Below are positions 1-64,000 of a stretch of DNA of 64,000 nt, in pieces (position 1 is the stretch's first letter; every line of letters starts with the position of its first letter). Source of the stretch: a virus. The notes beneath the pieces were generated by a model that saw nothing but the letters and a program-made list of their open reading frames with translations, did not search any database and had not been told where the DNA came from. The stretch lies in IMG/VR virus record IMGVR_UViG_3300042563_002923, positions 1-64,000 of that record. One strand, written 5' to 3'. A program made the position numbers and the translations under genes.

Positions 1-2
1 AT

Positions 3-470
3 GGAATAACATTATATCATATGAGCAGTATGATGAACGACTTTATTAAAGTCTCTAATGGTAAAATTCAAAACGGAATACAAGCCGAGGATGATAAACC
101 GTATTATCGTATTAAAAGATTAACACCTGAAGATGTAGTAGTTGACCATAAATCAATGCTCGAATATATTCGTATAATCGTTGAAGGTAAGCAGGATCAA
201 AAATTTGTAGTTGTTGGGCATCATGCTCCGAGTAAATTATCTACAAAACCAAAATATCAAGATGATTATATTATGAATGGTGGATATTCATCTGATTTAT
301 CTGAGTTTATTTTAGATTATCCACAAATCAAATTGTGGACACATGGACATACGCATGACACATTTGATTATATGATTGGTGGTACTAGAGTAGTTTGTAA
401 TCCACGGGGTTATATTAAATATGAGCAAAGAGCTGATGAGTTTGATCCCAATATTATTTTTGAAGTATGA
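3..470 (+). CDS. Calcineurin-like metallophosphoesterase, 3' part
   Basis: The reading frame is open to the left window edge, so this is the C-terminal part of a gene that starts upstream; the ATG at 21 is probably internal. Visible motifs are VVGHHAPS and WTHGHTHD, the late metal-binding blocks (GHH and GHxH) of the calcineurin-like phosphoesterase superfamily, which hydrolyses phosphomono- or diesters with two metal ions. The N-terminal metal blocks are outside the window. Its stop overlaps the next start by 4 nt (ATGA), indicating translational coupling. The substrate cannot be told from the sequence. Confidence 0.8.
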   Translation, partial: GITLYHMSSMMNDFIKVSNGKIQNGIQAEDDKPYYRIKRLTPEDVVVDHKSMLEYIRIIVEGKQDQKFVVVGHHAPSKLSTKPKYQDDYIMNGGYSSDLSEFILDYPQIKLWTHGHTHDTFDYMIGGTRVVCNPRGYIKYEQRADEFDPNIIFEV

Positions 471-907
471 CCAGATATATTGAAGAAAATCTTTATAAGT
501 CAATTATAGAAAACGTAATTGTGTTATGTACAGACATTCTTGTTAAATATAAAGATAAGTATGTATTGTTGAGGCGGGCAGAAGAACCTATGAAAAATGT
601 TCTTTGGCCAATCGGAGGACGTATTAACCAAGGCGAAACCGCAATCGAATCAGCAATTAGAAAGTTGAAAGAAGAATTGGGTATAATAAATTTTAAACCA
701 TTGAAACCATTAGGGTATTATGAAGATCATTATACTGCTAATTCATTTAATGCCAATACAAATTATTATACCCTTAGTATTGTTTTTGAAACGGAAATAG
801 AATCTATAGATAATTTAATTGTTGATTATACCAGTATTGAATTTGAATTACAAGATAAAATCCCCGAGCAATTTATTATTAAACCTTTTATAGGAATTGA
901 AAAATGA
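467..907 (+). CDS. NUDIX hydrolase, GDP-mannose mannosyl hydrolase-like
   Basis: A 146-aa protein with a Nudix box at residues 51-73: G51, E57, R65, E69, E70 and G72 are in register. Lys66 replaces the first glutamate of the REUXEE core, the residue that acts as base in MutT. GDP-mannose mannosyl hydrolases also lack that glutamate, and the downstream stretch GYYEDHY followed by NTNYYTLSIVF resembles their substrate loop, so a nucleotide-sugar substrate is more likely than an oxidised nucleotide. The NUDIX fold call is firm; the substrate is inference. It sits in a run of small early genes, overlapping both neighbours by 4 nt. Confidence 0.8.
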   Translation: MTRYIEENLYKSIIENVIVLCTDILVKYKDKYVLLRRAEEPMKNVLWPIGGRINQGETAIESAIRKLKEELGIINFKPLKPLGYYEDHYTANSFNANTNYYTLSIVFETEIESIDNLIVDYTSIEFELQDKIPEQFIIKPFIGIEK

Positions 908-1179
908 GTAAAGTTGAACAATATTCCCGCCCATGGGTAACATTTAATCCAGGCGATAAAACACACCGTGAGATTTTCCATACCGCATTAAAACATAATA
1001 CTTGGGGAAAATCTCCTGTTCGTTTTTGGTTAGAAGGTGAAACATCTAGTTTAATGGATCAGTGTACTAATAAAATGGCTAGATATTATATGGAACAAGA
1101 ATTCGGCAAAATTAAAGATAAACTAATTGTTGACGAAATTAATGTTATTAATCAATATCGATATGTTACTACAGCATAA
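904..1179 (+). CDS. Conserved hypothetical protein, 91 aa
   Basis: A small soluble protein with no recognised domain, signal peptide or membrane segment. It starts in an ATGA overlap with the NUDIX gene and is followed by an early-type promoter. It is rich in aromatic and charged residues (RPWVTFNPGD near the N-terminus; MARYYMEQEFGKIKDKL in the second half) and probably has an alpha-helical C-terminal half. Its function is unknown. It is called real because of tight packing, translational coupling and codon use like its neighbours. Confidence 0.7.
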   Translation: MSKVEQYSRPWVTFNPGDKTHREIFHTALKHNTWGKSPVRFWLEGETSSLMDQCTNKMARYYMEQEFGKIKDKLIVDEINVINQYRYVTTA

Positions 1180-1190
1180 TGCCCTTACGG

Positions 1191-1219
1191 TTGACACGGG
1201 TACTAAAAGATGTTATAAT
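1191..1219 (+). promoter_or_regulatory. Sigma70-like (early) promoter
   Basis: TTGACA at 1191-1196, a 17-nt spacer, then TATAAT at 1214-1219 preceded by TG (TGTTATAATATA). The box lies in the short gap before the DUF2693-like gene. The same core recurs at 5201-5213, 6500-6508 and 11963-11973. Confidence 0.8.
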
Positions 1220-1239
1220 ATAGCATGAACAGGAACAAT

Positions 1240-1545
1240 ATGATGGATACTACAAAATATACAGGCCAATGGTACAAGTCTGCTTCAGACTCAGACCGTG
1301 AAGTTTTCAAATCTTGGTTACGAAGCCATTTAGTAATAGGTGAGATGAAAATCAAATTTATTAAAAAAGATGAGACTTTGCGAGATATGCGTTGCACATT
1401 GGGTGCAGGATATTTGCCTGTAACTGAAGAAAAAGAAATTAAACGAAAAGAAAATACTGAAGTACTCGCAGTATGGGATCTAGATAAAAGTGCCTGGCGC
1501 GCTGTTCGATATGACTCAATCAAAGAAATTCACATCGACATTTAA
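1240..1545 (+). CDS. DUF2693-like small protein (SH3-barrel type)
   Basis: About 100 aa. The pattern MRCTLGAGYLP in the middle followed by VWDLDKSAWRAVRYDSI near the C-terminus is that of the small phage DUF2693 family, predicted to be an SH3-like beta barrel with no established activity. An ATG also exists at 1225, but it would lie on the predicted transcription start. AGGAA at 1231-1235 supports starting at 1240 or 1243. The gene is expressed from the promoter at 1191-1219, and its end overlaps the next small ORF. Confidence 0.75.
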   Translation: MMDTTKYTGQWYKSASDSDREVFKSWLRSHLVIGEMKIKFIKKDETLRDMRCTLGAGYLPVTEEKEIKRKENTEVLAVWDLDKSAWRAVRYDSIKEIHIDI

Positions 1546-1660
1546 AGAAGAAAAATTGTTGCAGGTAGAACAAAAAAAGTTTATTCCTGATCCTTTGCTA
1601 CATAAGCAAAACACCAAAGTTTTTAATAAAATAGTAATACCAGTAATTAAGGCAAAATAA
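1511..1660 (+). CDS. Small basic protein, 49 aa
   Basis: ATG at 1511 opens a 49-codon frame ending in TAA at 1658-1660. It overlaps the end of the previous gene by 35 nt and shares its last base with the ATG of the next gene (TAATG). The product is lysine-rich (starts MTQSKKFTSTFK, ends VIPVIKAK) with no recognised domain. It fills what would otherwise be a 114-nt gap and couples to both neighbours, which supports it being real. No function can be assigned. Confidence 0.5.
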   Translation: MTQSKKFTSTFKEEKLLQVEQKKFIPDPLLHKQNTKVFNKIVIPVIKAK

Positions 1661-2748
1661 TGGCACGAGTTTCACTTGACGCAGAACCTAGTATCGCTGT
1701 ACTATCTCCAGAAGAGAATACCTATAATGTTCAATTGATGAGAATCATGAACTGGTATTCTGCTGAGAAAGCAAAATCAGATGCTCGCAAGTATATGCGA
1801 GATTATGTTAAAGCAAAAATGCCAAGTGAATTAAACACATTTGACCAAGTAAAAGATGTTAACATCGTAAATACATATGGTTGGATTTCTCGTATCATTA
1901 TGCGTAATGGTAAAATTTCAGATAAGCATTTGACTAAGCTTACAGGGTATCTAAAAGATACTTTGGCGTCTACGGTGTATATTCCAGAACCAGTACAACA
2001 AAAGGTTGTTGTATCTGCACCGAAGCCCTCAATCCAAGATGCAATGAAAGAAAAGATTTCAGAATATCTAGGTGAATTGGAAGGATCGTTTGATTCTGTA
2101 GTTAAGAACAAAGAAGACTTTTCGTTGTATAAAAATATGCAAGCGAATCAGATTCCTAAACCCTATGTTACTGATATTCAAGAATGGTCTAAGAATAAAC
2201 TTCGAGAATATATTCGAGTATATGAGGGTAAAGATTCTCAGCTTGTAGAAGGATATTCTAATATTACAAAACGAGAATTAAAAAGTATTGTGAAAATGCT
2301 GGCGCAATTTATTGAAGACTGTGATAAATATTCAGAGTTTAAGAAAGCAAATCGTAAACCTAGAATTATTAAGGCAAAGCCTGCGAGTGTTCAAGTTAAG
2401 AATCTTAAGTATAAAAAAGAAGATACTGAGCTTGGTATTACTTCGGTTGATCCTGCAGAAATTATTGGTGCTCAACAGGTATGGGTATTTAATAGTAAAA
2501 CTCGTAAGTTGGCCCTGTATAAAACAGATTCGGCAATGGGCATTGTTGTTAAAGGTTCTAGCTTTCAAAACTACGATCCAGAAATGGGTTGTCAAAAGAC
2601 TTTGCGCAAACCCGCAGATCAGCTTAAAGATTTGATGGGTTCTACAAAAGTACAATTAAGAAAGTATATGGATAGTGTAAGTTCAAAAGCATCTCCTGCA
2701 AACGGTAGAATGAATGTTGACACACTAATCCTTAGAGTTATTAAGTAA
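1660..2748 (+). CDS. Conserved hypothetical phage protein, 362 aa
   Basis: A soluble, lysine-rich protein with no signal peptide or membrane segment. The N-terminal 100 residues look helical (NWYSAEKAKSDARKYMRDYV). A mixed region follows, then a C-terminal 110-residue part with VWVFNSKTRKLALYKT and VKGSSFQNYDPE, which looks like a small beta domain. No catalytic motif is recognised. It is translationally coupled to the upstream 49-aa gene. Similar long lysine-rich unknowns occur near rnh in marine T4-like phages, but the role (DNA metabolism or virion) cannot be told. Confidence 0.75.
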   Translation: MARVSLDAEPSIAVLSPEENTYNVQLMRIMNWYSAEKAKSDARKYMRDYVKAKMPSELNTFDQVKDVNIVNTYGWISRIIMRNGKISDKHLTKLTGYLKDTLASTVYIPEPVQQKVVVSAPKPSIQDAMKEKISEYLGELEGSFDSVVKNKEDFSLYKNMQANQIPKPYVTDIQEWSKNKLREYIRVYEGKDSQLVEGYSNITKRELKSIVKMLAQFIEDCDKYSEFKKANRKPRIIKAKPASVQVKNLKYKKEDTELGITSVDPAEIIGAQQVWVFNSKTRKLALYKTDSAMGIVVKGSSFQNYDPEMGCQKTLRKPADQLKDLMGSTKVQLRKYMDSVSSKASPANGRMNVDTLILRVIK

Positions 2749-2756
2749 GGTTTCAG

Positions 2757-3665
2757 ATGGCGTTAAAATTATCATTTTGTCAATTAATTAAAATTGTTCT
2801 ATCGCAGATTGGCGGTAGCCCGTTACAACAAGTTTACTCTCAGTTGTCTCAGGGATTGCAGCAAATTACTAAGGGCGGAATTATCCCTAGTGAATTTGCA
2901 CAGTTAAAAACATTTATAGATCAAGTTACTACTGCGTTGAATGCTGTTCCTGGCGACATCAATGCGATGCAACAAATGACAAATCAATTTTTCTACAACC
3001 CAGTTAAAACAGTTATAGATGAATCGATTGCTTTAATTGATACTAGAAAATCTCAGATTTCAGAAGATGTTGGTTCGGGGATTGTACCTACATCTGGCAA
3101 TGAGGCTGAATATGCTAAACTATTAGAAATACGAATAGATTTATTAGAGTTTCAAGGCCATACTAATATTTTATCAGGGGAAAGCCCTCCCTCTTTAACT
3201 GCTGGATTTGGTGGATGTACTCTTGCTGATTTATTAGGAAGTGGGTGTTCACCAGCTGCAGATGTACCAGATATTGATCTTCAAGTATTAGTTGATGGAT
3301 TTAATTCTGGCGCAATATTAAATCAATTTAAAACAAATTTGTCAAGTTTAATTGCAAATCAAACAGGATTTACACAAGTATCAGCTGCAATTAATAATTT
3401 GCAATCAAGTATTGTAAACTTTAATACTACCGTAACAAGTAAACTAAATAAGATAGTTATTCAAAAGGCAGTTGAAACCTATATTACTAATTTAGCGTTT
3501 AACCTATTATCGGGGTGTAGTAGTCCCGTAATAAACGCCACTATTAGACCAACTGCAAAATCAGCAATTGCCCCGTTTGTAGAATATTATCAAAAAATAC
3601 AAAATGGTGTATTAAATGCAGATGGTTCAACCCCTGACGCAAACAATACAACATTAGCAACTTAA
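2757..3665 (+). CDS. Hypothetical protein, possibly virion-associated, 302 aa
   Basis: A 302-aa protein rich in Gln, Asn, Ser and Thr, with long predicted helices (QQVYSQLSQGLQQITKG; residues 190-225 around NQFKTNLSSLIANQ). Composition resembles the phage structural proteins further down the window rather than the early genes. Three glycine/cysteine-containing segments (FGGCTLADLLGSGC near residue 155; LLSGCSSP near 255) interrupt the helices. No domain is recognised. A weak AAGG lies 8 nt upstream. Assignment as a virion protein is inference from composition only. Confidence 0.65.
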   Translation: MALKLSFCQLIKIVLSQIGGSPLQQVYSQLSQGLQQITKGGIIPSEFAQLKTFIDQVTTALNAVPGDINAMQQMTNQFFYNPVKTVIDESIALIDTRKSQISEDVGSGIVPTSGNEAEYAKLLEIRIDLLEFQGHTNILSGESPPSLTAGFGGCTLADLLGSGCSPAADVPDIDLQVLVDGFNSGAILNQFKTNLSSLIANQTGFTQVSAAINNLQSSIVNFNTTVTSKLNKIVIQKAVETYITNLAFNLLSGCSSPVINATIRPTAKSAIAPFVEYYQKIQNGVLNADGSTPDANNTTLAT

Positions 3666-3680
3666 ACAGAAAGATATATT

Positions 3681-4568
3681 ATGATCGTTGTTGATTACAG
3701 CCAAACGGCAATTTCAAACTTGATGGCAGAAATTGGTGGTAGAAAAGATATTGAGATTCAGGTGCCTTTGTTGCGTCACATGATTTTAAATTCTATTCGC
3801 GGATATAAACAAAAATTTGGTAAAGATTATGGGCAGCTTGTTATTGCTATCGACAATCGTAATTATTGGAGGAGACAAGAATTCCAATACTACAAAGCAG
3901 GTCGCAAAAAAGCACGTGAGGATTCTGGTCTAGATTGGAAAACAATCTTCGAAGCCCTTGATCTTATTCGTACTGAGATTGATAAATTTTTTCCTTATAA
4001 AGTAGTTAACGTCGACGGCGCCGAAGCAGATGATGTAATTGCAGTATTGGCAGAGTGGTCTCAAACCAATGACTTTGCAGAAGGTGGAGTCTTTAACGAT
4101 GATCCAAAACCATTCTTAATTGTATCGGGTGATCATGATTTTATTCAATTACAAAAGTATAAGAATGTAAAACAATTTTCTCCTACACAAAAGAAATTTG
4201 TTAAACCGGAAATGTCACCTACTCAATATATTTTTGAGCATACAATTAAAGGTGATAAAGGCGACGGTATCCCTAATGTATTATCTGCGGATGATAGCAT
4301 TGTAGCGGGAGAAAGACAAAAACCTATTACTGCTAAGAAATTAGAAGCATGGTATAAAGATAAAACATCTATGCCAAATGATGCAGATTTTATTCGCAAT
4401 TTTGAGCGTAATCAAAAATTAGTTGACTTTAGTTTTATTCCTGCAGATGTTAAAAACGCTATTATAAATAACTACACAGGGCAACCTGATAAAAATAAGA
4501 GTATGCTTTTGAACTTTTTCATTGAGCATAAAATGAAAAACATGCTAGAATTGATTGAGGAATTTTAA
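3681..4568 (+). CDS. rnh: RNase H / 5'-3' exonuclease (T4 Rnh-like)
   Basis: A 295-aa FEN/PIN-like nuclease of the T4 RNase H type, which removes RNA primers and adjacent DNA from lagging-strand fragments. Acidic metal-binding positions are visible: Asp in MIVVDYS at the N-terminus, AIDNRNYWRR near residue 57, DGAEADDVIAVL near 113-125, VSGDHDFIQL near 154 and HTIKGDKGDGIPN near 192. Length and block order match T4 Rnh (305 aa). It lies, as in T4-like phages, upstream of dsbA, gp33, gp59 and gp32, here with inserted genes. Its stop overlaps the next ATG by 1 nt. Confidence 0.9.
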   Translation: MIVVDYSQTAISNLMAEIGGRKDIEIQVPLLRHMILNSIRGYKQKFGKDYGQLVIAIDNRNYWRRQEFQYYKAGRKKAREDSGLDWKTIFEALDLIRTEIDKFFPYKVVNVDGAEADDVIAVLAEWSQTNDFAEGGVFNDDPKPFLIVSGDHDFIQLQKYKNVKQFSPTQKKFVKPEMSPTQYIFEHTIKGDKGDGIPNVLSADDSIVAGERQKPITAKKLEAWYKDKTSMPNDADFIRNFERNQKLVDFSFIPADVKNAIINNYTGQPDKNKSMLLNFFIEHKMKNMLELIEEF

Positions 4569-5062
4569 TGAAAACATCTATCCCACAAATCCTTGAAGAG
4601 GTTGACAAGGCCCCCAATAAAGAAGCACGCGTAAAAGTCTTACGTGCATATAATCATCCAGTGCTTCGAGGTATCTTGCAGATTAATTTTAACCCCGATG
4701 TTAAATTGGCATTGCCCGAAGGTGTACCCCCTTATAAACGGGATGAAAAAATTCCTGCAGGGTATTCTGAAACAAATTTATTTTCAGAATTTCGTCGTAT
4801 GTATATTTGGTTAGATCCTAATATTAATCTTAACAAGCTCAAAAAAGAGCAATTGTTTATACAAATGTTAGAAGGTATTCATTGGACAGAAGCGGATGTA
4901 TTATGTTTAGCAAAAGATAAAAAGTTGCAAACAAAATATAAAAATCTAAAAGAGGATATTGTACGTGAAGCATTTCCAGATGCCCTTCCTCCACCTAAAC
5001 CAGCGGAAGTAGTAACGAAAGACCCAAAAGCAAAAAAAGAGAAAGTCTCTTTGAAAGGTTGA
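4568..5062 (+). CDS. Conserved T4-like phage protein next to rnh, 164 aa
   Basis: A soluble protein matching a conserved cyanophage/pelagiphage family of unknown function. The recognisable features are an N-terminal helical part with VLRAYNHPVLRGILQ, then ALPEGVPPYKRDE (residues 49-61), then FIQMLEGIHWTEADVLCLAKDK. The C-terminus is a low-complexity Pro/Lys tail. Within that tail the codons GCA AAA AAA GAG form a possible -1 slip site leading into the frame at 5038-5196. The length of the un-shifted product is typical for the family, so any shift would be an extension. Confidence 0.8.
   Translation: MKTSIPQILEEVDKAPNKEARVKVLRAYNHPVLRGILQINFNPDVKLALPEGVPPYKRDEKIPAGYSETNLFSEFRRMYIWLDPNINLNKLKKEQLFIQMLEGIHWTEADVLCLAKDKKLQTKYKNLKEDIVREAFPDALPPPKPAEVVTKDPKAKKEKVSLKG
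5032..5038 (+). promoter_or_regulatory. Candidate -1 frameshift slip site (A_AAA_AAA)
   Basis: In the zero frame of the 4568-5062 gene the sequence reads GCA AAA AAA GAG, so A_AAA_AAA is in register for -1 slippage. The -1 frame is open from here to 5196. GTCTC at 5045-5049 could pair with GAGAC at 5078-5082, starting 7 nt after the slip site, but this stem is short and its loop long. No strong internal Shine-Dalgarno is seen upstream. The site is plausible, not proven. Confidence 0.35.
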
Positions 5063-5196
5063 CTCGGTTCTTCAAACGAGACGTACCCGAACCGGTTAAA
5101 AGTGAATGGTCATATTATGGTGAAATACCAGATGACCCAAAACACGACCCTAGAATTATGAATATCCATCAATACAGAGCATTTGACAAACGTTAA
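5059..5196 (+). CDS. Small ORF, TTG start or -1 frameshift extension, 45 aa
   Basis: The frame from 5038 to 5196 has no ATG or GTG at its head. It encodes ESLFERLTRFFKRDVPEP followed by WSYYGEIPDDPKHDPRI and ends HQYRAFDKR, a protein-like sequence with amphipathic and Pro-rich parts. It can be translated either from TTG at 5059 (45 aa) or as a 52-codon extension of the upstream protein by -1 slippage at 5032-5038 (209 aa in total). The first eight sense codons, before the TTG, also read like protein, which favours the shift. No function is recognised. Confidence 0.45.
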   Translation: MTRFFKRDVPEPVKSEWSYYGEIPDDPKHDPRIMNIHQYRAFDKR

Positions 5197-5211
5197 AAAA
5201 GATGTTATAAT
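5183..5211 (+). promoter_or_regulatory. Sigma70-like (early) promoter
   Basis: TTGACA at 5183-5188, 17-nt spacer, TATAAT at 5206-5211 within GATGTTATAATATAG, the same core as at 1209-1222. It overlaps the end of the small frame at 5196 and drives the gene starting at 5231. Confidence 0.8.
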
Positions 5212-5230
5212 ATAGTATGGGAGATTTGAT

Positions 5231-5623
5231 ATGACAATGCACATCGTTGGACCTTGGTTATCTACAAATGGTAAGAAAAAGGGCAAGGTTAAATTCAAAA
5301 GCGCAGAAGAGGCACGCAATGCTAGAGCTCTTGCACAAGAGTGGTCTTCTATGAAGAAAAAATGGGGAGTAGAAATTGAAGAGTCTAAGCGTAACCGCGC
5401 TATGGCTGCTGAGGTTTATTCTCCCCCAGTAACATCCAATCCTCGCGGTGTTACAAATAATATCAAAAGTTTAAATTCAAAAACAACCGGTGCGGTTTCA
5501 AGTAAGCCGTCGCCCGTGTATACTGGTACAAAGGTTATAGGTATCGGCACAATGCACAAATCCAATGCCGTTCCTATCTTTAGTGATGACGAGGCAAAAG
5601 AAATTTCTACAATGAGGCGTTAA
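5231..5623 (+). CDS. Conserved hypothetical phage protein, 130 aa
   Basis: A small basic protein. The N-terminal block HIVGPWLSTNGKKKGKVKF is followed by a helix SAEEARNARALAQEW. The C-terminal block GTKVIGIGTMHKSNAVPIF with SDDEAKEISTMRR is a sequence type I recognise as widespread at the ends of small proteins in tailed phages, though its role is unknown. The stretch between residues 67 and 100 is Ser/Pro/Thr-rich and probably disordered. GGGAG at 5219-5223 serves as ribosome binding site. The gene has its own early promoter. Confidence 0.75.
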   Translation: MTMHIVGPWLSTNGKKKGKVKFKSAEEARNARALAQEWSSMKKKWGVEIEESKRNRAMAAEVYSPPVTSNPRGVTNNIKSLNSKTTGAVSSKPSPVYTGTKVIGIGTMHKSNAVPIFSDDEAKEISTMRR

Positions 5624-5631
5624 TAATAAAA

Positions 5632-5985
5632 ATGAGTGAAGCATATATTAAAACCCCGCGCGCGTGGGGATACTATCATGTTCTACATGAACACGGTAAA
5701 GATGTTAAAGTTAAAGAACTTACTGTTGATTCAGGCAAATGTTTAAGTATGCAACGACATAAAGATCGTGCAGAGCATTGGTTTGTCGCAGAAGGCACAG
5801 CTACAGTTTATGCGTTAAATTGTAGTACAGATGTTGAGCTAAAGGGAGTCTATACTAAATTTGATAGTCTCCATATTAGCAAAACAGAGTGGCATCAGCT
5901 TTGCAATGAAACTGATGACCCATTGAAGATTATCGAAATCCAGTATGGCGATAATTGTATTGAAGATGATATTGAAAGGAAATAA
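5632..5985 (+). CDS. Mannose-6-phosphate isomerase-like cupin
   Basis: A 117-aa single-domain cupin. GKCLSMQRHKDRAEHWFV (residues 36-53) carries the first cupin motif with metal-binding His and Glu. WHQLCN and PLKIIEIQYGDNCIEDDI near the C-terminus match the second motif and tail of type II phosphomannose isomerases (the C-terminal domain of ManC). Such enzymes interconvert mannose-6-P and fructose-6-P, feeding GDP-mannose. Small stand-alone versions can also act as other sugar-phosphate isomerases. The GDP-mannose-hydrolase-like NUDIX at 467 and the glycosyltransferases at 57.2 and 63.6 kb fit a sugar-nucleotide theme. Confidence 0.75.
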   Translation: MSEAYIKTPRAWGYYHVLHEHGKDVKVKELTVDSGKCLSMQRHKDRAEHWFVAEGTATVYALNCSTDVELKGVYTKFDSLHISKTEWHQLCNETDDPLKIIEIQYGDNCIEDDIERK

Positions 5986-5988
5986 ATT

Positions 5989-6270
5989 ATGGCAGGTATC
6001 CCATCCAACCCGGCAGATCGTAAAGCAATTTTAGAATGCATGAAAGAAATCTCAAATAGTATGGCTCGCATGGACGGCGAGCGCGAATTCGTTCGTGAAG
6101 CTATTAAAGATATTTGTGAAAAACAAGAACTTAGCAAAAAGACTTTCCGTCGTATGGCTAAGGTATATCACAAACAAAATTTCAGCAAAGAAATTGAAGA
6201 GCACGAAGAGTTTGAAACAATGTATGAGACAATTACAAACTCAACAACAATGAATAGTAAAACAGAATGA
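5989..6270 (+). CDS. dsbA: dsDNA-binding late-transcription regulator DsbA
   Basis: A 93-aa mostly helical protein of the T4 DsbA family, which binds double-stranded DNA near late promoters and modulates late transcription. Diagnostic stretches are ISNSMARMDGEREFVREAI, then LSKKTFRRMAKVYHKQNFS and FETMYE in the C-terminal third. The length equals that of T4 DsbA (about 89 aa). It is placed between rnh and gp33/gp59/gp32, as in other T4-like genomes. It overlaps the next gene by 4 nt. Confidence 0.85.
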   Translation: MAGIPSNPADRKAILECMKEISNSMARMDGEREFVREAIKDICEKQELSKKTFRRMAKVYHKQNFSKEIEEHEEFETMYETITNSTTMNSKTE

Positions 6271-6455
6271 TTCGTTATATCCTTGAAGCAACTTGGCGAG
6301 ATAAAATTGGTCGCAATAAAAAGCAATCAATAATTGGCGTCTACGCCAAATTAGAAGACATTGAAGATGCTAAGCAAAAAGTTTCAAGCGAACCGCATAA
6401 GTATAAGAGTGTTACATTTAACGTACAATCCGAGGAGCATCCATTTTTTGCTTAA
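6267..6455 (+). CDS. Small conserved hypothetical, 62 aa
   Basis: Starts in an ATGA overlap with dsbA and encodes MIRYILEATWRDKIGRNKK followed by a predicted helix EDIEDAKQKVSSEP and a beta-rich end. No domain is recognised. Tight coupling to dsbA supports co-expression. After the stop comes a promoter for the ligase gene. Confidence 0.65.
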   Translation: MIRYILEATWRDKIGRNKKQSIIGVYAKLEDIEDAKQKVSSEPHKYKSVTFNVQSEEHPFFA

Positions 6456-6479
6456 TTTTTAAGCATAATACCCATATGC

Positions 6480-6508
6480 TTGACAAGGATACTATTTTCT
6501 GTTATAAT
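6480..6508 (+). promoter_or_regulatory. Sigma70-like (early/middle) promoter for DNA ligase
   Basis: TTGACA at 6480-6485, 17-nt spacer, TATAAT at 6503-6508 with TG-containing extension (CTGTTATAAT). It lies 28 nt upstream of the ligase ATG, with AAGGAA as ribosome binding site between. Confidence 0.8.
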
Positions 6509-6535
6509 TAAGACAAGAACTTAAGGAAACTGTTA

Positions 6536-7861
6536 ATGACTATATTATCTACTATTTTTGACTCTTTAGCCGCTGACAATTCCCGCCTGGCTAAAGAAGC
6601 AATCTTAACTGCAAATAAAAATAATAAAGATTTACAACGAGCAATCAAACTTGCTCTGGATCCGCTTATCAGTTTTTACATTCGTAAAATTCCAGAATAT
6701 AAAGCAACCGGCAATGCAAAATTGTCGGATGCAATGAGTACTCTTGAGAATGAATTTGCTACACGCAACTTCACTGGTAATGCCGCAATTGAACTTTTAA
6801 CTAGTATTTTGGAATCTTTAAATGAAGCAGATGCCAGTGTTATTGAAAAAATTATCAAGAAAGACCTTCGATGCGGGGTTTCAGAAGCAACAGCTAATAA
6901 AATCTGGCCTGGTCTTGTCTCGACCTATCCGGTTATGTTGGCTTCTGGATTCGACCAAAAGCTTGTCGACAAAATTAAATTCCCGGCATACTGTCAGTTA
7001 AAATTAGATGGAATGCGTTTTAACGCAATTGTAAAAAATGGAACTGTTGAATATCGTAGCCGCAACGGCAAAGAACTTACTATTCCAAGTAAGTTGTTTA
7101 GTGACGCATTTCTCAAGCTTACTAGTTATTATGATACCGCTATTGTTTTTGATGGCGAATTACTAGTAGTAGATCATGCAGGTAAACCGCTTGATCGCAA
7201 AACAGGCAATGGTATCCTTAGCAAAGCTGTTAAAGGTACAATGTCAGAAAAAGAAGCAGAATCAGTTCGTGTAACACTATGGGATGCGATTCCATATATT
7301 GACTTTAAAGCAGGTTGTTATGCTGTTCCTTATAATGATAGGTTTCAAGCAATTGTTAACAGAACTACACATCTAAAAACAACGAATCGCTCATTAGGTT
7401 CATTAATTGATTGCGTATGGACTAAAGAAGTAAATACACAACTTGAAGCACAAAATATATTTGAGAAGTTCTTAGCTGATGGGCAAGAAGGAACTATTCT
7501 TAAATCTAAGACAAACATCTGGGAAGATAAGCGCTCCAAAGAACAAATTAAATTCAAAGGTGAATTGGAATGTGATCTTGTTGTCGTAGGTTGGGAAGAA
7601 GGCACAGGTAAAAACAAAGGTCGCTTAGGCGCACTTGTATGTGAATCGTCTGACGGATTAATTCAAGTTAATGTTGGATCGGGTTATACTGACGAGCAAC
7701 GCGAAGAATATAATAAATCTGTTATTGGTAAAATTGTAACCGTTAAATACAATGCAAGAATTAAAGATCGTGGCGAAAATGTTGAACGATTATTCTTGCC
7801 AATCTTTATTGAAATACGCGAGGACAAAGATGCAGCAGATCCAATCGGAAAAATCAAATAA
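6536..7861 (+). CDS. gp30: ATP-dependent DNA ligase (T4 gp30-like)
   Basis: A 441-aa ligase that seals nicks during lagging-strand synthesis and repair. The adenylation motif is K156-L-D-G-M-R, close to Lys159 of T4 ligase. Further nucleotidyltransferase motifs are YRSRNGKEL (motif III region), VFDGELLV (motif IIIa), EGTILKSK (motif IV) and QIKFKGELECDLVVVGW (motif V). The N-terminal 140 residues form the helical domain typical of T4-type ligases. It has its own promoter; the stop at 7861 overlaps a small downstream gene that starts inside its 3' end. Confidence 0.92.
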   Translation: MTILSTIFDSLAADNSRLAKEAILTANKNNKDLQRAIKLALDPLISFYIRKIPEYKATGNAKLSDAMSTLENEFATRNFTGNAAIELLTSILESLNEADASVIEKIIKKDLRCGVSEATANKIWPGLVSTYPVMLASGFDQKLVDKIKFPAYCQLKLDGMRFNAIVKNGTVEYRSRNGKELTIPSKLFSDAFLKLTSYYDTAIVFDGELLVVDHAGKPLDRKTGNGILSKAVKGTMSEKEAESVRVTLWDAIPYIDFKAGCYAVPYNDRFQAIVNRTTHLKTTNRSLGSLIDCVWTKEVNTQLEAQNIFEKFLADGQEGTILKSKTNIWEDKRSKEQIKFKGELECDLVVVGWEEGTGKNKGRLGALVCESSDGLIQVNVGSGYTDEQREEYNKSVIGKIVTVKYNARIKDRGENVERLFLPIFIEIREDKDAADPIGKIK

Positions 7862-8066
7862 TTTCATCATTACATTAATTGAAGATGGCGATGATTTAAT
7901 ATTGCCATTACCTGAACGATTACTTGAAGAAGCAGGTTGGAACGAAGGTGATATTTTAGATTGGTCTGACAATGGAAATGGTTCATGGACTTTAACAAAG
8001 ATTACACCAGTAACACCCGAAGAAGAAGAAGCTTGGAAAGAACTAGAACGTAAAAATAATATATAA
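7830..8066 (+). CDS. AbrB/MazE-like small protein, 78 aa
   Basis: The start is taken at ATG 7830, with GAGG at 7820-7823, rather than the in-frame ATG at 7752 deep inside the ligase gene. The core DDLILPLPERLLEEAGWNEGD followed by ILDW matches the SpoVT-AbrB swapped-hairpin fold (a pattern of hydrophobic-LPxxLLxxxGWxxGD). Such proteins bind DNA as transition-state regulators or antitoxins. No toxin partner with a recognisable fold follows, so a stand-alone phage regulator is more likely. It overlaps the ligase gene by 32 nt. Confidence 0.65.
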   Translation: MQQIQSEKSNNFIITLIEDGDDLILPLPERLLEEAGWNEGDILDWSDNGNGSWTLTKITPVTPEEEEAWKELERKNNI

Positions 8067-8082
8067 AGAGAAAGACCTCTTT

Positions 8083-8355
8083 ATGAACGCTAAAGTTTTT
8101 AGATTCCCCGATAGAAATAAAATAGTTGTTTATAAAATTCCGTTATATACGGATGAAGATATATTTCTTACTGTTTTAGCTGTTAATATCTTTAGTTCAT
8201 TTCCGCATAAAATAACCGCAGCTAATTTAGAAGAATGTGATCCTGCTATTGTTATTGCCGCAATATCCCAAGCATGTACTACCGATATATTCTCAGATTC
8301 CGCAAAACAAACTTACCTCGATATTATTAAATCTGTTGAACGTCTTGAAAAATGA
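8083..8355 (+). CDS. Hypothetical protein, 90 aa
   Basis: A small acidic soluble protein (starts MNAKVFRFPDRNKIVVYKI). A hydrophobic stretch around residues 29-40 (FLTVLAVNIFSS) is not long enough to be a clear membrane helix. No domain is recognised. It is preceded by AGAGAAAGACC as a weak ribosome binding site and overlaps the next gene by 4 nt. Confidence 0.65.
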   Translation: MNAKVFRFPDRNKIVVYKIPLYTDEDIFLTVLAVNIFSSFPHKITAANLEECDPAIVIAAISQACTTDIFSDSAKQTYLDIIKSVERLEK

Positions 8356-8897
8356 ATATCTTTTATCTACATAATGATCCAAAAACGTGTGCTGAACTAC
8401 ACAACGATAAACACGTTGTAAAAATGATTCTCGAATATGCTCAATTACTTTCTACTGCTCACAGGTTTATTGACGGTGTCCCTAGTGTTGATAGGGGAAC
8501 TAGGACTGGCAGACAACGAACCTCGTATATACTCTCTGATAGCCGCGATGCTGTGCTTTATCGGGCTACTCATATCAACCATCCTTCAGCAATTTGGGTA
8601 AGACATTCTTATGAAAATTATGAATGGTTGTATAAGTTATTCATTGCAGTATTAAACGAATATACCCATAGGTATGGTAGAATACATGCTACTGCTCGAC
8701 TGATAGATGTATTATACACACCTCCAACTCATATTCCTAAAGGAGTGGGGTTTACAGAACCTACTCCTGCAATGCCCGACGAATATAAGATAACCGGGAA
8801 TTCCGTCAGATCATATATAAATTATTATGTTGGTGCAAAAAAGCATCTAGCATCCTGGAAAAAAAGACAAACACCTGAATGGTTTACATATGCCTAG
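8352..8897 (+). CDS. Conserved T4-like phage protein (DKHVVKM family), 181 aa
   Basis: A member of a well-conserved family of phage proteins of unknown function. Typical blocks are NDKHVVKMILEYAQLLSTAH (residues 18-37), INHPSAIWVRHSYENYEWL (residues 75-93), a Pro-rich loop with HIPKGVGFTEPTPAMPDEY and a C-terminal W-rich end (ASWKKRQTPEWF). The conserved His/Asp/Lys clusters suggest an enzyme. I do not know an established activity. It is coupled by short overlaps to both neighbours (4 and 8 nt). Confidence 0.75.
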   Translation: MNIFYLHNDPKTCAELHNDKHVVKMILEYAQLLSTAHRFIDGVPSVDRGTRTGRQRTSYILSDSRDAVLYRATHINHPSAIWVRHSYENYEWLYKLFIAVLNEYTHRYGRIHATARLIDVLYTPPTHIPKGVGFTEPTPAMPDEYKITGNSVRSYINYYVGAKKHLASWKKRQTPEWFTYA

Positions 8898-9147
8898 TTA
8901 TACATTAAAATGCAATGATTGTGATACAATGTTCGACGTACTCTGTCGATATGATGTAAGAGCCGAACAACAATGCCCATCCTGCAAATCAACAAATCAC
9001 GAGAACCACATCACTAGTGCTCCGGTACTAGGAGACTCTGTACGTCTAGGAGTCACTAAACCCGATGGTGGTTTTAACGAAGTCTTGTCTAAGATACACT
9101 CTCAGAATTATAAGAGTAACTTGGCAGACAAACTAAGTAGACGGTAA
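8890..9147 (+). CDS. FmdB-like zinc-ribbon protein, 85 aa
   Basis: Starts MPSYTLKCNDCDTMFD, with CxxC at residues 8-11 and a second CPSC (29-32), the four-cysteine zinc ribbon of the FmdB regulatory family. The C-terminal half (VTKPDGGFNEVLSKIH) is basic and likely helical. Phage copies of this fold have no proven role; they may bind nucleic acid or RNA polymerase. A Rho-independent terminator follows 25 nt after the stop. Confidence 0.75.
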   Translation: MPSYTLKCNDCDTMFDVLCRYDVRAEQQCPSCKSTNHENHITSAPVLGDSVRLGVTKPDGGFNEVLSKIHSQNYKSNLADKLSRR

Positions 9148-9171
9148 TGCTTCCAATAACTTTAACTCCAC

Positions 9172-9212
9172 GGAGGAATGAATAGCCGAAAGTCTATTTG
9201 TCCTCCTTTTTT
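9172..9212 (+). terminator. Rho-independent terminator
   Basis: GGAGGA (9172-9177) pairs with TCCTCC (9201-9206), with an inner AATAG/CTATT pairing, followed by six T. The GGAGGA looks like a ribosome binding site for an ATG at 9178, but it is an arm of this hairpin. It ends the transcript of the ligase to zinc-ribbon run. Confidence 0.85.
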
Positions 9213-9228
9213 CTTTAAGAGGGCATAC

Positions 9229-9975
9229 ATGGCAAAGTCTAAAAATAATACTCAGTTACAGCCAGATCAACCGCAAATAACTTTAGCAAATAATCGCTTA
9301 AGGTTACGATTAGATGATATGAAAGTAATAGAGCCATTAACAGACAACCAGAAACTATTTTTTGACGCATACGAAGATTCCAGTATAATGCTACTTCATG
9401 GAGTAGCAGGAACAGGAAAAACTTTTATTGCCTTATATCATGCTTTAGAAGAAGTGCTTAATAAGACAAATCCTTATAAGCGGGTAATCATAGTTAGATC
9501 AGCAGTACCTAGCAGGGAAATTGGTCACTTACCAGGAGACGAAAAAGAAAAGACAGAAGTTTATACTGAACCCTATGTCGAAGTTTGTCAAGATCTTTTC
9601 GGAAGACATGACGCATATCAAAGATTAGAAGAACAAGGAGCAATTAAGTTTTTAATAACGTCGTTTGTCAGAGGTATTACTTTAGAAGATTCTATTATCA
9701 TTGTAGATGAATGCCAAAATATGACAGACATGGAATTAAATTCCGTTATTACAAGAGTAGGTAATCGAAGCAAAATTGTATTTTGTGGAGACTTTAGGCA
9801 AACAGATTTATACAGAAAAACAGACATGTCTGGACTCAAAAAGTTCATGGCAATCGCCGATATGATGCCCTCATTTAAAACATTCGAATTCGGCGTGGAT
9901 GATATCGTTAGATCTGCTATTGTAAAAGAGTATATTTTAGCAAGATTAGATTACGAAACAAGGTATTGTACTTAA
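9229..9975 (+). CDS. phoH: PhoH-like ATPase
   Basis: A 248-aa P-loop ATPase of the PhoH family, common in marine T4-like phages. The Walker A motif is GVAGTGKT (residues 58-65), and VDECQN (about 160-165) is the Walker B site. RVIIVRSAVPSREIGHLPGD is the PhoH signature. ATG 9229 is chosen as start because it follows AAGAGGG; the in-frame ATG at 9178 belongs to the upstream terminator hairpin. The biological role of phage PhoH is unsettled. A late box and a terminator follow directly after the stop. Confidence 0.88.
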   Translation: MAKSKNNTQLQPDQPQITLANNRLRLRLDDMKVIEPLTDNQKLFFDAYEDSSIMLLHGVAGTGKTFIALYHALEEVLNKTNPYKRVIIVRSAVPSREIGHLPGDEKEKTEVYTEPYVEVCQDLFGRHDAYQRLEEQGAIKFLITSFVRGITLEDSIIIVDECQNMTDMELNSVITRVGNRSKIVFCGDFRQTDLYRKTDMSGLKKFMAIADMMPSFKTFEFGVDDIVRSAIVKEYILARLDYETRYCT

Positions 9976-9983
9976 TATAAATA
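9976..9983 (+). promoter_or_regulatory. T4-type late promoter box TATAAATA
   Basis: An exact TATAAATA immediately after the phoH stop. Transcription would start near 9989, inside the 5' arm of the terminator at 9985-10013, so a late transcript would carry only part of that hairpin. It would drive the lysis region beginning at 10025. Confidence 0.65.
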
Positions 9984-9984
9984 T

Positions 9985-10013
9985 AAGAGCCGGACTAATA
10001 ATTCGGCTCTTTT
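9985..10013 (+). terminator. Rho-independent terminator after phoH
   Basis: AAGAGCCG (9985-9992) pairs perfectly with CGGCTCTT (10004-10011) across an 11-nt loop, ending in a T run. It separates phoH from the lysis genes. Confidence 0.85.
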
Positions 10014-10024
10014 CAAAGGTAAAT

Positions 10025-10324
10025 ATGAAAAAAATATTAATTTCTATTGTATTATCTCTATTCGGATTAACCGCATCTGCGCAACATTATTCGACTTATG
10101 GTGGAGTATTTTATCAAGGACATAACAATCATAATAGAGGATGGATTGTTCCTGTTATTATTGGCGGTGTTATTGGATACGAGCTAAATAGATCTCGGGC
10201 AAACACTGTTATTGTTCAACAACCAAATGTAATTGTAACACAACAGATGGAATGTACTCCTTGGAAAGAAATACAACAATACGATGGCACAGTAACAAGA
10301 GAAAGAACGTGCTATCAAAAATAA
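10025..10324 (+). CDS. Secreted/periplasmic small protein, 99 aa
   Basis: A clear signal peptide: MKKILISIVLSLFGLTASAQ, with a probable cleavage after Ala19 (ASA-Q). The mature part is Tyr/His/Gly-rich at first, then a glycine-rich hydrophobic stretch WIVPVIIGGVIGYEL (about residues 40-54) that could insert in or contact a membrane, then a Gln/Val-rich part with two cysteines. Its position directly upstream of the GH19 endolysin suggests a lysis accessory (spanin- or Rz-like role), but no spanin signature is seen. Confidence 0.65.
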   Translation: MKKILISIVLSLFGLTASAQHYSTYGGVFYQGHNNHNRGWIVPVIIGGVIGYELNRSRANTVIVQQPNVIVTQQMECTPWKEIQQYDGTVTRERTCYQK

Positions 10325-10333
10325 AGGATAAAA

Positions 10334-10972
10334 ATGGCTGACGGATTTGATTTCAATTTTACAGAAGAACAAGTGCATCATTTATTACCTCGAGTAAAAA
10401 ATGTTGCTGAATGGTATGATGCAATGGTTGAAACATTGCCGCAATATGGTATTAACGATATTGCTCGGGTATCGGCATTTATTGCCCAATGTGCGCATGA
10501 GTCTGGCGGATTTACTGTTATGCAGGAGAACCTGAACTATAGTGCAGATGGTCTGCAAAAAATCTTTGGTAAGTATTTTCCTAATCCTCAAATTGCCGCG
10601 CAATATGCAAGACAACCTGAAAAGATTGCTAACAGAGTGTACGCAAACAGGATGAGCAATGGAGACGAAGCAAGCGGTGATGGTTGGAAGTTTAGAGGCC
10701 GTGGTCTTATTCAATTGACAGGTAAACACAATTATACAAAATGCTCCGAAGCATTTTTTGACGATCATACATTATTAGAACAACCTGACATTCTAGTTCA
10801 ACCATATTATGCTTTAAATTCAGCATGCTGGTTCTGGAATGCAAACAAATTAAATGAACTTGCAGATGCGCAAGACATTAAGATGATGACAAAGAAAATT
10901 AATGGTGGATTCATTGGTCTTGAAGATCGAATTAAACACTATAATCACGCAGTAGATATTTTACAAGGATAA
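10334..10972 (+). CDS. GH19-family endolysin (chitinase-like muramidase)
   Basis: A 212-aa single-domain GH19-type lysozyme that cleaves peptidoglycan glycan strands. The catalytic Glu lies in IAQCAHESGGF (residues 49-59), with FRGRGLIQLTG (about 119-129) and FWNANKLNELAD as the usual following blocks. There is no signal peptide, so export would depend on the holin at 12857. Length is typical of phage GH19 endolysins. AAGG precedes the ATG. It belongs with the late lysis region. Confidence 0.88.
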   Translation: MADGFDFNFTEEQVHHLLPRVKNVAEWYDAMVETLPQYGINDIARVSAFIAQCAHESGGFTVMQENLNYSADGLQKIFGKYFPNPQIAAQYARQPEKIANRVYANRMSNGDEASGDGWKFRGRGLIQLTGKHNYTKCSEAFFDDHTLLEQPDILVQPYYALNSACWFWNANKLNELADAQDIKMMTKKINGGFIGLEDRIKHYNHAVDILQG

Positions 10973-10977
10973 AAAAA

Positions 10978-11277
10978 ATGGTAATGGTTGAAACTTTAAC
11001 TGATGAGCAAATTCAAAGTTGTTTATCTGAAGGTATTAATTTAGAAATATTTAAAAGACAAGCTATTGCTTGTCAAAAATTAATGCCAGCTTTTTACGAT
11101 GGAAAAGACAAATATGTAATTTCCGATGTGCAAACTGCAATTAATTACTGTATGGAAATAAAAGATACATTTACCTCAGAAGAGCATACGCCAGAGAGGG
11201 ATACAGAGTTTTACGCAAATTATAACCCTGTACTTCAAGCAGGTATAAAACTTAATGAATTGTTAATGGCAGACTAA
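10978..11277 (+). CDS. Hypothetical protein, 99 aa
   Basis: A small acidic, mainly helical soluble protein (starts MVMVETLTDEQIQSCLSEG) with no recognised motif. AAGGAT at 10966-10971 lies a good distance from the ATG at 10978; an alternative ATG is at 10984. It sits between the endolysin and the nuclease gene and is probably co-transcribed with both. No function can be inferred. Confidence 0.6.
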   Translation: MVMVETLTDEQIQSCLSEGINLEIFKRQAIACQKLMPAFYDGKDKYVISDVQTAINYCMEIKDTFTSEEHTPERDTEFYANYNPVLQAGIKLNELLMAD

Positions 11278-11280
11278 ATT

Positions 11281-11958
11281 ATGATATTTAATCATGTGAA
11301 TGTGAATAAATTTGAGACTTTGGAACAAATTACAAGAGAAGACGGTGTAAGATTTTATAAGACTCCTAGTGGTAATAGGTATCCTTCTATTACTACTATT
11401 CTCGGTGCTCAAAGTAAACAAGCCATACAAGAATGGCGCAAAAAAATAGGTGAGGAAGCAGCTAATAAAATTTCTAAGGCTGCTACAACACGAGGAACTA
11501 AGTTACACTCGTATATTGAGAATTATTTAAATAATAATGATGTGCTAAATGAAATGTCCTTCTTTCAAAAGGAACTTTTTTCAGGAATTCTGCCAGAATT
11601 GCACAAAATCAACAATATTCATGTACAAGAACAGAAATTATATTCAGATCACTTAAGATTAGCAGGCACAGTGGACTGTATAGGTGAATATGACGGCAAA
11701 TTGGCAGTCATTGACTTCAAAACTTCTGGTAAATTGAAGAAAAAAGAATGGATTCACAGCTACTTCATGCAATGCGCCGCTTATGCCATCATGTATGAAG
11801 AAAGAACTGGCATCCCAATCAGTAAATTGGTCATTCTTATCGCCGTAGAAGACGAAAATCCACAAGTTTTTGTCGAAAAACGTGATAATTGGGTAAAAGA
11901 ACTGCTAAAATGCCGAGATTCTTACGAAATGGACAACAACTTGTTGACTTTTTCCTAA
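11281..11958 (+). CDS. PD-(D/E)XK exonuclease (RecB/MGME1-like)
   Basis: A 225-aa nuclease-fold protein. YPSITTILG near the N-terminus, TRGTKLHSYIENYL (about residues 70-83), AGTVDCIGEYDGKLAVIDFK (with catalytic D, D and K) and HSYFMQCAAYAIMYEE (the QxxxY motif) are the ordered motifs of RecB-type PD-(D/E)XK exonucleases related to MGME1. It probably processes DNA ends during replication or packaging. The 3' end carries the -35 element of the tmRNA promoter. Confidence 0.85.
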   Translation: MIFNHVNVNKFETLEQITREDGVRFYKTPSGNRYPSITTILGAQSKQAIQEWRKKIGEEAANKISKAATTRGTKLHSYIENYLNNNDVLNEMSFFQKELFSGILPELHKINNIHVQEQKLYSDHLRLAGTVDCIGEYDGKLAVIDFKTSGKLKKKEWIHSYFMQCAAYAIMYEERTGIPISKLVILIAVEDENPQVFVEKRDNWVKELLKCRDSYEMDNNLLTFS

Positions 11959-11971
11959 AACCTGTTATAAT
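11944..11971 (+). promoter_or_regulatory. Sigma70-like promoter of the tmRNA gene
   Basis: TTGACT at 11944-11949, 16-nt spacer, TATAAT at 11966-11971 in CTGTTATAATATA. The expected start is near 11978-11980, just ahead of the tmRNA acceptor piece. The box overlaps the nuclease stop codon region. Confidence 0.8.
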
Positions 11972-11978
11972 ATATAAA

Positions 11979-12044
11979 ATATTGCTGTATGAAGCAAAGA
12001 GAAAAGTATTCTGGACGCGGGTGCGAATCCCGCCACCTCCACCA
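11979..12044 (+). ncRNA. ssrA: tmRNA, acceptor (3') piece of a permuted gene
   Basis: This piece encodes the T arm and CCA end of tmRNA but lies upstream of the coding piece. GCGGG (12017-12021) pairs with CCCGC (12029-12033) around a 7-nt T loop, followed by CACCTCC (12034-12040) and a genome-encoded ACCA (12041-12044). The block GGACGCGGG...CCCGCC is nearly that of E. coli tmRNA. CACCTCC pairs with GGGGGTG at 12133-12139 to form the 7-bp acceptor stem (one G-U). TATTCT (12007-12012) can pair with AGAGTA (12159-12164) as P2. The mature 5' end is uncertain. Confidence 0.85.
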
Positions 12045-12132
12045 AAAGTATTCTAAACTGGACGCAGGATCTGAGAAGGTTGAAAGTGGATTGATCACCA
12101 CAAGTATGCTGGAGATTAAGAATGCTTTTGAT
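12045..12132 (+). ncRNA. Intervening segment of the permuted pre-tmRNA
   Basis: This 88-nt spacer joins the CCA end of the acceptor piece to the 5' end of the coding piece and should be removed by processing. AAAAGTATTCT (12044-12054) can pair over all 11 positions, with one G-U, with AGAATGCTTTT (12119-12129), extending the acceptor stem into a long hairpin. An identical AAAAGTATTCT at 12002-12012 in the acceptor piece could compete for the same partner. Confidence 0.7.
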
Positions 12133-12300
12133 GGGGGTGCATAGTTTCGACAGGGTAAAGAGTAACAGAGTGGACAGCACATCAGCAACGATGTAAAAAG
12201 AAGAAATAAAGTAAACGCAAACGACTCACTGTTCGCATTGGCAGCCTAAACGCTGACTAGGGTTTCGGTTAGTTTCCTCGTAACAGAATAACTAACCATT
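12133..12300 (+). ncRNA. ssrA: tmRNA, coding (5') piece with tag reading frame
   Basis: It starts GGGGGTG (12133-12139, acceptor strand) followed by CATAGTTTCGACAGGG, the conserved 5' tRNA-like segment. ACATC/GATGT (12179-12183 with 12190-12194) is a candidate PK1 stem. The tag frame starts at the resume codon GCA (12217) and ends with TAA at 12247-12249, encoding ANDSLFALAA, the expected type ending in ALAA. Downstream GGTTAGTT (12267-12274) pairs perfectly with AACTAACC (12290-12297); ACTAG (12256-12260) can also pair with TTAGT, suggesting PK2 or an end structure. tmRNA rescues stalled ribosomes and tags the nascent chain for proteolysis. Confidence 0.88.
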
Positions 12301-12322
12301 TTATTAACAAATCTACAAACAG

Positions 12323-12853
12323 ATGAAATCATATACACAATCATTTTTAGTAGCAGTATCCGCAATATTATTAATTTCAATTTTCACACAAGTAACGACA
12401 TCAAAACTACACAATTTAAAACAAACCAACTTTGACGACACTAAAGCAACCGTTGCAGTCAGAGAACAACAATTAGATTGTTTAGCAAAAAATATCTACC
12501 ACGAAGCAAGAAGCGAACCCTTTGAGGGCAAAGTTGCTGTAGCTCAGGTCACAATGAATAGAGCAGCAAATGCTGGATTTCCAAATGATATTTGCAAAGT
12601 AGTTTATCAAAAGAACATAGTGTATGAAAAAGTGATTTGCCAATTCAGTTGGTATTGCGAGACATCTACAAAAACAAAACCAATCCACCAATCTGCATAT
12701 AAAGAATCCTATGAGGTAGCTAAGAAAGTTTTACTTGAAGGATTCCGATTAGCAGGATTAACTGAAGCACTTTATTATCACGCAACTTACGTTTCACCTG
12801 GTTGGAAACGTCAACAAATCGCAAAAATTGGCAACCACATTTTTTACAAATAA
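12323..12853 (+). CDS. SleB-type cell wall hydrolase with N-terminal anchor
   Basis: A 176-aa protein with a hydrophobic segment at residues 8-26 (signal anchor or uncleaved signal), then a Hydrolase_2 (SleB/CwlJ) domain. AKNIYHEARSEPFEGKVAVA carries the catalytic Glu region, followed by QVTMNRAANAGFP and FSWYCE. Such enzymes act as lytic transglycosylases or muramidases on peptidoglycan. An N-terminal anchor would allow sec-dependent export, as in signal-arrest endolysins. The start has only a weak ribosome binding site, 23 nt after the tmRNA coding piece, so it may be translated from the same transcript. Confidence 0.82.
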   Translation: MKSYTQSFLVAVSAILLISIFTQVTTSKLHNLKQTNFDDTKATVAVREQQLDCLAKNIYHEARSEPFEGKVAVAQVTMNRAANAGFPNDICKVVYQKNIVYEKVICQFSWYCETSTKTKPIHQSAYKESYEVAKKVLLEGFRLAGLTEALYYHATYVSPGWKRQQIAKIGNHIFYK

Positions 12854-12856
12854 ATT

Positions 12857-13162
12857 ATGAAATATCCAACACTACAAGATGTTATTAACTATTGCAAAAC
12901 AACATTAACGGTTGCAACTGCAGAAACAATTGCATGGATTGGCATTGTTCTTATTCATGCCGCAACTATACCCACAATGATTTCAATCATGTCTGGTCTA
13001 TCAGATAAGATGCCACCCGTTGATCTTATTTTGTTTATCTGGGCAGGACTTTCAATGTTATTTGTGCGAGCAGTAATTCTTAAAGACATTCTTCACATTG
13101 TAACTATTGGTGTAGGATTTATTATTCACTCCGTGCTTCTTGCTTTAATACTATTTAAATAA
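12857..13162 (+). CDS. Holin-like membrane protein, three TM segments
   Basis: 101 aa with three hydrophobic spans, about residues 22-44, 54-72 and 77-99, and a short charged N-terminus. Size, topology and position right after a cell-wall hydrolase fit a class I-type holin, which makes membrane holes to release the GH19 endolysin. No family signature is recognised, so holin is an inference from context. The heme oxygenase gene begins 3 nt after its stop. Confidence 0.65.
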   Translation: MKYPTLQDVINYCKTTLTVATAETIAWIGIVLIHAATIPTMISIMSGLSDKMPPVDLILFIWAGLSMLFVRAVILKDILHIVTIGVGFIIHSVLLALILFK

Positions 13163-13164
13163 TC

Positions 13165-13692
13165 ATGGCTACATTAAAAGAACAAACACAAGAAAAACAT
13201 AAAGAAGCGGAAACTCAACCGTTTATCAAAGAGATTTTTCAAAAGAAAGTTAGCAAACACAAATATGCTGAATATCTGTATCAGCTTTATTTGATCTATC
13301 ATGCTATGGAAAATATTGCAGGTCCTAAATTAGGTGCATACGAGGGTATCTCAGGTCTTTACAGATCTAAGGCAATTTTTGAAGATTTTCAGGAATTGGC
13401 TGTACCAGATAAAACATATACGATTAAAGAATCTACATTAAAATACATTCAATATATTATGGATATTACTGAGCATAATGATTTGGTTGCACATATGTAT
13501 GTACGATACTTAGGCGATTTAAACGGTGGTCAAATTTTTGCTAAACTTATTCCGGGCTCAGGTACAATGTTTCAGTTTGAAAACAAAGAAGAATTGACAA
13601 ATAACTTCCGTGCTAAATTAAATGACAACATGGGGGCCGAAGCATGCGTTGCATTTGACTTTAATATTGCAATAGTTAAGGAATTTAACTAA
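13165..13692 (+). CDS. ho1: Heme oxygenase (biliverdin-forming)
   Basis: A 175-aa heme oxygenase, which opens heme to biliverdin, CO and ferrous iron using O2 and electrons from ferredoxin or another donor. The distal-helix signature AHMYVRYLGDLNGGQ (residues 109-123) matches the family HxYxRYLGDLSGGQ block, including the Asp and glycines that order water over the heme. His12 in QEKHKEAE fits the proximal heme ligand. It is shorter than cyanobacterial HO1 (about 240 aa), mainly at the C-terminus. Its stop shares a base with the start of the bilin reductase (TAATG), so the two are one operon. Confidence 0.92.
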   Translation: MATLKEQTQEKHKEAETQPFIKEIFQKKVSKHKYAEYLYQLYLIYHAMENIAGPKLGAYEGISGLYRSKAIFEDFQELAVPDKTYTIKESTLKYIQYIMDITEHNDLVAHMYVRYLGDLNGGQIFAKLIPGSGTMFQFENKEELTNNFRAKLNDNMGAEACVAFDFNIAIVKEFN

Positions 13693-14372
13693 TGTCTTCG
13701 GTATGGGATACATTAATTAAGATTGAACAATATCTTGAATATAAATTTTACGCAACTGGTAGCATTATACACGAACCGGCAATGGAGCGTTTTAATCAAC
13801 CCGGATGGGTAAATAAAGTATGGACCAGTAGCCGATACCGCAGAGCACACATTGACGTAGTAGATGCTCGTGAAACCAAAGGGCTGTGGATGATGCATTG
13901 TTGCATCTTTCCTCATACACACAATCCTGCCCCCATCTTTGGGTTTGATGTTATAGCAGGAAAAAACAAGATCACCGGTTGTTTTATTGATTATAGTCCT
14001 GCGGGCGATGTAAACCATCCCATGATTAAATATTTTGGTGAAGAAGTTGGAAAATACGAATGGAATAAAAAACGCAAACTACCCGAATGGGCCGAACGTA
14101 TTTTCAGTGAGCACATGGTAGCTGCCGGTAACGTAAGTGATGACAATGAATTAAAACAACTCACAAGTCTAGCACATATATTAGTTAATCATTACTTGGA
14201 CACAGTAGACGAAACTAATAAAACTGCTAACAATACAACACGTGAACAGAACTACTATTGTGAAAATCAAAAACAAAATCCACATACTCCTAAAGTTATG
14301 GTTAGTCTAGGGCTTAGTGAAAATGATGTTCAGCATTTTATTCAAGAATGCTTGTTCCCAGAAATTAGCTAA
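13692..14372 (+). CDS. Ferredoxin-dependent bilin reductase (PcyA/PebS/PcyX-type)
   Basis: A 226-aa FDBR, an enzyme class that reduces biliverdin to phycobilins with ferredoxin electrons. MMHCCIFPHT and APIFGFDVIAG are core blocks. His69 and Asp86 are 17 residues apart, as are His88 and Asp105 of PcyA. ITGCFIDYSPAG and YYCENQKQNPHT near the C-terminus are further family blocks. The second Asp-containing loop of PcyA/PebS (NDKT type) reads N196-P197-H-T here. The short length and single core Asp fit the viral PcyX group better than PcyA; this is inference. The product (phycoerythrobilin or other) cannot be decided by eye. It is coupled to heme oxygenase. Confidence 0.88.
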   Translation: MSSVWDTLIKIEQYLEYKFYATGSIIHEPAMERFNQPGWVNKVWTSSRYRRAHIDVVDARETKGLWMMHCCIFPHTHNPAPIFGFDVIAGKNKITGCFIDYSPAGDVNHPMIKYFGEEVGKYEWNKKRKLPEWAERIFSEHMVAAGNVSDDNELKQLTSLAHILVNHYLDTVDETNKTANNTTREQNYYCENQKQNPHTPKVMVSLGLSENDVQHFIQECLFPEIS

Positions 14373-14398
14373 TTAGGATAAATTGGTTAATATATCTA

Positions 14399-14427
14399 TT
14401 GAAAATTTACACGGTTTACTATATAAT
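14399..14427 (+). promoter_or_regulatory. Sigma70-like promoter upstream of gp33
   Basis: TTGAAA at 14399-14404, 17-nt spacer, TATAAT at 14422-14427. It is followed by AAGGAAAAAG and the gp33 ATG at 14454. It separates the gp33/gp59/gp32 run from the bilin genes. Confidence 0.7.
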
Positions 14428-14453
14428 ATAGTAAATAAGGAAAAAGAAATCGA

Positions 14454-14732
14454 ATGCTAGAAATGTTAGAACCAGAAACAAAAGAGACATTAACCGATGC
14501 TCTAATTATTACTAAGAGATTTAGATCGCCTAATGAATTTTCTCTCTACATTGAAGAAAAAGTATTACAAGACTCAATTGGATATATGGATGCAGTAATT
14601 GCGTATTGTAACGATATCGATATTGATGTTGAAGCAGTTACAAAATTGATAAATCAATCTCTAAAAGATAAAATTCAAAATGAAGCCGAAGATCAAAACT
14701 ATATGAGACCAAGGGGCAAATTGCCGTTATGA
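14454..14732 (+). CDS. gp33: Late promoter coactivator gp33
   Basis: A 92-aa protein of the T4 gp33 type, which links the sliding clamp to RNA polymerase at late promoters. Typical features are FRSPNEFSLYIEEKV, then YMDAVIAYCNDIDIDVEAV, and the C-terminal NYMRPRGKLPL, the conserved end seen in cyanophage gp33. It directly precedes gp59 and gp32 as in T4. It overlaps gp59 by 4 nt. Confidence 0.85.
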   Translation: MLEMLEPETKETLTDALIITKRFRSPNEFSLYIEEKVLQDSIGYMDAVIAYCNDIDIDVEAVTKLINQSLKDKIQNEAEDQNYMRPRGKLPL

Positions 14733-15331
14733 TAATGGATGAATTCTCAGTTTATAAAATGTATATTGCGCTTAAATTACATTTTACAACAGATGCGTAT
14801 GATGTTATTAAACAAAAGGGCAGAGTACGTGCAAGCCGACAAGCATTTGCCAAACGTACCGACTTATTTTCAATTAAAAAGATATCAAAAAATTATTCAG
14901 ATGAAGAGGTCGCAAACTTCTTAGTTGCAAATTTTGTGTCAGGTGATCGTTGGGGCGGGATGTTTGATATAGAAGCCGGACAACGATATACATTATGGAA
15001 AAAGAAAATCGAGAGTTTATCATATAATTTTTCACAAGATTTGGACAACTTGATCCAAGAATGTGAGGATTCTAATATAGATCTAAAGTCAATATTTACA
15101 GTATCTAAAGGGCAACATCCATATATAATAAAAGCATTTTTAAGAAAAACAATTGGAATTGAAACACTTGTTATCTTAGAACGGCTCACCGGGTTTATTA
15201 AAACTTTTGATGCTGAAATTAATGACACAATAGTGTGGCCTGATATTTCTAGACTTATTAAAAAGTATAAACCATTTTTAGTAATAGATATGGAAAAATA
15301 CGATGCAATCTTTAGACGACGACTTGGCTGA
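14729..15331 (+). CDS. gp59: Loader of gp41 helicase, gp59
   Basis: A 200-aa, all-helical protein like T4 gp59 (217 aa), which binds forked DNA and gp32 and loads the replicative helicase. MDEFSVYKMYIALKLHF and FSIKKISKNYSDEEVANFL followed by FVSGDRWGGMFD are the recognisable N-terminal blocks. ISRLIKKYKPFLVID lies near the C-terminus. The position between gp33 and gp32 matches T4. Starts at 14729 and 14735 are both possible; the former gives the ATGA overlap. Confidence 0.88.
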   Translation: MIMDEFSVYKMYIALKLHFTTDAYDVIKQKGRVRASRQAFAKRTDLFSIKKISKNYSDEEVANFLVANFVSGDRWGGMFDIEAGQRYTLWKKKIESLSYNFSQDLDNLIQECEDSNIDLKSIFTVSKGQHPYIIKAFLRKTIGIETLVILERLTGFIKTFDAEINDTIVWPDISRLIKKYKPFLVIDMEKYDAIFRRRLG

Positions 15332-15545
15332 ATCTAAAAAAGAATTAGATATTTCTAGAAATAGAATTAAAAAATTAGAAGAGCATATTACAATGATGCA
15401 GGAATTATTATCACACCAACAAGAATCAATTACCGAAACACAAAGGTATTTGATTAAAGTTGCACATGGGCAAAAAGAACTCAGTAAAAGAGTATTGTCT
15501 TGGCCGTTTATTAAAGTCCAGACAAGAAAAACAAAAGATGTTTAA
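15303..15545 (+). CDS. Coiled-coil protein, 80 aa
   Basis: Begins inside the 3' end of gp59 (29-nt overlap) in another frame. Residues 5-55 have a heptad pattern (LDISRNRIKKLEEHITMMQE), indicating a coiled coil, followed by a basic end. No family is recognised. Its place between gp59 and gp32 suggests a replication-associated or regulatory partner, without direct evidence. Confidence 0.6.
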   Translation: MQSLDDDLAESKKELDISRNRIKKLEEHITMMQELLSHQQESITETQRYLIKVAHGQKELSKRVLSWPFIKVQTRKTKDV

Positions 15546-15559
15546 TAGTTTATTTTAAA

Positions 15560-15751
15560 ATGAATAAGTTAAAGAAAAATGAAGGTTACTACGACAAAGA
15601 GAAAAAGCTTCGTCGTGTTGAAAAGGGTACCTCAAAGATTGACAAACATCGAAAGATTATATATAATGTAGCATCATTGCAAAAAGACGATGATGTATTT
15701 GATGAATATCTAGATTATGCATACGCAAATCAAAAAATTAAACGACGTTAA
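15560..15751 (+). CDS. Small basic protein, 63 aa
   Basis: A highly charged, lysine/arginine-rich protein (MNKLKKNEGYYDKEKKLRRV; ends YANQKIKRR) without a known domain. The net positive charge suggests nucleic-acid contact. Located just upstream of gp32 in the replication run. No clear Shine-Dalgarno is seen. Function unknown. Confidence 0.6.
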   Translation: MNKLKKNEGYYDKEKKLRRVEKGTSKIDKHRKIIYNVASLQKDDDVFDEYLDYAYANQKIKRR

Positions 15752-15790
15752 TACTACGCACATACTACGCCAATACGAAAGGAACTTATC

Positions 15791-16711
15791 ATGGCATATA
15801 CTTCACTAGCAGATCTACGCAAATCTCGCGGAGGCTTCGATTCATTAATGAAAGAAGTTGAAAAGATCGCAAATCCCCAATCCGACTCTAAAAAATCAGA
15901 CGATCGCTTCTGGCAACCAGAAGTTGATAAAGCAGGTAACGGCTATGCTGTTATTCGCTTCTTGGCTCCACCTCAAGGTGAAGACTTGCCGTTTGTTCGT
16001 GTTTGGAATCACGGATTTCAGGGACCTACAGGTAAATGGTACATCGAAAATTCGTTGACCACTATCGGTAAACAAGACCCAGTTTCAGAACTCAATACTG
16101 AATTGTGGAACTCAGGTTCAGAAGCAAATAAAGAAGTTGCTCGCAAACAAAAGCGCAAGCTTACATACTACGCTAACATTCTTGTTGTTAAAGACCCCGC
16201 TCGACCAGACAATGAAGGCAAAGTTTTCTTGTTTAAATTCGGCAAGAAAATTTGGGATAAGGTTAAAGACATGGCTGATCCTCAGTTTGAAGATGAGAAA
16301 CCAGTTAATGTATTTGACTTTGACACAGGTGCAAACTTCAAGTTGAAGATTCGCAATGTTGAGGGGTATCGTAATTATGATAAATCTGAATTTGAATCAC
16401 CTAGCCCAATCTCAAATGAAGATTCGGTTATTGAGAAAATTTGGGGACAACAACATTCTTTAACAACATTCTTGGATGCTAAGAACTTTAAGTCATATGA
16501 TGATTTAAAGAAGAAACTTACTATGGTTTTAGCTGCAGGTGCACCTCCAGTAAAGCCCGCAGAAAATGTTGATCTAGATGAAGACATTGGTTCAAAGCCA
16601 ACACAAGCATCCGCCCCTCGCGCATCAGTTCCAACTCCTAAACAGGATGTGAACTTTGATGATGATGCGGAATCACTATCATACTTTGCTAAATTAGCAA
16701 GCGACGATTAA
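15791..16711 (+). CDS. gp32: Single-stranded DNA-binding protein gp32
   Basis: A 306-aa gp32 with the T4 order. The N-terminal basic part (SLADLRKSRGG) is for cooperativity. The OB-fold core includes YAVIRFLAPPQGEDLPFV and VWNHGFQGPTGKWYIEN. FDFDTGANFKLKIRNVEGY with NYDKSEFESP follows, and an acidic tail (NFDDDAESLSYFAK) is for partner binding. The protein contains no cysteine, so the CxxC-type zinc site of T4 gp32 is absent; the region reads GKQDPVSELNTELWNSGSE as in cyanophage gp32. GAAAGGAAC precedes the ATG. Confidence 0.93.
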   Translation: MAYTSLADLRKSRGGFDSLMKEVEKIANPQSDSKKSDDRFWQPEVDKAGNGYAVIRFLAPPQGEDLPFVRVWNHGFQGPTGKWYIENSLTTIGKQDPVSELNTELWNSGSEANKEVARKQKRKLTYYANILVVKDPARPDNEGKVFLFKFGKKIWDKVKDMADPQFEDEKPVNVFDFDTGANFKLKIRNVEGYRNYDKSEFESPSPISNEDSVIEKIWGQQHSLTTFLDAKNFKSYDDLKKKLTMVLAAGAPPVKPAENVDLDEDIGSKPTQASAPRASVPTPKQDVNFDDDAESLSYFAKLASDD

Positions 16712-16723
16712 TCGGAGACTATA

Positions 16724-16999
16724 ATGACTCTAAAAGAAACAGCAATTGCTTTTCTAGCTACATTTGCAATGGCCCATTCCGGGTTCGCTGCAGATGCAAC
16801 GAGTACGCCCGAAAAAAAGAAGGAACCGGTGAAGACGCAGAAAGCGAAATCACCGGAGCCGACAGCAACACCGGGTGTTCGCAAGATAGAAAAGAAACCT
16901 AAAGAAGATAAACCTGCAGAAGCAGGAGCTGAAAAACCAGCAACGCCGAAGGTTAAACGACCTGAAGAGTTAAAGGCTGAAAAAGAAGCTAAGAAGTAA
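16724..16999 (+). CDS. Exported Lys/Pro/Glu-rich low-complexity protein, 91 aa
   Basis: An N-terminal signal peptide (TAIAFLATFAMAHSGFAAD; cleavage after AFAA-like Ala at about 22-23) is followed by about 68 residues of low-complexity Lys, Pro, Glu, Ala and Thr repeats (KKKEPVKTQKAKSPEPTATP). The mature part is disordered and highly charged. It follows gp32 with a GGAG-type site and is closed by a strong terminator. Function unknown; periplasmic placement is likely. Confidence 0.65.
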   Translation: MTLKETAIAFLATFAMAHSGFAADATSTPEKKKEPVKTQKAKSPEPTATPGVRKIEKKPKEDKPAEAGAEKPATPKVKRPEELKAEKEAKK

Positions 17000-17003
17000 A
17001 AGA

Positions 17004-17029
17004 AAAGCCCGGGAGACCGGGCTTTTTTT
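17004..17029. terminator. Bidirectional Rho-independent terminator
   Basis: AAAGCCCGG (17004-17012) pairs with CCGGGCTTT (17017-17025) around a 4-nt loop, with T runs on both strands. It closes the + strand gp32 transcript and the - strand tail-gene transcript that converge here; the T run touches the stop codon of the minus-strand gene at 17028. Confidence 0.9.
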
Positions 17030-18539
17030 ATGTGTATGCACTTCTATTTAATTGCCATTTAACAAACGTATTATCGTTTGAATGAGGTACTGGAGTTGCA
17101 GCCATCGTTGTTTGTTCTGTATTGTTTATCGTTTGTTTTGATATGATAGGTGCAATCATTTGTGTTTCCGGTTGTCCGGTATTAAACATTTTTAATTCTG
17201 TATTTTGATCTGTTACTTTGTTTAATATGTCAACCCCGGTTGTTTCTTCTTTTTTAGGTGCAACGGTTGAATTAATTTTTGGGTTTATTTCTGGAATATA
17301 ATCGTATTTTCGTAACGAAGATTGTTCAAATTTCTTAGGCGGTTCAACATCTATATCTTCTTCGGTTGGCGAATCAAAAGATGGTATGCCTGCTTTCTTT
17401 CTAAGTGCAGCCTCACCACCGAATGCTTCCAAATCTCTTTTTTTGCCGGGGGAATCCGGTTGATTCAATATATCTTGTGCTTGCTGTTGTGTCACATCTA
17501 AATTACTAAAGTCTGCATTTATATTTTTAAATGCCTTTTCCGCATCTTGCCCTTGGCCTTCTTTCATTCTATCGCCGTAATCAATATCGTCCAAATATTC
17601 GTTTGCTTCGTATGCACCTAGCCCTACTGTCGCGGCTGCTGCAATCGGACTGCTTACTATGGCTGCTGTACCCATTAATGCAGCCCTACCCATTAATGCG
17701 GCCTTGCCCATCATCGGACCCATGCCCGGCATTGAGCCGCCTGGCACTCTCGGCGTCTTGGGCAATTTGCCACCCGGACCACCGGGTTTATTTTTTCCCG
17801 GTCTTTCAGGCAAATCGAAACCCATAGGCATACCCGAATTAGAACCAAACCCGCTTTCCTGTAATATTGCTCCCAATTTTATAGCTATCAGTTCAGATAA
17901 TTTTTCCCGATCTTCCTGTTTTGATTCTTCTATATTTGGTTCAATACCATTGGGTAATTGATTTGCTTTATTTTTTTCTATTATTAACTTTTTAATGGCA
18001 CTCGCTTCTTCCAATAATTGTTTTTGAGACTTATCATCCCGCATGTCAATTAATACCGCGACCATATCGGATAAAACTTTATTTTGTTCTATATTTTCGT
18101 TTAAAGCAATATTATCTTGTGCATTAGTTCTTGTTAGATCTGTTGGTGAAATAATTTCAGTATTAATATCTGCGGAATCTTGTGTGGGTTTACCAATTTC
18201 AGGTGGCATTACCACTTTTCCAGATAGATAACTTATAGTATCTTTAGCGGATTTTACATATGATGATAGTTGCTCAGTAAACCCGGCTTTAAAATCTTTA
18301 TAATCTTCTTTTAAATCAATTCCAATTGGTCTTCCGGGTTTTCCTGGGTCTTCTTTTTCCGATTTACTTATACCTGCTCTTTTTTCAAGCGCAATAGCAA
18401 GATTCAAAATAGAAAGATTAAGATTTTTAATATCTTTAGATGTGCCCGTCATCTTTTCAGACAATTCTACAAAAGGGCTTTTCTCTCCCTCTATAATTGA
18501 GGACAGCCTATCCATTGGATCTTGTATTGCGTTTGCCAT
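17028..18539 (-). CDS. Virion protein, candidate tape measure, 503 aa
   Basis: Mostly helical N-terminal 240 residues (LSSIIEGEKSPFVELSEKM; ALEKRAGISKSEKEDPGKPG). A Gly/Pro/Met-rich hinge follows (GGPGGKLPKTPRVPGGSMPG), then a small-residue hydrophobic stretch (ALMGRAALMGTAAIVSSPIA, about residues 280-305). The C-terminal region is polar and disordered-like. No enzymatic motif is recognised. It lies downstream of gp26, the gp51-like frame and a membrane protein, where many tailed phages place the tape measure after the tail chaperones. T4 gp29 is 590 aa. The tape-measure role is inference. Confidence 0.7.
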   Translation of the reverse strand: MANAIQDPMDRLSSIIEGEKSPFVELSEKMTGTSKDIKNLNLSILNLAIALEKRAGISKSEKEDPGKPGRPIGIDLKEDYKDFKAGFTEQLSSYVKSAKDTISYLSGKVVMPPEIGKPTQDSADINTEIISPTDLTRTNAQDNIALNENIEQNKVLSDMVAVLIDMRDDKSQKQLLEEASAIKKLIIEKNKANQLPNGIEPNIEESKQEDREKLSELIAIKLGAILQESGFGSNSGMPMGFDLPERPGKNKPGGPGGKLPKTPRVPGGSMPGMGPMMGKAALMGRAALMGTAAIVSSPIAAAATVGLGAYEANEYLDDIDYGDRMKEGQGQDAEKAFKNINADFSNLDVTQQQAQDILNQPDSPGKKRDLEAFGGEAALRKKAGIPSFDSPTEEDIDVEPPKKFEQSSLRKYDYIPEINPKINSTVAPKKEETTGVDILNKVTDQNTELKMFNTGQPETQMIAPIISKQTINNTEQTTMAATPVPHSNDNTFVKWQLNRSAYT

Positions 18540-19060
18540 TATACAGGTCTTCTAACGATTGGTTTAGTCGGCGTCGATCCGAATCCAATGTCTGCAGGCG
18601 CAGAGTCAAATCCGCTGCCAAATGAGCTAGGCGCTGATGCAGTTGCTACCGGGGCTGAATTGAATCCACCCCCGCTCCCGAATGAGCTAGGTGATTGTAC
18701 TGGAGGAGCACTGCTTAATTCTGGAGTGGGAACTCCTGATGCTGTTGAAACATTTGCTGCACCTGCAACCTTTTCTTGTGTTCTACCATAAGCAGAAACG
18801 CCTAATACTGCACCCATTGCCACGTGAAATAATCCACCGCCCTGTAGTGTAATCGGTACCCATTGTCTAAATGCGTCGTTTGCAGCTTGAACTTCCCAGA
18901 ACTGAACAACCGTAAACATAATTGGAAATAACGCAAAATCGAATAGACAGCAAGTCATATACATCATTGCCATCATTGGACGCCATTTTTTCGTCATCCA
19001 ATCCTCATCGGGTTTTTTCTTTTCTTCTACAACTTCTTCAGTTTTATTTTTACCAAACAT
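18539..19060 (-). CDS. Two-TM membrane protein, possibly holin-like, 173 aa
   Basis: A charged N-terminus (MFGKNKTEEVVEEKKKPDED) is followed by two hydrophobic spans. The first is about residues 29-54 (MMAMMYMTCCLFDFALFPIM). The second is about 70-91 (LQGGGLFHVAMGAVLGVSAY). A Gly/Ser/Pro-rich tail comes last. The span LQGGGLFHVAMGAVLGVSA followed by GRTQEK is a conserved pattern in myovirus membrane proteins that are sometimes annotated as holins. Its place inside a tail-gene operon argues equally for a virion role. Its stop overlaps the 503-aa gene start by 1 nt. Confidence 0.7.
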   Translation of the reverse strand: MFGKNKTEEVVEEKKKPDEDWMTKKWRPMMAMMYMTCCLFDFALFPIMFTVVQFWEVQAANDAFRQWVPITLQGGGLFHVAMGAVLGVSAYGRTQEKVAGAANVSTASGVPTPELSSAPPVQSPSSFGSGGGFNSAPVATASAPSSFGSGFDSAPADIGFGSTPTKPIVRRPV

Positions 19061-19061
19061 A

Positions 19062-19256
19062 TTAACTCCTTGCTTTTTTAGCTTTTATTTTTTCATTTTC
19101 TTCATTAATATAGTTTACTAACAATGATACGTAAATTTCTCTTTCCCACGGCAACATATTTTCTATTTCCGTTAATGAGTATTTATGATGCTGCATCAAC
19201 GAAAAATTTAATTGAAAATAGTTAATTAAACTTTCGTGAGAAAGAGTTAGACGAAA
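19062..19256 (-). CDS. gp51: gp51-like baseplate hub assembly frame, -1 extension of gp26
   Basis: An open frame in the -1 phase relative to gp26, 64 codons to TAA at 19064-19062. It encodes LTLSHESLINYFQLNF followed by SLMQHHKYSLTEIENMLPW and EREIYVSLLVNYINEE. The SLTEIENMLPWEREIYVSLL block is typical of T4-like gp51 and related tail-assembly chaperone C-terminal parts. The only ATG (19196) lies inside the conserved part and has no ribosome binding site, giving a 44-aa product. The whole conserved block is made only by -1 slippage at 19256-19262, giving a 293-aa gp26-gp51 fusion. Confidence 0.7.
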   Translation of the reverse strand, partial: FRLTLSHESLINYFQLNFSLMQHHKYSLTEIENMLPWEREIYVSLLVNYINEENEKIKAKKARS

Positions 19257-19942
19257 AAATTTTGTAGACCTTCTAAATCTACAATATTTGTTTTTTTACA
19301 ACTAGGACAGTCTGTTTCTATATGTTGTACTATTTTTGGAATATTTCTAAAAAACTCTTCAAGTTTATCAAATTGCTTTTTTGTAAAAGAACTAACAAAC
19401 GTGTTCAACTCTTCTTCGGTGTATGATGTTTTATCAAAATAATCATCTTTGGTAAACACTGCATCTACACAATCTGTTATTAGTTCTACAATACGGGTAC
19501 TATTTGAATTATCTCTTATAGACAACATTTCGTCGAACTGCGGATATCTTAGTATCACTCCAATATCTTCAGTTAATAATACTTTATTTGTTGTAGATTC
19601 ATCCTTAACTACCGTTAATTTTGTTATATCTAATGTGTGATCTATTTTTGTTCCACATTCGCAATTAATTACGATGTCTGCAGTTTCACTAATTGATTTT
19701 GCTCGTATATTTAAAAATAAGTATTCAACATCAAAGTGAGCTAATTTTGATATATTTAATTTATTGAATGTGCAATTATCAACTAATTCAGTTACAACTC
19801 TTGTTATTTCTGAAACATCTGCTTCTACAGTTGTTAAGAGTATTTTATATTCTTTTACTAAAAATGGTCTGTACTTAACTTTTTTATTTGTAGATGGTAG
19901 TATTAATTCATACGTTGGGGTTTCTAATATAGGCAATGCCAT
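19247..19942 (-). CDS. gp26: Baseplate hub protein gp26-like
   Basis: A 231-aa protein of the T4 base-plate gp26 family (T4 gp26, 208 aa). The N-terminus LPILETPTYELILPSTNKK with KYRPFLVKEYKILL is the typical opening. VEYLFLNIRAKSISE and a CxC-type pair (INCECGTKI), with CPSCKK near the C-terminus, suggest a metal-binding pair of knuckles. In T4 gp26 and gp51 are both needed for hub assembly. The 3' end carries a -1 slip site that would fuse it to the gp51-like frame. Upstream on this strand is a tail-tube-fold protein. Confidence 0.75.
   Translation of the reverse strand: MALPILETPTYELILPSTNKKVKYRPFLVKEYKILLTTVEADVSEITRVVTELVDNCTFNKLNISKLAHFDVEYLFLNIRAKSISETADIVINCECGTKIDHTLDITKLTVVKDESTTNKVLLTEDIGVILRYPQFDEMLSIRDNSNSTRIVELITDCVDAVFTKDDYFDKTSYTEEELNTFVSSFTKKQFDKLEEFFRNIPKIVQHIETDCPSCKKTNIVDLEGLQNFFV
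19256..19262 (-). promoter_or_regulatory. Canonical -1 slip site A_AAT_TTT at the gp26 end
   Basis: On the minus strand gp26 ends CAA AAT TTT TTC GTC TAA. The heptamer A_AAT_TTT is in the zero frame, three codons before the stop. AGAAGG (19274-19269) lies 6 nt upstream as a Shine-Dalgarno-like stimulator. Shifting by -1 avoids the stop and enters the gp51-like frame. Confidence 0.7.
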
Positions 19943-19983
19943 GATGTATCCTTATAAAATAACTTGCAAAATATCTAATGTTA

Positions 19984-20715
19984 TTATAGTCCACCGCGTG
20001 TGCCGCGATCAAGGCCACCAATAACAGGAGATGCTCTATCGATAACTGGTGATGGGTTAATAAGATTATTAATAAACGGAGGTCTCAATTTTGGATCAAA
20101 ATTTGTTTTTGCTCCGCGGCCTCTGAAACTAGGATGTTCAGCAAACCAACGTCTGTATGTAAATGTCATGTTTAATCTACCTGCTTGATTTACTGCACCA
20201 GAACTAAGATCTACTAAACTCATTGCACGCGGAAAAGCGTCTTCTAAATAAATTGAATACGTTTCCTCATCTTTTATATCTACCTGATTGTCAAAAGTAA
20301 GCAGATTTACCGATGAAACTTTTGGAGCCAATTGAGATATTTTAATTTGAGACACATATTCTTCGGAATAGTTGACATTAAATGAGTTTGGGTTTACTAT
20401 TTTAAACATCCATGCATCAAAAAATGCTTTTACTTTCATTTTTTCATCTAAATAAAACGTCATACTAATAGCTTCGCCATTAAATTCCGATGATACTGGG
20501 CGTTGATATGCAGGACCATATAATTTTAGTCCCTTAGTTGTTACTGACATTCCCGGCAAATTTGTTATTTCGCAATATAAACTAACTAACCTACTTTCAT
20601 CTGAAAAATTCTGCAGGGCTTTGGGTGGTAATATTTGTACTTCAAATTTATTTGATTTAGCTATACCAGATCTTGATATCTCTGTTCTAAAAGTATCTAT
20701 ATTAAAATTAGACAT
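19984..20715 (-). CDS. gp54: Tail-tube-fold baseplate protein, gp54-like
   Basis: A 243-aa protein whose start (FNIDTFRTEISRSGIAKSN, then KFEVQILPP) clearly parallels the tail tube protein gp19 at 49409 (FDINQFRTRLKNGGARPN, then QFEVQFTFP). Both have a NLPG/ELPG turn, and FYLDEKMKVKAFFDAWM matches the tube-fold helix. In T4 the tube-fold proteins at the baseplate top are gp48 and gp54. A gp48 candidate lies at 21789, so gp54 is the best guess, although T4 gp54 is longer (320 aa). Confidence 0.65.
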   Translation of the reverse strand: MSNFNIDTFRTEISRSGIAKSNKFEVQILPPKALQNFSDESRLVSLYCEITNLPGMSVTTKGLKLYGPAYQRPVSSEFNGEAISMTFYLDEKMKVKAFFDAWMFKIVNPNSFNVNYSEEYVSQIKISQLAPKVSSVNLLTFDNQVDIKDEETYSIYLEDAFPRAMSLVDLSSGAVNQAGRLNMTFTYRRWFAEHPSFRGRGAKTNFDPKLRPPFINNLINPSPVIDRASPVIGGLDRGTRGGL

Positions 20716-20726
20716 TAGGTTCCTTA

Positions 20727-21293
20727 TTATTGACTTCTATTAGCATCTTGCCACACTGCAGTCTTTTGTGCACCTACAAATTTTTCAACCGGTAATTGTG
20801 AAGCTGTTACCCAATCTTGATAATTAATTTTATAAAATCTTGATTGTACATGACTATTTAAATAATGCTTTACCGCAAATTTTGCGGGACTTAATTTTGA
20901 TGTTGCATTTAGCAATTTCCATGATAATTGAATTCGTTTATCACTATTTGTAGTAACAGTATATTGTGTCAATATATCTAAAATTTTAAATCGCATTAGA
21001 TATGGTAAGTAATGTAGGTTTATGCCGTAAAATCCACCAGGTACTTTTCTAAAAGGTAATACTAGCGGCATTCTATCATAATAAGGTAGTTCATTTTTAA
21101 ATTTAGGATCATACATGAACAGATACATTTCACCCGGCATAATAGTCGTAACCATCGGGGTTTCCCGCAATACCTGTCCGGTAGATCCCGCCATTTTTCC
21201 TAAATTAAGAACTTGTTGTCTATACCATTGGTAGGATTTCTCCTGACCCGCGGCATTTAGGCGTATTGTTTCAAAAGGACTTTTCGTTGCCAT
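20727..21293 (-). CDS. Conserved T4-like virion-region protein, 188 aa
   Basis: A soluble protein with well-formed conserved-looking blocks: PGEMYLFMYDPKFKNELPYY, then DRMPLVLPF, and GGFYGINLHYLPYLMRFKIL. I recognise this block pattern (YDPK..LPYYDR.PLVLP...GF.GINLHYLP) as common in marine T4-like phages, encoded beside gp4, but know no proven function. The start overlaps the gp4 gene end by 23 nt, so the two are co-translated. A role in head or neck completion is a guess from position. Confidence 0.7.
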   Translation of the reverse strand: MATKSPFETIRLNAAGQEKSYQWYRQQVLNLGKMAGSTGQVLRETPMVTTIMPGEMYLFMYDPKFKNELPYYDRMPLVLPFRKVPGGFYGINLHYLPYLMRFKILDILTQYTVTTNSDKRIQLSWKLLNATSKLSPAKFAVKHYLNSHVQSRFYKINYQDWVTASQLPVEKFVGAQKTAVWQDANRSQ

Positions 21294-21744
21294 TTAATTT
21301 TTTAATTCCCAAATCTTTTTCTGTTAAAATAACAAATTTCATGTTACGATCTTTACAAAATTCAAATGCTGCTTTCCACTTAGCATCATTAACCCCATAT
21401 TGAAATACCTCATCTATAAATCGTTTTGTCTTTTTCTTTGGTATTTCTGGAGGTTTAGTAAATTTTTCCGGTTTAATCTCTATTAAGTACTTTTCTGTGC
21501 TATTTGTCTTAGTAAGGACCTTTATATAGAAATCTACAAAATATCTATGTGCTTTATTGTCAATCGGCGAAATATATGGGATTATTACTGTTTCCGATCC
21601 CCATTCCACCACGGAAATGCTGCTATCGCACCATTTCATAAATTTAAGCTCCCACAAAGAACGATATACAATATTTGTGATATCTCCCTTATATTTTGTA
21701 GCATTTACTACTCTAAATCGGCCCTTGTAGGTTTTGGTGTACAT
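21271..21744 (-). CDS. gp4: Head completion nuclease-like protein gp4
   Basis: A 157-aa protein like T4 gp4 (150 aa), required to complete heads before tail joining. YKGRFRVVNATKYKGD and IVYRSLWELKFMKWCD are the N-terminal signature. VDFYIKV followed by YLIEIKPEK fits the D...ExK core of a PD-(D/E)XK/TnsA-like nuclease. KWKAAFEFCKDRNMKFVILT near the C-terminus is also typical. It is the first gene of the minus-strand island, served by a late box on the minus strand 29 nt upstream. Confidence 0.88.
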   Translation of the reverse strand: MYTKTYKGRFRVVNATKYKGDITNIVYRSLWELKFMKWCDSSISVVEWGSETVIIPYISPIDNKAHRYFVDFYIKVLTKTNSTEKYLIEIKPEKFTKPPEIPKKKTKRFIDEVFQYGVNDAKWKAAFEFCKDRNMKFVILTEKDLGIKKLNGNEKSF

Positions 21745-21750
21745 AACTCA

Positions 21751-21758
21751 TATAAATA
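21751..21758 (+). promoter_or_regulatory. T4-type late promoter box TATAAATA (+), for gp48
   Basis: An exact TATAAATA 30 nt upstream of the gp48 ATG (21789), with AGGAAAC as ribosome binding site between. It is arranged divergently and interleaved with the minus-strand box at 21773-21780. Confidence 0.8.
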
Positions 21759-21772
21759 ATTAATAACTATAA

Positions 21773-21780
21773 TATTTATA
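21773..21780 (-). promoter_or_regulatory. T4-type late promoter box TATAAATA (-), for gp4
   Basis: TATTTATA on the + strand is an exact TATAAATA on the minus strand, 28 nt upstream of the gp4 start (21744). It starts the minus-strand tail and head gene operon that runs to the terminator at 17004-17029. Confidence 0.8.
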
Positions 21781-21788
21781 GGAAACAA

Positions 21789-22994
21789 ATGGCTGATAAT
21801 ATCAATCCAAACTACACAAATATCAGGGCTACCGAATATAATAATAAAAATCCATTTGACAGTATACGACAAAAAAATAATGGATACAACATAGGTACAC
21901 TTAGTTATCCTGCAGGATTGGGCGTACAGCCGGATTTACAACATTATGTAACATTTTTTATAAATGTTCGAAGTAAATCTAAATTTGTCAAAGACAATTC
22001 TTATAAGGTTATTGCAGATAAAACAGGTGAAGCAGCCGGTGGGAGTGTAAGGAATACTTTAAACCCGCAGGATACCGCATCCAAGTTAATTTTTGGCGGG
22101 ATGTTGGGATTATCTGTATATGGAGCAGGCAAAGGCTTGGCAACAGCAGCCGGACAAATATTAGGGGTATCAAATAATACAAATCCTACAAATAAACCAT
22201 CCAATCAACCGGCCGCGGCAAGGGTTGCCGGAAAAGCATCGGCCGCTACGCTATTTGGGGGTATACTGGCCGCGGCTGGCGCCGTAGGTGCAGGCAGTTT
22301 AGTATTGGGCTCACAGATACTGCAAAAAGATTCTACTCAAAGACTCATAGACGTAATAACATTACAAATGCAGGAAAAACCTAGTGTAACTTACGGTATA
22401 AACTACCAAGATAAAGATTTAGGAATTTTAGGTGGTTTTTTGGGCGGAGATAACTCCGCAGCAGATTCTGTAAATTCTACAACCAGGGGCGAAGGCCTTG
22501 CAATTCAAGCAGCCCTAAAGGTTGCACAGATACCATCAATATTGCCGGGAATGGGCGGATTGGGTAATATATCAGACATTGTACAATTCGGAGCAAAAGT
22601 AAAAACAAATCCTTTCAGAGAAGTATTTTTTGAAGGGGTTGATTATCGTAAATTTAATTTTAGATATAAATTTATGCCAAAAAATAAAGGCGAAGTTTTA
22701 TCTGTTTATAATATCATTAGTAAATTTAAGGAACACATGCATCCCGAATTAGCAGCCGGCGGAGCATTTTTTGTATATCCTTCTGAGTTTGAAATTGCCT
22801 ATTATTATAATAATAAAGAAAATGGTTATTTTAATAAAATTGCAACCTGCGCACTAACAGATTTGAGTGTTGATTATGGGGGCGAGCAATTCTCATCTTT
22901 TTCAGATGGTGCTCCCACTGAAATTAATTTAACATTGAGTTTTAGAGAACTAGAACTTATTACAAAAGAATCTATAAGAACTCGAGGATATTAA
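21789..22994 (+). CDS. gp48: Baseplate tail-tube cap, gp48-like
   Basis: A 401-aa protein. The C-terminal half has the tail-tube-like strand pattern FREVFFEGVDYRKFNFRYKF, then FMPKNKGEVLSVYNII and FFVYPSEFEIAYYY, ending in INLTLSFRELELITKE, as in cyanophage gp48. The middle (residues about 75-190) is a Gly/Ala-rich, partly hydrophobic insertion (GGMLGLSVYGAGKGLATAAG; LFGGILAAAGAVGAGSLVLG), unusual for a tube protein and possibly tape-measure-contacting. It directly precedes gp53, and a late box lies upstream. Confidence 0.7.
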   Translation: MADNINPNYTNIRATEYNNKNPFDSIRQKNNGYNIGTLSYPAGLGVQPDLQHYVTFFINVRSKSKFVKDNSYKVIADKTGEAAGGSVRNTLNPQDTASKLIFGGMLGLSVYGAGKGLATAAGQILGVSNNTNPTNKPSNQPAAARVAGKASAATLFGGILAAAGAVGAGSLVLGSQILQKDSTQRLIDVITLQMQEKPSVTYGINYQDKDLGILGGFLGGDNSAADSVNSTTRGEGLAIQAALKVAQIPSILPGMGGLGNISDIVQFGAKVKTNPFREVFFEGVDYRKFNFRYKFMPKNKGEVLSVYNIISKFKEHMHPELAAGGAFFVYPSEFEIAYYYNNKENGYFNKIATCALTDLSVDYGGEQFSSFSDGAPTEINLTLSFRELELITKESIRTRGY

Positions 22995-23591
22995 ATGTTT
23001 TTTGAAAAATTTCCTTTATTGTTATATACGTTAGATAATAATCGTACAGTGCAAACTGTTCCAGATATTTTAAGACGTGCAGTATTGTCTAATGAATTAA
23101 AAAACAACAGTTCTGTTTTTGATCAGTATGATATTAAAGATGGAGAAACTCCTGAAATTGTTGCCGATTATTGGTACGGAGATTCTAACCTGCATTGGGT
23201 TATTCTAATTGCCAACGATATTATAGATCCCAGATTTGATTGGCCAATGAGCTATTATAATTTAGTAGAATTTGTAAAGGGCAAGTACGGAGAAGAAGAT
23301 GTGAATAGCCTACATCATTATGTTAACCCGCAAGAATATATTGTATCCGGTTATAGAGCAATGGTTGAAAATTCTTCATATACATTACCACAATCAATAC
23401 AGTTTCAGGCAACAACCGGCGTACAACAAATTAATTTAGTTCTACAAAATTTTCCAACAGGGTCGTTATTTCCAGTTACAAATCTTATGTATGAAACTGC
23501 CGAGAATGAGAAAAAGAGAAGAATTAATATCCTAAAACCCGAAATTGTTTCTACCGTTGAAACAAACTTTAACACAATCATTCAACAATGA
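22995..23591 (+). CDS. gp53: Baseplate wedge protein gp53
   Basis: A 198-aa protein of the T4 gp53 family (196 aa), a LysM-like wedge component. The N-terminus MFFEKFPLLLYTLDNN and the central YDIKDGETPEIVADYWYGDS, then NLHWVILIANDIIDPRFDWP, are diagnostic. It starts directly after the gp48 stop and overlaps the next gene by 4 nt. Confidence 0.9.
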   Translation: MFFEKFPLLLYTLDNNRTVQTVPDILRRAVLSNELKNNSSVFDQYDIKDGETPEIVADYWYGDSNLHWVILIANDIIDPRFDWPMSYYNLVEFVKGKYGEEDVNSLHHYVNPQEYIVSGYRAMVENSSYTLPQSIQFQATTGVQQINLVLQNFPTGSLFPVTNLMYETAENEKKRRINILKPEIVSTVETNFNTIIQQ

Positions 23592-24949
23592 GTATTTCTA
23601 CACAATCTTCTCTGCAAGCAGCGGGTGAAATAAATATTGAACAACTATTTCTAGTCTCGACTAAAGGAACGATATCTTTAACAGATTATCTTGTTGAATT
23701 GAATATTTACGAAAGTATTTTTAATAACGTATTATCCGGAGATATTTTATTATCTGATAGTAGAAATTTACCAAAAGAATTAGATTTAGTTGGGGATGAG
23801 TATCTAGTTATTAAAGTTACTACACCAGGACTTATTAATTCAATATATAAAACTTTTAAAATTATTTCAATTGCAGATCGTATACCGGTCAGAGATCAAA
23901 ACACACAATTATACAAATTTAAATTTATATCTCAAGAAGCATTAATAGATTCATTGAGTCCGTTATATAATGCATTTTCGGGACAAGTTGATACTATAAT
24001 AGATAAAATTTTTACAGATAATTTAGCAATTTCAAGAAATCTTGTATATAACGAAACAAATAATAAATTGTCTGAGAGCAAAGAAAAAACTGCGTTGGTT
24101 GTTTTTTCAGAGGCAGCAAATAAAGTTAAATTTGTAAGTCCTGCATGGACACCTTTTCAATGTATAAATTGGTTGGCAAAAAAATCATTACCTAAATCGG
24201 GTAAAGCGTGTAACTTTTTATTCTGGGAAACTAATCGAGCATTTTATTTAGGAAGTCTTGAAGACATATTTGACAAAGAAACATCTATAGGAAGATATGA
24301 GTATAAGGCAACAGGCGTACTAGGTCCGTCTGACGATACTGTAGAAAAAATGGCATTAATCCAATCGGTACAAATACTAAATGGATTGGATTATTTGGAT
24401 AATCTAGACAATGGATATTTTGCAAGTAAATTAGTATCTTTAGATATATTTAAAAAACAAAGAACAATTACGGACTACGATCACGTTAGTAACTTTTCTT
24501 CCTATAAACATCTTTCTGGTAAAAATTCTATACCATTATTTAAACCGGAAAATATTGTTAGAAACTTAAACAGTCACACTAAAGTATATCCGTCGGCATC
24601 TAGTATCCATACGGGAATTGAAAATAATTTTAACGATAGAATGGGAGAATTGTATGGTAATCGTTTATCAAACTTACTTGAACTTAATTCGTTGAAGCTG
24701 AATATTTCAATATACGGCAGGACAGATGTTGAAGCAGGCAGATTAATAGAAATTAAATTTCCAGATATGTCGCCCGTAGATGAATCAGATATAACGTCTG
24801 AGCATTTAGATTCACGATATTCTGGGAATTATCTAATAACTTCTATTCATCATAAAATTAATTTTTTAAAACATATGATAACAATGGAAGTTGTCCGGGA
24901 TTCATTGTCAGGATCCCCCACAGATTACCTAAGAAATTCTTCGAGATAA
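23588..24949 (+). CDS. gp27: Baseplate hub protein gp27-like
   Basis: 453 aa; T4 gp27 is 391 aa. The N-terminal beta-rich domain (EINIEQLFLVSTKGTISLTD; GDILLSDSRNLPKELDLVG) and the middle WTPFQCINWLAKKSLPKSGK with ACNFLFWETNRAFYLG follow the gp27/gpD hub fold. It sits between gp53 and the gp5 spike gene, as expected for the hub that holds gp5. The call rests on context and fold-like pattern more than on a single motif. Confidence 0.7.
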   Translation: MSISTQSSLQAAGEINIEQLFLVSTKGTISLTDYLVELNIYESIFNNVLSGDILLSDSRNLPKELDLVGDEYLVIKVTTPGLINSIYKTFKIISIADRIPVRDQNTQLYKFKFISQEALIDSLSPLYNAFSGQVDTIIDKIFTDNLAISRNLVYNETNNKLSESKEKTALVVFSEAANKVKFVSPAWTPFQCINWLAKKSLPKSGKACNFLFWETNRAFYLGSLEDIFDKETSIGRYEYKATGVLGPSDDTVEKMALIQSVQILNGLDYLDNLDNGYFASKLVSLDIFKKQRTITDYDHVSNFSSYKHLSGKNSIPLFKPENIVRNLNSHTKVYPSASSIHTGIENNFNDRMGELYGNRLSNLLELNSLKLNISIYGRTDVEAGRLIEIKFPDMSPVDESDITSEHLDSRYSGNYLITSIHHKINFLKHMITMEVVRDSLSGSPTDYLRNSSR

Positions 24950-24953
24950 TGTT

Positions 24954-27017
24954 ATGAACAATTTATATTTAAATCAAAATTTTAACTTTTGGGTAGGGAT
25001 TGTTGAAGATAGAAAAGATCCTGAAAAAATAGGTAGATGCAAAGTTAGGATATTTGGATATCACACAGATGATATTAGTATATTACCTACAAACGATTTA
25101 CCGTGGGCAACTCCTATGATGCCAATTACGTCTGCAAGTACTTCAGGCGTCGGTGTCTCTCCGTTAGGACCAGTTGAAGGAACTTGGGTCGTAGGTTGGT
25201 TTTTAGATGGTGAAGAAAAACAACAACCTGTAATGATGGGAACCTTTGCTGGAAAACCGGATAAAACCCCCACCGTTGAAAAACTACTAATAAATGAAGA
25301 AGTTAAAGCAGGCAATGTTGTAACCACATCGTTTGGTGCTGTGGTTTATGATGGTAACGGGCAACCATTAAAATTAGATAATGCAAATACGGAACCTACA
25401 TTACCAACTGATCTAGACATTCCTTCGGTGTTGCCGCACCCATCAAATCCCACTCAAAATCCCGCAGGCCCTTTGAACGATCCAGCATTTGCTTCACAAA
25501 GAGGGTTTAGCGATCCGAATAAAATTTATCCAAAAATTGATTATGCTGGGTTGCCGGATACAAATAAATTAGCGACAGAAGATACATCTCACAAATCTTT
25601 TAAAACAAAAGAATATTACCGTAAAAAAGATATACCCACCGCATCTGGCGGAAGTAATTGGTCCGAACCTACAACAGCTTATAATGCACGGTATCCTTAT
25701 AATCAAGTAATTGAAACTGAAGCGGGCCACGTTATTGAATTAGATTCAAGTCCAAATGCTGAAAGAATTCATATTTACCATAAAAAAGGTACTTATATTG
25801 AAATAGATATAAATGGTACAATGGTTAAAAAAGTAATTGGCGACAGTTACGAGGTATGCGATAATAATGGATATGTATATGTTAAAGGTGCACTCAATTT
25901 AACAGTAGGAGGACCGACAAAAATCTTAGTACAAAATAATGCAGACATCGAAGTAAATGGTGCTTTGAATATAACAAGCAACGGATCAACTTTAGTACAA
26001 TCTGCAAAAACTGTTCAAGTTGTTGCTAAAGATATTAAAGTTTCTGGAAAATCTAGTTTAGAATTAACAAGTGACGGGCCCGTCAATATTCAGGGTAGCA
26101 GTATTACTATGAATGCCAAATCGGGTGCATTTGCAGCTAAGGCAAGCAAAGATATTGCTTTACAGTCTGGGGCAGCATCAACTGCAAGTATTAAAGGTGG
26201 GTTAGAATTATTATTAGATGCCGTAACTGTTAAAACAAAAATGGGCGCAGCTACTATATCTACTACAAAATTACCGGTATATGCTCCGCCCGAGGAAAAA
26301 ACAGTTGCAACAGTTTCTGGCAAATCCAACTTAACTAGACCAGATGCCCCGGCGGGCATATTCCTTGGAGATAGTTTGGAATCTGAAGCAGCGGATCTTG
26401 CTAAAAAGCGTTTGGAGTCAGGTGAGGTTAATTCTTCAATAAAATCTCTTTCCGGATCAGAAACAGATACAAATACTGCAACAACGGGCAAACCTATAAC
26501 AGTTGATTCTTCTGAATTTGAGAATTACAATAATTTCCCAGATTCATTAAAATTATCAAAATATATTTACCTCGGAGATGTGTCAACCAAAGCATCCGCA
26601 ACCTCATATGCGGTACAAGCTCAAAATGGATTAACTGCTGCACAAATCGTTGGCAATTTAAAATATCTTTCAGTTAATGTGCTTGATAAAATTAAAGATC
26701 AATATCCAGATATGGTAATAACAAGCGGGTTTAGATCAAGGCCATCTAATTCGGATCACAATTTAGGGCAAGCAGTAGATTTACAGTTTAAATCCCATTC
26801 ATTCTCAGATTACTATAGTATTGCAGAATGGATTAAAAATAATGTTCCATATAAACAGGTATTACTAGAATATGCATCAAGACCATCTGGAACGATTGCT
26901 TGGATTCATGTCGCAGCTGCATCAAATGGAGCAAAATCTCCGATGCCAATTGGTACGCTTGCAAATCATAGTGCAGACGCCCCGGGTCGAAGAAATGCCT
27001 TCGTAAAATTGGTATAA
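24954..27017 (+). CDS. gp5: Central spike gp5-like with C-terminal M15-type peptidase
   Basis: 687 aa. The N-terminal OB domain (NFWVGIVEDRKDPEKIGRCK; RIFGYHTDD) is as in gp5. A middle beta-helix-like region comes after (GDSYEVCDNNGYVYVKGALN; VNGALNITSNGSTLVQSAKT). The C-terminal domain (about 560-687) has SGFRSRPSNSDHNLGQAVDL and AWIHVAA. His602, Asp609 and His652 match the zinc ligands of M15/VanY-type D,D- or L,D-peptidases. T4 gp5 instead carries a lysozyme between OB and helix. The peptidase would cut peptide crosslinks during DNA entry. Confidence 0.85.
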   Translation: MNNLYLNQNFNFWVGIVEDRKDPEKIGRCKVRIFGYHTDDISILPTNDLPWATPMMPITSASTSGVGVSPLGPVEGTWVVGWFLDGEEKQQPVMMGTFAGKPDKTPTVEKLLINEEVKAGNVVTTSFGAVVYDGNGQPLKLDNANTEPTLPTDLDIPSVLPHPSNPTQNPAGPLNDPAFASQRGFSDPNKIYPKIDYAGLPDTNKLATEDTSHKSFKTKEYYRKKDIPTASGGSNWSEPTTAYNARYPYNQVIETEAGHVIELDSSPNAERIHIYHKKGTYIEIDINGTMVKKVIGDSYEVCDNNGYVYVKGALNLTVGGPTKILVQNNADIEVNGALNITSNGSTLVQSAKTVQVVAKDIKVSGKSSLELTSDGPVNIQGSSITMNAKSGAFAAKASKDIALQSGAASTASIKGGLELLLDAVTVKTKMGAATISTTKLPVYAPPEEKTVATVSGKSNLTRPDAPAGIFLGDSLESEAADLAKKRLESGEVNSSIKSLSGSETDTNTATTGKPITVDSSEFENYNNFPDSLKLSKYIYLGDVSTKASATSYAVQAQNGLTAAQIVGNLKYLSVNVLDKIKDQYPDMVITSGFRSRPSNSDHNLGQAVDLQFKSHSFSDYYSIAEWIKNNVPYKQVLLEYASRPSGTIAWIHVAAASNGAKSPMPIGTLANHSADAPGRRNAFVKLV

Positions 27018-27020
27018 ATA
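27013..27020 (+). promoter_or_regulatory. T4-type late promoter box TATAAATA, for gp25
   Basis: An exact TATAAATA overlapping the stop codon of the gp5-like gene, 58 nt upstream of gp25. It could begin a gp25-gp6-gp7-gp8 late transcript. Confidence 0.6.
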
Positions 27021-27078
27021 AAAGGATGTTATTTATTATTTCGATCATCTAGCAATAAAATTATAATAAATATTAAAA

Positions 27079-27480
27079 ATGGCTACTACAACTAGAAACG
27101 TACGAAGATACACAGATATAAATCTGATGTTCTCTCCCCATCCTTATTCTAAAGATATTCTTACTAGAAAAAACGCGGATGCGGTAAAGTCATCTATACA
27201 AAATCTAATATTAACAAAAAATTACGAAAGACCGTTTCATCCAGAGATAGGTAGTCAGGTAAGTGCGTTAATGTTTGAAAATCTTATGCCTTCTACAATT
27301 GTTGCAATTGAAAGATCTATAAGAAATACAATAGAAAAATTTGAACCAAGAGCATCAATATTGGATGTTCAAATTTTAGATAATTCCGATAACAATGCAC
27401 TTGATATAGAAGTAACATTTGTCCTTAGTAATGTTGCATTGCCAATAACAGTAACAACAACAATTAGTAGAGTAAGATAA
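27079..27480 (+). CDS. gp25: Baseplate wedge protein gp25
   Basis: A 133-aa protein of the gp25/Mu gp46 family, which starts sheath assembly at the baseplate. FHPEIGSQVSALMFEN and the conserved EPR motif in KFEPRASILDVQI (the catalytic-looking EPR patch of gp25-like proteins) are present, with YTDINLMFSPHPYSKDI at the N-terminus. The length matches T4 gp25 (132 aa). It overlaps gp6 by 1 nt (TAATG). Confidence 0.92.
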   Translation: MATTTRNVRRYTDINLMFSPHPYSKDILTRKNADAVKSSIQNLILTKNYERPFHPEIGSQVSALMFENLMPSTIVAIERSIRNTIEKFEPRASILDVQILDNSDNNALDIEVTFVLSNVALPITVTTTISRVR

Positions 27481-29348
27481 TGGCAAATTTAAGAATAGCG
27501 GAATTAGATTTCGATACTATAAAATCCAATTTAAAGGATTTCCTTAAAAATTATACCGATACTGATGGCGCGCCTTACTTTACAGATTTTGATTTTGAAG
27601 GATCTGGGTTATCTATATTATTAGATGTGTTGTCATATAATACTCATTACAATGCGTATTTAGCAAGTATGGTTATAAATGATATGTTTTTAGATTCTGC
27701 GGTCAAACGTGCATCTGCTGTTTCTATCGCAAAACATTTGGGATATACTCCGGTATCAGCAATTGGTGCAAGAGCTACAATATCATTTACAGTAACTGAC
27801 GTAACAAATTCTCCTAATTTTTTAACTCTAGATAAATTTACTCCATTTACAACTTTTGTAAATGAGTCTACACTAACATTCGTTAATTTGGATGCAAAAA
27901 CAATACAACCTGTAAATGGAATTTATTCATTTGAAGACATTGAGATTGTTGAAGGCATTCCTCTACAGTATGTTTATAGTGTTGAAACCCCTGGACCTTT
28001 AGAAAAATATACTATTCCAAATGATAATGTTGACACAACAACAATTCAAGTTGTAGTTCAAAATTCTGTGTCGGATTCTACACAAACTGTATATACATTA
28101 ACTGAAGATACTTTAAATATAGACGGCGAATCCACAGTATTTTTTATTGAAGAAAATCCTTCCGGATTATATCAAATTTACTTTGGTGACGGAGTTATTG
28201 GTAAAAAATTGGCAAGAAATAATTTAATAACTATAAATTACCTCATAACCAATGGAACCATAGGCAATGTTGCAGGCACACTTTCACAACAATTTACTTG
28301 CGGAACAAGTATTGGCGGCGGAACAGTTTCTGGAACAATAATTGCGGCCACAAATTCAAGAGGTGGCCTTGAAAGAGAAGATATAAATAGTATTAAGTTT
28401 AGAGCACCTAAATTTTCTTCATCATCAAATAGAGCAGTTACAGGCGACGATTATAAAGCAATTATATCAAAAAATTATCCATTGGTTCAATCTGTATCTG
28501 TTTGGGGCGGGGAAGATAATGTTCCTCCAATGTATGGAAAAGTTATAATTTCATTAAATCCATATGAGGGGTATGCTATTACCGAAGGGGTAAAGGCGGA
28601 CATTAAAAATATTATTTTACAAAACAAACAAGTTTTATCTATAATGCCAGAATTTGTTGATCCTGATTATTTTTATATAAATTTATCAGTTAACGTAAAG
28701 TATGAAGCCGGAAAAACTTCCTTATCTTCGACAAATATTAAAAATTTAGTTGTTAACGAAATACAAAACTATTTTTCAACTGATCTTCAACAATTTGATA
28801 AAGATTTTGTATTTTCAAAGTTATCAAGAAATATTGATAATGTAAATGAATATATCATTGGTAATTTAATGACTGTAAAATTACAAAGAAGAATTTCACC
28901 CATTTTAAATAGTAAATTAAACATTTATACTTTGGGCGATACAATTAATTTTAAAAATGGATTAGTCCCGGGAAGTTTGACAAGCACAAGTTTTGCAGTA
29001 AATTATAAAGGGAATTCTTTGGTTGCAAAAATTAAAGACGTTCCAAATGATTCTGTACCAAATAATACTGGTACAGGTACAGTACAACTTATTGATGCAA
29101 TTAATGACACTTTACTGAATACTGCGTATGGATCTATTAATTATGGTACCGGCGAATTGTCAATAGACAGTTTAGAATTGTTAGGATACCCAACAGAAAC
29201 TTCAGATATTAGAATTACGGCAACCGTGCAAGATGAATATCTAGATGTAAATGTTAGTAAAAATCAAATTATCTTATTAGATGATAGCTCCACCAATATT
29301 GATTCAAATCGATTACCAGGACTTACAGTTAATGTAATCTCAATATGA
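27480..29348 (+). CDS. gp6: Baseplate wedge protein gp6
   Basis: A 622-aa wedge protein of the T4 gp6/P2 gpJ family (T4, 660 aa). The N-terminus has IKSNLKDFLKNYTDTDGAPY, FEGSGLSILLDVLSYNTHYN and FLDSAVKRASAVSIAKHLGY, the typical start. YQIYFGDGVIGKKL and GGLEREDINSIKFRAPKFSS followed by RAVTGDDYKAIISKNYP are family blocks in the middle. It forms the dimeric inner ring of the baseplate. It overlaps the next gene by 4 nt. Confidence 0.92.
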   Translation: MANLRIAELDFDTIKSNLKDFLKNYTDTDGAPYFTDFDFEGSGLSILLDVLSYNTHYNAYLASMVINDMFLDSAVKRASAVSIAKHLGYTPVSAIGARATISFTVTDVTNSPNFLTLDKFTPFTTFVNESTLTFVNLDAKTIQPVNGIYSFEDIEIVEGIPLQYVYSVETPGPLEKYTIPNDNVDTTTIQVVVQNSVSDSTQTVYTLTEDTLNIDGESTVFFIEENPSGLYQIYFGDGVIGKKLARNNLITINYLITNGTIGNVAGTLSQQFTCGTSIGGGTVSGTIIAATNSRGGLEREDINSIKFRAPKFSSSSNRAVTGDDYKAIISKNYPLVQSVSVWGGEDNVPPMYGKVIISLNPYEGYAITEGVKADIKNIILQNKQVLSIMPEFVDPDYFYINLSVNVKYEAGKTSLSSTNIKNLVVNEIQNYFSTDLQQFDKDFVFSKLSRNIDNVNEYIIGNLMTVKLQRRISPILNSKLNIYTLGDTINFKNGLVPGSLTSTSFAVNYKGNSLVAKIKDVPNDSVPNNTGTGTVQLIDAINDTLLNTAYGSINYGTGELSIDSLELLGYPTETSDIRITATVQDEYLDVNVSKNQIILLDDSSTNIDSNRLPGLTVNVISI

Positions 29349-31120
29349 GTAGAATAAGAGAAAAATTATCTAAAATATTTGCAGCACAAATACCCGAGTT
29401 TATTCGGGTAGGCGAATATGATGTTATAAACGTACAACCAATATCAACAACTGCGTCGTCAAAAATTGTTACGGTTGGAGATACTAATGATATTATTGCT
29501 GGTGATAGATTGCAACACCCAGCAATTACAAATACAGTATTTGTAACTAAAGTATTATCAACTACGCAAGTTGAAGTGAGTAATGCGATAGTTGTTACGC
29601 TATCTAATCAAATTGCAAAATTTGTTAGAGCTGATTCAACATCTACATTTGTAAAATTTTTAGAGGCGTATTATAAATTTTTAGAACAAGATAAAGGTGC
29701 GCAAGAAGTATTACAAAATGCAAGAAAATATGGAGATAGTGATTATACGTCCGATGATTTAATTGAACAGTTCTTTGTAAACTATGGCAATGATATTCCA
29801 CGAAACATTGTTACAGACAAACGCACGTTTATTAAACATTTTAGAGACATTTATAAAACTAAAGGTACAGAAGAAGCATATAAATTGCTTTTTCGTGCAA
29901 TGTTTAACTCTAAGGCGGAATTTTACTATCCTAGCGAATCGGTACTAAAACCTTCCGATGGAGTATGGAGAAAAGATAGAACCATAAAAGTAATCCCTGG
30001 CCAACTAGGATCAGGCAATCCTTTTGATTTTAAAAATACTAAGATTACCGGCCAAACATCTAAAGCAACCGCGGTGGTGAATAATGTTTTACGGTTGTTT
30101 GAGGGCGTTGTAGAAATTTATGAATTACATCTTGAAAATATAAAAGGAACGTTTGTCAGAGAAGATATTGTAGGTACAAAATTAATAGATTTAAATTCTT
30201 CTCTGGTTACTATCACCGCAAGAACTGTCCCGCAATTATCCAAAATTGAAATTATTGATGGTGTAGCTGGATATGAAGTAGGAACAGTTATAAATGTGGA
30301 TGGCGGCGGCATTTGCAAAATAGAATCGGTTGATGCTTCGGGAAAAATTAAAAGTGTTAAGGTTATTGCTTCTAAAGTATATCCTGTTTTAAGCTCCGAA
30401 GCTTCGGCACAAGGGTATAATCCTGCCCCTATAACATCTCCGACGCCTACATCTATTACATCTGGTAATGTACTTTTGTTAAACGGAGTTGGATCGTACA
30501 CATCGATTTTTCCGCATGGGTTAACTAAAGGTAATTATGCAAATATCTATTTTGCGTCTTTACCAAATATTTTAGAAAAAGAGTTATCTGTTAAATATGT
30601 GTTAGACAGTAAACGATTTACGTTTGATTATTCCACGCCTGAGATAAATCCTTCAATTGAAATTGAATTAAAAGCTAACATACGATATACTCAACCGGCA
30701 AATTTATTCGCCAACATAAACATTCTAAAAGAATCTACCGGATATTGGTTAAATAATAAAGGTAAACTATCAGAATTAGTATATATTCACGGACCAGCTG
30801 TAAATAGCACTGATCGTAGTAAATTATTTTATCAACCATATTCATATGTTGTAAAAAGCGATATTTCAATTGCGGAATGGGATAAAACAGCCTCACAACT
30901 AGTTCATCCAGCAGGAACAGAAGTTTTTGGCGAAATTGATATAAACAACGAAATATCTAGTAATTCTAAATCAACAGGGCAGTCTGAAGTTTGGGATTAC
31001 TTTGGTATCACATCAGATTCTAATGTAATACTTGCAAGTTTAACAACATATTCGAATAGCAGAGTAACTAATTTAAAAGTTACTACAGATATGCTTTATG
31101 TTATATTTAATTATCTGTAA
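29345..31120 (+). CDS. gp7: Baseplate wedge protein, gp7-like
   Basis: 591 aa; much shorter than T4 gp7 (1032 aa), but the place between gp6 and gp8 and the N-terminal block FVKFLEAYYKFLEQDKGAQE, then FIKHFRDIYKTKGTEEAYKL, are those of the marine T4-like counterpart. The first 110 residues include beta-rich repeats; the helical bundle follows at about 105-205. No enzymatic motif is seen. The gp7 assignment is by gene order. Confidence 0.65.
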   Translation: MSRIREKLSKIFAAQIPEFIRVGEYDVINVQPISTTASSKIVTVGDTNDIIAGDRLQHPAITNTVFVTKVLSTTQVEVSNAIVVTLSNQIAKFVRADSTSTFVKFLEAYYKFLEQDKGAQEVLQNARKYGDSDYTSDDLIEQFFVNYGNDIPRNIVTDKRTFIKHFRDIYKTKGTEEAYKLLFRAMFNSKAEFYYPSESVLKPSDGVWRKDRTIKVIPGQLGSGNPFDFKNTKITGQTSKATAVVNNVLRLFEGVVEIYELHLENIKGTFVREDIVGTKLIDLNSSLVTITARTVPQLSKIEIIDGVAGYEVGTVINVDGGGICKIESVDASGKIKSVKVIASKVYPVLSSEASAQGYNPAPITSPTPTSITSGNVLLLNGVGSYTSIFPHGLTKGNYANIYFASLPNILEKELSVKYVLDSKRFTFDYSTPEINPSIEIELKANIRYTQPANLFANINILKESTGYWLNNKGKLSELVYIHGPAVNSTDRSKLFYQPYSYVVKSDISIAEWDKTASQLVHPAGTEVFGEIDINNEISSNSKSTGQSEVWDYFGITSDSNVILASLTTYSNSRVTNLKVTTDMLYVIFNYL

Positions 31121-31148
31121 TAAATAATAAAAGACACAGGATATTTTA

Positions 31149-32447
31149 ATGGCACAGATTGTTACAAACAATTTTAGTATACAAAACGCAGTAAATTTTG
31201 CAAGTAGTTATACTAGTAATTACTATTTAATTATTGGCCGTCCACAAGCATGGCCAACTGAACCCACACCTACCAATCCAGTAAATACGTTAAACCAAGA
31301 ATATATTTACTGGGCAGATTCTGTAGCAGCAAAAAGAATTGTGGGTTCGGATGTAAAATTAGTAATTAAAAGAAATGATTATACAATAGGTGTTGTATAT
31401 ACTCAGTATGACAATACGCAAGAAACTTTATTGGATAGTAATTTTTACGTTTTAACAAATCCCGATTATAACGTATACAAATGTATTTCTAATAATTTTG
31501 GTGCAGTATCAACCGTGCAACCTTCTGGGAGAACCAATTCTATATTTCAAACAGCAGATGGTTACAGATGGAAATATATGTATTCATTAACAGATTCGGA
31601 TATATTAAAATTTCTAACAGCTAATTACATGGCAATTAATGTAAATGCAGATGTTGTAGATACTGCAATTCCTGGAACTATTGATAATATTGTTGTGGCA
31701 AATCAAGGAATTGGTTATTCCGGGTTTGCATCATTTGCAATAAAAGGAAAAGGAACCGGAGCGTCAATTTCATCATATACTTTAAATTCTTCCAACAGTA
31801 TTACATCTATTTCAATTAACACAAATGAAACAGGTACTAATTATAAGATTGCTAATGTTAGTATAACAGATTCAACCGGAACAAACGCTTCAGCATATGC
31901 TATAGTTAGCCCAATAAACGGCCACGGATCAGACCCATTATATGAATTGGGGGCTAAATATGTGATGATAAATAGTAGGTTGGATTATGCTGAAGGCGGC
32001 GGAGATTTTCCGGTTGTTAATGATTATAGAAGAATTACAGTTATATCAAATCCAATTTCTGTTGCTACAGGGAATGTTGCAACAGAAATTACTTTAGATG
32101 CAACATATACATTAAATGTAACGGGTGCAACTGGAACATTTTCGTTAGATGAATTAATTACCGGGGATACTAGCAAAGCATCTGCGTTAATTGTAAGCGC
32201 AAATGTGGTTGGATCAAATGTAGCGATTCGATATATAACCCCTGAAAACTTATATTCGGGCGCTGTAGATTTTACTGTAGGTGAAATTTTGCGCGGAGGC
32301 ACATCTCTTGCAACCGGAAATATTGCATCTATAGTGGCGCCCGAAATACAACACAATACCGGCAAAGCTTTGTATGTTGAAAATCGTAGTAAAATAACAA
32401 GACAATCTGACCAGGCAGAAAATATTCACATAGTTATAGAATTTTAA
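31149..32447 (+). CDS. gp8: Baseplate wedge protein gp8
   Basis: 432 aa; T4 gp8 is 334 aa. YYLIIGRPQAWPTEPTPTNP, YTQYDNTQETLLDSNFYVLT and RTNSIFQTADGYRWKYMYSL with TDSDILKF are the typical N-terminal blocks. The C-terminal third adds Gly/Thr-rich beta-strand repeats (ATGTFSLDELITGDTSKASA; GEILRGGTSLATGNIAS), an extension often seen in cyanophage gp8. AGGATATT serves as ribosome binding site. Confidence 0.88.
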   Translation: MAQIVTNNFSIQNAVNFASSYTSNYYLIIGRPQAWPTEPTPTNPVNTLNQEYIYWADSVAAKRIVGSDVKLVIKRNDYTIGVVYTQYDNTQETLLDSNFYVLTNPDYNVYKCISNNFGAVSTVQPSGRTNSIFQTADGYRWKYMYSLTDSDILKFLTANYMAINVNADVVDTAIPGTIDNIVVANQGIGYSGFASFAIKGKGTGASISSYTLNSSNSITSISINTNETGTNYKIANVSITDSTGTNASAYAIVSPINGHGSDPLYELGAKYVMINSRLDYAEGGGDFPVVNDYRRITVISNPISVATGNVATEITLDATYTLNVTGATGTFSLDELITGDTSKASALIVSANVVGSNVAIRYITPENLYSGAVDFTVGEILRGGTSLATGNIASIVAPEIQHNTGKALYVENRSKITRQSDQAENIHIVIEF

Positions 32448-32463
32448 TTCTAGGATATAAAAA

Positions 32464-35400
32464 ATGATTATAAATTTAACAACTTCTCCGTATTATGACG
32501 ATTTTGATCCTCAAAAGAATTTTTATAGAATTCTTTTTAAGCCTGGCGTGCCTGTTCAAGCAAGAGAATTAACTCAGCTTCAAACTATCCTACAGAATCA
32601 AATTAAGTCGTTTGCCAGTCACATTTTTGTTGACGGCACACGGGCATCAAAAGAAAATCCAAGTGCTTTAGCAATAACAAATAATCAACACAAATCTCTT
32701 AAATTAACAGGTATGAGTGTTGCGAATATTAATACTTATTTGGGAACGTATGTAACCGGCGCAACATCTAATACTTTTGGAAAAGTTGAATTTGTATTTA
32801 ATGCAGACACCCCTACAATTGGTGATCCGCATACGGTAGTGTTTAGACCATCAAAAGGTAACGGTGAATTTATATCAGGAGAAACTGTATATTTTTATTC
32901 CGATATCGATTCTGCGCAAATAAAATCCAACATATATGTTGGTACAGAAACATTAGTCGAAGATATTGATATTTCGATTACAGGTACAACAGAGCAATAT
33001 TCTGAAAAAATTACATCTATAACGGCATCTACCAATTTAAAGGTGGGAGATCAATTATATGCAGTTGATGGATTTGGTGTTTCTCCTTTGTATGTAATCG
33101 AGGTGTTATCTGCAACATCTGTTAGACTAAATGATAACTTAGCAACAACCGGAACAGGTATATCCTTACAGTTTAAGCGAAAAGGGTCCAGTGCAACTGC
33201 TGTACTAAGTGCATCTTCTGGAATTTATTATAAAAAAGGATTTTTTATAAATGTAGAATCTCAAGCAATTGTTCCGCAAAAATACGCACCATACCCCGAC
33301 AAAAAAGCTGTCATTTATAGGTATACGGAATCTACAGTAAATTATAATGATGATTCCAGTTTACTAGATCCCGCATTTGGTAGCTCTAATTATCTTGCAC
33401 CCGGTGCAGATAGATTAAAAGTTACATTAACCTTGGATACAGTAGATTTAGATGCAGATTTTAAAGCGGATGTTACAGATGATTATGTAGCAATTGCAAA
33501 ATTTATTGATGGAAAAAATATATTAAACTATTCTGCGGTTGATACTACATACTCCGCACTTTCAGATAAGCTTGCTGAAAGAACATATGACGAATCCGGA
33601 AACTATAGTATAGAACCATTTAGATTATCATCTGCGGGTTCAACGAGTTCAGGTGAAGATAATAGATTTTTTATCAGTAAAGGAAAAGCTTACATAGGTG
33701 GTTATGAAATTAAAACATCTGACAAAACAGAATTAATTGTTCCAAAAGCAAGAGATTTTGAAACAATAGTAGAAACAGATGTTAACACTTATTTTGGTAG
33801 ATATGTATTAATAAATTCTCCAAAATATGGGCTATTTGACCCCGAAACCTTTACACTAAGAGATTATTGGGAAGCCCATAATACAACAAATACTGCTGCC
33901 ATGAGTTCGAATACTCGGGTAGGATATATTTCACCTAAATTCTTAAAATATGAATCAGGCTCAAATACTACAGCTGTGTATAGATTTTATTGGTTTAACT
34001 TTGAACAAACAAGTACTACTTCAAATGCTACTTCTATACGTTCAATCATAAGTGTCGGCAATGATTATTCTAATATTGAAGGAAACTACGGTACATACGC
34101 AAATCCGCTTTTCTTCGCAAACATTGCTGCGAATGCGGGCGGGTTAGAACCAATATCTAACAATCTTGTTATTTTTGAATCAACACAAAACAGCAGGTAT
34201 GTATTTCCTATTAATAATTCTTATGTTAAAGATGTTACCAATATAAACACCGTTTATACGAAATTATATTCCAATGTACAAATGACCAACGGAGTTGCGT
34301 CTATTACAACATCTTCGCCTAATAAATTTGTGGGTAGTGCAGGTGATTCTCTAACAAAATATTATTCTCAACAATATTATACTATTATAGTTAAGAAAAA
34401 AGAAGATACGACTACAGGTAATCCAAATTACTTCACGGGCGCGTATGTGGATTCTTCAACTGTGACATTAGATTTAGATTTGAATAAAACTAATATGACT
34501 ATTACGCATGCTAATAGTTTAGTTGCTGCCAAATTAGACATTATCGCAACTTTGCAAACTAATGAAGAAACAATAAGAACAAAAACGTTGGAACAAAATT
34601 GGCCGGTTGTTACTGATATTAATTCAAACGACTGGATTACTTTGTTTTATCCAGATATAACGGCATTAAAAAATGTTTATAAGATTGATTCTGGTACAAA
34701 TTTTCACGGAAAATATCTTAATGCAAATACATATAGCGCGGGAAAATATGTTTCGTATGAAGACAGATTATATAAAGCGTTAGTAACTACAAACGAGGCA
34801 GTTAGTAATACAAATGCGTGGTCAAAAGTAAGTCCCCAATCATTGTTATTATATACTTTAGATGATGGGCAACGAGACTTTGTGTATGATTGGGGTAGAA
34901 TAAAATTTCTAGGACAGAATGCTGCAAATGTTGGTAATGTGGTTGTTATTGTTGATTATTTTGAACACGGTGGAGGGACAGGACCATTTACAGTAAATTC
35001 ATATGCAAACACTCTATATGCTAAAATTCCAACCTATAGATCTCCTGAGGGTGCAGCAACATTTAATTTAAGAGATTGCTTGGACTTTAGACCAGCAAGA
35101 ATTAAATATCCTATAACCGGTTTTACATATAGAACAACTACCGTTTCTAGACCGGATCCACTGGCAGTTCCAGGGACACAGGTTGATTTACAATATTATT
35201 TGCCAAGAATTGACAGAGTATATGTGCAAACAACAGATGTTAAAGCCGATACAGCTAAACAAACTGGCAACAAATTTAGATTAGATTTGGGAACATCTTC
35301 AGTAACACCAAAAGCTCCTTTAGACAAATCTAATAGAACACAACAATTGATTGCCACAATTGTGTCTCCTCCATATACTGCGTCATCAAGCAGCGCCAAA

Positions 35401-36267
35401 GTAATACATACAAATTATAATAGATATACTATGAAAAGTATTGGTATTATTTCTTCAAGGTTAACTTCTTTGGAAAAACGAGTACAACGTCAAAGCATTG
35501 AAATTGCAGCATTAAACAATAAAGTATTTGATAGAGGCGGCATACAAGGTAATGTATTATATACTACAGGCATTTTTGTTGAAGATTTTAGCAATCATAA
35601 CGCAGCATTAATAACAAGTCCATACTTTACTGCAACAATTAATACTAATAAAAAAGAATGCAGACCTTCTTTTTCTGGCGCGCACCATAAATTATCTTTT
35701 ATAACAGATCCCGATGTTAGATATCGCGATGATTTAATTACCATGCTATATACTGAACAACAAATTACAGGACAAATTGTACCTACGGGGGTTCCTCAAA
35801 ACATTCAGGGAAATACCACAATAGTACAATCTACTCAAATTAATTCTAGCGGAACACTACAGGGTGGCGGCAAGGCTGATTCATATCCTAACTCATTTTC
35901 GGGGTCTGGTGGGTTTGCAACGAATGCAGTTAGAAATCTTACTGTAAGAGAAACTACTGAGGAAGACAGTATTGATTATGCTGCTAGAGTTACCGAAATA
36001 GAAAACGATGTTGCTGCAACTGCAGCGCAAGCTGCGGTGACGAACGACGATACGGTAGTAAGTGTCTCTGCTGACGTTCTCAATTCTCATCATGACCGCG
36101 GGGAAAATCAGGGCAACGCGCCCCAAAATGGGTTAGATCAATCAAGTTTTGGAGTGTCGGACGATGGCGGCAGAGCTACACCGTTTGGTGGCGCAACTGG
36201 CATTGGCTACGGTGGCGGTGGCGGCAAACCAGGCGATGTGTTGTCTGATGCAATGATGGCTGTTTGA
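32464..36267 (+). CDS. Large virion/baseplate protein, DUF4815-like, 1267 aa
   Basis: The N-terminus (SPYYDDFDPQKNFYRILFKP, then GVPVQARELTQLQTILQNQI) is the start typical of DUF4815-type structural proteins of T4-like cyanophages, thought to connect baseplate and fibres. GKYVSYEDRLYKALVTTNEA, ending near WSKVSP, resembles a chitin/carbohydrate-binding type 5/12 module. FNLRDCLDFRPARI is a conserved block. The C-terminus is Gly/Ser/Asn-rich and disordered (FGGATGIGYGGGGGKPGD). It replaces the T4 gp9-gp12 set in gene order. Confidence 0.78.
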   Translation: MIINLTTSPYYDDFDPQKNFYRILFKPGVPVQARELTQLQTILQNQIKSFASHIFVDGTRASKENPSALAITNNQHKSLKLTGMSVANINTYLGTYVTGATSNTFGKVEFVFNADTPTIGDPHTVVFRPSKGNGEFISGETVYFYSDIDSAQIKSNIYVGTETLVEDIDISITGTTEQYSEKITSITASTNLKVGDQLYAVDGFGVSPLYVIEVLSATSVRLNDNLATTGTGISLQFKRKGSSATAVLSASSGIYYKKGFFINVESQAIVPQKYAPYPDKKAVIYRYTESTVNYNDDSSLLDPAFGSSNYLAPGADRLKVTLTLDTVDLDADFKADVTDDYVAIAKFIDGKNILNYSAVDTTYSALSDKLAERTYDESGNYSIEPFRLSSAGSTSSGEDNRFFISKGKAYIGGYEIKTSDKTELIVPKARDFETIVETDVNTYFGRYVLINSPKYGLFDPETFTLRDYWEAHNTTNTAAMSSNTRVGYISPKFLKYESGSNTTAVYRFYWFNFEQTSTTSNATSIRSIISVGNDYSNIEGNYGTYANPLFFANIAANAGGLEPISNNLVIFESTQNSRYVFPINNSYVKDVTNINTVYTKLYSNVQMTNGVASITTSSPNKFVGSAGDSLTKYYSQQYYTIIVKKKEDTTTGNPNYFTGAYVDSSTVTLDLDLNKTNMTITHANSLVAAKLDIIATLQTNEETIRTKTLEQNWPVVTDINSNDWITLFYPDITALKNVYKIDSGTNFHGKYLNANTYSAGKYVSYEDRLYKALVTTNEAVSNTNAWSKVSPQSLLLYTLDDGQRDFVYDWGRIKFLGQNAANVGNVVVIVDYFEHGGGTGPFTVNSYANTLYAKIPTYRSPEGAATFNLRDCLDFRPARIKYPITGFTYRTTTVSRPDPLAVPGTQVDLQYYLPRIDRVYVQTTDVKADTAKQTGNKFRLDLGTSSVTPKAPLDKSNRTQQLIATIVSPPYTASSSSAKVIHTNYNRYTMKSIGIISSRLTSLEKRVQRQSIEIAALNNKVFDRGGIQGNVLYTTGIFVEDFSNHNAALITSPYFTATINTNKKECRPSFSGAHHKLSFITDPDVRYRDDLITMLYTEQQITGQIVPTGVPQNIQGNTTIVQSTQINSSGTLQGGGKADSYPNSFSGSGGFATNAVRNLTVRETTEEDSIDYAARVTEIENDVAATAAQAAVTNDDTVVSVSADVLNSHHDRGENQGNAPQNGLDQSSFGVSDDGGRATPFGGATGIGYGGGGGKPGDVLSDAMMAV

Positions 36268-36307
36268 AATTTTGCAAAACTCGTAGAAATATTAAAGGAA
36301 TTAACAA

Positions 36308-36907
36308 ATGATACAACTTGATAATTTAAACGTGCAAGGCATGTCCAATGGCGCAATATCATTTTTTGGTAATGTTGTTCGAGATCTGCAAGTAACATAT
36401 GGTTCAAATGCACAAGGTTGGTTAAACGTTGTTAACGATTTAGATGACATTATATATGCAGATCATATAAGATCAGTGGGACTGGATACAACAGAAACAT
36501 TTTTATATCAATCATATTATATTGTAAATAACAGAAACGCATTTGTGGATAGATCAAATGTAGACTATCTAGAAGTGAGAGCAAACATAAATGTTTCTGA
36601 CGGAGTAATTGCACCTCATTATGGCGTATTAATTTATCCAAAAAGTTTTTCCGGAAATGTTACCGCAAACGCAATTGCTCTTCAAAATTTTATATCACAA
36701 ACACTTGATAATAACAATACATATATTGCAGCAAACGTAGTTTCATCAAAACAATATTCGATAGATAATGGATTTGTAAGTGATTACGCATCAATTGATA
36801 GTACTAGTTTTGATACTGCAGGTATTGTTCCTCAATTACAAGATGCAGGTGAAGCAAAATTGGCTTTACTTAAAACAGCGTTAGTAAATAGTAGATTTAT
36901 AGAGTAA
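36308..36907 (+). CDS. Structural protein of the tail region, 199 aa
   Basis: A beta-rich, Asn/Ser-rich acidic protein (MSNGAISFFGNVVRDLQVTY; FVDRSNVDYLEVRANINV) with no recognised domain. Composition and position between two large virion proteins indicate a tail or fibre component. AAAGGAATTAAC gives the ribosome binding site. The start at 36308 is well supported by spacing. Confidence 0.65.
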   Translation: MIQLDNLNVQGMSNGAISFFGNVVRDLQVTYGSNAQGWLNVVNDLDDIIYADHIRSVGLDTTETFLYQSYYIVNNRNAFVDRSNVDYLEVRANINVSDGVIAPHYGVLIYPKSFSGNVTANAIALQNFISQTLDNNNTYIAANVVSSKQYSIDNGFVSDYASIDSTSFDTAGIVPQLQDAGEAKLALLKTALVNSRFIE

Positions 36908-36918
36908 GGGTCAACAAA

Positions 36919-38736
36919 ATGAGTGCTTTAAGTAGTTATACACGAGGTGGCGTTAATGGTGTTTACAATTTTACAATTACGGGTGCACCACCATACACAT
37001 CATTAAAAACATTTATAAATGGATTAGATTATAGCAAGTTAGTTACTCCTGATCCTATTCCAGGGCAAGATAATGATGTCTTATATTTTTCAGGAGACCC
37101 TTTAATAACTAACGCCGAAGGATATGTTTCGGGTAAAATAATTATCGCAAGAACATATTCATTAGTAATTGACGGCCAAGTAAATGTATCTTTTATTGAT
37201 TCAGGCCAAAGTAGCGGTGGCGAGGACTCTGTTAGTACAATCGTTGCAAGATTTGCAATTACAGGGGTATCTTCACTCCCGGATACATCTGTAGATAGTA
37301 CACGAAGTAGTACAGTAATTACTTCAACCACTTCATCCGTTGCTGAAACAAATGTTGCGGATGCTGCAAAATTAGGGGGAGCGGTATCAATATTAACTCC
37401 GTTTACACAAACATTTTTTGTTGATGCAACAAAATATCCAAAAGGATTATTTTTATCATCGGTTAATTTATGGTTTGCCACAAAAGATAGTAAGGCTCCG
37501 GTATCAATAGAATTAAGAAAAGTTATCGGCGGCGTTCCTTCATCAAACGAAATTATACCGGGATCGGTTTGTGTGGTGCCGGCGGCCGCAGTAAATGTCC
37601 CTGCAAATGCTTTAATAACTACATCATTAGCTGCTCAGTCTTCATATACATCATTCCCGGTGCTTTCAAAATTACCACCGGGTGAGTATGGAATTTCCAT
37701 TTTAACAGATTCAAAGGATTATTCTATATATACTGCAATATTTGGAGAACCTGGGCCAGGAACGATGGGGCCTGCACAAAAAGAACCCTATATAGGGAAA
37801 TTATTTAAATCGCAAAATACTAATACTTGGTTGGAAGAAATAAATAAATGTTTATGTTTTTCAGTAAATAAAGCTGTTTTTGCAAAAGGAACTGCATTTT
37901 TTGAATTACAAAATGAAGCAATACCCGAAACAATTTACGATAGTGTTTTATTGGATGCTTTAACTACCGGCGAAGGTGAAGTAAGTGGTATTTCTTATTC
38001 AATTAATACGGTAAATGAACTATCATCTCCCGGAAATTTATCCGGTGCGGTTGCTATAAATCAAAATTCTTCTACAGTTTTAGATAGACGGAAAAAAGCA
38101 ATTGCAAAAGGGGATATAAAAATAGGAGTGACATTTACAAATGATTCTGCAGATGTATCTCCATTATTAGATAAATCTAGATTATCATTGTACACATTTG
38201 CTAACGAACTTAATAGTCCTTTTGACCAAGATACTCGAGATTCTGAGTTATTGCCAACAGGGGGAGTAGCACTTAGTAGATATATTAGTAAAGTTATTAC
38301 TCTTGCATCTGGATTTGATTCAACTGGTTTAGAAGTTAAATTGGATGTTAACAGGAAATATGGCACAGATATAGACGTTTTCTGCAGAGTAAAAAGCGCG
38401 TTGGATATTAATACCGATAATAATATAGATAATTTGCCATGGAGAAGAATGCCATTGTATAATCAAAATGCCACAGTTACTGCTCCGGACAGTCTAGAGG
38501 GCAAAAAGTCTTATGCAGGGTATTCGGAAGACTTTTTTACAGAAGTATATAAGATTTTGGAAACAGATTCTGAAACAACAACCGGCTTTGCAAATCTAGA
38601 ATATGAAACGTTGGTAGGTGAGACAATAACAACATTTAAAGATTTTAATAAGTTTCAGATTAAAGTTGTATTCTATTCTCATGATAAAACAGTTGTACCT
38701 AAAATTAGAAATTTAATAGCAACATCGGTGATATAA
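36919..38736 (+). CDS. Large virion structural protein, 605 aa
   Basis: Ser/Thr/Val-rich and beta-rich. VSILTPFTQTFFVDATKYPK with GLFLSSVNLWFATKDSKAPV (about residues 155-195) is a block typical of the long tail/baseplate-periphery proteins of marine T4-like phages. The C-terminal part has VNRKYGTDIDVFCRVKSAL, then LPWRRMPLYNQNATV and FKDFNKFQIKVVFYSHDKT. No enzymatic motif is recognised. The start follows GGGTCAAC. Probably part of the fibre attachment apparatus. Confidence 0.7.
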   Translation: MSALSSYTRGGVNGVYNFTITGAPPYTSLKTFINGLDYSKLVTPDPIPGQDNDVLYFSGDPLITNAEGYVSGKIIIARTYSLVIDGQVNVSFIDSGQSSGGEDSVSTIVARFAITGVSSLPDTSVDSTRSSTVITSTTSSVAETNVADAAKLGGAVSILTPFTQTFFVDATKYPKGLFLSSVNLWFATKDSKAPVSIELRKVIGGVPSSNEIIPGSVCVVPAAAVNVPANALITTSLAAQSSYTSFPVLSKLPPGEYGISILTDSKDYSIYTAIFGEPGPGTMGPAQKEPYIGKLFKSQNTNTWLEEINKCLCFSVNKAVFAKGTAFFELQNEAIPETIYDSVLLDALTTGEGEVSGISYSINTVNELSSPGNLSGAVAINQNSSTVLDRRKKAIAKGDIKIGVTFTNDSADVSPLLDKSRLSLYTFANELNSPFDQDTRDSELLPTGGVALSRYISKVITLASGFDSTGLEVKLDVNRKYGTDIDVFCRVKSALDINTDNNIDNLPWRRMPLYNQNATVTAPDSLEGKKSYAGYSEDFFTEVYKILETDSETTTGFANLEYETLVGETITTFKDFNKFQIKVVFYSHDKTVVPKIRNLIATSVI

Positions 38737-38737
38737 A

Positions 38738-38956
38738 ATGTATGTAAAAATAGAAGATGAAAATAGATTTGTAAAGAATGTTAGAAATAAAGCATTGGTT
38801 AACATTGATGTGGTTGGATTAAAAGAGTATAAAAATAAAAAAGAGTTAACTCGTCAGGTAACTGATATCTCAGGTGAAATAAATAATATGAAATCCGAAA
38901 TGTCTGAGATAAAATCTCTTTTGCAACAATTAGTAAAACAGAATTTGGAAAAATAA
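38738..38956 (+). CDS. Small coiled-coil protein, 72 aa
   Basis: An N-terminal beta-like segment (VKIEDENRFVKNVRNKA) is followed by a predicted coiled coil from about residue 40 to the end (VTDISGEINNMKSEMSEIKS). It is packed 1 nt after the previous stop and 0 nt before the tail fibre start. It is likely a minor virion component or a fibre chaperone/trimeriser; no family is recognised. Confidence 0.65.
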   Translation: MYVKIEDENRFVKNVRNKALVNIDVVGLKEYKNKKELTRQVTDISGEINNMKSEMSEIKSLLQQLVKQNLEK

Positions 38957-41900
38957 ATGCCATCTTATTCAATCAGTAATGTTAACGTAGGTACTTACCC
39001 AAATGATGGGCAAGGGGATTCCTTACGTACAGCATTTGTAAAAGTAAATCAAAATTTTGACAATGTATATGCGTATGCTAATTTGGCATATTATAGTGGA
39101 GGAGGTGGCGGAAGTAGTAATTTTGAAGGTTGGCCTGATATTACTTCTACAAATTTAACTATATTGGCGAATAAACTTGCAAATGTCGCGCCTGTGAATC
39201 TCACGTTGTTAGCAAATGCCTTAGCAAACGTAACTACTGTTAATTTGGGGCAATTACAAAACGCATTGGTTAATGTAAATGTAACATCTTTAACAAATTT
39301 TACAAATGTATTTAATTCAATAACTGCGAATGCAAATGTTCGCGCAATTTCTTTAGTTTCAAATCTTTCAGCTAACGGAACAGCAAATGGACAATCTGTT
39401 TATAATACTACAGATGGCGGATTATATATTTGGAATGGAACTGCTTGGGTAAGCCCCGGTGCATCATTTACACCTACTTCTAATTCTATTAGCGGTGTTG
39501 AAATATTTACAACTTTCTCATTGCCTACCGGCCCAGGAGATGGTAGAGATTTTAACGGCAGACAAGGATTTTATGAAAGTAATCTTTATCTTTTTACAGG
39601 TGGTGCGTGGTCATCTTACAATAGTTTTATTACAGGTTCCGGTACACCTGTTTTATCAGCTGGCATTATTACTGCAACTGAATTAGCTGCAGGCGCTGTT
39701 ATTGCAGGTAAGATTGCAGCAGGTGCTATCAGAGCAACAGATATTGCTGCAGCAAATATCACCGCAAGTTTAATAGCATCAAACGCTATTATTGCTGGTA
39801 AAATTGATGCTGGCGTAATCAGTGCTCGAGAAGTTGCAACAGATGCAATAACAGCTTCAAAAATTGCAGCAAATGCAATTATTGCTGATAAAATTGAAGC
39901 GAATGCTGTAACAACAAATAAAATTGAAGCAAACGCAATTACAGCAGCAAAAATAGCAGTAGATGCGGTTTATGCTAACGCAATTCAATCAAATTCTATT
40001 GACACGAGAGTAATTAGAGCAAACGCAATTACAGCTGTACAATTAGCAGTAGATGCGGTTTATGCTAACGCAATTCAATCAAATTCTATTGATACTAGAA
40101 TGTTGCGTGCAAATATTATTACTACTGTAGAACTTGCCACAAATGCAGTATTTGCAGAAAATATTTCAGCAAATGCAATTACATCAAATTCTATTGATGC
40201 TAACGCAATTACTACAGTTCACCTCAGTGCAAACTCAGTAACTGCGGCCAAGATTGATTCTAGAGGATTGTCAATTAGAGATCTAAACGGCAATATATTA
40301 TTCTCAGCTGGTACAGGAATAGGTTTCCTCAGTAATATTTCTATTGATGGTAATACTGTAATTACCGGCACGGGACAAACAATAACAGGATTAACCGGGG
40401 GGGCAATACCAAAATGGTTAGATTTAAATTATGATGCGGCGGGATTTATTGTTGACAATTATACCGGAGCAGCTATAAATCAACCTAATATATTATTAAC
40501 AGCCAATCTAAATGGTATGGCGGGAACGGTAACATTTACAACTGACCCCGCAACTATAACATTAACATCGTTAGGTGATCCAAATACAAAGAAATTACAA
40601 CTTGCAAATTGGTTGTCTGCAGAACCAAGTTATACAAACGTAAGAATAACCGCAAGTTTTGCATCGGCCGGGATAACTTATACTGATACTATCTTTTTAT
40701 TTAAAGCAAACATCAGCGCAACACCCACACCAATAATGGTGTTATCCGATGAGGTAAGAGCAATACCAACAGATTCAGCTGGACAGGTTTTGGCCGGTGT
40801 TTTGTCTGGCGGAGGTTCAGTCACAACTACAGCCTCCGTATTAGAGGGTCCAACCGATATATCTAGTTCTTATGACTATGCGGCAGCATCTTCTGGGTGT
40901 ACAATCTCATTTAGTTCTCGAACAGTAACTGTAACAGCTGTTAATTCGAATGTTGCAAATGTGGTAATTACCGCAACCGGTAAAGTGGCAACCAATAAAT
41001 TCGGCACCCCTCCTTTAAGCAAAAAATTTAGTTTAGCTAAAGTACAACAAGGTACGAACGGTACAAACGGTACAAACGGTACAAATGGAACAGCCGGTGC
41101 TAGAGGTAGCGGCGTATTCTCAAGCGGTGTTGCTGGATTAAGTGCATGGAATGATACTACTGCAAACGGGGTAATTACCGGCGCAGGGTTAACAAAAGTT
41201 GTAAGAGATCAAGTAACATTGTATGCAACCCCGGTTACCTCATCTAGTTTTACACAAACACGATTCTGGGACGGCGCTGCTTGGGTAGCAGTTTCTGCAT
41301 TTATTAGCGGAGGATTGCTTGTCGATGGCACAATTTCCGCAAATAAGATAGTAACAGATTCTATTACATCTGCACAAATTGCTGCAGGCGCAATCACTGC
41401 TTCAGAAATAGCTGCAGGCAATGTAACCTTAGATAAATTAAGAGCAGGCACTACTGCATTGCTAACAGGATATCAATTCTCATTGGGTGCAGTGGCAGGT
41501 ATTAGAGTTGGTAATGTGGCGCTCAATCAGTCTGCAAATGCAGTTGTATTGGGATCAAGTAGTGTGGCGAACGTGTATGGCGGGTTGTTTGAATCAAAGG
41601 GCAATTACCCTGGTTTAGTATGCGGTACCCCCACTCTTTCAGGATTTACTAGAATTTCTGATTCAACATCGGCGTCTCTTAGAGACACTACTGCATTCCA
41701 TGCATACAAAGGAGCAGATCCAACCTATACGTCTGCATTTACGCAGGCGTCATTAGCAAACCCAGTATTTGCAGGCAACTTTACCAGTCAGTCAAGAATT
41801 CTCTCACTTGCATCAGTCAATGGCGGATTCGTGCCCTCGGACAATTTGGTTCAATTAGGTATAGATCTAAGTACAGTATGGACTACTGCGAATCAAACGG

Positions 41901-42850
41901 TAGACTTAACAACTGCTGGCATAGTTAGCGGATCATTTCAACGTTCAAGTGCAATGGTAGGGCGAAATTTTGGTTTGGAAAAATATCCAGGATTTAGAAC
42001 GTTAACATATTTTAATTATTCTAAAGGTACAGGAGATGCTGCATCCGGTGCGGCCGGAGGTGACACTTTCGCCGGACAATTTACATCTTATGCTCAAAGG
42101 TTACCCGCAATTCGTTCAACTGATTCCAATACTAATGTTAATACATCTTTTGTTAGATTGGGTACAGATTTGTCGTATCAATTTAGTTCATATAGCCCAA
42201 CTAATGAAATGGGAAGAGCACTTTGGGTTACTAAGGGAGAGTCAAGATGGGAGGCGGGGTGCTCATCTTATTTCGACGGACCAGTTTATTTAAACGGCAC
42301 GCTTCAAACATTTACCGGCGGCCACCCTGGATTATATTCTAAAGCGGAGACAATAGAACCAGGTGATATTGTAATAGACACCCCATATATTATACAAGGG
42401 GATATTAACAATGTATTGACAGTTGTTACAAAATCAACTACCCCGCAACAAAAATCAGCAATTGGAGTTTTTGTTGAAATTTCTTCAGGAAAACTACCGT
42501 TCATGCTTTTAAATACAATAAGAGGCGAAGAAGAAGTGTTAGTGGATGGAAAAACTATAATACAACCAAAAGTAGAAATTGAAACACTAAAACCCGAATA
42601 TGAAGACTTGATGAATGATAATAATGTTTGTAAAATTAACGCATTGGGTGAAGGTTTAATTAATGTATGCGGTGAAAACGGAAATATTGAGATTGGCGAT
42701 TATATCACAACATCTTCAATTCCAGGTAAAGGCATGAAACAAAGTGATGACTTAATGCGTAATTACACTGTAGCAAAATCAAGAGAAAATGTTACATTCT
42801 CATCACCAACCGAAGTTAAGCTAATTGCTTGTACTTATCACTGCGGATAA
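38957..42850 (+). CDS. Tail fibre protein with tandem repeats, 1297 aa
   Basis: The N-terminus (GTYPNDGQGDSLRTAFVKVN, then QNFDNVYAYANL) is the common attachment module of marine T4-like fibres. Residues about 235-440 are pseudo-repeats of the type ANAITAAKIAVDAVYANAIQ, forming a beta-prism or trimeric stalk. A GTN collagen-like run lies near residue 700. The repeats return at about 790-820 (AGAITASEIAAG). The end (GEGLINVCGENGNIEIGDYI, then GKGMKQSDDLM) is a conserved fibre C-terminus. The middle (DTNTNVNTSFVRLGTDLS-type blocks) is probably host-specific. Confidence 0.82.
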   Translation: MPSYSISNVNVGTYPNDGQGDSLRTAFVKVNQNFDNVYAYANLAYYSGGGGGSSNFEGWPDITSTNLTILANKLANVAPVNLTLLANALANVTTVNLGQLQNALVNVNVTSLTNFTNVFNSITANANVRAISLVSNLSANGTANGQSVYNTTDGGLYIWNGTAWVSPGASFTPTSNSISGVEIFTTFSLPTGPGDGRDFNGRQGFYESNLYLFTGGAWSSYNSFITGSGTPVLSAGIITATELAAGAVIAGKIAAGAIRATDIAAANITASLIASNAIIAGKIDAGVISAREVATDAITASKIAANAIIADKIEANAVTTNKIEANAITAAKIAVDAVYANAIQSNSIDTRVIRANAITAVQLAVDAVYANAIQSNSIDTRMLRANIITTVELATNAVFAENISANAITSNSIDANAITTVHLSANSVTAAKIDSRGLSIRDLNGNILFSAGTGIGFLSNISIDGNTVITGTGQTITGLTGGAIPKWLDLNYDAAGFIVDNYTGAAINQPNILLTANLNGMAGTVTFTTDPATITLTSLGDPNTKKLQLANWLSAEPSYTNVRITASFASAGITYTDTIFLFKANISATPTPIMVLSDEVRAIPTDSAGQVLAGVLSGGGSVTTTASVLEGPTDISSSYDYAAASSGCTISFSSRTVTVTAVNSNVANVVITATGKVATNKFGTPPLSKKFSLAKVQQGTNGTNGTNGTNGTAGARGSGVFSSGVAGLSAWNDTTANGVITGAGLTKVVRDQVTLYATPVTSSSFTQTRFWDGAAWVAVSAFISGGLLVDGTISANKIVTDSITSAQIAAGAITASEIAAGNVTLDKLRAGTTALLTGYQFSLGAVAGIRVGNVALNQSANAVVLGSSSVANVYGGLFESKGNYPGLVCGTPTLSGFTRISDSTSASLRDTTAFHAYKGADPTYTSAFTQASLANPVFAGNFTSQSRILSLASVNGGFVPSDNLVQLGIDLSTVWTTANQTVDLTTAGIVSGSFQRSSAMVGRNFGLEKYPGFRTLTYFNYSKGTGDAASGAAGGDTFAGQFTSYAQRLPAIRSTDSNTNVNTSFVRLGTDLSYQFSSYSPTNEMGRALWVTKGESRWEAGCSSYFDGPVYLNGTLQTFTGGHPGLYSKAETIEPGDIVIDTPYIIQGDINNVLTVVTKSTTPQQKSAIGVFVEISSGKLPFMLLNTIRGEEEVLVDGKTIIQPKVEIETLKPEYEDLMNDNNVCKINALGEGLINVCGENGNIEIGDYITTSSIPGKGMKQSDDLMRNYTVAKSRENVTFSSPTEVKLIACTYHCG
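39921..40100 (+). repeat. 90-bp tandem duplication inside the tail fibre gene
   Basis: Two adjacent 90-bp units (39921-40010 and 40011-40100) share a 48-bp identical block (39955-40002 and 40045-40092) and a similar 5' part. Each encodes a 30-residue unit ending in AVYANAIQSNSIDTR. This points to recent in-frame expansion of the fibre stalk. Confidence 0.85.
41051..41086 (+). repeat. 9-bp repeat encoding a GTN collagen-like run
   Basis: Four copies of GGTAC(A/G)AA(C/T), followed by decaying Gly-x-y codons to about 41113. They encode GTNGTNGTNGTNGTAGARGSG-like Gly-X-Y triplets, a collagen-like trimer-forming linker between the fibre stalk and distal domains. Confidence 0.85.
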
Positions 42851-42853
42851 TAA

Positions 42854-43183
42854 ATGGCAACAACTAAAAATTTAGTAATAGACCAAGGCGCAACATTTAG
42901 CGCCAATATCCAATTTTTGGATAATAGCAAAAATCCAATATCGTTGACGGGATATAGTGCCCGTAGTCAAATGCGTAGATCATATTCTAGCGCAAATGCC
43001 ACGACATTTACTGCAAATATTACTAATGCAACAACAGGTAACGTATCAATATCGTTAACCTCAAGTCAAACGGCCAACCTAATTGCAGGTAGATACATAT
43101 ATGATATAGAGGCAAATATAGCCGATACTATTGTAAGAATAGTAGAAGGTATTGTAACAGTTAACCCAGGAGTAACTCGATAA
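42854..43183 (+). CDS. Conserved small virion protein, 109 aa
   Basis: A beta-rich protein starting MATTKNLVIDQGATFSANIQ, with NPISLTGYSARSQMRRSYSS, a pattern conserved in cyanophage and pelagiphage small structural proteins of unknown role. Immunoglobulin-like or decoration-type fold is likely. It is placed between the tail fibre and the gp13 neck gene and overlaps gp13 by 1 nt. Confidence 0.75.
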   Translation: MATTKNLVIDQGATFSANIQFLDNSKNPISLTGYSARSQMRRSYSSANATTFTANITNATTGNVSISLTSSQTANLIAGRYIYDIEANIADTIVRIVEGIVTVNPGVTR

Positions 43184-43926
43184 TGGCTAGCGTAACATCT
43201 AGAGAACAATTAAAAGATTATTGCCTAAGACAATTAGGTGCTCCTGTAATTGAGATAAACGTCGATGACGATCAAGTTGAAGATCGTATTGATGATGCGT
43301 TTCAATTCTATCGTGAGTATCACTTCGATGCTGTAGAAAAATTATATTTAAAGCATGAGATAACAGCTAATAATATATCTAATCAGTATATTGAAATATC
43401 AAATGCTGTTGTAGGTGTTGAGAGAGTATTTCCGTTTATGAATAAGTCTACGGGAACTAACATCTTTGATATTAAATACCAAATTTTAATTAATGATTTG
43501 TATACTTTAATGTCTACAGATTTGATATACTATACTGCAGTTAGACAAGAACTTGAATTAATTAATCAATTACTTGTGGGACAAAAACCAATTCGATTCA
43601 ATAGACATATGAATAGGTTACATATTGATATGGATTGGGCTGCAGATGTTGTTCCCGGCACATATATTATTGTAGAATGCTGGAGAATATTAGACCCAGA
43701 TGTTTATACCGATGTATATAACGATATGTTCTTAAAAAGATATGCTACCGCCCAAATTAAAAAACAATGGGGTAATAATTTGAAGAAGTTTGCAGGTGTA
43801 CAACTTCCTGGAGGAGTAACATTAAACGGTGAGATTATCTATCAGGAAGCAACCGAAGAAATTAGGCAAATTGAAACTGAAATACAGTCTAGATTCGAAT
43901 TGCCTGTAGATATGTTTGTCGGTTAA
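43183..43926 (+). CDS. gp13: Neck protein gp13
   Basis: A 247-aa gp13-type head-completion protein (T4 gp13, 309 aa). REQLKDYCLRQLGAPVIEIN, DRIDDAFQFYREYHFDAVEK and FPFMNKSTGTNIFDIKYQIL are the family blocks. The C-terminal GVQLPGGVTLNGEIIYQEAT with EEIRQIETEIQSRFELP is also typical. Together with gp14 it forms the connector neck. It begins in a TAATG overlap. Confidence 0.92.
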   Translation: MASVTSREQLKDYCLRQLGAPVIEINVDDDQVEDRIDDAFQFYREYHFDAVEKLYLKHEITANNISNQYIEISNAVVGVERVFPFMNKSTGTNIFDIKYQILINDLYTLMSTDLIYYTAVRQELELINQLLVGQKPIRFNRHMNRLHIDMDWAADVVPGTYIIVECWRILDPDVYTDVYNDMFLKRYATAQIKKQWGNNLKKFAGVQLPGGVTLNGEIIYQEATEEIRQIETEIQSRFELPVDMFVG

Positions 43927-44004
43927 TTAATACTTCTTATCACTGAGCCTCATAGCATATACTAACATCGTGTCAATAGATTGTCAATAGAAACATAATA
44001 TAAA
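43927..44004 (+). other. Short gap between gp13 and gp14
   Basis: This 78-nt gap holds a 10-nt direct repeat, TGTCAATAGA at 43971-43980 and 43982-43991 (11-nt period), and an AT-rich end before the gp14 ATG. No clear promoter or terminator is seen. Confidence 0.5.
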
Positions 44005-44757
44005 ATGGCAACCGTAAATCCATATTTTCAATCCGGCGTTCCTATGGGACGTTCTTCTGAACAAAATATCTATGAAGACTTAATCATAGAGTGTATGAAG
44101 ATTTATGGTTTTGAATTATACTATTTACCTCGCAAAGCATACAATGAAGATCGTATTTTGGGAGAAGATCCTTTAAACAACTACGAACATGCTTATCCTA
44201 TTGAGATGTATTTGGAAAGCAATACAGGTTTTGAGGGCCAGGGTGAATTCTTATCTAGATTTGGTGTAGAAACCGTTGAGAGCGCTAATTTTGTCGTCTC
44301 GAGAAAACGTTGGTTAGAGGTTGCTGGTAATACCGGCAATACTGTTTTGGCAACTCGACCAGCTGAAGGCGACATTCTTTTCTTTCCATTAACAAAGTCA
44401 TATTTTGAAATACGCAAAGTAGAAGGGGATAAACCTTTCTATCAGGTTGGTAAACTTTATGTCTACAAATTAACTTGCGAATTAATGCAGTTCTCAAGCG
44501 AAGTTATTAACACGGGCATTGCTGAAATTGACACATACCCTGACGTAATAAATGAAGATGTTCGCAATTTTGTGTTACTGCAGGAGAATGGGGATGAATT
44601 ACTTATTGAAGCAAATAGTGAATCTCCAATCGTCAACGAAACATATTCCACATTACACGCCGATGATGCTGGCGCACGAAATGAAGATTTTGACACTAAT
44701 ATTGCAGACATTTTAGATTTTAGTGAAAGAAATCCATTCGGAGAGGTATTTAAATAA
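44005..44757 (+). CDS. gp14: Neck protein gp14
   Basis: A 250-aa gp14-type neck protein (T4, 256 aa). GRSSEQNIYEDLIIECMKIY, GFELYYLPRKAYNEDRILGE and YPIEMYLESNTGFEGQGEFL are characteristic of gp14, followed by RLPG-less LARFGVE-type sequence SRFGVETVESANFVVSRK. The C-terminus is acidic (DFDTNIADILDFSERNPFGE), the conserved end. It overlaps gp15 by 1 nt. Confidence 0.92.
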   Translation: MATVNPYFQSGVPMGRSSEQNIYEDLIIECMKIYGFELYYLPRKAYNEDRILGEDPLNNYEHAYPIEMYLESNTGFEGQGEFLSRFGVETVESANFVVSRKRWLEVAGNTGNTVLATRPAEGDILFFPLTKSYFEIRKVEGDKPFYQVGKLYVYKLTCELMQFSSEVINTGIAEIDTYPDVINEDVRNFVLLQENGDELLIEANSESPIVNETYSTLHADDAGARNEDFDTNIADILDFSERNPFGEVFK

Positions 44758-45509
44758 TGTTAGACCAAAGATTTTATTGGGGAACAATCCGAAAGGCAAT
44801 TGTTGCGTTTGGCAATATGTTCAACAATATTAATGTTGAAAGAAGAGACGCTGACGGCAATATAATTCAAATATTAAAGGTTCCTTTATCTTATTCAGGC
44901 AAATCTAAAGCACTGGCCCGAATTCAGCAACGCCCAAATGTCGATGATCGCCAAGTGCAAATTATTGTACCACGAATTGCATTTGAGATGACAACTTTAA
45001 ATTATGATTATAATCGTAAAATAAGTCCAGTGCAACAAAGTAGAGCAGTTAATTCAACTACAACCACTTTAGATTCACAGTATGCACCCACGCCGTACAA
45101 TATTAATGTACAATTATATGTGTACGTTAAGAATCAAGATGATGGTTTGCAAATTATAGAACAAATCCTACCATATTTTAATCCTGATTATAATTTAACG
45201 ATGAAGTCAATTCCTCAGTTAAATATTAAAAACGATTTGCCTATTATTTTAGATTCAGTTTCGTTTGAAGATAATTATGATGGTGATTTTGAAGATAGAC
45301 GAACTATTATTTGGACATTGTCATTCACAATGAAACTTAATTTTTATGGTCCTGTTAATAAACAAGGCATTATTAAGAAGGTTGTTGCAAGCACATTTAA
45401 TAATGCTAATTTATCTGAAAGAATAAATGTTATAACTACAACTCCTGATCCGTTGGATGCCAAACCGGGTGATAATATAGGATTTACAGATACGATTGAA
45501 GATTTTTAA
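44757..45509 (+). CDS. gp15: Tail sheath stabiliser/completion protein gp15
   Basis: A 250-aa protein of the gp15 family (T4, 272 aa), the terminator connecting sheath and tube to the neck. FYWGTIRKAIVAFGNMFNNI, QRPNVDDRQVQIIVPRIAFE and PTPYNINVQLYVYVKNQDDG with QIIEQILPYFNPDYNLTM are diagnostic. It overlaps gp16 by 1 nt. Confidence 0.93.
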   Translation: MLDQRFYWGTIRKAIVAFGNMFNNINVERRDADGNIIQILKVPLSYSGKSKALARIQQRPNVDDRQVQIIVPRIAFEMTTLNYDYNRKISPVQQSRAVNSTTTTLDSQYAPTPYNINVQLYVYVKNQDDGLQIIEQILPYFNPDYNLTMKSIPQLNIKNDLPIILDSVSFEDNYDGDFEDRRTIIWTLSFTMKLNFYGPVNKQGIIKKVVASTFNNANLSERINVITTTPDPLDAKPGDNIGFTDTIEDF

Positions 45510-45943
45510 TGAAAAAAATTCCTGAACTAGATGCGTTATTTGATATAACTCCTGTAGATGAAACAGATTTGCCTACTACTTTACCTGCGGTTAGTGATTC
45601 TGAATCAAGAAAAATGGATCAGGAAGATGATTATCAATTAGCAAGAAATACTCTACGCAACCTTATAAATAAAAGTGAAGATACTTTAGATCAAATGATA
45701 GAGCTTGCTAAAAATTCAGAACATCCTAGAACATATGAAGTTGCCGGTCAACTAATTAAAACAGTTTCTGATGTAGCAAAAGACCTTATGGATTTGCAGA
45801 AAAAAGCTAAAGAGTTGAAAAAAGATGATCCCGATGGTCCGAGAAATATAACAACGAATAATAATGTTGTATTTGCTGGTTCTACTGCGGAACTAATGAA
45901 AATGCTAGGCAACAAAGACGACGGCAGAACAATTGAGCAATAA
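45509..45943 (+). CDS. gp16: Terminase small subunit gp16
   Basis: A 144-aa, helical gp16-like protein (T4, 164 aa), which regulates DNA packaging initiation and stimulates gp17. The central two-helix region LARNTLRNLINKSEDTLDQM with IELAKNSEHPRTYEVAGQLI, then ELKKDD, forms the oligomerising coiled coil. A disordered Asn/Thr segment and a short C-terminal VFAGSTAELMKMLG helix follow. The gp17 gene starts within its last codons. Confidence 0.9.
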   Translation: MKKIPELDALFDITPVDETDLPTTLPAVSDSESRKMDQEDDYQLARNTLRNLINKSEDTLDQMIELAKNSEHPRTYEVAGQLIKTVSDVAKDLMDLQKKAKELKKDDPDGPRNITTNNNVVFAGSTAELMKMLGNKDDGRTIEQ

Positions 45944-47600
45944 ACAAATATCATATAACGGAAATCCCAATCTTAAACCAATTGGAACCGTACAACAATA
46001 CACCTCAGATCAAGTTAAAGAGTTAATGCGGTGTATGAGTGACCCTATCTATTTTATAGAAACATATTGTAAAATTGTTTCATTAGATAAAGGTCTTATT
46101 AGTTTTAAACTTTACGAATGTCAAAAAGAAAAAGTAGGCGTTATACTTAATAATCGTAAAGTTATTCTGATGGAAGGTCGCCAACAAGGCAAAACCATTA
46201 CATCTGCAGCATGTATTCTTTGGTACACACTATTTCAAGAAAATAAAACAGTTGCTATTCTGGCGAATAAATCGTCAGCTGCGCGAGAGGTACTTTCTCG
46301 ATACGAACTAATGTATGAGATGCTTCCTATGTGGATGCAGCAAGGTGTTAAAACATTCAACAAGGGCGATATTGAACTTGAGAATGGATCTAAAGTATTT
46401 ACTGCAGCAACAAGCTCATCTGGTATTCGAGGTAAATCTGTAAATTGGTTGTATATTGATGAGGCCGCTATTATTCCAAATAATGTTGCAGAAGATTTCT
46501 TTACTTCTGTTTATCCTACAATTTCTGCAGGCCAGACAACAAAGATTCTTCTCACATCTACCCCGCTAGGATATAATCACTTCTGGAAGTTCTGGAACGA
46601 AGCGGAACAAGGATTAAATGGATTTGTTCCAATGTTTATCCCATATAACAGAATTCCCGGTAGAGATGATAAATGGGCAGCTGAACAAAAATCAATGCTG
46701 GGTGAACTCAAGTTTAACCAAGAAGTTTTATGTAGATTCCTTGGTTCATCTAACACACTTATTAATCCCGATACGATTGCTGCTATGTCCACAAAGCAGT
46801 TTGTTTATACTAAAGACGGATTAGATATTCTAGAAGAACCGCAGGAAGAGCATGTATATATGCTAGTTGCTGATACTTCTCGAGGCGTCGGCGGAGATTA
46901 CTCAGCATTTACTGTTATAGACATAACTGCGTATCCCTATACTGTAGTAGCTAAATATAGAAGTAACAGAATTAGTCCGTTGTTATTTCCCAACATTATT
47001 TACAAAGTAGCTAAAGATTACCACAAGGCATACTGTTTGGTAGAGATTAACGATAACGGACAACAAGTAGCGGATTCGCTGTATATGGACTTAGAGTACG
47101 AAAACGTATTCTTTGTGGGCAGTAGCAGTAAATCTGGACAATATCTTTCTGGCGGATTTACGCCAGGAGCAACACTGGGCGTAAGAACTACTAAACAAGT
47201 TAAACGTCTAGGAACAACGACATTTAAGAGTCTTGTAGAAGGTACAAAGTTACTAATACATGACCCTGAAATTATTGAAGAAATTTCTACATTTATCGAA
47301 GTTCGGGGAACGCATAAGGCAGATGAAGGTTACCATGATGATTTGGTAATGTGTCTTGTATTATTCTCATGGGCAACAAACGAACCGTTCTTTAAAGATT
47401 TAACAGATTCAAATCTTAGAAAAGTCTTATATGAAGAACAATTTAAGCAAATCGAGGAGAATCTAACTCCTTTTGGTATAGTAAATGATGGCCTTCCGCA
47501 AAAGGATGAGCCGGTGGTTATGGATGATGATGTGTGGTTTTCGGCGGATCCTGCAAAAGAAATGGAAAAACTTAAAACTAAATGGATGGAAAATGTCTAA
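45933..47600 (+). CDS. gp17: Terminase large subunit gp17 (TTG start)
   Basis: A 555-aa packaging motor with N-terminal ATPase and C-terminal RNase H-like nuclease. Walker A reads GRQQGKT (about residues 79-85), Walker B LYIDEAA, and motif C LLTSTP. Nuclease acidic residues lie in LVADTSRGVGGDYSAF, CLVEINDNGQQ and DEGYHDDLVMCL. The start is TTG at 45933, 11 nt inside gp16: the conserved NPNLKPIGTVQQYT region begins only 11 residues later and no earlier ATG exists in frame. No clear ribosome binding site is seen, so translation probably depends on coupling to gp16. Confidence 0.92.
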   Translation: MSNKQISYNGNPNLKPIGTVQQYTSDQVKELMRCMSDPIYFIETYCKIVSLDKGLISFKLYECQKEKVGVILNNRKVILMEGRQQGKTITSAACILWYTLFQENKTVAILANKSSAAREVLSRYELMYEMLPMWMQQGVKTFNKGDIELENGSKVFTAATSSSGIRGKSVNWLYIDEAAIIPNNVAEDFFTSVYPTISAGQTTKILLTSTPLGYNHFWKFWNEAEQGLNGFVPMFIPYNRIPGRDDKWAAEQKSMLGELKFNQEVLCRFLGSSNTLINPDTIAAMSTKQFVYTKDGLDILEEPQEEHVYMLVADTSRGVGGDYSAFTVIDITAYPYTVVAKYRSNRISPLLFPNIIYKVAKDYHKAYCLVEINDNGQQVADSLYMDLEYENVFFVGSSSKSGQYLSGGFTPGATLGVRTTKQVKRLGTTTFKSLVEGTKLLIHDPEIIEEISTFIEVRGTHKADEGYHDDLVMCLVLFSWATNEPFFKDLTDSNLRKVLYEEQFKQIEENLTPFGIVNDGLPQKDEPVVMDDDVWFSADPAKEMEKLKTKWMENV

Positions 47601-47611
47601 AAACTTATACT

Positions 47612-47619
47612 TATAAATA
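47612..47619 (+). promoter_or_regulatory. T4-type late promoter box TATAAATA, for gp18
   Basis: An exact TATAAATA between the gp17 stop and the gp18 ATG (47670), 50 nt upstream of the start, with AAGGAGAATAAG as a strong ribosome binding site. It would boost sheath and tube expression. Confidence 0.8.
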
Positions 47620-47669
47620 AATAGTAATCAAATAGTTATATAACTATGTAAATCTTTAAGGAGAATAAG

Positions 47670-49394
47670 ATGGCATTTCAGCTCTCACCAGGCGTACTAG
47701 TACAAGAAAAGGATTTAACTGCAATAGTCCCTTCTGTTGCTACTTCTGCCGGCGCATTTGCTGGCGCCTTCCAATGGGGACCTGTTGGGCAAGTTACCAC
47801 CGTTGATTCGGAAAATAATTTAGTAAAATATTTTGGCGGACCGAATGATGAAAATTTTACATCATTTTTTACTGCAGCAAATTTTTTAACGTATGGTAAC
47901 AATTTAAAACTAGTTCGTGTTGTGAATGAAGCGACCTCAAAAAACGCAATTGCTAACGCAAATGCAACAGCAATTGTAATTAAAAATTATGACGATTTTC
48001 TTGCTAGTAGATCAAGTGGTGGATATGGGTTAGGCGAATTCGCTGCCAAATATCCTGGTGCTTTGGGAAATTCATTAAAAGTTTCAATGGTTGACGGTAA
48101 TACGTGGGCAGCGTATAATGGATTTTCTGGTAATGCATGGCCTTATCAAGCTGAATTTAACAGTGCTCCTGGCACATCTGTTTATGCTAGCACTTTAGCT
48201 GGTTCTAATGACGAATTGCACGTTATTGTTATAGATGAAGATGGAGCTTGGTCGGGTGTTAGAGATACTGTTTTAGAAAAATATTCGTATGTTTCAAAGG
48301 CATCAGATTCCAAGAACACAGATGGATCTTCAAACTATTATAAAGATATAATTAATACACAATCTGAATATGTTTGGTCTATAGATCATCCAACAACCGG
48401 CACAAATTGGGGAACAACAGTTTCAGGAAAAACATTTGCTAATTTGAGCACAAATGTTTCTGTTTCATTATCAAAAGGTGTGTCCGACGAAGCAAATGTT
48501 ACTGCGGGTAATGTAATTGCTGGATTTAATTTATTCGCAAATGACGAATTGTATGATGTTAGTTTGATACCGTTGGGTCCTTGGAGCAATACAGCAGCAG
48601 TTGTTAGTGCGGCTCTTACAATTGCAGAAGATAGAAAAGATTGTGTAATATTCTTATCTCCTAGTTACGAATCAGTTGTTAATATTTCTCCGTCATTACA
48701 GGCAACAAATGTTGTAAATTGGAGAAATGCATCTACAACAACTGGCGGCGTAAATTCTAGTTATGCTATTATGGATTCTGGTTGGAAATATCAGTATGAT
48801 CGTTACAACGACAAATATCGTTGGGTTACTCTAAATGGCGATATTGCAGGTATTTGTGCAAGAACCGACGACTTAGCAGAATCTTGGTTCAGCCCTGGTG
48901 GATTTAATCGCGGTCAAATTAGAAATGTTGTTAAATTGGCATTTAATCCGTCTAAAACAGATAGAGATACTCTATACAAAGCAGGTATTAATCCTGTTGT
49001 AGCATTCCCTGGACAAGGGACAGTTCTATTCGGCGATAAAACAATGTTGGCTAAACCTAGCGCATTTGATAGAATCAATGTTCGTAGATTGTTTATTGTT
49101 TTGGAAAAAGCTATTGCAACAGCATCAAAATTCCAATTATTCGAATTTAACGATCCATTTACAAGAGCACAATTTAAAAATCTAGTAGAACCATTCTTAA
49201 GAGATGTTCAAGGTCGTCGTGGTATTTCAGACTTTAGAGTTATTTGCGACGAAACAAACAACACTGGTGATGTAATTGATAGAAATGAATTCAGAGCTGA
49301 TATTTATATCAAACCTGCTCGTTCTATTAACTTTATATCTCTAACATTTGTTGCTGCTAGATCAGGAATTTCTTTTGAAGAAATTGGCGCCTAA
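47670..49394 (+). CDS. gp18: Tail sheath protein gp18
   Basis: A 574-aa contractile sheath protein (T4, 659 aa). QLSPGVLVQEKDLTAIVPSV, AGAFAGAFQWGPVGQVTTVD and YFGGPNDENFTSFFTAANFL form the N-terminal block. The C-terminal core has INVRRLFIVLEKAIATASKF, then FNDPFTRAQFKNLVEPFLRD and GRRGISDFRVICDETNNTGD, conserved in all sheath proteins. It has a strong ribosome binding site and its own late promoter. Confidence 0.95.
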   Translation: MAFQLSPGVLVQEKDLTAIVPSVATSAGAFAGAFQWGPVGQVTTVDSENNLVKYFGGPNDENFTSFFTAANFLTYGNNLKLVRVVNEATSKNAIANANATAIVIKNYDDFLASRSSGGYGLGEFAAKYPGALGNSLKVSMVDGNTWAAYNGFSGNAWPYQAEFNSAPGTSVYASTLAGSNDELHVIVIDEDGAWSGVRDTVLEKYSYVSKASDSKNTDGSSNYYKDIINTQSEYVWSIDHPTTGTNWGTTVSGKTFANLSTNVSVSLSKGVSDEANVTAGNVIAGFNLFANDELYDVSLIPLGPWSNTAAVVSAALTIAEDRKDCVIFLSPSYESVVNISPSLQATNVVNWRNASTTTGGVNSSYAIMDSGWKYQYDRYNDKYRWVTLNGDIAGICARTDDLAESWFSPGGFNRGQIRNVVKLAFNPSKTDRDTLYKAGINPVVAFPGQGTVLFGDKTMLAKPSAFDRINVRRLFIVLEKAIATASKFQLFEFNDPFTRAQFKNLVEPFLRDVQGRRGISDFRVICDETNNTGDVIDRNEFRADIYIKPARSINFISLTFVAARSGISFEEIGA

Positions 49395-49408
49395 TAAGGA
49401 GAACATAA

Positions 49409-49963
49409 ATGGCAACGACATTCGATATTAATCAATTTAGAACTAGACTAAAGAATGGTGGCGCACGCCCCAATCAGTTTGAAGTTCAGTTTACATTTCC
49501 TCCTGCAATCGCCGCATTAAACGCAGCATATGCAAGATCAAGTAGTTTTTTAGTTACTGTAGCAGAATTACCAGGCCAATCAATTGGAATTACTCCTGTA
49601 TATTACAGAGGTCGTGAAATTAAATTGGCAGGCGATAAAGTATTTGCACCATTTACCTGCACTATTCTTAATGATACAGATTTTACATTAAGAGATGGTT
49701 TAGAGCAATGGATGAATGCAATAGAAAGTAATTCTCTTAAAACCGGTGTTACCGATCCTTCACAGTATCAGGCAACACTAATTGTTAATCAGTTAGACAG
49801 ATCAGGCAATAATCTAAGAAGATATCGTATGGTTGGGGCATTCCCAACGGATATCTCTCCTATAGGATTAGACTTCTCTGCAAACGATCAACTATCGACA
49901 TTTGGCGCAACATTCCAATATCAACATTTTGATGTGCTAAGTGGTCAGTCTGCAATATTATAA
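49409..49963 (+). CDS. gp19: Tail tube protein gp19
   Basis: A 184-aa tube protein (T4, 163 aa). FDINQFRTRLKNGGARPNQF, ELPGQSIGITPVYYRGREIK and FTLRDGLEQWMNAIESN are the family blocks. It follows the sheath gene by 14 nt with AAGGAGAAC as ribosome binding site, as in T4. The minus-strand protein at 19984 is a paralogous fold. Confidence 0.94.
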   Translation: MATTFDINQFRTRLKNGGARPNQFEVQFTFPPAIAALNAAYARSSSFLVTVAELPGQSIGITPVYYRGREIKLAGDKVFAPFTCTILNDTDFTLRDGLEQWMNAIESNSLKTGVTDPSQYQATLIVNQLDRSGNNLRRYRMVGAFPTDISPIGLDFSANDQLSTFGATFQYQHFDVLSGQSAIL

Positions 49964-49982
49964 TATTTTTGGAATTTAAATA

Positions 49983-51530
49983 ATGGCAATTAATTTATTT
50001 GGGTATACCATTACCCGTGGTGAAGATGTGAGCAAGCTGGCACGAACACAATCGTTCGTGCCGCCTACTACTGATGATGGTACAGCAACAGTTCAAGGTG
50101 GCGGCTATTTTGGCACATATCTTGAAATGGATGCTACTGCTAAGTCGGAAGCAGAACTAATTACTCGATATCGTGAAGCATCTATGTATGCAGATTGTTC
50201 TACAGCAATTGATGAAATTGTTACAGAAGCAATTGCGGCAGTTGACGATGAAGCACCAGTCCAACTTAATTTAACAGGTGTTGATTTACCTGATAATATT
50301 AAAAAGGCAATGCAAGATCAATTTAACACAATTATTAGATTACTTGGATTTAACATTAAGGGATTTGATATATTCCGTAGATGGTATGTCGATGGCAGAA
50401 TTTATTATCAAAAGATTATTGATGAAAAGAACCCTAAAAGGGGTATTATAGAATTAAGACAAATTGATCCTCGTAAAATTCGCAAAGTTCGCGAAATTAA
50501 AAAGGACAAGGATCAGAAAACAGGTGTAGATTTAATTAAATCAATTGAAGAATTTTTCATCTATAATGAAAAAGGAATTAATTATCAACCTAATTATTCT
50601 ACATCTACTCCTGGTGCAAATCAAGGTTTAAAGATTTCTTTAGATTCAATTAGTTATATTCCTTCTGGCTTGAATGATTCTGAAAAGAATGTAGTACTGA
50701 GTTATTTGCATAAGGCAATTAAACCAGTTAATCAATTAAAAATGATGGAAGATGCTTTGGTAATTTATAGATTATCTAGAGCGCCGGAAAGAAGAATATT
50801 TTATATTGACGTTGGCAATTTGCCAAAGTTAAAAGCAGAGCAATATTTAAAAGATATTATGGCTCGCTACCGTAACAAGATTGTTTATGATTCTGCAACA
50901 GGCGAAATCAGAGATGATCGTAAATTTATGTCAATGCTTGAAGACTTTTGGTTGCCTCGTAGAGAAGGCGGTCGTGGTACTGAAATTACCACATTACCCG
51001 GTGGTGAAAATCTAGGTCAGATTGATGATATTAATTATTTTCAGAATAAACTATATCAGGCATTGAACGTTCCTTTATCAAGAATGCAACCTCAACAAGG
51101 TATTTCATTTGGTAGAGCAACAGAGATTACTCGTGACGAATTAAAATTTGCTAAGTTTGTTGGTAGACTCCGCAAAAAATTTAGTCAGTTGTTTAATGAC
51201 ATATTAAAAACACAATTAATCTTAACAGGTGTTATTACCGAACAAGATTGGGTTGAATTAAAAGAAAATATTCAGTATAAATTTGCTCAAGATCAGTATT
51301 TTGAGGAAATGAAGGAAGCTGAAAATTTACGTAATCGTATTGATTTGGTAAATCAGATGCAACCTTTTATAGGGACATATTTTAGTAAAGAATATATTAT
51401 GAAAAGTATATTGCGATTTACTGATGAAGAAATTGAAACAATGGAAGGTCAGATGGGGGCAGAGCCTCCGCCTACAATTGGCGTCGGCGGCCAACCAGTT
51501 CAGCCGCCTATAAATAATCAATCGGAGTAA
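49983..51530 (+). CDS. gp20: Portal protein gp20
   Basis: A 515-aa portal (T4, 524 aa), the dodecameric head vertex channel. ELITRYREASMYADCSTAID with EIVTEAIA, DIFRRWYVDGRIYYQKIID and RAPERRIFYIDVGNLPKLKA are the diagnostic blocks. FWLPRREGGRGTEITTLPGG and GISFGRATEITRDELKFAKF follow, both highly conserved. The C-terminus is Pro/Gln-rich. A possible late box lies within its last codons. Confidence 0.95.
   Translation: MAINLFGYTITRGEDVSKLARTQSFVPPTTDDGTATVQGGGYFGTYLEMDATAKSEAELITRYREASMYADCSTAIDEIVTEAIAAVDDEAPVQLNLTGVDLPDNIKKAMQDQFNTIIRLLGFNIKGFDIFRRWYVDGRIYYQKIIDEKNPKRGIIELRQIDPRKIRKVREIKKDKDQKTGVDLIKSIEEFFIYNEKGINYQPNYSTSTPGANQGLKISLDSISYIPSGLNDSEKNVVLSYLHKAIKPVNQLKMMEDALVIYRLSRAPERRIFYIDVGNLPKLKAEQYLKDIMARYRNKIVYDSATGEIRDDRKFMSMLEDFWLPRREGGRGTEITTLPGGENLGQIDDINYFQNKLYQALNVPLSRMQPQQGISFGRATEITRDELKFAKFVGRLRKKFSQLFNDILKTQLILTGVITEQDWVELKENIQYKFAQDQYFEEMKEAENLRNRIDLVNQMQPFIGTYFSKEYIMKSILRFTDEEIETMEGQMGAEPPPTIGVGGQPVQPPINNQSE
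51509..51516 (+). promoter_or_regulatory. Possible late box TATAAATA at the gp20 end
   Basis: An exact TATAAATA inside the last gp20 codons, 18 nt upstream of the small gene at 51535. It may start a prohead-core transcript; as it lies in coding sequence it could also be chance. Confidence 0.4.
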
Positions 51531-51534
51531 AATT

Positions 51535-51705
51535 ATGGATACATCAGAAGTTATTAGACACATGGTAGACGACATTCTTGCAGATCGCTCGAATGACGCT
51601 GTTAACAGATTTAACGATGCCTTGGGATTTAAATTATCTACAGCGTTAGATGATAAAAAACAAGAAATCGCATCCAGTATAGGCAAGGAAAATGAAGAAG
51701 TTTAA
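51535..51705 (+). CDS. Small prohead-core-like protein, 56 aa
   Basis: ATG 51535 to TAA 51703-51705, starting right after gp20. It encodes MDTSEVIRHMVDDILADRSN and then AVNRFNDALGFKLSTALDDK with KKQEIASSIG. The pattern (Asp/Arg, then FN.AL..KL..AL..KK.EIA) matches small prohead core proteins found between gp20 and gp21 in T4-like phages, where T4 has gp67 and gp68. It overlaps the next gene by 14 nt. The assignment is by position and pattern. Confidence 0.6.
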   Translation: MDTSEVIRHMVDDILADRSNDAVNRFNDALGFKLSTALDDKKQEIASSIGKENEEV

Positions 51706-52930
51706 TCAATTAAGAATAGATTTAACAGAAAAAACTCTTACTCCCGCTGAAAAGAAAAAGCGAGAGGAAATTGCCATGGCTATGGAGCGTGAGAATCCAG
51801 GTATGCCAATGGCTAAAAAGATGGCTATTGCTACGGCAACTGCTAAAAGAGTTGCTGAAGAAAATCTTGACGAATTAAAATCATCTACATTGGACTCTTA
51901 TATTACTAAAGTCGCAACAGGTCCTTCTAGAGGCAATACTCAAACAGGTATTCCTAAAAGCATAAAAGCAATTGGCGGCGTAACAACGGCCATTCGCAAA
52001 AAAGCTGAAAATAATAATCCCCCATTTGAACCAAATGTTCCCACAGGTGAAAGAAAAGATCAATTTGGGAATCCTATTAAAAATGTAGCAAAACACTTGG
52101 CTAAACAAGGTATGAAAAGTGTTACTGAAGAAATTAAAACAACGCATGAAGATCCGCTAGTTGTTGTAAAGGATGCTGAAGGTAATATTCTTACACATGC
52201 TAATCGTTCTGTTGCTGGTGATATTCATGGGATAAATGTTTCACATCACACTATTCATACAGGTATGCCAGTAGAAGTAGTTGACCGTGATGGTAAAAAG
52301 TTGACAGTTCAGAAATCTATGCATCATGATTCAGCAGTTAAAGAAGCTAAAGAAAAAACAGAATATGATTACGAAGGCGACATGGCTCGCAGTCAACTAC
52401 AAAGTATTGTTATGAATGCCCAAAAAGTACATGATATGTTAAAAGACAATGATAATCTTCCTGAGTGGGTTCAATCAAAAATTACTCTTGCCGAAGATTA
52501 TATTTTAACCGTTTCAAATTATATGGCAACTGAAATTGATGAACAGACGAATAAAGAATATACACACAAGGTTGTTAACAGAAGAGGCGATATTGTTGGT
52601 AAATATACCTCTTTGAAAACTGCAACTCGAGCAGCGGATAAAAAAGATAACGCATACGGCGGATATGCACACCAAGTTCGTCGAATTGATGAAAAAACTA
52701 TTGAGGAAGCATCCTACACATTTGAGCCTGCTACACACACGCCTACTGTTAAGAATTCTAAAGGACATAGTTTTGAAGGCAATACATATAATGCTAAGGG
52801 CCTAAAAGGTGCAAGCATTTACAAAAATAAAGATACTGGTAAGTATTATGCTAATAAAATAGATTCGAATACCACATTTCACAGTAGTGCTGAAGACGCT
52901 GCTGAAAAGTATCATAATAAAGCAAAATAA
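51692..52930 (+). CDS. Capsid scaffold/internal head protein, 412 aa
   Basis: A lysine/glutamate-rich protein. DELKSSTLDSYITKVATGP (about residues 60-78) and YDYEGDMARSQLQSIVMNAQ, followed by LPEWVQSKITLAEDYILTVS, are blocks I recognise from head-region proteins of T4-like and other marine myoviruses, often annotated as prohead core or capsid-and-scaffold proteins. The C-terminal half has small beta repeats (KVVNRRGDIVGKYTSLKTAT; SIYKNKDTGKYYANKI). The location between portal and gp21 protease suggests a cleaved core protein. Confidence 0.7.
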   Translation: MKKFNQLRIDLTEKTLTPAEKKKREEIAMAMERENPGMPMAKKMAIATATAKRVAEENLDELKSSTLDSYITKVATGPSRGNTQTGIPKSIKAIGGVTTAIRKKAENNNPPFEPNVPTGERKDQFGNPIKNVAKHLAKQGMKSVTEEIKTTHEDPLVVVKDAEGNILTHANRSVAGDIHGINVSHHTIHTGMPVEVVDRDGKKLTVQKSMHHDSAVKEAKEKTEYDYEGDMARSQLQSIVMNAQKVHDMLKDNDNLPEWVQSKITLAEDYILTVSNYMATEIDEQTNKEYTHKVVNRRGDIVGKYTSLKTATRAADKKDNAYGGYAHQVRRIDEKTIEEASYTFEPATHTPTVKNSKGHSFEGNTYNAKGLKGASIYKNKDTGKYYANKIDSNTTFHSSAEDAAEKYHNKAK

Positions 52931-52942
52931 TAAGAGGATAAA

Positions 52943-53356
52943 ATGCCGGTAACAAGATCAATTCTTAAGAATGTTAGACAACAGGCAGTTGTTAAATTTA
53001 TTGGTGGCGGAACAGCTAACATAGATTTACGTGCGGATTTGACACAGCCTGAAGAAACATTTCAGGGGTTTGGTAATACCAATGTAACAATTAAAACTGT
53101 TATGTATAGTACAACCGATTCTGCATCTTCTCCTATTTTAATTCAACGCGGCGTTAATGCTACGGTTGCAACAAACGTAATGATATTATATGGTACGGCG
53201 GATTGGGAATTGGATCAAGGTGCAGGATTTGTAGACGATACTGGCGCAAATTCGAATGTAACTGTAATTTTACCTGCGTCGGGTGCAACGTTATATTTGG
53301 TATTAGGCAAAACATCAGGATATATTGGCCCTGATCTACAGACCGCACCTAATTAA
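52943..53356 (+). CDS. Small virion protein, 137 aa
   Basis: A beta-rich protein (NVRQQAVVKFIGGGTANIDL; IKTVMYSTTDSASSPILIQR; DWELDQGAGFVDDTGANSN) with the look of a capsid decoration or head accessory protein. Similar proteins lie just before gp21 in cyanophages. No established function. AAGAGGATAAA gives a ribosome binding site. Confidence 0.7.
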   Translation: MPVTRSILKNVRQQAVVKFIGGGTANIDLRADLTQPEETFQGFGNTNVTIKTVMYSTTDSASSPILIQRGVNATVATNVMILYGTADWELDQGAGFVDDTGANSNVTVILPASGATLYLVLGKTSGYIGPDLQTAPN

Positions 53357-53370
53357 TACGGAGAATTAAA

Positions 53371-54021
53371 ATGAGATTAATCACAGAAGTCGCACAAGAC
53401 CTCAATTATCTAATAGAAGATAAAAAGTCTGGTGGCAAGAATGTCTTCATTGAAGGCATCTTTATGCAAGTAGAAAAACCAAACCGTAATGGGCGTTTGT
53501 ATAAGCGCGACATTATGGAAAAAGAATTAACTCGTTATCAGAAATTGATTGACGAGAAAAGATCCTTGGGTGAATTGGGTCACCCAGCAAATCCAACATT
53601 AAATTTGGATAAAGTCTCTCACCTTATTGAAAGCCTTCGTTTCGACGGCAACAATGTAATTGGCAGAGCAAAGATTTTAGAAACTCCGATGGGTAACATT
53701 GCTCGCAATTTGATTGAGAACGATGTGAGACTTGGTGTTTCTTCTAGAGGTTTGGGTTCACTAAAAATGAACAAAGAGGGTGTTAATGAGGTTCAGGGTG
53801 ATTTTCATCTTGCAACTGTAGACATCGTAGCAGATCCTTCCGCACATGATGCTTTTGTTCAAGGCATTTATGAGTCTGCAGATTGGATATGTGAAAATGG
53901 TCTGTGGAAAGCTGTTGATATCGAAAGAGCACAACAAACATTAAAGGGCGCATCTAAGGGACAGTTAGAATCTGTTAAACTAAAGATGTTTGAAGAGTTT
54001 ATGTCTAGAATGTCTAGATAA
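53371..54021 (+). CDS. gp21: Prohead core protease gp21
   Basis: A 216-aa serine protease (T4 gp21, 212 aa) that degrades the core and cleaves the gp23 N-terminus during head maturation. GIFMQVEKPNRNGRLYKRDI, then LGELGHP and LDKVSHLIESL (candidate catalytic His71 or His84), and LGVSSRGLGSLK (candidate Ser124/125) are the conserved blocks. VDIVADPSAHDAFVQGIYES is the C-terminal signature. A late box for gp22 follows. Confidence 0.92.
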   Translation: MRLITEVAQDLNYLIEDKKSGGKNVFIEGIFMQVEKPNRNGRLYKRDIMEKELTRYQKLIDEKRSLGELGHPANPTLNLDKVSHLIESLRFDGNNVIGRAKILETPMGNIARNLIENDVRLGVSSRGLGSLKMNKEGVNEVQGDFHLATVDIVADPSAHDAFVQGIYESADWICENGLWKAVDIERAQQTLKGASKGQLESVKLKMFEEFMSRMSR

Positions 54022-54028
54022 TCAAACT

Positions 54029-54036
54029 TATAAATA
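54029..54036 (+). promoter_or_regulatory. T4-type late promoter box TATAAATA, for gp22/gp23
   Basis: An exact TATAAATA 8 nt after the gp21 stop and 29 nt before the gp22 ATG (54066), with TTAGGAGAC as ribosome binding site. Confidence 0.8.
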
Positions 54037-54065
54037 ATTTGAAACAATCCATTTAGGAGACACTA

Positions 54066-55205
54066 ATGTCAGTAGAAAGCAAAATTAAACAATTGCTAGA
54101 GCGTGTAGATGCGAAATCTAGCCTAGAAGAAGCAGACGCTATGGGTGCAGCTAAAGGTAAAGATACCTCTATCAAAGCAGCTAATGGCGGTGATGCCTCC
54201 CCACCAAAACAAGGTAGTTCTGAAGACGCAAGTTATGAAGAGCGCGACGAAGAAGAACAAAACCAAGGTGCCATTGCAGCTAAAGGTGTTAATAAAACTA
54301 CCATTAAGATGAAGGCCCCGGTTGGAGATGCTCCTAACTTCCAAACAGTAGGAGATCCAACTTCAGCAGTAAATCAACCTAACTCTTCAGGAAATGTTCC
54401 TGTTGGAGAAGAAGAAGAATTTGATGGTGAAGTAATTGAGGAAGATGAAGAAATTCAAACTCCTGCAGCAATTGACTTATCCCCAATTTTTGGCGATGAT
54501 CTCTCAGAAGATTTCAAAGCTAAAGCAACATCTATTTTTGAAGCAGCAGTTATTGCTCGCGTAAATTCAGAAATGGATAAAGTCGCAGCATCTCTAGAAG
54601 AGAAGTATGCCGCAGACGTTGCAGAATACAAAGACAGTATCGTCGAAAAAATTGATTCATATCTCAACTATGTTGTTGAGAATTGGATGAAAGAAAATGA
54701 ATTGGCCTTGGAAAACGGTCTTCGCACTGAGATTGCTGAAGACTTTATGTCTGGCCTAAAAGTACTATTCAAAGAGCACTACATTGAAGTGCCTGAAGAG
54801 AAATACGATGTAATCGGTGAACTACAAGCCAAAGCTGCAGAACTCGAAGCAAAACTCGACGAAGCAATTGGCAGCAACGTAGACCTTAACAAAGAAGTCA
54901 CTTCTTTAAAGCGTCAAGCAGTTGTAGAAGAATTGTCCAAAGATTTAGCTGACACAGAAGCTGCAAAATTGGGCAAACTATTAGAGGGTGTTGACTTTGA
55001 AAATGAAGATCTTTACAGAGAGAAAGTTTCTGTAATTAAAGATAATTATTTTCCAAAGAATGCAGTAACAGAAAGCGTATCGCAATCCGTTCAAGCACAA
55101 CAGACTTTAACAGAAGAAACAGATGTTCCAACTGGATTTACAGATGGTTCGTCAGTAGTTTCTACATATGCTAAAGCACTTTCAAGATCAATTAAAAGAG
55201 CGTAA
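54066..55205 (+). CDS. gp22: Prohead scaffold protein gp22
   Basis: A 379-aa acidic, helical scaffold (T4 gp22, 269 aa). The N-terminus has SKIKQLLERVDAKSSLEEAD, followed by a long Gly/Glu/Asp-rich linker (about 30-130). The scaffold helices follow, with FKAKATSIFEAAVIARVNSE, VVENWMKENELALENGLRTE and YIEVPEEKYDVIGELQAKAA. The C-terminal DNYFPKNAVTESV and YAKALSRSIKRA are conserved. The extended acidic linker accounts for the extra length. Confidence 0.9.
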   Translation: MSVESKIKQLLERVDAKSSLEEADAMGAAKGKDTSIKAANGGDASPPKQGSSEDASYEERDEEEQNQGAIAAKGVNKTTIKMKAPVGDAPNFQTVGDPTSAVNQPNSSGNVPVGEEEEFDGEVIEEDEEIQTPAAIDLSPIFGDDLSEDFKAKATSIFEAAVIARVNSEMDKVAASLEEKYAADVAEYKDSIVEKIDSYLNYVVENWMKENELALENGLRTEIAEDFMSGLKVLFKEHYIEVPEEKYDVIGELQAKAAELEAKLDEAIGSNVDLNKEVTSLKRQAVVEELSKDLADTEAAKLGKLLEGVDFENEDLYREKVSVIKDNYFPKNAVTESVSQSVQAQQTLTEETDVPTGFTDGSSVVSTYAKALSRSIKRA

Positions 55206-55234
55206 TTTTACGACATTCCATCAAGGAGAAATAA

Positions 55235-56530
55235 ATGTTTTTATCTGAAAATTTACAACAAAAATGGCAAGCCATTTTAGAGCACCCAGATCTTCCAGAG
55301 ATCAAGGACAGCTATAAAAAGGCAGTCACATCCGTATTGCTAGAGAACCAAGAGCGTTCATTGCGTGAAGAGCGTAGTGCATTGTTCGAGGCAGCTCCAG
55401 CAAATAACATTTCCGCAACAAGCGGTATTGACAAGTATGATCCAATCATGATTGGCCTAGTACGTCGTGCAATGCCTAACCTAATGGCATATGACATCTG
55501 CGGCGTTCAGCCAATGACTGGCCCAACCGGTTTGATCTTCGCTATGCGTTCTCAATACAACGCAGAGCGTGCTAATACAACAACTCGCGTTGAGGCATTG
55601 TACAACGAAGCTAATACAGGATTCGCCGGTGCAGGCGGCGGTGTTGGTAATAATCCAGTTGACGGCACTTATACTACGGGCACTGGGCAAACTACAGCAG
55701 CAGCTGAAGCATTAGGCAGCAGCGGCTCTCCAGCATTTAACGAAATGTCTTTCTCTATTGACAAGACAACAGTTACTGCAAAATCACGTGCGTTGAAGGC
55801 TGAGTACACAGTTGAATTGGCACAAGACTTGAAAGCTATTCACGGTCTTGACGCTGAAGCAGAATTATCAAACATCTTGTCACAAGAATTCATGTTTGAA
55901 ATTAACCGTGAAGTTGTTCGTACAATTTACAAAGTTGCTAAGCCAGGTTCTCCAGCTACAGCAACTGCAGGTACATTTGACTTAGACGTTGACTCTAATG
56001 GACGTTGGTCTGTTGAGCGTTTCAAAGGTCTATTGTTCAACATTGAACGTGATGCTAATCACATTGCACAAGACACACGTCGTGGTAAAGGTAACTTCAT
56101 CGTTTGCTCTGCAGACGTTGCAAGTGCATTAGCTATGTCAGGTGTTCTAGACTACGCTCCAGCTTTAAGCACAAACTTAAATGTTGATGACACCGGCAAC
56201 ACTTTCGCAGGTGTTCTAAACGGACGCTACCGTGTATACATTGATCCGTATTCCAGCAATCTAGGTGACGCAAGTCAGTTCTACATGGTTGGTTATAAGG
56301 GTTCTTCTCCTTATGACGCAGGTATGTTCTACTGCCCATATGTTCCTTTACAAATGGTTCGCGCAGTTGATCCTAACAGCTTCCAGCCAAAGATTGGCTT
56401 CAAGACACGTTACGGTTTAATTGCTAACCCATACGTTACAACTTCAGCTACCGGTGCAGCTGACGCAGATACATTTACGGCTAACCGTAATCAGTACTAT
56501 CGTCGCACTAAAGTGTTGAACTTAATGTAA
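55235..56530 (+). CDS. gp23: Major capsid protein gp23
   Basis: A 431-aa HK97-fold capsid protein (T4 gp23, 521 aa before cleavage). LRNQ-type start region FLSENLQQKWQAILEHPDLP, AMPNLMAYDICGVQPMTGPT, then LIFAMRSQYN and AKSRALKAEYTVELAQDLKA are the diagnostic blocks. FIVCSADVASALAMSGVLDY, then FAGVLNGRYRVYIDPY and FYCPYVPLQMVRAVDPNSFQ follow. GC content and codon use are higher than in neighbours, as usual for highly expressed capsid genes. A terminator follows 51 nt after the stop. Confidence 0.96.
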   Translation: MFLSENLQQKWQAILEHPDLPEIKDSYKKAVTSVLLENQERSLREERSALFEAAPANNISATSGIDKYDPIMIGLVRRAMPNLMAYDICGVQPMTGPTGLIFAMRSQYNAERANTTTRVEALYNEANTGFAGAGGGVGNNPVDGTYTTGTGQTTAAAEALGSSGSPAFNEMSFSIDKTTVTAKSRALKAEYTVELAQDLKAIHGLDAEAELSNILSQEFMFEINREVVRTIYKVAKPGSPATATAGTFDLDVDSNGRWSVERFKGLLFNIERDANHIAQDTRRGKGNFIVCSADVASALAMSGVLDYAPALSTNLNVDDTGNTFAGVLNGRYRVYIDPYSSNLGDASQFYMVGYKGSSPYDAGMFYCPYVPLQMVRAVDPNSFQPKIGFKTRYGLIANPYVTTSATGAADADTFTANRNQYYRRTKVLNLM

Positions 56531-56581
56531 TTTTTGCATTAATTAAGTCGGCATTAAGATCGGCACAGTCATAGACTGATT

Positions 56582-56610
56582 AAAAGGGGGAAGAAATTCC
56601 CCCTTTTTTT
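56582..56610 (+). terminator. Rho-independent terminator after gp23
   Basis: AAAAGGGGGAA pairs with TTCCCCCTTTT around a short loop, followed by more T residues. It closes the gp22-gp23 transcript; a late box for the next gene starts 5 nt later. Confidence 0.92.
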
Positions 56611-56614
56611 GCCT

Positions 56615-56622
56615 TATAAATA
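56615..56622 (+). promoter_or_regulatory. T4-type late promoter box TATAAATA, for the gp3-like gene
   Basis: An exact TATAAATA directly after the gp23 terminator and 23 nt upstream of the ATG at 56646. Confidence 0.75.
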
Positions 56623-56645
56623 TTAATGTTAGCAAAGGATGTTAA

Positions 56646-57230
56646 ATGTATACTTCAAATATAGATGTTTTAAAACAGAACTATGACAGTTCTCTTCCAA
56701 AGACATATGATTTCCTAAGACCGAACGCGTTTAAATTTTCAATAAAAGATATACCTGGTATTTCTTTTACCTGCCAATCGGCAAATTTACCGCAATTGGC
56801 ATTAGGGTATGCATCTCAACCTACTCCCTTTGTTGATATTCCTCGTATTGGCGATAAATTGAATTTTGGAGAATTTACTATTAGATTCATTATATCTGAA
56901 GATATGTCAAATTATTTAGAACTTTATAAATGGTTGGTTGCAATAGGTTTTCCTGACAATTATTCTCAATTTGGACAATTTGTTAAGAACAGACCAAGCG
57001 CATTTCCAATAATTATTAATTCTAAGGGAGAACAAGAAGTTTTGGCATACTCGGATGGTACTTTAACGATTTTAGACTCGACAAATACCCCTAAAGTAAA
57101 TATAATATATAAAGACATATTCCCGGTGTCTTTAGAAGCTTTAGATTTTGATATAGCTTCTGCAAGCGTTGAATATTTTACAGCAATCGCTTCATTTAAA
57201 TATACCCTGTTTGAGGTGGAGCAACTTTAA
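56646..57230 (+). CDS. gp3: Tail-tube-fold protein, gp3-like tail completion
   Basis: 194 aa. FLRPNAFKFSIKDIPGISFT, then NLPQLALGYASQPTPFVDIP and IGDKLNFGEFTIRFIISEDM show the strand order of tail tube proteins, and YLELYKWLVAIGFPDNYSQF is the tube-fold helix. Tube-fold proteins in T4 are gp19, gp48, gp54 and the terminator gp3 (176 aa). The other three have candidates elsewhere in the window, so gp3 is the likely identity. Its location after gp23 and before uvsY fits marine T4-like genomes as I recall them. Confidence 0.65.
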   Translation: MYTSNIDVLKQNYDSSLPKTYDFLRPNAFKFSIKDIPGISFTCQSANLPQLALGYASQPTPFVDIPRIGDKLNFGEFTIRFIISEDMSNYLELYKWLVAIGFPDNYSQFGQFVKNRPSAFPIIINSKGEQEVLAYSDGTLTILDSTNTPKVNIIYKDIFPVSLEALDFDIASASVEYFTAIASFKYTLFEVEQL

Positions 57231-57247
57231 TTAACTATGGAGATTTT

Positions 57248-58147
57248 ATGGCAACTAATAAACCTGGATTGAAAAACATTCCAAAAATTCCGGTACCCAA
57301 ATTTAACAAGGCAAATGCGCCTGCAATTCCGCAACAACAAGCTCAACCTGGGCAATTACAAATCAATATTGAAGATTTGCGAAAAGAAAAAATCTTTGTT
57401 GCAACACCGTGTTACGGTGGTATGCTAACAGAGGCATATTTTAGATCAATGGTTCGCACATTGACATTCTTTAATCAACACCAAATTCCAATTGCGTTTG
57501 GTACTATTGCAAATGAGTCTTTAGTTACTCGTGCTCGCAATGTGTTAGTTGCTTATTTTCTACAAAGTAATTACTCGCGTTTGCTCTTTATTGATGCAGA
57601 CATTGAATTCCAAGTTGAAGACGTTTTGAAGTTAATTGCCCACAATAAAGAAGTTTGTGTTGGTGCATATCCTAAAAAGGGTGTTAATTGGCAACGTATC
57701 AGAGATAGCATTTTGCGCAAACCTACAGAAGAAATTTCTGATCGCGACATTGCTGCCGCAGGTTCTGATTACGCTATTAACTTTAAATTCGTTAATCGCG
57801 ATTTAAAACAAATTGCTATTGAAAATGGTGTTATTAAATTGCACGATGGTGCTACAGGCTTTATGATGATTAAGCGCGAAGCAGTTGATAAAATGATTGC
57901 AGCATACCCCGAGTTGAAGTATAACAATGATTTAAATACTCCTCCGGATTTGCAGGATTTCTTCTATGCATTCTTCGACACAATGATCGATCCTAAGGAC
58001 AAGCGTTATTTGTCAGAGGACTACACATTCAGCAGACGCTGGCAAGATATTGGCGGAGATATTTGGCTTGATCCAACAATCTCATTGAACCACTATGGTT
58101 CCTTTAACTTCCAGGGCAATCCTGCACAAATTATTCAAATTGGATAA
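57248..58147 (+). CDS. Glycosyltransferase, GT-A fold (GT2-like)
   Basis: 299 aa. After a Pro/Gln-rich N-terminus, KIFVATPCYGGMLTEAYFRS begins the nucleotide-binding half, and RLLFIDADIEFQVEDVL (about residues 114-130) carries the DxD metal/nucleotide-sugar motif. HDGATGFMMIKREAVDKM and LSEDYTFSRRWQDIGGDIWL (acceptor and catalytic Asp region) follow. It would transfer sugar to DNA, a virion protein or a host surface molecule. It lies between the gp3-like gene and uvsY. Confidence 0.8.
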   Translation: MATNKPGLKNIPKIPVPKFNKANAPAIPQQQAQPGQLQINIEDLRKEKIFVATPCYGGMLTEAYFRSMVRTLTFFNQHQIPIAFGTIANESLVTRARNVLVAYFLQSNYSRLLFIDADIEFQVEDVLKLIAHNKEVCVGAYPKKGVNWQRIRDSILRKPTEEISDRDIAAAGSDYAINFKFVNRDLKQIAIENGVIKLHDGATGFMMIKREAVDKMIAAYPELKYNNDLNTPPDLQDFFYAFFDTMIDPKDKRYLSEDYTFSRRWQDIGGDIWLDPTISLNHYGSFNFQGNPAQIIQIG

Positions 58148-58153
58148 TTAAAA

Positions 58154-58594
58154 ATGAAGCTCACGGATTTACAAAATCTGTGGGCAGAGGATTGCAAGAT
58201 TGACGAAACTAATCTAGGTCATGAATCTGCTCGCACACCTACACTACATTCTAAGTATTTAAATTTTTTATCATCTACTCGACTTAATTTACGTAAAGCC
58301 GAGTCTGACTACTTAAACCTTCGCCGCAAAAAGTACAAATATTTCAGAGGAGAAATGACTCAACTGGAATTAGCCGATGAAGGATGGGATCAATGGCAAG
58401 GCAATAAACCTTTGAAGAATGAAATGGATGAATTTCTTCAAGTGGATGCCGACCTAATTATCCAGCAAGATAAAATTGAATATCTCAAAACAGTCATGTA
58501 TCAACTTGAACAAATTATTAGATCATTGAATAGTAGAACATGGGATATAAAAAATAGTATTGAATGGACAAAATTCACAAACGGATTAATGTAA
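58154..58594 (+). CDS. uvsY: Recombination mediator UvsY
   Basis: A 146-aa helical protein (T4 UvsY, 137 aa) that loads UvsX on gp32-coated ssDNA. LHSKYLNFLSSTRLNLRKAE, then SDYLNLRRKKYKYFRGEM and LKTVMYQLEQIIRSLNSRTW with DIKNSIEWTKFTNG are diagnostic. It is coupled to uvsW through a TAATG overlap at 58592-58596. Confidence 0.93.
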   Translation: MKLTDLQNLWAEDCKIDETNLGHESARTPTLHSKYLNFLSSTRLNLRKAESDYLNLRRKKYKYFRGEMTQLELADEGWDQWQGNKPLKNEMDEFLQVDADLIIQQDKIEYLKTVMYQLEQIIRSLNSRTWDIKNSIEWTKFTNGLM

Positions 58595-60078
58595 TGTCTG
58601 ACATAAGAATAAGAAAAAAGAACGAAGTATATTTAAATGTTGATGCTGAACCTTCAATTGCTCAAGAATTGAACGATCACTTCTCATTTGAAGTGCCTGG
58701 CGCAAAATTTCACCCTCTTTATAGATCAAAGATGTGGGATGGTCGTGTCCGACTTTTTTCGATGTTTACCAAAGAACTTTATGTTGGTCTAAAAGAATAC
58801 GTTGAACATTTTGCTAAAGAACGTGATTATACTGTAGATTATTCTGAGTATGTCCATACAGCTGACCCCTGCACCCTTGAAGAAATAAAAGAGTTTGTAA
58901 AAGAACTTAACATTGGTTCAAAGGGCGAACCTCTCGAAATGAGAGATTATCAGATTGATGCTGTTTATAAAGCAATTAGTGATGGCAGACGTTTATTATT
59001 ATCACCTACTGGTTCGGGTAAATCTTATATCATTTATTGCGTAATGCGCTGGCATGAGAAACATGGTAGACGTCAATTAATTTTGGTTCCTACTACGTCT
59101 CTTGTTGAGCAAATGTATTCCGATTTTCAAGATTACTCTTGTCTAAATGGTTGGAAAACATCTAACCATTGTCATCGTATTTACGGTGGTCATGAGAAGT
59201 CTAATGAATATGATGTTGTTATTAGTACTTGGCAATCGTTATATAAATTACCTAAAAAATTCTTTGATGATTTTCAGGTAATTTATGGTGATGAGGCGCA
59301 TTTGTTTAAAGCAAAATCTCTAACAGGAATTTTAAATAAATGTCCGGGTGCTCCTTATCGTATAGGAACTACTGGAACATTAGATGGAACTCAGACGCAT
59401 AAGTTAGTTCTTGAGGGATTATTTGGGCCCGTTTATAAAGTTACTACAACTAAGAAACTTATTGCGAGTAAAACTTTAGCCGATTTACAAATTTATAATC
59501 TAATATTGGATTATTCGGATGAGATTAAAAAGGCACTTAAAGGAAAAACATATCAAGAAGAAATGGATTTTCTGGTACAGCATGAACCGAGAAATAAGTT
59601 TATTCGTAATTTAACTCTTAAGCAAGAAGGTAATAGTCTTGTATTGTTTCAGTATGTTGAAAAACACGGTAAAAATCTATATCAAATGATTAAAGATAAA
59701 GCCGAAAATCGAAAGGTGTTTTTTGTGTACGGAGGTACCGATACTGAACAGAGAGAACAAATTCGAGCATTGACAGAAACCGAAAAGGATGCTATAATAG
59801 TAGCATCATATGGGACTTTCTCTACAGGAATAAATATTAAAAACCTACATAATATTATTTTTGCATCCCCTTCTAAATCTCGTATTAGAAACTTGCAATC
59901 TATTGGTAGAGGGTTAAGAACAAGTGAAACTAAAAGTAGTTGCAACTTATATGATATAGGCGATGATTTGACCTGGAAGTCTAAAAAGAATTATACTTTA
60001 TTACACATGATAGAAAGAATCAAAATCTATAACGATGAACATTTTGAATATAAACTAATAAAAGTAAAACTACAATGA
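58594..60078 (+). CDS. uvsW: DNA/RNA helicase UvsW
   Basis: 494 aa from ATG 58594 (TAATG with uvsY); the in-frame ATG at 58564 would lie inside uvsY and is rejected. It is a superfamily 2 helicase like T4 UvsW (503 aa), which remodels forks, R-loops and recombination intermediates. The N-terminal domain has FEVPGAKFHPLYRSKMWDGR. Motif I is SPTGSGKS, motif II YGDEAH, motif III GTTGTL, and the C-terminal motif V-VI region has SYGTFSTGINIKNLHNIIFA and QSIGRGLRTS. It overlaps the next gene by 4 nt. Confidence 0.94.
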   Translation: MSDIRIRKKNEVYLNVDAEPSIAQELNDHFSFEVPGAKFHPLYRSKMWDGRVRLFSMFTKELYVGLKEYVEHFAKERDYTVDYSEYVHTADPCTLEEIKEFVKELNIGSKGEPLEMRDYQIDAVYKAISDGRRLLLSPTGSGKSYIIYCVMRWHEKHGRRQLILVPTTSLVEQMYSDFQDYSCLNGWKTSNHCHRIYGGHEKSNEYDVVISTWQSLYKLPKKFFDDFQVIYGDEAHLFKAKSLTGILNKCPGAPYRIGTTGTLDGTQTHKLVLEGLFGPVYKVTTTKKLIASKTLADLQIYNLILDYSDEIKKALKGKTYQEEMDFLVQHEPRNKFIRNLTLKQEGNSLVLFQYVEKHGKNLYQMIKDKAENRKVFFVYGGTDTEQREQIRALTETEKDAIIVASYGTFSTGINIKNLHNIIFASPSKSRIRNLQSIGRGLRTSETKSSCNLYDIGDDLTWKSKKNYTLLHMIERIKIYNDEHFEYKLIKVKLQ

Positions 60079-60503
60079 ACCAAGCATATAAACTATTAAA
60101 ACTTAATAATGGTGAGGATATAGTTTGTAAAACTGAAGAAAACTTATCTCTGAAAGATAAACAAAGCATCTTTATACAAGATCCAATGGTATTGAATCAA
60201 GTAAGAACCCCATTTGGTATAGGTGTTATGGAATCATACACATTATCCCCTTGGGTAGCTTTAGCTCAAGATGAATTTTATGAAATACCTGTGCAGTATA
60301 TTATATTAGCTGCTAATGTTAAAGAGACATTGAAAGATAATTATATAAAATATGTTCAAGATCGTAAAGAGGCAGAATTACATGAAAGTATGACAGCTGA
60401 CGACCTTGAAGTTGAAGAATCCGAAAACCAAATTGAAAAAGAAGATAACCATGAAAACCTCAGAAACACCATTAGCAGAAGACGTGGAAAACTTGTCCAC
60501 TAA
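60075..60503 (+). CDS. Conserved hypothetical (possibly Sm-like fold), 142 aa
   Basis: KLLKLNNGEDIVCKTEENLS, SIFIQDPMVLNQVRTPFGIG and MESYTLSPWVALAQDEFYEI, followed by a helix LAANVKETLKDNYIKYVQDR, resemble small cyanophage proteins found between uvsW and gp55. The N-terminal strands recall an Sm-like/LSM beta barrel. The C-terminus is acidic and disordered. Its 3' end overlaps the gp55 gene by 53 nt. The function is unknown. Confidence 0.7.
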   Translation: MNQAYKLLKLNNGEDIVCKTEENLSLKDKQSIFIQDPMVLNQVRTPFGIGVMESYTLSPWVALAQDEFYEIPVQYIILAANVKETLKDNYIKYVQDRKEAELHESMTADDLEVEESENQIEKEDNHENLRNTISRRRGKLVH

Positions 60504-61050
60504 TAAGATACAAAAGTCTTCACATTATGTAGACAACAAAAAATTCTTACAAGCTCTTATAGAATATCGTCAAAGTGTAGATGAAGCATCTGCAAAAGGT
60601 GAAGAACCTCCTATTGTATCTAAATACATCGGAGAATGTTTTATTAAGATTGCAACGCATCTTTCGTATAAATCTAATTTTATTAATTATACCTTTAAAG
60701 ATGATATGATATCTGATGGTATTGAAAATTGTTTGACTGCTGTTGCTAAATTTGATCCTGCAAAATCTTCAAACCCATTTGCATATTACACACAAGTAAT
60801 TTATTTTGCCTTTATTAGACGTATCCAAAAAGAAAAGAAACAACAAGCAACCAAATATAAGTTGATGGAGAATATGGATATTGATGCGCTAATCTCACAA
60901 GAACAAGATGGTGAATTTGGTACACAATTTTTAGATTATTTGAGACGACAAATGGATACCGTTGATATTGAAAAACGGGTAATGAATATTCCGAAAAAGG
61001 CTAAAAAAGTTCGAGATGATATCGAAAATCCGCTTGACCTTGATGACTAA
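60451..61050 (+). CDS. gp55: Late sigma factor gp55
   Basis: 199 aa from ATG 60451 (T4 gp55, 185 aa). It directs RNA polymerase to TATAAATA late promoters. The sigma-2-like core is FINYTFKDDMISDGIENCLT with AVAKFDPAKSSNPFAYYTQV, then IYFAFIRRIQKEKKQQATKY, the region that recognises the -10-like box. An upstream in-frame ATG at 60406 is in the preceding gene and adds only a lysine-rich leader, so it is not used here. The C-terminal end carries the next promoter. TATAAATA boxes throughout the window fit its presence. Confidence 0.93.
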   Translation: MKTSETPLAEDVENLSTNKIQKSSHYVDNKKFLQALIEYRQSVDEASAKGEEPPIVSKYIGECFIKIATHLSYKSNFINYTFKDDMISDGIENCLTAVAKFDPAKSSNPFAYYTQVIYFAFIRRIQKEKKQQATKYKLMENMDIDALISQEQDGEFGTQFLDYLRRQMDTVDIEKRVMNIPKKAKKVRDDIENPLDLDD

Positions 61051-61062
61051 ACACTATATAAT
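61034..61062 (+). promoter_or_regulatory. Sigma70-like promoter for queE
   Basis: TTGACC at 61034-61039 in the end of gp55, 17-nt spacer, TATAAT at 61057-61062. It is followed by CGGAGAT and the queE start. Confidence 0.75.
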
Positions 61063-61088
61063 ATGTAGTATAAATTCTCGGAGATATG

Positions 61089-61958
61089 ATGGCAAAATTG
61101 AAAATATCAGAACTATTTTATAGTATTCAGGGCGAAGGTAGATACATGGGAGTTCCTTCCGTGTTCTTAAGAACATTTGGTTGCAACTTTACTTGCGACG
61201 GATTTGGAATGGCAAAGGGTGAAAAGAGTAATGAAAGAAATGTTATTGCAATTAAAGCTGATAGCTTTACTACCTATAAAGATCTTCCTCTTGTTCATAC
61301 AGGTTGCGACTCTTATGCTTCTTGGGATCCTCGGTTTAAGCATCTTAGCCCTGTACTCTCTACTGATAGCATTACCGATACAATTATGGATATATTACCG
61401 CACAAGAGGTGGGAAGACGAACATCTTGTAATTACAGGCGGTGAACCTTTATTGGGTTGGCAAAAACAATATCCTGAATTATTAGATAATGAAAAGATGT
61501 CAGGGCTAAAAGAAATAACATTTGAGACAAATGGTACTCAAGCATTAACATCTGAATTTAAACAATATCTTTTAAATTGGACATTGAGTAATAAAAATAG
61601 ATCAACTAAAAGAGGTGAAGATGCTTTAACATTTTCAGTCTCTCCTAAATTGTCTGTATCCGGTGAAAAGTGGGAAGACGCTATTTGCCCTGAAATTGTT
61701 GCAAGTTATGAATGGTGCGGATATACTTATCTTAAATTTGTAATTAGTAATCAACAAGATGCTGAAGAAGCAGAGGAAGCAGTAAATGCATATCGTAAAG
61801 CTGGTTTTGCGGGTCCTGTGTATCTTATGCCTCTTGGTGGTACTGAGCAGTTGTACTCTATTAATAATAGGAATGTTGCAGAACTCGCAATGCGAAAAGG
61901 TTGGAGATACTCAGATAGACTCCAAATCCCATTGTTTAAAAACGCATGGGGAACATAA
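61089..61958 (+). CDS. queE: 7-carboxy-7-deazaguanine synthase QueE-like (radical SAM)
   Basis: A 289-aa QueE-like radical SAM protein; GGAG at 61080-61083 favours ATG 61089 over 61086. ELFYSIQGEGRYMGVPSVFL, then RTFGCNFTCDGFG carries the first two cluster cysteines (C32, C36 from this start). The expected CxxC third cysteine is absent. The next cysteine, in HTGCDSYASWD, comes 36 residues later. ITGGEPLL (SAM-binding GGEP) and FETNGTQAL, then SVSPKLSVSG and YLKFVISNQQDAEEA follow the QueE order. It makes CDG in the preQ0 route with FolE and QueD. It overlaps the next gene by 1 nt. Confidence 0.85.
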   Translation: MAKLKISELFYSIQGEGRYMGVPSVFLRTFGCNFTCDGFGMAKGEKSNERNVIAIKADSFTTYKDLPLVHTGCDSYASWDPRFKHLSPVLSTDSITDTIMDILPHKRWEDEHLVITGGEPLLGWQKQYPELLDNEKMSGLKEITFETNGTQALTSEFKQYLLNWTLSNKNRSTKRGEDALTFSVSPKLSVSGEKWEDAICPEIVASYEWCGYTYLKFVISNQQDAEEAEEAVNAYRKAGFAGPVYLMPLGGTEQLYSINNRNVAELAMRKGWRYSDRLQIPLFKNAWGT

Positions 61959-62155
61959 TGGTAAATAGTATAGTAGATCAAATTACGCAATATGGATTCA
62001 ATGCTACCGATAAGTATATGGATGGCTTTTATCAATTTGGAAATAAGCAAAAACTGTATGAAATAATGTGGGAAGCGCAACGACAATTAAATCGGTGTGA
62101 CACATTTGCAGGCGAAGAAGAATGGGTTACTGAAAATCTCCCAAAATATAAATAA
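61958..62155 (+). CDS. Small hypothetical, 65 aa
   Basis: Starts in a TAATG overlap with queE (ATG 61958 rather than the ATG at 61946 inside queE). The product is small, helical and acidic (VDQITQYGFNATDKYMDGFY; LYEIMWEAQRQLNRCD). No domain is recognised. Close coupling suggests co-expression with queE and folE. Confidence 0.6.
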   Translation: MVNSIVDQITQYGFNATDKYMDGFYQFGNKQKLYEIMWEAQRQLNRCDTFAGEEEWVTENLPKYK

Positions 62156-62215
62156 TAATGTTACACAAAGGTAACAACTTTCAATTATCATATCCGTGTT
62201 AGGAAGGATTCAAAA

Positions 62216-62902
62216 ATGTCATATAACAAAACAAAATGCGACCCCGAGTTGGGTTTAAGAGTTCACGATTACTTAGTTAAATGTGGAGTAGAAACGCCTA
62301 TTAAAGAAACAGGCCAAGTCATTGATCGTAAAGGTAAGATTGACGTAATCGAATCTTTATTTACAGATATTATGAAAACACTTGGACTTGATCTTACAGA
62401 TGATAGTCTTATTGACACACCTAAGCGTGTTGCTAAGATGTATGTAAATGAAATCTTTTGGGGACTCGACTATGAGGCATTCCCTAAATGTACAACCGTT
62501 GACAATAAGATGCACTATAACGAAATGGTTGTAGAACGCAATGTTAATGTACAATCTAATTGTGAGCATCACTTCGTTGTAATTGATGGACTAGCAACTG
62601 TTGCTTATGTTCCTAAACAACGAGTACTTGGTCTGAGTAAAATTAATCGTATTGTTGAATATTTCAGCAAACGCCCACAGATTCAAGAACGTTTAACCGA
62701 ACAAATTTTCCATACGCTACAATTTATTCTTGATACTGAAGACGTTGCTGTATTGATTGATGCACAACACTATTGTGTTAAATCTAGGGGCGTTGAGGAT
62801 ACAGGAAGTTCAACTGTTACAAGTAAGCTGGGTGGTGGATTCAAAACTGATCCAGCGGCAAGAGCAGAATTTTACCAGATTGCAAGACAAGGATGTAAAT
62901 GA
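62216..62902 (+). CDS. folE: GTP cyclohydrolase I (FolE)
   Basis: A 228-aa GTP cyclohydrolase I, which converts GTP to dihydroneopterin triphosphate, the precursor of folate and of 7-deazaguanines. DTPKRVAKMYVNEIFWGLDY, NVQSNCEHHFVVIDG (zinc Cys and His region), VLGLSKINRIVEYFSKRPQI with QERLTEQI, and DAQHYCVKSRGVED (second zinc Cys and catalytic region) are diagnostic. Next to queE it points to phage preQ0 or deazaguanine DNA modification; queC and queD are not seen in the window. AGGAAGG gives a ribosome binding site. Confidence 0.94.
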   Translation: MSYNKTKCDPELGLRVHDYLVKCGVETPIKETGQVIDRKGKIDVIESLFTDIMKTLGLDLTDDSLIDTPKRVAKMYVNEIFWGLDYEAFPKCTTVDNKMHYNEMVVERNVNVQSNCEHHFVVIDGLATVAYVPKQRVLGLSKINRIVEYFSKRPQIQERLTEQIFHTLQFILDTEDVAVLIDAQHYCVKSRGVEDTGSSTVTSKLGGGFKTDPAARAEFYQIARQGCK

Positions 62903-63408
62903 CAGTTAATGTAATGGTTGACTTAGAGACAATGTCAACAAGATCACACGCGGCAATTTGTTCTATTGGTGCCGTAAAATTTGAAGGTAGTAAAATTGTA
63001 GATAAGTTTTATTGCACTATTGATCTTGCTAGCTGCAAAGAAGCCGGTATGCATATCTCTAAGGAGACTGTTGAATGGTGGTCTAAACAAAATAAAGAAG
63101 CATTACGCGAATTAACTAAAAATAATATTTCATTACAAGAAGCATTGGATAAGTTTGAATTCTGGTTCGGCCCTAAGAGTTTACCAATTTGGGGAAATGG
63201 TGCAGTATTTGATAACACGATTCTCGGCAATGCTTATTTTATTACCGGTAGAGAACCACCTTGGAAATGTTGGGATGATCGTTGTTATAGAACAGCTAAG
63301 GCAATGTTTAATTGGATCCCTGCGGATGCCCGTGAAGGAACATACCACAATGCGTTGGATGATGCTATTCATCAAACAAAACACCTAATTAAAATTCTTG
63401 GGGATTAA
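62899..63408 (+). CDS. DEDDh 3'-5' exonuclease
   Basis: A 169-aa exonuclease of the small DEDDh group (Rv2179c/ExoX-like). VNVMVDLETMSTRSHAAICS carries the first DxE. ALDKFEFWFGPKSLPIWGNG and AVFDNTILGNAY give the second Asp, and TYHNALDDAIHQTKHLIKIL gives the H...D pair. Such enzymes trim RNA or DNA 3' ends; the substrate in the phage is not known. It overlaps folE by 4 nt. Confidence 0.87.
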   Translation: MTVNVMVDLETMSTRSHAAICSIGAVKFEGSKIVDKFYCTIDLASCKEAGMHISKETVEWWSKQNKEALRELTKNNISLQEALDKFEFWFGPKSLPIWGNGAVFDNTILGNAYFITGREPPWKCWDDRCYRTAKAMFNWIPADAREGTYHNALDDAIHQTKHLIKILGD

Positions 63409-63591
63409 ATGATGAATGTTCAGCAACGAATGGAAGAATTGATTAAGCCAATCGATCAACAAATTTATATGTGTGATGATAGGCGAGATTTATTAATGTT
63501 TAATTGTGCGATGCTACAACGAGTTAGAGAAGTATTTGATATGCTTGTGGGTGAAGAAGGTCGCAAGAATATGTTTAAAGATTTGGTATGA
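63409..63591 (+). CDS. Small hypothetical, 60 aa
   Basis: A short helical protein (MMNVQQRMEELIKPIDQQIY; LLMFNCAMLQRVREVFDMLV) that starts directly after the exonuclease stop and shares an ATGA overlap with the next gene. No domain is recognised. Similar tiny helical genes are common between metabolic genes in T4-like phages. Confidence 0.6.
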   Translation: MMNVQQRMEELIKPIDQQIYMCDDRRDLLMFNCAMLQRVREVFDMLVGEEGRKNMFKDLV

Positions 63592-64000
63592 GAATTTATA
63601 AAAAGAGAATTGCTTTTTGTATCAGTGATCAACATTTAGTACCACACGGCGGAATCGGCCAATTTGCAAAAGGATTTGTCGAGATGGCAAATACTATTGA
63701 TTGGAAAGTTGATATTATAACCGACAAACCGACGACAAACGATTTTGCTAAATTAGTCGAATCTTTAGGGGCAAATTTAATTGCACCTAAAAATGCCATG
63801 TCGTATAAGAATCACACCGGTACATTTGCATTTACCGACTCAATTAATTTTGAAAAGATGATTAACTTCAGAGATGCGGTTATGAATGCTTTTCATACTA
63901 ATATCTATGATATGGTTGTTTGCAATTCGCTCGAGGCTATGCCTGCAGTATTAAGTTTTGATCTTAACAATTATATTCCTGTCGTGTTGTATACGCATGA
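63588..64000 (+). CDS. Glycosyltransferase, GT-B type, N-terminal part
   Basis: ATG 63588 (ATGA overlap) opens a frame that runs off the window end with about 137 codons. RIAFCISDQHLVPHGGIGQF followed by AKGFVEMANTIDWKVDIITD is the N-terminal pattern of GT4/GT5-like glycosyltransferases (HGGIG loop). DMVVCNSLEAMPAVLSF and PVVLYTH correspond to the later strands of the N-terminal Rossmann domain. The catalytic C-terminal half is outside the window. It may modify DNA or host envelope glycans, with the GT-A enzyme at 57248. Confidence 0.75.
   Translation, partial: MRIYKKRIAFCISDQHLVPHGGIGQFAKGFVEMANTIDWKVDIITDKPTTNDFAKLVESLGANLIAPKNAMSYKNHTGTFAFTDSINFEKMINFRDAVMNAFHTNIYDMVVCNSLEAMPAVLSFDLNNYIPVVLYTH

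Follow-up and report, generated by a model that had tools for sequence, protein, structure and literature searches.

A ferredoxin-dependent bilin reductase (FDBR) gene, located directly behind a heme oxygenase (HO) gene, is on its own swapped between near-identical phages, as we observed in a comparative analysis of 64,000 nucleotides of viral DNA (hereafter the window, 64 kb out of the 66.6-kb virus record IMGVR_UViG_3300042563_002923) and its relatives from IMG/VR. The hemO-pcyX pair as such is already known from phages of this kind, the isolated pelagiphage Mosig included, and the cassette together with its alaS extension has been published and tied to pelagiphages via this isolate (PMC11480375). 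For the exchange of the reductase we found no description in the literature. In the reading that we favour, with a probability of roughly 60%, the two genes would constitute an early-expressed heme-to-bilin module, driven by host ferredoxin and carried by a T4-like myovirus that infects a host outside the cyanobacteria, and its role would be the clearing and reduction of biliverdin.

Identity of the two enzymes

The two open reading frames cover exactly positions 13165–13692 and 13692–14372 of the plus strand and overlap in a TAATG, as proposed in the first-pass annotation of this DNA. The first one, hemO, encodes a heme oxygenase of 175 amino acids, which matches the Pfam family Heme_oxygenase (PF01126) with 91 bits and E=1e-25, far above the curated cut-off. 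Its AlphaFold model (pLDDT 94.4) has heme oxygenases as top structure matches, with a TM-score of up to 0.86 and of 0.85 for HmuO. All features of the HmuO/HO-1 type, i.e. the proximal histidine, the distal GDxxGGQ helix and the HO fold, are present: the distal motif GDLNGGQ is located at residues 117–123, His12 is the predicted proximal heme ligand, and both His12 and GD..GGQ are unchanged in 80 of 80 related cassettes.

The second gene, pcyX, encodes a reductase of 226 amino acids with Asp55, His69 and Asp86. It matches Fe_bilin_red (PF05996) with 67 bits and E=2.7e-18, again far above the curated cut-off, and scores 220 bits (E=2e-64) against the solved PcyX 5owg (EBK42635), versus 64 bits against PcyA. 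The same 5owg is the top PDB match of its AlphaFold model (pLDDT 85.5, Foldseek E=3e-13), and both the FDBR fold and the family features of PcyX are found in the window enzyme. In the phylogenetic tree it falls with 5owg and the Mosig reductase into the PcyX clade (support 100/100), apart from cyanophage PcyA and from PebA, PebB and PebS. The first-pass annotation had noticed a resemblance to the viral ho1-pcyX arrangement and named a position beside cyanophage PebS or PcyA as the outcome that would speak against it; sequence, tree and active site agree in identifying the reductase as a PcyX. Within this clade, 5owg, which has been characterised, and the reductase of Mosig form another branch, separate from that of the window and about 48% identical, and in the literature we found no assayed enzyme of the window's own subclade.

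In the alignment Asp55 of the window enzyme occupies the position of PcyA Glu76. At residues 55, 69 and 86 the PcyX-type rows all have Asp/His/Asp and those of cyanophage and Synechocystis PcyA Glu/His/Asp, while the PebS, PebA and PebB rows have Asn at position 69. Identity with PcyA was rejected on account of Asp, not Glu, at the Glu76 position, and identity with PebS on account of His rather than Asn at residue 69 and the position outside the PebS clade. The motifs AHMYVRYLGDLNGGQ and APIFGFDVIAG, as well as His69 and Asp86 of the reductase, lie where the earlier reading had placed them and Asp55 is present too; these key residues are invariant in 80–82 related cassettes, a set biased to PcyX-like sequences. 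PcyX makes phycoerythrobilin (PEB), and Asp55 is its specific catalytic residue, a phage enzyme without it (CB_2) making PCB (PMC11480375). From the PcyX residues Asp55, His69 and Asp86 we infer PEB as the product of the window enzyme.

Both genes are under purifying selection, with pN/pS of 0.11 for HO and 0.07 for the reductase relative to the nearest distinct relative (L006); in distant pairs, synonymous substitutions have reached saturation.

Organization of the locus and phage backbone

The features from the first promoter to gp32 are all located on the plus strand. An extended sigma-70-type promoter, TTGACT-16-TATAAT (11944–11971), with 11 of 12 consensus positions and TG before the -10 element, is the probable early promoter of a unit which ends with hemO and pcyX. 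This unit begins with a permuted, two-piece tmRNA gene with the tag ANDSLFALAA (11983–12249, or 11952–12340 according to ARAGORN; Rfam tmRNA_permuted 125 bits, beta_tmRNA 106 bits, best of the clan), followed by an endolysin-like cell-wall hydrolase (12323–12853; PF07486, E=2.1e-25, phrog_938) and a hydrophobic protein of 101 amino acids (TM101, 12857–13162). The latter, of membrane character by inspection and with no match in Pfam or PHROG, is kept in the window lineage with 92–97% identity (L004–L008 and L140–L146). Between pcyX and gp33 there is a putative sigma-70-type promoter, TTGAAA-17-TATAAT (14399–14427), which in this context accompanies Asp55 alleles of the reductase and is absent with Glu55 alleles. 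It is followed by genes for a gp33-like late-transcription coactivator (14454–14732; PF16805, E=2.2e-21), a gp59-like helicase loader (14729–15331; PF08993 and PF08994, phrog_269) and the gp32 single-stranded DNA-binding protein (15791–16711; PF08804, E=3e-46). Matches to the sigma-70-type pattern in the window number 13 versus 2.1 expected, and the promoter sequences suggest early expression of the cassette by the host polymerase.

The window contains T4-type replication, transcription and structural genes, and its backbone is T4-like, resembling those of Mosig and Melnitz. Among the window open reading frames scanned, which represent an incomplete genome (the record is a fragment, the genomes of relatives reaching about 141 kb), no photosystem, phycobilisome or other photosynthesis gene was found, nor psbA or another such gene beside the bilin genes, in agreement with the first-pass annotation. 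At 61086–62902 a QueE-like radical SAM protein adjoins GTP cyclohydrolase I; the two are part of the 7-deazaguanine pathway, the purpose of which here is perhaps DNA modification.

Exchange of the reductase gene

The relatives in IMG/VR number several hundred (564 confirmed candidates, contigs of up to 364 kb), and one of them, contig G433 (locus L140), is collinear with the window across most of its length. In blastn the two align at 12287–13718 (88% identity) and at 14445–17267 (84%), with nothing alignable between, and in this stretch G433 carries a reductase with Glu55. The identity of the encoded proteins is 90% for HO and 95% for gp33 versus 45% for the reductase, and the pair L006/L143 behaves likewise (HO 97%, gp33 97%, gp59 99%, reductase 44%), both alleles, Asp55 and Glu55, being found in each of two backbones. 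The exchanged segment, with approximate boundaries at 13711–14444 on the plus strand, is absent at the DNA level from L140 and L141, where a Glu55-type reductase is inserted between the same flanks. The upstream crossover corresponds to the TAATG overlap and the first reductase codons, which are common to both alleles, and the downstream one is located just before gp33; there, Asp55 alleles in this context have the promoter-bearing spacer, and the 3' end of Glu55 alleles overlaps gp33. In three further loci (L011, L021 and L026) the relation is the converse, the reductase being 83–90% identical to that of the window and HO only 44–48%. A difference in evolutionary rate alone was rejected as the source of the contrast between HO and FDBR, given 90–97% identity of HO and gp33 next to 44–45% for the reductase in both pairs. 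An assembly chimera is unlikely, because each allele was seen in several independent assemblies.

The tree of wider scope places the Asp55 enzymes in a phage clade (100/100) that holds the Glu55 enzymes too, the latter as a group inside it (98/96, with one member having another residue 55) and apart from cyanophage PcyA. Since the Glu55 alleles are overall closer to PcyX than to PcyA (162 vs 46 bits), their product is uncertain and the swap may leave it unchanged. We tentatively propose, at slightly less than even odds, that the reductase slot behind hemO serves as an exchange site, where PEB-forming PcyX with Asp55 and a type which is PcyA-like at residue 55 and perhaps PCB-forming would be swapped by homologous recombination in near-identical phages of heterotrophs. 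Alternatively, the exchange might result from selection, dependent on host or light, for a single chromophore.

Conservation and neighbourhood of the cassette

In the search starting from the reductase, which is biased to PcyX-like sequences, HO adjoins in 78 of 80 loci, the two exceptions being located near contig ends. When the search started from HO, a reductase was nearby in 74 of the 78 loci with sufficient room, and His69 and Asp86 are retained in all 74 of these cassettes, residue 55 being Asp in 38, Glu in 31 and another one in five. Reductases with Ser, Gln, Val or Asn at residue 55 adjoin HO in L188, L149, L178, L194 and L218; they are neither PcyX- nor PcyA-like and their product is unpredictable.

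Genes for DnaK, Hsp20 and/or ClpS, identified by Pfam, are located upstream of HO in 51 out of 61 distinct cassettes. All three, as consecutive genes, immediately precede hemO-FDBR in L009 (6673–9460), in most of L009–L082 and in most phages outside the window lineage, contigs of 345–364 kb included, and the phage ClpS could redirect the host ClpAP. Curli genes CsgF/CsgG follow downstream in 26 of the cassettes; in L010 (12251–15216), and likewise in many such phages, CsgF, CsgG and a curlin-repeat protein are encoded downstream of the reductase. Curli pores have reportedly been noticed before in pelagimyophages and Melnitz. Among 32 longer cassette-bearing records alaS is present in 11, though absent from the window's own 66.6-kb fragment, and a phytochrome in none, which argues against a phage-encoded phytochrome, a candidate that we rejected. 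A plant-type ferredoxin was found among the cassette-bearing records in Mosig only, and a phage ferredoxin was accordingly dismissed as the general electron donor. Similarly rejected was a conserved 2OG-Fe(II) oxygenase beside HO, confirmed by Pfam in Mosig only.

Comparison with known systems

The nearest isolate, and the only one in which we found the cassette, is Mosig EXVC030M (MT647606), a T4-like myovirus of a non-cyanobacterial host which, as the window, has overlapping hemO and pcyX in this order and a reductase with Asp55/His69/Asp86. The identity with the window proteins is 48% for the reductase and 32% for HO, and the pair is located between 2OG-oxygenase and neck-protein genes, whereas that of the window lies between the tmRNA-hydrolase block and gp33-gp59-gp32; genes for a ferredoxin and for a putative ferrochelatase were found in Mosig but not in the window record. 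PcyX EBK42635, being the best match in both sequence and fold, has the same catalytic residues at aligned positions. The hemO-pcyA/X cassette of freshwater phage CB_2, compared by its description, is likewise non-cyanobacterial and combines HO with an FDBR of the PcyA/PcyX group; it differs from the window in having alaS and a PCB-making reductase without Asp55 (PMC11480375). In Melnitz EXVC044M the gene order PhoH-PDDEXK-tmRNA-gp33-gp59-gp32 is like that of the window but without the cassette, and its whole genome contains no FDBR.

Host

The major capsid protein of the window is nearest to that of Methylophilales phage Melnitz (68%), the portal is about equally close to Pelagibacter phage Mosig and to Melnitz, and the tmRNA fits best the betaproteobacterial model of Rfam. 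These backbones and the tmRNA favour a host outside the cyanobacteria, as considered in the first-pass annotation, whose description of the host of ho1-pcyX as unclear has been partly overtaken: an isolated pelagiphage, Mosig, carries the cassette, and alphaproteobacterial phages are treated in PMC11480375. We regard the host as non-cyanobacterial, probably proteobacterial and perhaps betaproteobacterial, the last with about an even chance. The tmRNA of Melnitz, a phage of OM43, fits the alpha model, versus the beta model in the window, and occurs with a glutamine riboswitch; as Melnitz carries a tmRNA type unlike that of its host (PMC9004378), the type can mislead on the host.

A scan of 84,980 genomes of bacteria and archaea gave no instance of the exact tag ANDSLFALAA. 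Related phages have the tags ANDSQFALAA and ANDEQFALAA, and similar tags (ANDEQFALAA) are found in Rhodocyclaceae, Limnobacter, Uliginosibacterium and others. Eight of nine similar-tag loci checked have a one-piece tmRNA; the permuted form was seen in L094 only, a 3-kb contig (CAIMTR010000195.1) of a gammaproteobacterial MAG from a lake, which carries seven tRNAs beside its permuted tmRNA of beta type and may belong to a phage and have been mis-binned. Limnobacter's order, searched in 399 genomes, also has permuted tmRNAs of this layout (L115–L118, L120), but the matches were only short and did not lead to a host. No FDBR was found in these 399 genomes.

Possible role of the cassette

For the describers of the three-gene cassette, the purpose of phycobilins in phages of non-photosynthetic bacteria is "still enigmatic" (PMC11480375). 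In the course of events that we consider most plausible, a host sigma-70-type promoter would drive early transcription of hemO-pcyX along with the phage tmRNA, HO would cleave the heme of the host, giving biliverdin IX-alpha, CO and Fe(II), and the adjacent reductase would reduce biliverdin by four electrons, predictably to PEB. Electrons for both enzymes would come from host ferredoxin, because no ferredoxin gene was found in the window's record. Selection would act on both steps as a unit, with the type of reductase exchangeable behind the same HO, and the reduction of biliverdin as such would draw HO forward and yield a reduced, antioxidant bilin.

Alternatively, HO might free iron from host heme for iron enzymes of phage or host, with the reductase only averting product inhibition. 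Iron supply is discussed in PMC11480375, in Mosig three genes with the annotation 2OG-Fe(II) oxygenase immediately precede the pair (two of three confirmed by Pfam), and a reductase of exchangeable type behind one HO would suit such a subordinate task. Yet the reductase is almost never lost and always keeps His69 and Asp86, and HO alone seems insufficient, since it rarely occurs without a reductase. The oxygenase neighbour is not conserved either, the HO-adjoining proteins of L011 and L026 having no Pfam match. Heme made only to free iron is unlikely because alaS accompanies many cassettes: new heme would give back the same iron without net gain. Pure iron release is thereby weakened, and we consider it unlikely, albeit deserving some weight.

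Supply of a chromophore to a host photoreceptor or bilin-binding globin, with PEB or PCB blocking or retuning a phytochrome-type sensor during infection, seems to us rather improbable. The phytochrome PHY domain is present in 42 of the 399 genomes of Limnobacter's order, and PEB locks phytochromes; moreover, the product of CB_2 PcyA assembles a phytochrome (PMC11480375). However, a phytochrome is missing from about 90% of those genomes and from all 32 phage records. The alternation of different reductase types at one locus behind one HO, unlike what a fixed sensor partner would require, also lowers the likelihood of a chromophore dedicated to one receptor. A cyanophage cassette for phycobilisome pigments, with its photosynthesis genes outside the sequenced portion of the genome, is very improbable, for although the record is a 66.6-kb fragment, ho1 with pebS or pcyA occurs in cyanophages and the nearest structural genes include cyanophage ones (53–67% identity), the reductase lies outside the cyanophage PcyA and PebS clades, the capsid is best matched by Melnitz and the tmRNA fits the beta model.

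The linkage of HO with reductase, the company of alaS and the alternating reductase types therefore lead us to favour biliverdin reduction as such. The near-absence of reductase-less HO, the frequent alaS and the company of chaperones and ClpS narrow the possible roles, and the exchange of the second enzyme is a hint that what matters may be something other than the precise pigment. Phage pairs which differ at the reductase and have the same HO and flanks, e.g. L006/L143, offer matched genes for testing the importance of pigment identity. Should different pigments be the products of the two types, the phage would need biliverdin reduction coupled to HO, or a bilin that is easily retuned, rather than a chromophore fixed for light harvesting or sensing.
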